Positions 1-7,419 of a DNA stretch of 7,419 bases are shown here, piece after piece; the first letter of the stretch is position 1, and each line of letters starts with the position of its first letter. Origin of the DNA: Clostridia bacterium. GTDB lineage: Bacteria > Bacillota_A > Clostridia > Oscillospirales > CAG-272. Where the stretch lies: contig JAFTLD010000025.1 of assembly GCA_017452945.1 (NCBI GenBank), forward strand, positions 1 through 7,419, read 5' to 3'. Below the pieces are notes generated by a model. That model did not search any database, had not been told where the DNA came from, and saw only the letters and a program-made list of their open reading frames with translations. The translations under genes were made by a program, and so were the position numbers.

Positions 1-180
1 CATCTGCGAAATATTTGCTCGCGCAAAACTGCGCAGCACCCTCCGGCGCTGAATTTTTTGATGGATTTTGTCAAAGCGAGTCGAAGCAAGAAACACATCT
101 TGCAAGACGAGATTTGGCGAAATACGCGAAAAATTCTCGCCGCAGAGCGTATGAGTTCGGCTCTCTTCGGCTATAAAATA
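1..180. other. Left edge without a supported gene; hairpin-rich, possibly a dispersed repeat
   Basis: No convincing gene. Plus-strand frame 1 is open from the window edge to a stop at 199-201, with an internal ATG at 61 giving 46 residues, but no ribosome site precedes that ATG and the peptide is rich in Arg, Lys and Ser with no recognisable domain. Several short hairpins are visible: TTTGC/GCAAA at 14-18 and 23-27, GCGCA/TGCGC at 21-25 and 30-34, and GGCGA/TCGCC at 116-120 and 137-141. The look, structured and with spuriously open frames, is that of an intergenic repeat. That is inference, since there is no second copy in the window. Confidence 0.3.
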
Positions 181-211
181 AAGGACTGCTTCAAATTTTG
201 AGGCAGTCCTT
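172..211 (-). terminator. Intrinsic terminator downstream of the ydjIGH block
   Basis: AAGGACTGC (181-189) pairs perfectly with GCAGTCCTT (203-211). The pairing continues inward through a T-G pair and TCAA/TTGA to a tiny loop, giving a long stem. On the minus strand the stem is followed by TATTTTAT, a U-rich run that suits termination of the minus-strand operon ending at 312. On the plus strand the run after the stem is weaker (CTTGTATATCTTTT), so it may also stop plus-strand transcripts entering from the left. Confidence 0.7.
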
Positions 212-311
212 CTTGTATATCTTTTAAGCGGTTTTTGTTTGACAAAGTGCTATTCTGACTTTGTCGGAGTTGACATTGCGCTATTACGCAGTAGGCGAAA
301 CGCGCTGCCTT

Positions 312-1100
312 TTACCTGCCGCCTCTGTGGCCTCCGCCGCCACCCATACGGCTGCCGCCTCCGCCACCGCGACCACCGCGGCCTCCCGACGAGATAATGG
401 TGGTGGTAACAAATCTACCGATCTCACGGTCATCACTGTTGGTCAGATCCAGCGTGGCAAATCTGTCAAGCGGATAAGCCGTGGAGTGCTTCTTTCTCTT
501 GTAGCTTGCCGATACGCTCTTAGCACTGATCGCACCGACGATCGCACCAATGATCAGCGAACCGATCAGAATCAGCATCCATGACACGCCAAGTCTGCCC
601 ATGTACGCCTCGGCACTCAGCTCTGCATAGGCACAAAGGCCGTCTGCGATGTTTCCCTGCTTGATGTTGTGATACACACGGCTGTCGTCGAGGATGTAAT
701 CAATTTCCTTTTCGTTGATCTTACGGTATGCATCTCCATACGTGTAAATATCATAGAAGATCTCAGAATGGGTCGCACTTACCACCAAAAGGACTAAAGG
801 ATCGTCATCACTCAGACCGCGATCAGCCAAAAATTCTTGGCCGAAATATTTTTCGCGGCCACCGTAGCTGTAATCCGAAAAAAATACGTACGCACAGATC
901 GGGATCCCCGTCTGTTCACTTGCCAGCTCCAGCGCGGCATTGACCAAAAACTCCTGATCATCGCTCAAAAGATCATCCACGTCATGAACGTCCGTCAAAG
1001 AATCGGGGAACGACTCCTGCTCGGATTGCGCATTTACGGGCAGAGCACCAAGCACGATAAGAACAAGCAAAATGCTTGCAAAAAATTTCATTCTCTTCAT
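312..1100 (-). CDS. ydjH: TPM-domain membrane protein, YdjH-like, with Gly/Arg-rich tail
   Basis: Probable extracytoplasmic TPM-domain (TLP18.3/Psb32/MOLO-1) protein. Residues are numbered from an upstream in-frame GTG at 1112. A basic start and hydrophobic core (5-25) end at a signal-peptidase-like VNA (26-28). The TPM region spans about 35-170, with the VHDVDDLLSDDQ start, an ILVVS-like strand around 105-112 and Tyr/Asp-rich turns at 120-130. One membrane helix lies at about 178-197, followed by a KRKK stop-transfer patch and a tail that becomes almost pure Gly/Arg from 243. I chose ATG at 1100 because it forms an ATGA overlap with the stop of the upstream zinc-ribbon gene (262 aa); GTG 1112 and ATG 1091 are alternatives. 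In B. subtilis, YdjH works with YdjG and the SPFH protein YdjI in the PspA membrane-stress system, and the same three families sit together here. The catalytic or binding role of the TPM domain is not settled. Confidence 0.85.
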   Translation of the reverse strand: MKRMKFFASILLVLIVLGALPVNAQSEQESFPDSLTDVHDVDDLLSDDQEFLVNAALELASEQTGIPICAYVFFSDYSYGGREKYFGQEFLADRGLSDDDPLVLLVVSATHSEIFYDIYTYGDAYRKINEKEIDYILDDSRVYHNIKQGNIADGLCAYAELSAEAYMGRLGVSWMLILIGSLIIGAIVGAISAKSVSASYKRKKHSTAYPLDRFATLDLTNSDDREIGRFVTTTIISSGGRGGRGGGGGSRMGGGGGHRGGR

Positions 1101-2146
1101 AGCAGCACCCACCCCAAAGCAAATACTACTGCCGCAACGGCAGCCATGACTGCTGTGAACAACGCAGCCAGCTTTACCTTACTGATAGGCAGCTCGCCAT
1201 ATACCTTGCCGGTATACCCATTCATGGCATAACGGTAAATATTCCCCTCTTTGTCACTGTAATTCAGCACCCACACGGGCATCAAGGCATACTCCCAGTT
1301 GCTGTGTCGGATATTCAACTGCAGCTCACCCGGATCGCTCTGTCCTTCGATCGTGCCGCGCAGCAAACGTCGGGCATAGCCCTCCATACGGCTGCGCACC
1401 TCTTCGCTGAGCTCCTCGCGCTCAATATCGCGCTTTTTTGCAATAAAACCGGTCAGATAAGGCATGGAAAACTCCTCAAGCGACTCCGAGGGATAGGGCA
1501 AAATACCCTCCAGCATTTCCTTATCCTCGGTAGACAGCGCGCCTGTGACGATATCCTCGAAGTGGATCTCACCGTCACGCACGTATGCCAGCTTGGTGGT
1601 TTCGGTATACTTGACGTTGCCCACCACCCAAGAGCGCAGGCGTGTGCCCTGGGTGTGCAGCGAAGCAGAGCTGTCCGCATCGGTCACCCAGAAGGGATAG
1701 TACACACCCGTGATCAGCTCGACCTGCTCAGCACTGAAATAATCACGCGGTACAAAGCGGTGGCTCTTGGCATATTTCAAAAATTTTTCAATTGCCTGCT
1801 GCTTACCAAAGCGGAACGGTATGACCTTATCGGGGCGGAATGCACCCGAAAGCTGATCAGACAGCACAACGGGATTGTGGCAATAATAACAGAAATCCGC
1901 TACGGTCTCGCCATCCGCCATCACGTCGGCACCGCAGGATGGGCAATGATAGGCATGCAGCTGCGCACGGAACTGTGCATCCTGTTCCTCTTTGACCTTG
2001 GCCTTCTCTGCGCTGTTTTGATCATCCAGCTCCTGCTTGGAAAAATCAGAAAGACAGAACTCGCAGGAAAACCTTCCCTTTTCGGCATCAAAGAGCAAGC
2101 CGGCACCGCAATTGGGACATTGATAAGTGACTGTCGTGCGTCCCAT
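1097..2146 (-). CDS. ydjG: Membrane-anchored double zinc-ribbon protein, YdjG-like
   Basis: 349-residue protein with two N-terminal zinc ribbons: Cys10/13/28/31 (CPNCG...CEFC) and Cys68/71/86/89 (CPSCG...CYYC), separated by a charged, probably helical linker (35-65). A mixed alpha/beta body follows (105-315; YYPFWV at 149-154, LMPVWVLNYSDKEG at 288-301), then one C-terminal membrane helix (about 324-347). The body should face the cytoplasm and the chain is tail-anchored. Length and order match B. subtilis YdjG (TFIIB-type zinc ribbon protein), which helps place PspA and YdjI at the membrane. The start codon lies 7 nt after the stop of the SPFH gene and has no good Shine-Dalgarno of its own, so translation is probably coupled. 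Its stop overlaps the start of the TPM gene. Zinc binding is inferred from the cysteine spacing; nothing suggests DNA binding despite the TFIIB-like name. Confidence 0.85.
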   Translation of the reverse strand: MGRTTVTYQCPNCGAGLLFDAEKGRFSCEFCLSDFSKQELDDQNSAEKAKVKEEQDAQFRAQLHAYHCPSCGADVMADGETVADFCYYCHNPVVLSDQLSGAFRPDKVIPFRFGKQQAIEKFLKYAKSHRFVPRDYFSAEQVELITGVYYPFWVTDADSSASLHTQGTRLRSWVVGNVKYTETTKLAYVRDGEIHFEDIVTGALSTEDKEMLEGILPYPSESLEEFSMPYLTGFIAKKRDIEREELSEEVRSRMEGYARRLLRGTIEGQSDPGELQLNIRHSNWEYALMPVWVLNYSDKEGNIYRYAMNGYTGKVYGELPISKVKLAALFTAVMAAVAAVVFALGWVLL

Positions 2147-2153
2147 ATGCTAT

Positions 2154-3431
2154 TTATGCACGGCGAGCGCCGCATTCGGGGCAGAACTTGCCCGTACCAT
2201 TGTTTTTATGACCGCACTCGGTGCAGAACCAGGAATCATCCTCAGGCTTTTTTGCACCGCATTCAGAGCAGAACTTTCCGGTGTTGACCGCACCGCAGGA
2301 GCAGGTCCAGCCTGCAGCTGCTTCGGGCTTCTTTGCACCGCACTCGGAGCAGAATTTGCCCTGATTGACTGCGCCGCAAGCGCACTGCCAGCCATTTGCC
2401 GCAGCGGCAGCCTTCTTTTCCTCTGCATCACGCGCCATTTGCGCACGGTTGGATTCACTTGCTGCTGCCATAAAGCCGCCGCCTGCGTTCATGCCCATGC
2501 CCATACCCATAAAGGCCTGTGCGCTTCCGTTCGCATTGCTGCCCGCAGCCTCAAAGCCGCGTGCCATTGCGCCCTGGACGTAGCCCTCGCGAATCGATGC
2601 GTCGCCAAGCATTGCACCCTGATTGCGCATGTTGATCAGCTTCTTGCTTTCCTCATCATAAGAAACGCTGGCAATACCTACGCTGAGCACCTCCATGCCG
2701 CGCAGTGCCTTCCAATCGGCATCCAGCTCGGTTGCCATATAGGTCGACAGCTCGCGCGACTTGCTTGCCACGTAAGAGATACGGATACCGTCTGCCGACA
2801 TGCGGTTGATGGCAGCCTGCAGTGCCTCCAAGAACTCGGAGAGATACTGCTCGTTGATGGTGCTGATCTCTACGCGGTCAGCGTTCTTGGGCAGTGCCTC
2901 GGTGTAGAACTTGATAGGATCGGTGATCTTGATCGAATACGTACCGTGTGCACGCAAGAACAGCTCAGCATTATAGAAATTGTCGAAATAGTTGACGGGA
3001 GAACGCGTACCGAATTTGATACCCTTGATCTCCTGCAAATTGATAAAGTACGCCTTTTGCGCATAGGACGGCACACCGCCGAACTTGATACGCGAAAAGG
3101 TATCCTTGAGAGCATCGCCAAACTCACCGCCAAACAGCGAGGGAGCACTGGAATTGTCCACCTTGAAATAGCCGGGCTCGGCTGTATAGTCCACTACCTT
3201 GCCGCCATCCACCAGCATCATGAACTGACCGGGATAGACGTGAATGATCGAGCCATTGGAAATAACGTCCTCGGTACCCTTTTTATTATTGTTTCGCTTG
3301 TCGTTTCTGCGTACGGTCACGCCCTTGGTAAATACCGTTCCTTCGCCCATGGAATCGGCCTCAATGACCTCCAGCCACTGATCGGCAAGAGCACCGCCAA
3401 CCGCATGCATTGCTGCTTTGATAATACCCAT
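2154..3431 (-). CDS. ydjI: SPFH-domain protein with three C-terminal zinc ribbons, YdjI-like
   Basis: 425-residue cytoplasmic SPFH (stomatin/prohibitin/flotillin/HflKC) protein of the YdjI 'virion core' type. The MGIIKAAMHAVGGALADQW start and the IEADSMGEGTVFTKG segment are typical, and the PGQFMMLVDGGKVVD strand (67-81) opens the SPFH core. The core runs to about 265 and is followed by a Met/Gly/Ala-rich linker (MGMGMGM at 308-314). Three zinc ribbons end the chain: Cys350/352/361/364, Cys377/379/388/391 and Cys403/406/417/420. The first two are near-identical tandem copies. No membrane helix is seen, so membrane contact probably goes through the YdjG/YdjH partners encoded next. In B. subtilis, YdjI links PspA to the membrane. 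Start: ATG at 3431 has AAGGAG nine bases upstream. B. subtilis YdjI is shorter, so the extra ribbons are an elaboration. I found no convincing promoter in the 78-nt gap after prfC, so read-through from prfC is likely. Confidence 0.88.
   Translation of the reverse strand: MGIIKAAMHAVGGALADQWLEVIEADSMGEGTVFTKGVTVRRNDKRNNNKKGTEDVISNGSIIHVYPGQFMMLVDGGKVVDYTAEPGYFKVDNSSAPSLFGGEFGDALKDTFSRIKFGGVPSYAQKAYFINLQEIKGIKFGTRSPVNYFDNFYNAELFLRAHGTYSIKITDPIKFYTEALPKNADRVEISTINEQYLSEFLEALQAAINRMSADGIRISYVASKSRELSTYMATELDADWKALRGMEVLSVGIASVSYDEESKKLINMRNQGAMLGDASIREGYVQGAMARGFEAAGSNANGSAQAFMGMGMGMNAGGGFMAAASESNRAQMARDAEEKKAAAAANGWQCACGAVNQGKFCSECGAKKPEAAAGWTCSCGAVNTGKFCSECGAKKPEDDSWFCTECGHKNNGTGKFCPECGARRA
2241..2393 (-). 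repeat. Tandem 27-codon duplication encoding zinc ribbons 1 and 2 of the SPFH protein
   Basis: Residues 347-370 and 374-397 follow the same pattern (GWxCxCGAVNxGKFCSECGAKKPE) with 21 of 24 positions identical and a period of 27 codons. The third ribbon (401-425) is a diverged relative with CxxC in place of CxC at its first knuckle. This points to a recent in-frame duplication of one ribbon unit. Confidence 0.8.
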
Positions 3432-3468
3432 TTGTATTTTCTCCTTGTATATGATTTTCTGTTAGCGC

Positions 3469-3488
3469 GGGCGATTCTTGAATCGCCC
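3469..3488. repeat. Palindromic intergenic element (GGGCGATTC/GAATCGCCC)
   Basis: GGGCGATTC (3469-3477) and GAATCGCCC (3480-3488) form a perfect 9-bp dyad with a 2-nt centre, set in the prfC-ydjI gap. On the minus strand it reads GTAGGGGCGATTC then AAGAATCGCCCGCG. It is not followed by a T-run on either strand, so it is not a standard terminator. From general familiarity, elements of this form (GTAGGGGCGATTC...GAATCGCCC) are common REP-like repeats in Clostridia; only one copy is in this window. It could weaken but not abolish read-through from prfC into ydjI, or act as an mRNA stability hairpin. Confidence 0.6.
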
Positions 3489-3509
3489 CTACGAATCTTT
3501 TTTCATTTT

Positions 3510-5120
3510 TTACGCGTTACTGCCGTAAGGCAACAATTCAAGATCCTCGTTATGCTCCAGCGCCCAGGTCACAGCCCAGTTTCCGGGAAACAGCAAAAGA
3601 TCGTTGCCGCGCACGTCCTGAATCCACTTGGTTTCTGCCGAGAGCTTGAGCTTTGCGGGCTCGATCTCCTTGCCACTCTTACTGCCCACGTAGCGGATGA
3701 TATCGTACGGGATCTCGCGCTGAATATATCCCACACCGTACTCGGTCTGCATACGGAACTTGAGCACGTCATACTGCAGCACACCGACCACGCCTACGAT
3801 CACGCGCTCCATACCCGAATTGGGCTCAAAGAAGATACGGATGGCACCCTCCTGCGCGATCTGATTCATGCCCTTGGCGAACTGCTTGCGCTTCATGGAG
3901 TCGATCTGCTCCACGAACGCGAAATGCTCGGGGGTAAAGTTGGGGATCCCCTCGTATGCAACCTTCATACCGGGCTGGCAGATAGTATCACCGATTGAGA
4001 AGATACCGGGATCAAACACACCGATGATGTCACCTGCATACGCAACTTCAACGCCCTCGCGCTCCTGTGCCATCATCTGCTGCGGCTGTGCAAGCTTGAT
4101 GTTCTTGCCGCCTTGCACGTGGAAATATTCCTTATTCCGCTCAAACTTACCCGAACAGATACGCATAAAGGCAATTCTGTCGCGGTGCGCCTTGTTCATA
4201 TTGGCCTGGATCTTGAACACGAATGCCGAAAATCTCTCGTCTGTCGATGCGATCTCCACATCGCCCGCCTTGTGCGAAAGGGGCGCCGTGGTCATCTGTA
4301 AAAAGCTCTCAAGGAAAGGCTCAATACCGAAGTTATTGAGTGCCGAGCCAAAGAATACGGGCGAGAGCTTGCCCGCGCGCACCAGATCAAGGTCAAAACC
4401 GAAATCGGCAACGTCCAAAAGCTCGATCTGCTCGGTTAAGTTTTCGCGCAAGCGCTCACCGATCAATTCGTCCAGTCTGTCTGTATCGTCAAAATCCACC
4501 GCAATACCCTGCAAGCGGTTGCGCCCACCGTGGAAGTTGTCAAAGGTCAGGATCTGCTTCTTTTCGCGATCGTACACGCCCTTGAAATCCACACCGCAGC
4601 CAATCGGCCAGTTCATGGGATAGGTGCGGATGCCGAATTCCTGCTCCAGCTCGTCGAGCAGATCCAAAGGATCACGCGCCTCGCGGTCCAGCTTGTTGAT
4701 AAAGGTGAAAATCGGAATGCCGCGCATGGCGCAGACCTTGAACAGCTTGCGCGTCTGTGCCTCAATACCCTTTGCCGCGTCAATGACCATGACCGCGCTG
4801 TCGGCAGCCATGAGCGTGCGGTAGGTGTCCTCCGAGAAGTCCTGGTGTCCGGGGGTGTCCAGAATGTTGATGCAGTAGCCGTTATAGTTGAACTGCATCA
4901 CCGACGAAGAAACAGAGATACCTCTCTGCTTTTCCAGCTCCATCCAGTCCGAAACGGCATGCTTGTCGCTGTGCTTGCCCTTGACCGAACCTGCAGTCTG
5001 GATCGCACCACCGTAAAGCAAAAACTTTTCGGTCAGCGTGGTCTTACCTGCGTCGGGGTGCGAGATAATGGCAAACGTGCGGCGTTTTTGTATTTCATGT
5101 AAGCTTTGTGCGTCTATCAT
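3510..5120 (-). CDS. prfC: Peptide chain release factor 3 (RF3)
   Basis: Translational GTPase that removes RF1 and RF2 from the ribosome after peptide release; not a codon-reading factor. All GTPase motifs are present: P-loop SHPDAGKT (20-27), switch I RGISVSSSV (66-74), DTPGHQDF (88-95), NKLD (142-145) and GSA (258-260). The N-terminal QKRRTFAIISHPDAGKTTLTEKFLLYGGAI and the SVKGKHSDKHAVSDWMELEKQRGIS segment distinguish RF3 from EF-G and LepA. The beta-barrel domain II (about 295-385) and the C-terminal domain III ending LLLFPGNWAVTWALEHNEDLELLPYG are complete. At 536 residues it has normal family length. The ATG at 5120 has AGAGGA about 11 nt upstream (slightly long spacing) and an extended -10 promoter at 5159-5187. 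It is the first gene of the minus-strand block; any link to the membrane-stress genes downstream appears to be positional only. Confidence 0.97.
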   Translation of the reverse strand: MIDAQSLHEIQKRRTFAIISHPDAGKTTLTEKFLLYGGAIQTAGSVKGKHSDKHAVSDWMELEKQRGISVSSSVMQFNYNGYCINILDTPGHQDFSEDTYRTLMAADSAVMVIDAAKGIEAQTRKLFKVCAMRGIPIFTFINKLDREARDPLDLLDELEQEFGIRTYPMNWPIGCGVDFKGVYDREKKQILTFDNFHGGRNRLQGIAVDFDDTDRLDELIGERLRENLTEQIELLDVADFGFDLDLVRAGKLSPVFFGSALNNFGIEPFLESFLQMTTAPLSHKAGDVEIASTDERFSAFVFKIQANMNKAHRDRIAFMRICSGKFERNKEYFHVQGGKNIKLAQPQQMMAQEREGVEVAYAGDIIGVFDPGIFSIGDTICQPGMKVAYEGIPNFTPEHFAFVEQIDSMKRKQFAKGMNQIAQEGAIRIFFEPNSGMERVIVGVVGVLQYDVLKFRMQTEYGVGYIQREIPYDIIRYVGSKSGKEIEPAKLKLSAETKWIQDVRGNDLLLFPGNWAVTWALEHNEDLELLPYGSNA

Positions 5121-5158
5121 TGTTTTATATATCCTCTGAAAAAATAGTTATTCATATT

Positions 5159-5187
5159 ATTATAGCACGGTTTTAACGAAAATGCAA
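5159..5187 (-). promoter_or_regulatory. Sigma-A promoter for prfC
   Basis: Read on the minus strand: -35 TTGCAT (5187-5182), a 17-nt spacer ending TGC, then a perfect -10 TATAAT (5164-5159). The TGC just before the -10 makes it an extended -10 promoter, which compensates for the weak -35. Transcription would start near 5152, giving a leader of about 30 nt before the prfC ATG. Confidence 0.75.
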
Positions 5188-5252
5188 GTCCCATACACAG
5201 ATTTGGGCATAAGTCGGGCAAAAAAGCAATCCGGACAGCGACACTTGCGCTA

Positions 5253-5283
5253 TAAAATAAAAAATCAACCCGCAGGGGGTTGA
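5253..5283 (-). terminator. Minus-strand intrinsic terminator insulating prfC
   Basis: On the minus strand TCAACCC (5283-5277) pairs with GGGTTGA (5271-5265) around a 5-nt loop and is followed at once by TTTTTTATTTTATA. This would stop minus-strand transcripts coming from the toxin-like region before they reach prfC. The same bases contain the start of the plus-strand -35 box at 5280, so terminator and promoter are interleaved. Confidence 0.7.
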
Positions 5284-5308
5284 CAAAACGCAACAAATGG
5301 AGTATAAT
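5280..5308 (+). promoter_or_regulatory. Consensus promoter of the small RNA
   Basis: Perfect TTGACA (5280-5285), 17-nt spacer, perfect TATAAT (5303-5308). The expected start is about 5315. No open frame with a ribosome site follows, and a terminator lies only about 40-85 nt downstream, so it drives a short RNA. Confidence 0.85.
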
Positions 5309-5314
5309 GATAAC

Positions 5315-5402
5315 GTAGGAGCACCGGTAACGGTCGACTTCCTCGTGAAAAGATTAAAGATAACCGCTTCAGATTGGTCGTCGTGGGTGGTTATCTTTTT
5401 TT
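5315..5402 (+). ncRNA. Small RNA of about 88 nt, possible antisense antitoxin
   Basis: A consensus promoter and an intrinsic terminator bracket a short transcript without a credible ORF. Its 5' half folds as AGGAG/CUUCCU enclosing ACCG-GUAA-CGGU, a four-pair stem capped by a GNRA tetraloop (ACCG 5323-5326, loop 5327-5330, CGGU 5331-5334). A short A-rich single-stranded stretch follows, then the terminator stem. The 3' end overlaps, in antisense, the stop codon and last bases of a toxin-like peptide remnant on the minus strand. That convergent arrangement with a shared terminator is the one seen in Fst- and BsrG-type type I toxin-antitoxin loci. The RNA and its borders are well supported; the antitoxin role is inference. 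It matches no riboswitch consensus that I know, and it is followed by its own terminator and a separate promoter for the next gene, so it does not look like a leader. Confidence 0.6.
5356..5402. terminator. Shared terminator of the small RNA and the convergent toxin remnant
   Basis: AAAGATAACC (5356-5365) pairs with GGTTATCTTT (5389-5398) over 10 bp across a 23-nt loop. On the plus strand the stem runs into TTTTTTT (5396-5402). On the minus strand it runs into TTTAATCTTTTC, a weaker but usable U-rich run. The loop is large for a terminator. Confidence 0.75.
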
Positions 5403-5447
5403 GTTACTATGAATACTGATGACAAGACCGATGATTGCAAGGATACC

Positions 5448-5476
5448 TTGACAAAAAGCATTGCATTCGGTATATT
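5448..5476 (+). promoter_or_regulatory. Promoter P1 of the 138-aa membrane protein gene
   Basis: Perfect -35 TTGACA (5448-5453), 17-nt spacer, -10 TATATT (5471-5476, five of six consensus). It overlaps the stronger P2 by 16 nt; the two cannot be occupied at once. Start expected near 5483. Confidence 0.55.
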
Positions 5477-5489
5477 TTTCTGCTATAAT
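5461..5489 (+). promoter_or_regulatory. Promoter P2 (extended -10) of the 138-aa membrane protein gene
   Basis: -35 TTGCAT (5461-5466), 17-nt spacer ending TGC, perfect TATAAT (5484-5489). It has the same -35 variant and TGC extension as the prfC promoter. A start near 5496 leaves a leader of about 27 nt carrying GAGGAG, and rules out in-frame start codons upstream of this point. Confidence 0.75.
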
Positions 5490-5522
5490 AAAAACAGAGG
5501 ATCACGAAACGAGGAGAGCATG

Positions 5523-5939
5523 ATGAAAAAACGCAACAAACTCACGGCAAAAGAAAAACGCGAATACCTGACGCTCGCTCTGCTTGCCCTTGCGGGCGCG
5601 GGGCTGTCCGTACTGTTCATCCTGCAATATAGCCTCATGAGCAACACGGCCTTGACCATTCTCTCATCCATCCTTTCCTTTGCCTACATGGCAGGCAGCA
5701 TGCTCTTGCTTGGCAAGACGGGTACACCTCCCGTCAAAAATTGGAAAACAGCCATTCTCTTTCCCCTTTCCTATACCGTGATCGTATTTTTAATCTTGCT
5801 GTTTCTTATGCAAAAGCAGATCCCCGAAAATCCCATGCGCATTTTGGATTGCCTTATGTGGAGCATTTACTCCATGCCGTCTTTTATCATTGTGATTGCA
5901 CTGATCGTGCTCGTGCTCGCGGCGATGGCCTATGCGTGA
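5523..5939 (+). CDS. Small four-helix integral membrane protein of unknown function
   Basis: 138 residues, not recognised as a named family. A basic N-terminus (MKKRNKLTAKEKREY) precedes four hydrophobic segments at about 15-36, 43-64, 76-96 and 109-136; the last contains LDCLMWSIYSMPSFIIVIALIVLVLAAMA and reaches almost to the C-terminus. Loops are short (KTGTPPVKNWK at 65-75, QKQIPENPMR at 97-106). The basic start suggests the N-terminus is cytoplasmic. The frame is open back to 5409, but the promoter evidence places the start at the ATG pair 5520/5523; GAGGAG at 5511-5516 gives a 6-nt spacing to 5523 and only 3 nt to 5520. It is monocistronic, with a strong terminator four bases after its stop. 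No catalytic or transport motif is visible. Confidence 0.7.
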   Translation: MKKRNKLTAKEKREYLTLALLALAGAGLSVLFILQYSLMSNTALTILSSILSFAYMAGSMLLLGKTGTPPVKNWKTAILFPLSYTVIVFLILLFLMQKQIPENPMRILDCLMWSIYSMPSFIIVIALIVLVLAAMAYA

Positions 5940-5942
5940 TAA

Positions 5943-5983
5943 AAACAAAAGCTATCTCCAACGGTTTGAGATAGCTTTTGTTT
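5943..5983. terminator. Bidirectional terminator between convergent genes
   Basis: AAACAAAAGCTATCTC (5943-5958) pairs perfectly with GAGATAGCTTTTGTTT (5968-5983), a 16-bp stem with a 9-nt loop. The arms end in U-rich runs in both directions (TTTTGTTTATTC on plus, TTTTGTTTTTATC on minus), so it ends both the 138-aa gene and the convergent small-membrane-peptide operon. Confidence 0.9.
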
Positions 5984-5993
5984 ATTCAAAAAA

Positions 5994-6188
5994 TCAATTA
6001 TTCTTTTTTGCTTTTTTGACATCAATGATCCAGCAGACGATATTGGTGATGAGCGAAAGGACATTGACTGCTAAAAATACGATAATCAGCGGTGAGGTTT
6101 GCTGCATAAGTGAGGTGACAGACCAAAAGGTTGCACCAAGTGAGGTGATCAGGCAAACGATCCAGAAAAAGGTCATGTTCTCTTTCAT
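5994..6188 (-). CDS. 64-aa two-helix membrane peptide, unknown function
   Basis: Not recognised as a named family. MKENMTFFW leads into a first hydrophobic helix (about 7-27), a short polar turn (MQQTSP, 28-33), a second helix (about 34-55) and a Lys/Asn-rich end (DVKKAKKNN). A hairpin topology with both ends inside the cell fits the charges. It has a strong Shine-Dalgarno (AAAGGAGG, 7 nt before the ATG) that begins inside the stop codon of the 32-aa peptide gene, so the two are translationally coupled. It is the last gene of its operon; the terminator is 11 nt past the stop. Good translation signals support expression despite the small size. Confidence 0.65.
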   Translation of the reverse strand: MKENMTFFWIVCLITSLGATFWSVTSLMQQTSPLIIVFLAVNVLSLITNIVCWIIDVKKAKKNN

Positions 6189-6201
6189 GTCTTGACCTCC
6201 T

Positions 6202-6300
6202 TTAGCCCAAAAAGCGCATCAGCATCATAATGGTGACCGTAATGATGGATGCAAGCGTGGCAAACATGGCGACAAACACGTGAATATTCTCTTTTTTCAT
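6202..6300 (-). CDS. 32-aa single-helix membrane peptide, unknown function
   Basis: MKKENIHV, then a hydrophobic stretch from about residue 8 to 30 (FVAMFATLASIITVTIMML) and a MRFLG end. An excellent ribosome site (AAAGGAGG, 5 nt before the ATG) is what raises this from random ORF to gene. Its stop codon TAA merges into the Shine-Dalgarno of the next gene (TAAAGGAGG). The upstream 140-aa gene ends 31 nt before its start, and no separate promoter is obvious in that gap. Size and composition fit either a small regulatory or structural membrane peptide or a type I toxin-like peptide; no antisense promoter is visible opposite it, which argues weakly against a toxin. Confidence 0.65.
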   Translation of the reverse strand: MKKENIHVFVAMFATLASIITVTIMMLMRFLG

Positions 6301-6331
6301 GTGATCCTCCTTTGTGAAGACAGATAAAAAA

Positions 6332-6754
6332 TCATTCCCAAACGTACTCTATTTGTGCGGGGTAGATAATAATCCGCCCACCCCACGATCTCCTCTTTTC
6401 AAAGAGCGTGAAATGCAACGTCATCGCATCAAAGGAATCGATCGAATATTTGAACATGACCAAATCCTGATTTTCCAATGGAGCAATGGTATCATAAAAG
6501 TCTTTTTCTTTTCTTCCGTGCTTCAATTCTAAATCCAGGCACTCACAGCCCAAAAATTTGATCGTCAACTTCTTGAAATCACCAAACCACGGCACATCCG
6601 ACGAGGTCGCAGAGCCGCAGTATTGCTCCAAATGGTCAAAGGTCAGCGTAAGGATGCTATTTTCATATACAGCGACAAAGGAGCAATCATGCATGGAATC
6701 GGCATGCTCAAATATCTCTCCCTTGTTCTTGATGGAAAACGTTTGTACCTTCAT
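6332..6754 (-). CDS. Hypothetical 140-aa cytoplasmic protein
   Basis: No family recognised with confidence. No signal peptide or membrane helix. The sequence looks beta-rich, with alternating hydrophobic strands (FVAVYENSILTLTFDHL at 26-42, KKLTIKFLGCECLDLEL at 61-77, MTLHFTLFEK at 111-120, GRIIIYPAQIEYVWE at 126-140) and an MHDCSF start to the core (21-26). The 'HD...' turn followed by strands recalls small single-domain proteins annotated as immunity or DUF proteins in Bacillota, but that is only a resemblance. The coding sequence is visibly more AT-rich than the prfC-ydj block. ATG at 6754 has AAAGGG 7 nt upstream and a clear promoter at 6788-6816. First gene of an apparent three-gene operon with the 32-aa and 64-aa membrane peptides. 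Confidence 0.7.
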   Translation of the reverse strand: MKVQTFSIKNKGEIFEHADSMHDCSFVAVYENSILTLTFDHLEQYCGSATSSDVPWFGDFKKLTIKFLGCECLDLELKHGRKEKDFYDTIAPLENQDLVMFKYSIDSFDAMTLHFTLFEKRRSWGGRIIIYPAQIEYVWE

Positions 6755-6787
6755 ATCCTCGCCCTTTCCATGACTGTGTCTGTATCA

Positions 6788-6816
6788 ATTATAGCATATG
6801 AACGATGAGAAATCAA
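6788..6816 (-). promoter_or_regulatory. Promoter of the 140-aa / small membrane peptide operon
   Basis: Minus strand: -35 TTGATT (6816-6811), 17-nt spacer ending TGC, -10 TATAAT (6793-6788). Third extended -10 (TGC-TATAAT) promoter in the window. It stands back to back with the tRNA promoter, 41 nt apart. Confidence 0.75.
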
Positions 6817-6857
6817 GAAAATAAGCAAAGTTTTCATAAAATTCATAAGAAAAAGGC

Positions 6858-6886
6858 TTGACAAACCGAAACAAAAGAGGTATAAT
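6858..6886 (+). promoter_or_regulatory. Promoter of tRNA-Ser
   Basis: Perfect TTGACA (6858-6863), 17-nt spacer, perfect TATAAT (6881-6886). Start near 6893. The predicted leader begins with TGCGAG (6893-6898), which can pair with CTCGCA (6913-6918), a small 5' hairpin just before the mature tRNA that RNase P would remove. Confidence 0.88.
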
Positions 6887-6923
6887 ATTGCCTGCGAGTT
6901 ATGCAATGGCCCCTCGCAAGTAT

Positions 6924-7014
6924 GGAGATGTACTCAAGTGGCCGAAGAGGCGCCCCTGCTAAGGGTGTAGGCCGGGTAACCGGCGCGAGAGTTCAAATCT
7001 CTCCATCTCCGCCA
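6924..7014 (+). tRNA. tRNA-Ser (anticodon GCU), CCA encoded
   Basis: Class II cloverleaf. Acceptor GGAGATG (6924-6930) pairs with CATCTCC (7004-7010), discriminator G 7011, then encoded CCA. The anticodon stem CGCCC (6951-6955)/GGGTG (6963-6967) closes the loop CTGCTAA with anticodon GCT at 6958-6960, reading AGC and AGU serine codons. The long variable arm GCCGG-GTAA-CCGGC (6971-6984) is typical of tRNA-Ser. T arm GAGAG/CTCTC (6987-6991, 6999-7003) with loop TTCAAAT. Monocistronic: own promoter upstream and a terminator stem that begins at the CCA end. Confidence 0.97.
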
Positions 7015-7050
7015 AAAAATTCGACAAGTTTCGACTTGTCGAATTTTTTT
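7014..7050 (+). terminator. Terminator of tRNA-Ser
   Basis: ATTCGACAAGT (7019-7029) pairs perfectly with ACTTGTCGAAT (7034-7044) around a TTCG tetraloop. The stem extends by A-T pairs into AAAAA on the left and TTTTTTT (7044-7050) on the right. Very strong, and symmetrical enough to act in both directions. Confidence 0.95.
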
Positions 7051-7052
7051 AT

Positions 7053-7209
7053 CCAAGCCGCAGGCTTGGTATATCATCGCCGCACAACGTGCGGTGTATA
7101 TCATCAGCCCCTCCGGGGCTGTATCTCATCACGCGCCAGCGTGTATCTTCCTGCGGCTTGATGATATGCAATTCCTTGCGGAATTGATGATATACACGGC
7201 TCTGCCGTG
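7053..7209. repeat. Array of short hairpins with conserved inverted linkers
   Basis: Seven units in about 157 bp. H1 CCAAGCC/GGCTTGG (7053-7069, loop GCA); H2 CCGCAC/GTGCGG (7080-7094, loop AAC); H3 AGCCCC/GGGGCT (7106-7120, loop TCC); H4 CACGC/GCGTG (7130-7143, loop GCCA); a half unit CCTGCGGCTTG (7150-7160); H6 CAATTCC/GGAATTG (7169-7186, loop TTGC); H7 CACGGC/GCCGTG (7195-7209, loop TCT). Linkers are TATATCATC (7070-7078), GTATATCATC (7096-7105) and GTATCTCATC (7121-7130) on the left, and the inverse GATGATATGC (7160-7169) and GATGATATAC (7186-7195) on the right. Stems differ in sequence but are all perfectly paired; linkers are conserved. No protein is encoded. The function is unknown; likely a dispersed repeat type of this lineage. 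Confidence 0.8.
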
Positions 7210-7320
7210 ATCAGAACGCGACAGTTCAAACCCAAACGAAATAACGGAAAAATATCTTATTTATCGTCCATTCACAACAAAAAAGAACCTACCGCGGTGG
7301 GCAATGTCATTAAGTTAAGA
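7210..7320. other. Gene-free stretch after the hairpin array
   Basis: No ORF with a ribosome site, no promoter and no RNA gene is seen on either strand. One imperfect dyad, CCTAC-CGCG-GTGGG (7288-7301, one G-T pair), is present. The sequence between 7220 and 7290 is A-rich and unstructured. Confidence 0.5.
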
Positions 7321-7322
7321 AA

Positions 7323-7358
7323 AGAACCAAGTTCAGAAATGGACTTGGCTCTTTTTTT
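7323..7358 (+). terminator. Intrinsic terminator near the right edge
   Basis: CCAAGTTC (7327-7334) pairs with GGACTTGG (7341-7348, one T-G pair) around AGAAAT, followed by CTCTTTTTTT. No gene that it would serve on the plus strand lies between it and the tRNA terminator. It may stop read-through from the tRNA or be the remnant of a lost transcript. On the minus strand the following TTCTTTTCTT is also U-rich, so it may end a gene lying beyond the window. Confidence 0.75.
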
Positions 7359-7419
7359 GCAAAAAAGTTAAAGAAATTTTGAAAAAGGGGTTGACAAAAA
7401 AAGCAAAAGTGTGCGGTCG

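Follow-up and report, generated by a model that had tools for sequence, protein, structure and literature searches.

A clostridial family of hairpin arrays with conserved, inverted linkers behind tRNA genes is linked to PF05635 four-helix-bundle proteins

For more than 25 years, the 23S rRNA intervening sequence (IVS) has lacked a clear origin and function; it has been called selfish, with an unknown mechanism of mobility, and in Coxiella two or three tandem heptamers, depending on the strain, stand just before its S23 gene (PMC4990558, excerpt). In CPR bacteria, an S23-family protein is found in insertions in 16S as well as 23S (PMC11270868, excerpt). Genes of the same family, PF05635, are listed as associated with cas loci (PMC3936711, excerpt), and a resemblance of PF05635 to Avd of the diversity-generating retroelements has been noted (PMC10053308, excerpt). 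Among dispersed repeats, the REPIN-RAYT system consists of small inverted hairpin repeats, each type tied to an adjoining partner gene (PMC3116915, excerpt), and the heptamer arrays of cyanobacteria and Beggiatoaceae are short fixed repeats with suspected horizontal spread by an unknown mechanism (PMC4679880, excerpt).

The locus described here lies in a window of 7,419 nucleotides (the whole stretch of DNA that was analysed, from Clostridia bacterium contig JAFTLD010000025.1) and shares features with each of these systems. Like the 23S rRNA IVS, the hairpin arrays have a stable-RNA gene as their site, inverted repeats and, in gene-bearing copies although not in the window copy, the same protein family (PMC4990558, excerpt). 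However, the IVS lies inside 23S rRNA, whereas the hairpin arrays lie behind tRNA or tmRNA genes, tRNA-Ser in the window, and they differ further in carrying a terminator, variable hairpins and a promoter. IVS elements are cut out of the transcript by RNase III. The partner of REPIN is a Y1 tyrosine transposase, whereas the partner of the hairpin arrays has a non-catalytic-looking four-helix-bundle fold; furthermore, the palindrome is conserved in REPIN, while here the linker is conserved and the stems vary (299 inserts, 109 stems). The pair of array and PF05635 protein works in the manner of REPIN-RAYT but has another partner; the protein makes it a relative of the S23/IVS elements, whose defining site it does not share. 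The cyanobacterial heptamer arrays have no variable hairpins between their units, and PMC4679880 does not mention 'four helix'. A point in common is that several plasmid PF05635 genes are bracketed by inverted heptamer arrays. Like a MITE-like derivative, the hairpin arrays are multi-copy, with occupied and empty sites. A CRISPR array has constant repeats with non-self-complementary unique spacers; the constant parts here are 10 nt long and switch strand, and the inserts are self-complementary.

The window array consists of six hairpins and one half unit behind the tRNA-Ser gene, in the following order.

6924..7014, plus strand: tRNA-Ser (gct), the gene preceding the element (ARAGORN)
7014..7051, plus strand: intrinsic terminator, probably element-borne; inverted repeat (arms 7014-7029 and 7034-7049) and T run, recurring before arrays elsewhere
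7053..7069, plus strand: hairpin A, perfect stem; its first arm is also complementary to 7150-7160
7069..7078, minus strand: linker 1, GATGATATAC by motif
7080..7094, plus strand: hairpin B, perfect stem
7096..7105, minus strand: linker 2, GATGATATAC by motif
7105..7121, plus strand: hairpin C, perfect stem
7121..7130, minus strand: linker 3, GATGAGATAC, the same variant as in 73 of 817 linkers
7130..7143, plus strand: hairpin D, perfect stem
about 7143..7149, plus strand: decayed linker GTATCTT, with a GTAT-stretch counterpart in other arrays
7150..7160, plus strand: half unit, complementary to 7054-7064 of hairpin A
7160..7169, plus strand: linker 4, GATGATATGC by motif
7169..7186, plus strand: hairpin E, perfect stem
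7186..7195, plus strand: linker 5, GATGATATAC by motif
7195..7209, plus strand: hairpin F, perfect stem, then GATC; last unit of the window copy

The initial annotation had described the region 7053-7209 as six perfectly paired hairpins and a half unit with loops of 3-4 nt, and this description was confirmed. The stretch 7053-7212 holds six hairpins that do not overlap, each with a Watson-Crick stem unbroken over 5 bp or more and a loop of 3-4 nt, a number reached by none of 1000 dinucleotide shuffles of the same stretch (mean 0.4 hairpins, maximum 3). With stems of at least 4 bp, 1000 such shuffles gave a mean of 1.3 hairpins and a maximum of 5. The array region also folds far better than its shuffles, with z = -6.2 as RNA of the plus strand and z = -6.5 as DNA of the minus strand. 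Read on the plus strand, the linkers of the left half are GTATATCATC at 7069 and 7096 and GTATCTCATC at 7121, and they are complementary to the inverted linkers of the right half, GATGATATGC at 7160 and GATGATATAC at 7186. This single flip of linker orientation in mid-array makes the window array a large inverted repeat. The half unit between the two halves, CCTGCGGCTTG, is complementary over its full 11 nt to hairpin A, the first hairpin. The window copy retains the tRNA-Ser gene, the terminator, hairpins A-D, the half unit, and hairpins E and F. Counting clear linkers only, it has three in the left half and two in the right ('---++'), a form found in 11 of 138 arrays, and its right half is one unit shorter than that of the commonest form, three linkers each way ('---+++', 33 of 138). 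No partner gene was seen among the ORFs listed up to the window end, and Rfam gave no match in the window at gathering scores.

The pattern is not single-copy. A search for two linkers flanking 9-20 nt, the count from which is a lower bound, found it in at least 118 stretches of public genome contigs. By their record titles, the hosts are metagenome-assembled Clostridia, Oscillospiraceae, Clostridiales, Christensenella, a few other Clostridia and one Bacillales, and many of the records are from ruminant gut; nearly all of the genomes surveyed are incomplete metagenome assemblies. The closest relative found to the window genome is G016 (the genome of locus L002), in which prfC is 79% identical over most of the gene. 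Clustering of the linkers in the listed loci and the window gave 138 arrays, of which 77 have inverted halves, 60 have one orientation and 1 is of another kind. The one-orientation arrays (L006, L008, L010, L014, L044 and others) have all their linkers pointing the same way, and in L008 the hairpins show a higher-order repetition. In L217, L017 and L216, some inserts are hairpins of about 35 nt, of the GAATGTATA...TATACATTC and TCGTC...GACGA types, compared with the usual 9-20 nt.

The stems in other copies stay paired while their sequences vary, as had been supposed from the window alone. In the 147 distinct arrays among all loci collected, the 519 inserts have 299 different sequences and 109 stems, and 426 of the 519 have at least four pairs, against 18.8% for randomly re-paired arms. 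The linkers are conserved: of 817 found by motif, 500 are GATGATATAC, 155 are GATGATATGC and 73 are GATGAGATAC, a conservation that is partly by construction, as the motif allowed only 1-2 mismatches. A closer comparison is given by 13 gene-linked arrays, among which 52 pairs have proteins with an identity of 80% or more. In these pairs, hairpins at the same position are identical in 5 of 189 comparisons, whereas 2908 of 3120 linker bases match; of the 28 differing hairpins of equal length, 21 change the same pairs on both arms. Structure and linker are thus retained while the stem sequence is free, which bears out the central point of the initial annotation. The complementarity of the half unit recurs in other arrays: the half unit and the counterpart of hairpin A share a complementary run of at least 8 nt in 53 of 103 arrays, compared with 24 of 1030 mismatched pairs, and this match rate is lowered by the inclusion of some arrays that were read starting at the far end.

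What gene accompanies the arrays? All-against-all clustering of the ORFs around them showed one small protein that recurs in 13 loci, in 10 of them at 100 nt or less from the array. This 115-aa protein belongs to PF05635/TIGR02436 (S23 family, four-helix bundle), a family for which we know of no function. Its predicted model (pLDDT 94.6) matches the S23-family structures 2rld and 2gsc. The model also resembles Avd of a Bordetella phage retroelement (4dwl, 8ub7), with TM-scores of 0.75-0.84 and weak Foldseek E-values of 0.01-0.2, a likeness that is one of fold only; a diversity-generating retroelement has a reverse transcriptase with template and variable repeats. The order of the fuller element is tRNA, terminator, array, promoter and PF05635 gene. 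In inverted-type arrays, TTGA with a -10 box at 15-19 nt is found at 21 of 81 far ends and at none of 67 hairpin-A ends, and in gene-bearing copies this far-end promoter match precedes the partner gene. PF05635 matches are present in 47 of 50 array-bearing genomes (46 over the cut-off) and in 29 of 149 genomes sampled across the phylum (26 over the cut-off). In the genus of the window, 9 of 21 genomes have arrays, and a close cognate protein is found in 4 of these 9 and in none of the 12 others (p = 0.02). No paper listed in searches of a mostly open-access journal literature links PF05635 to repeat or hairpin arrays.

The linker word goes with the clade of the adjacent protein. In 70 loci around PF05635 genes, 30 of them returned by the PF05635 search and 40 hand-picked regions among the matches listed, so that they are not a random sample, 15 of the 16 matches of the array-linked clade have GATGATATAC linkers upstream. 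The exception, in L226, lies between two arrays, of the GATTCCATAC type upstream and of the GATGATATAC type downstream. The clade was delimited with a profile from 11 array-region proteins at a threshold (score 196) chosen after the list had been viewed, and 7 of the 16 matches are in loci that the array search had already brought up. The other 9 were reached by way of the protein instead, and every one of them has a GATGATATAC array upstream. Other PF05635 clades have upstream arrays with other words, including GATTCCATAC, GATTACATAC, AATGATG, ATGAAAT, ACTTCAC, ATATCGA and more.

These words can be counted without a given motif. In the flanks of 79 PF05635 genes, 67 from the 70 loci of array-bearing Clostridia genomes and 12 of 22 plasmid records (6 matches were dropped, 2 as weak fragments and 4 with short upstream sequence), some 7-mer occurs at least five times in 66; the same holds for none of 69 stretches taken at random and for 9 of the 244 other ORFs (p = 4e-45). 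In 65 of these 66, the repeat is in both orientations, upstream or across the gene. The other 13 genes have fewer than five copies of any 7-mer; five are no better than shuffles (L184, L199, L232, L238 and L239), and two of these five are at contig ends. Protein identity and shared linker words are correlated, with a Mantel r of 0.52 (n = 76; 0 of 5000 permutations), and with r = 0.355 when the window-type linkers are left out (n = 49; 0 of 5000), although the permutation leaves in the shared descent of gene and flank, which could give a correlation without binding. Sister families use different linkers across most of the array yet have the same layout and, in a minority of cases, the same hairpins: of 37 distinct GATTCCATAC inserts, 8 also occur among the GATGATATAC inserts. 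This argues for a function of the word itself.

The inverted-type arrays prefer sites behind tRNA genes. A co-directional tRNA end is found within 600 nt upstream of 33 of 67 PF05635 genes, compared with 18 of 516 other ORFs. Of 58 inverted-type arrays, 30 have a tRNA 3' end facing them within 140 nt, compared with 35 of 4000 random positions. In 40 of 60 cases, a 14-mer of the terminator between tRNA and array also occurs in the terminator of a tRNA of another isotype, compared with 11 of 82 for tRNAs without such arrays; some of these 82 may precede arrays with linkers of another family, which would reduce the contrast. The window terminator, with 0-2 changes and followed by an array, is found in L025, L049, L057, L069, L086, L095 and L182; in L057, L095 and L182, ARAGORN identifies the preceding gene as tRNA-Gln. 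As this terminator recurs with arrays at other tRNA loci, it seems to travel with the array. The initial annotation had placed the array right behind a tRNA terminator; the position behind the tRNA stands, but the terminator appears, from its recurrence, to be the element's own. The loop motif GTCTAC was considered as a mark of the element and is a weak one, present in 10 of 60 terminators before arrays and 6 of 82 others. A duplication of the tRNA 3' end as the target duplication of the element is also unsupported (8 of 59 with arrays, 15 of 78 without).

It had been suggested that copies be checked for interruption of otherwise syntenic regions. A tRNA-Val/rsmA site in the genus of the window allows this comparison at 17 loci before rsmA, and it is occupied by arrays in some relatives and empty in others.

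GATGATATAC arrays: G035, G038, G040, G045 (partial), G046
Single left-over hairpin: G034, G044
AATGATG arrays: G032, G039, G043 (remnant)
No array: G029, G037, G048
Degenerate or rearranged: G016, G041, G042, G047

The G032 array runs directly into the -35 box ahead of rsmA. Two genomes, G032 and G046, carry the cognate gene downstream of tmRNA, and two others, G035 and G040, carry it downstream of tRNA-Val. At the differing sites in G032, G035 and G040, the cognate genes are 82-84% identical in DNA, which is about the identity of prfC (80-82%), so no recent jump is seen. G035 has an array at the same tRNA-Ser as the window, with largely different hairpins and a different terminator, and 17 other tRNA-Ser-type loci in the genus have no array in the stretch inspected.

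We propose a minimal mobile element that inserts directly downstream of tRNA and tmRNA genes and whose PF05635 partner reads the linkers; the window array would be a solo copy of it, probably a shortened one. We hold this proposal to be slightly on the probable side. The fuller form would consist of its own intrinsic terminator, an array of about 160 nt, a promoter that uses the array end as its -35 box, and the PF05635 gene. The linkers of the array would run one way up to the half unit in its middle, which matches the first hairpin by complementarity, and then the other way. The PF05635 protein, a relative of Avd in fold, would recognise the linker, and the hairpins would space the linkers and keep them accessible in single-stranded or extruded DNA. 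Protein and array would jointly promote copying into new sites behind stable-RNA genes. No enzyme that moves the arrays was found in the analysis, which counts against a mobile element, and we therefore propose the four-helix-bundle protein as a recognition partner, with the catalytic enzyme supplied in trans. The analogy with Avd raises the possibility of a step through RNA or cDNA, which is speculation. The solo arrays would be either non-autonomous movers or remnants. Other observations also count against mobility. Most arrays are solo, with a cognate-type gene within 600 nt in only 5 of 46 inverted-type arrays; none of 37 one-orientation arrays is at a tRNA, and none of 31 has a cognate gene within 600 nt. 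The divergence of the cognate genes, similar to that of prfC, points the same way, as do the lack of a tRNA-end duplication specific to arrays and the lack of a partner gene among the ORFs of the window. If the proposal is correct, an element that brings its own terminator, sits behind a tRNA and leaves the next promoter usable has a low-harm lifestyle in the genome.

The array could instead serve as an operator or buffer. The PF05635 protein would then bind the linkers upstream of its own promoter and regulate itself, solo arrays would remain after loss of the gene, and the arrays would spread because similar sequences beside tRNA genes recombine in the ordinary way, with no dedicated mobile element involved. 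The position of the array between terminator and promoter in gene-bearing copies and the restriction of promoter matches to the far ends (21/81, against 0/67) both fit this explanation, and the tracking of linker and clade suits a regulator equally well. However, the many gene-less arrays, the same terminator at different tRNAs and the two linker families at one site resemble dispersal, and in many plasmid cases the repeats stand on both sides of the gene, unlike an operator. We regard this explanation as unlikely. The initial annotation had offered three readings: a non-autonomous repeat family, a protein-binding array read through its linkers, and a structured RNA. The first two both gain support from the tracking of the linker with the adjacent PF05635 clade. 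A structured non-coding RNA, for which the array would be transcribed, would account for the strong fold (z = -6.2), the compensatory changes in the paired stems and the complementarity of hairpin A and half unit. Yet in gene-bearing copies the array stands behind a terminator and upstream of the promoter of the gene, both strands fold well, and Rfam has no match; moreover, the sequence-free stems and the presence or absence at one site suit a repeat better. This reading has gained no specific support and is very unlikely.

Two further explanations concern how the repeats are maintained or moved. Palindrome correction by template switching predicts perfect stems with free sequence change, as is seen in the arrays, and under such neutral upkeep the linkers would be what is left over between the stems. 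The collapse to one hairpin at rsmA in G034 and G044 also fits slippage or recombination. Neutral upkeep leaves unexplained the conservation of the linkers, their coupling to PF05635 clades and the preference for tRNAs, and we judge it a shade less probable again than a structured RNA; template-switch correction may, however, keep the stems perfect within the mobile-element model too. The lowest probability, a very small one, we give to a REP-like repeat spread by a Y1/RAYT transposase, even though the palindromes, inverted layout, intergenic spread and partner gene beside the repeats are as in REPIN-RAYT (PMC3116915, excerpt). The small gene that recurs beside the arrays is PF05635, and within the genus PF01797 is missing in 5 of the 9 genomes that carry arrays, among them G035, which has the most; this absence is weak evidence because the genomes are incomplete. 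PF01797 matches 10 of the 21 genus genomes in all.

Repeats beside PF05635 genes are also found beyond the Clostridia. At the 12 plasmid loci covered, out of 22 records (cyanobacteria, Treponema, Bernardetia and Monoglobus), the PF05635 genes are mostly bracketed by inverted short repeats, as in L258 and L261, with TTCGTAA before the gene and TTACGAA after it. Nine of the 12 reach five copies of a 7-mer, and L262, L263 and L264 have four. In L253 and L257 (Nostoc and Anabaena plasmids), the PF05635 gene lies between cas2 and cas1 on the opposite strand, flanked by repeats of the AAAAAGT type, and looks like an insertion into the cas operon. In the phylum-wide PF05635 sample, 11 of 28 genes reach five 7-mer copies (p = 2e-7 against other ORFs); a more sensitive repeat score picks out 19 of the 28, although 2 of the controls, of which there were only 7, score positive as well.

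Extending the mobile-element model, we put forward more tentatively, at somewhat under even confidence, that minimal mobile elements with inverted arrays of a short cognate repeat form one large, unnamed class, and that PF05635 proteins serve as their recognition partners throughout bacteria. The 23S rRNA IVS, part of the cyanobacterial heptamer arrays, the PF05635 insertions in defence operons (cas, restriction) and the tRNA hairpin arrays would be branches of this class. In each, the protein would read a word of 7-10 nt that is exchanged throughout the array as the protein changes (GAT-GAT-ATAC, GAT-TCC-ATAC and GAT-TAC-ATAC), and by analogy with Avd it would possibly act on RNA or cDNA. The joint change of repeat and protein gives a direct prediction, that each PF05635 protein prefers its own linker. 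The link between repeat and protein also offers an alternative explanation for the cas-associated PF05635 genes and for some heptamer arrays.

Several minor observations were made in the course of this work. A GATGATATAC array in L137 (G040:C18) lies between ORFs that, judged by eye, resemble phage head genes. In viral contigs, the pattern was found in a single stretch, L338 7468-7499, inside a phage structural gene (ORF 6339-7829), and this match is probably due to chance. Of 137 tRNAs examined, 23 are followed by elements of about 100-250 nt between the tRNA 3' end and a second copy of the tRNA end (L163-L178, at tRNA-Ser loci, and L273, L274 and L276), and a different small element family seems, from these sequences, to use tRNA ends. 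In the window, a 14-nt near-copy of the T-arm of tRNA-Ser is present at 7217-7230, 3' of the array. Finally, the window has at 5280-5402 a promoter-like TTGACA-17-TATAAT followed by about 90 nt that end in a hairpin and a T run. This interval, with no ORF of its own listed and no Rfam match at gathering scores, is possibly a small RNA gene.
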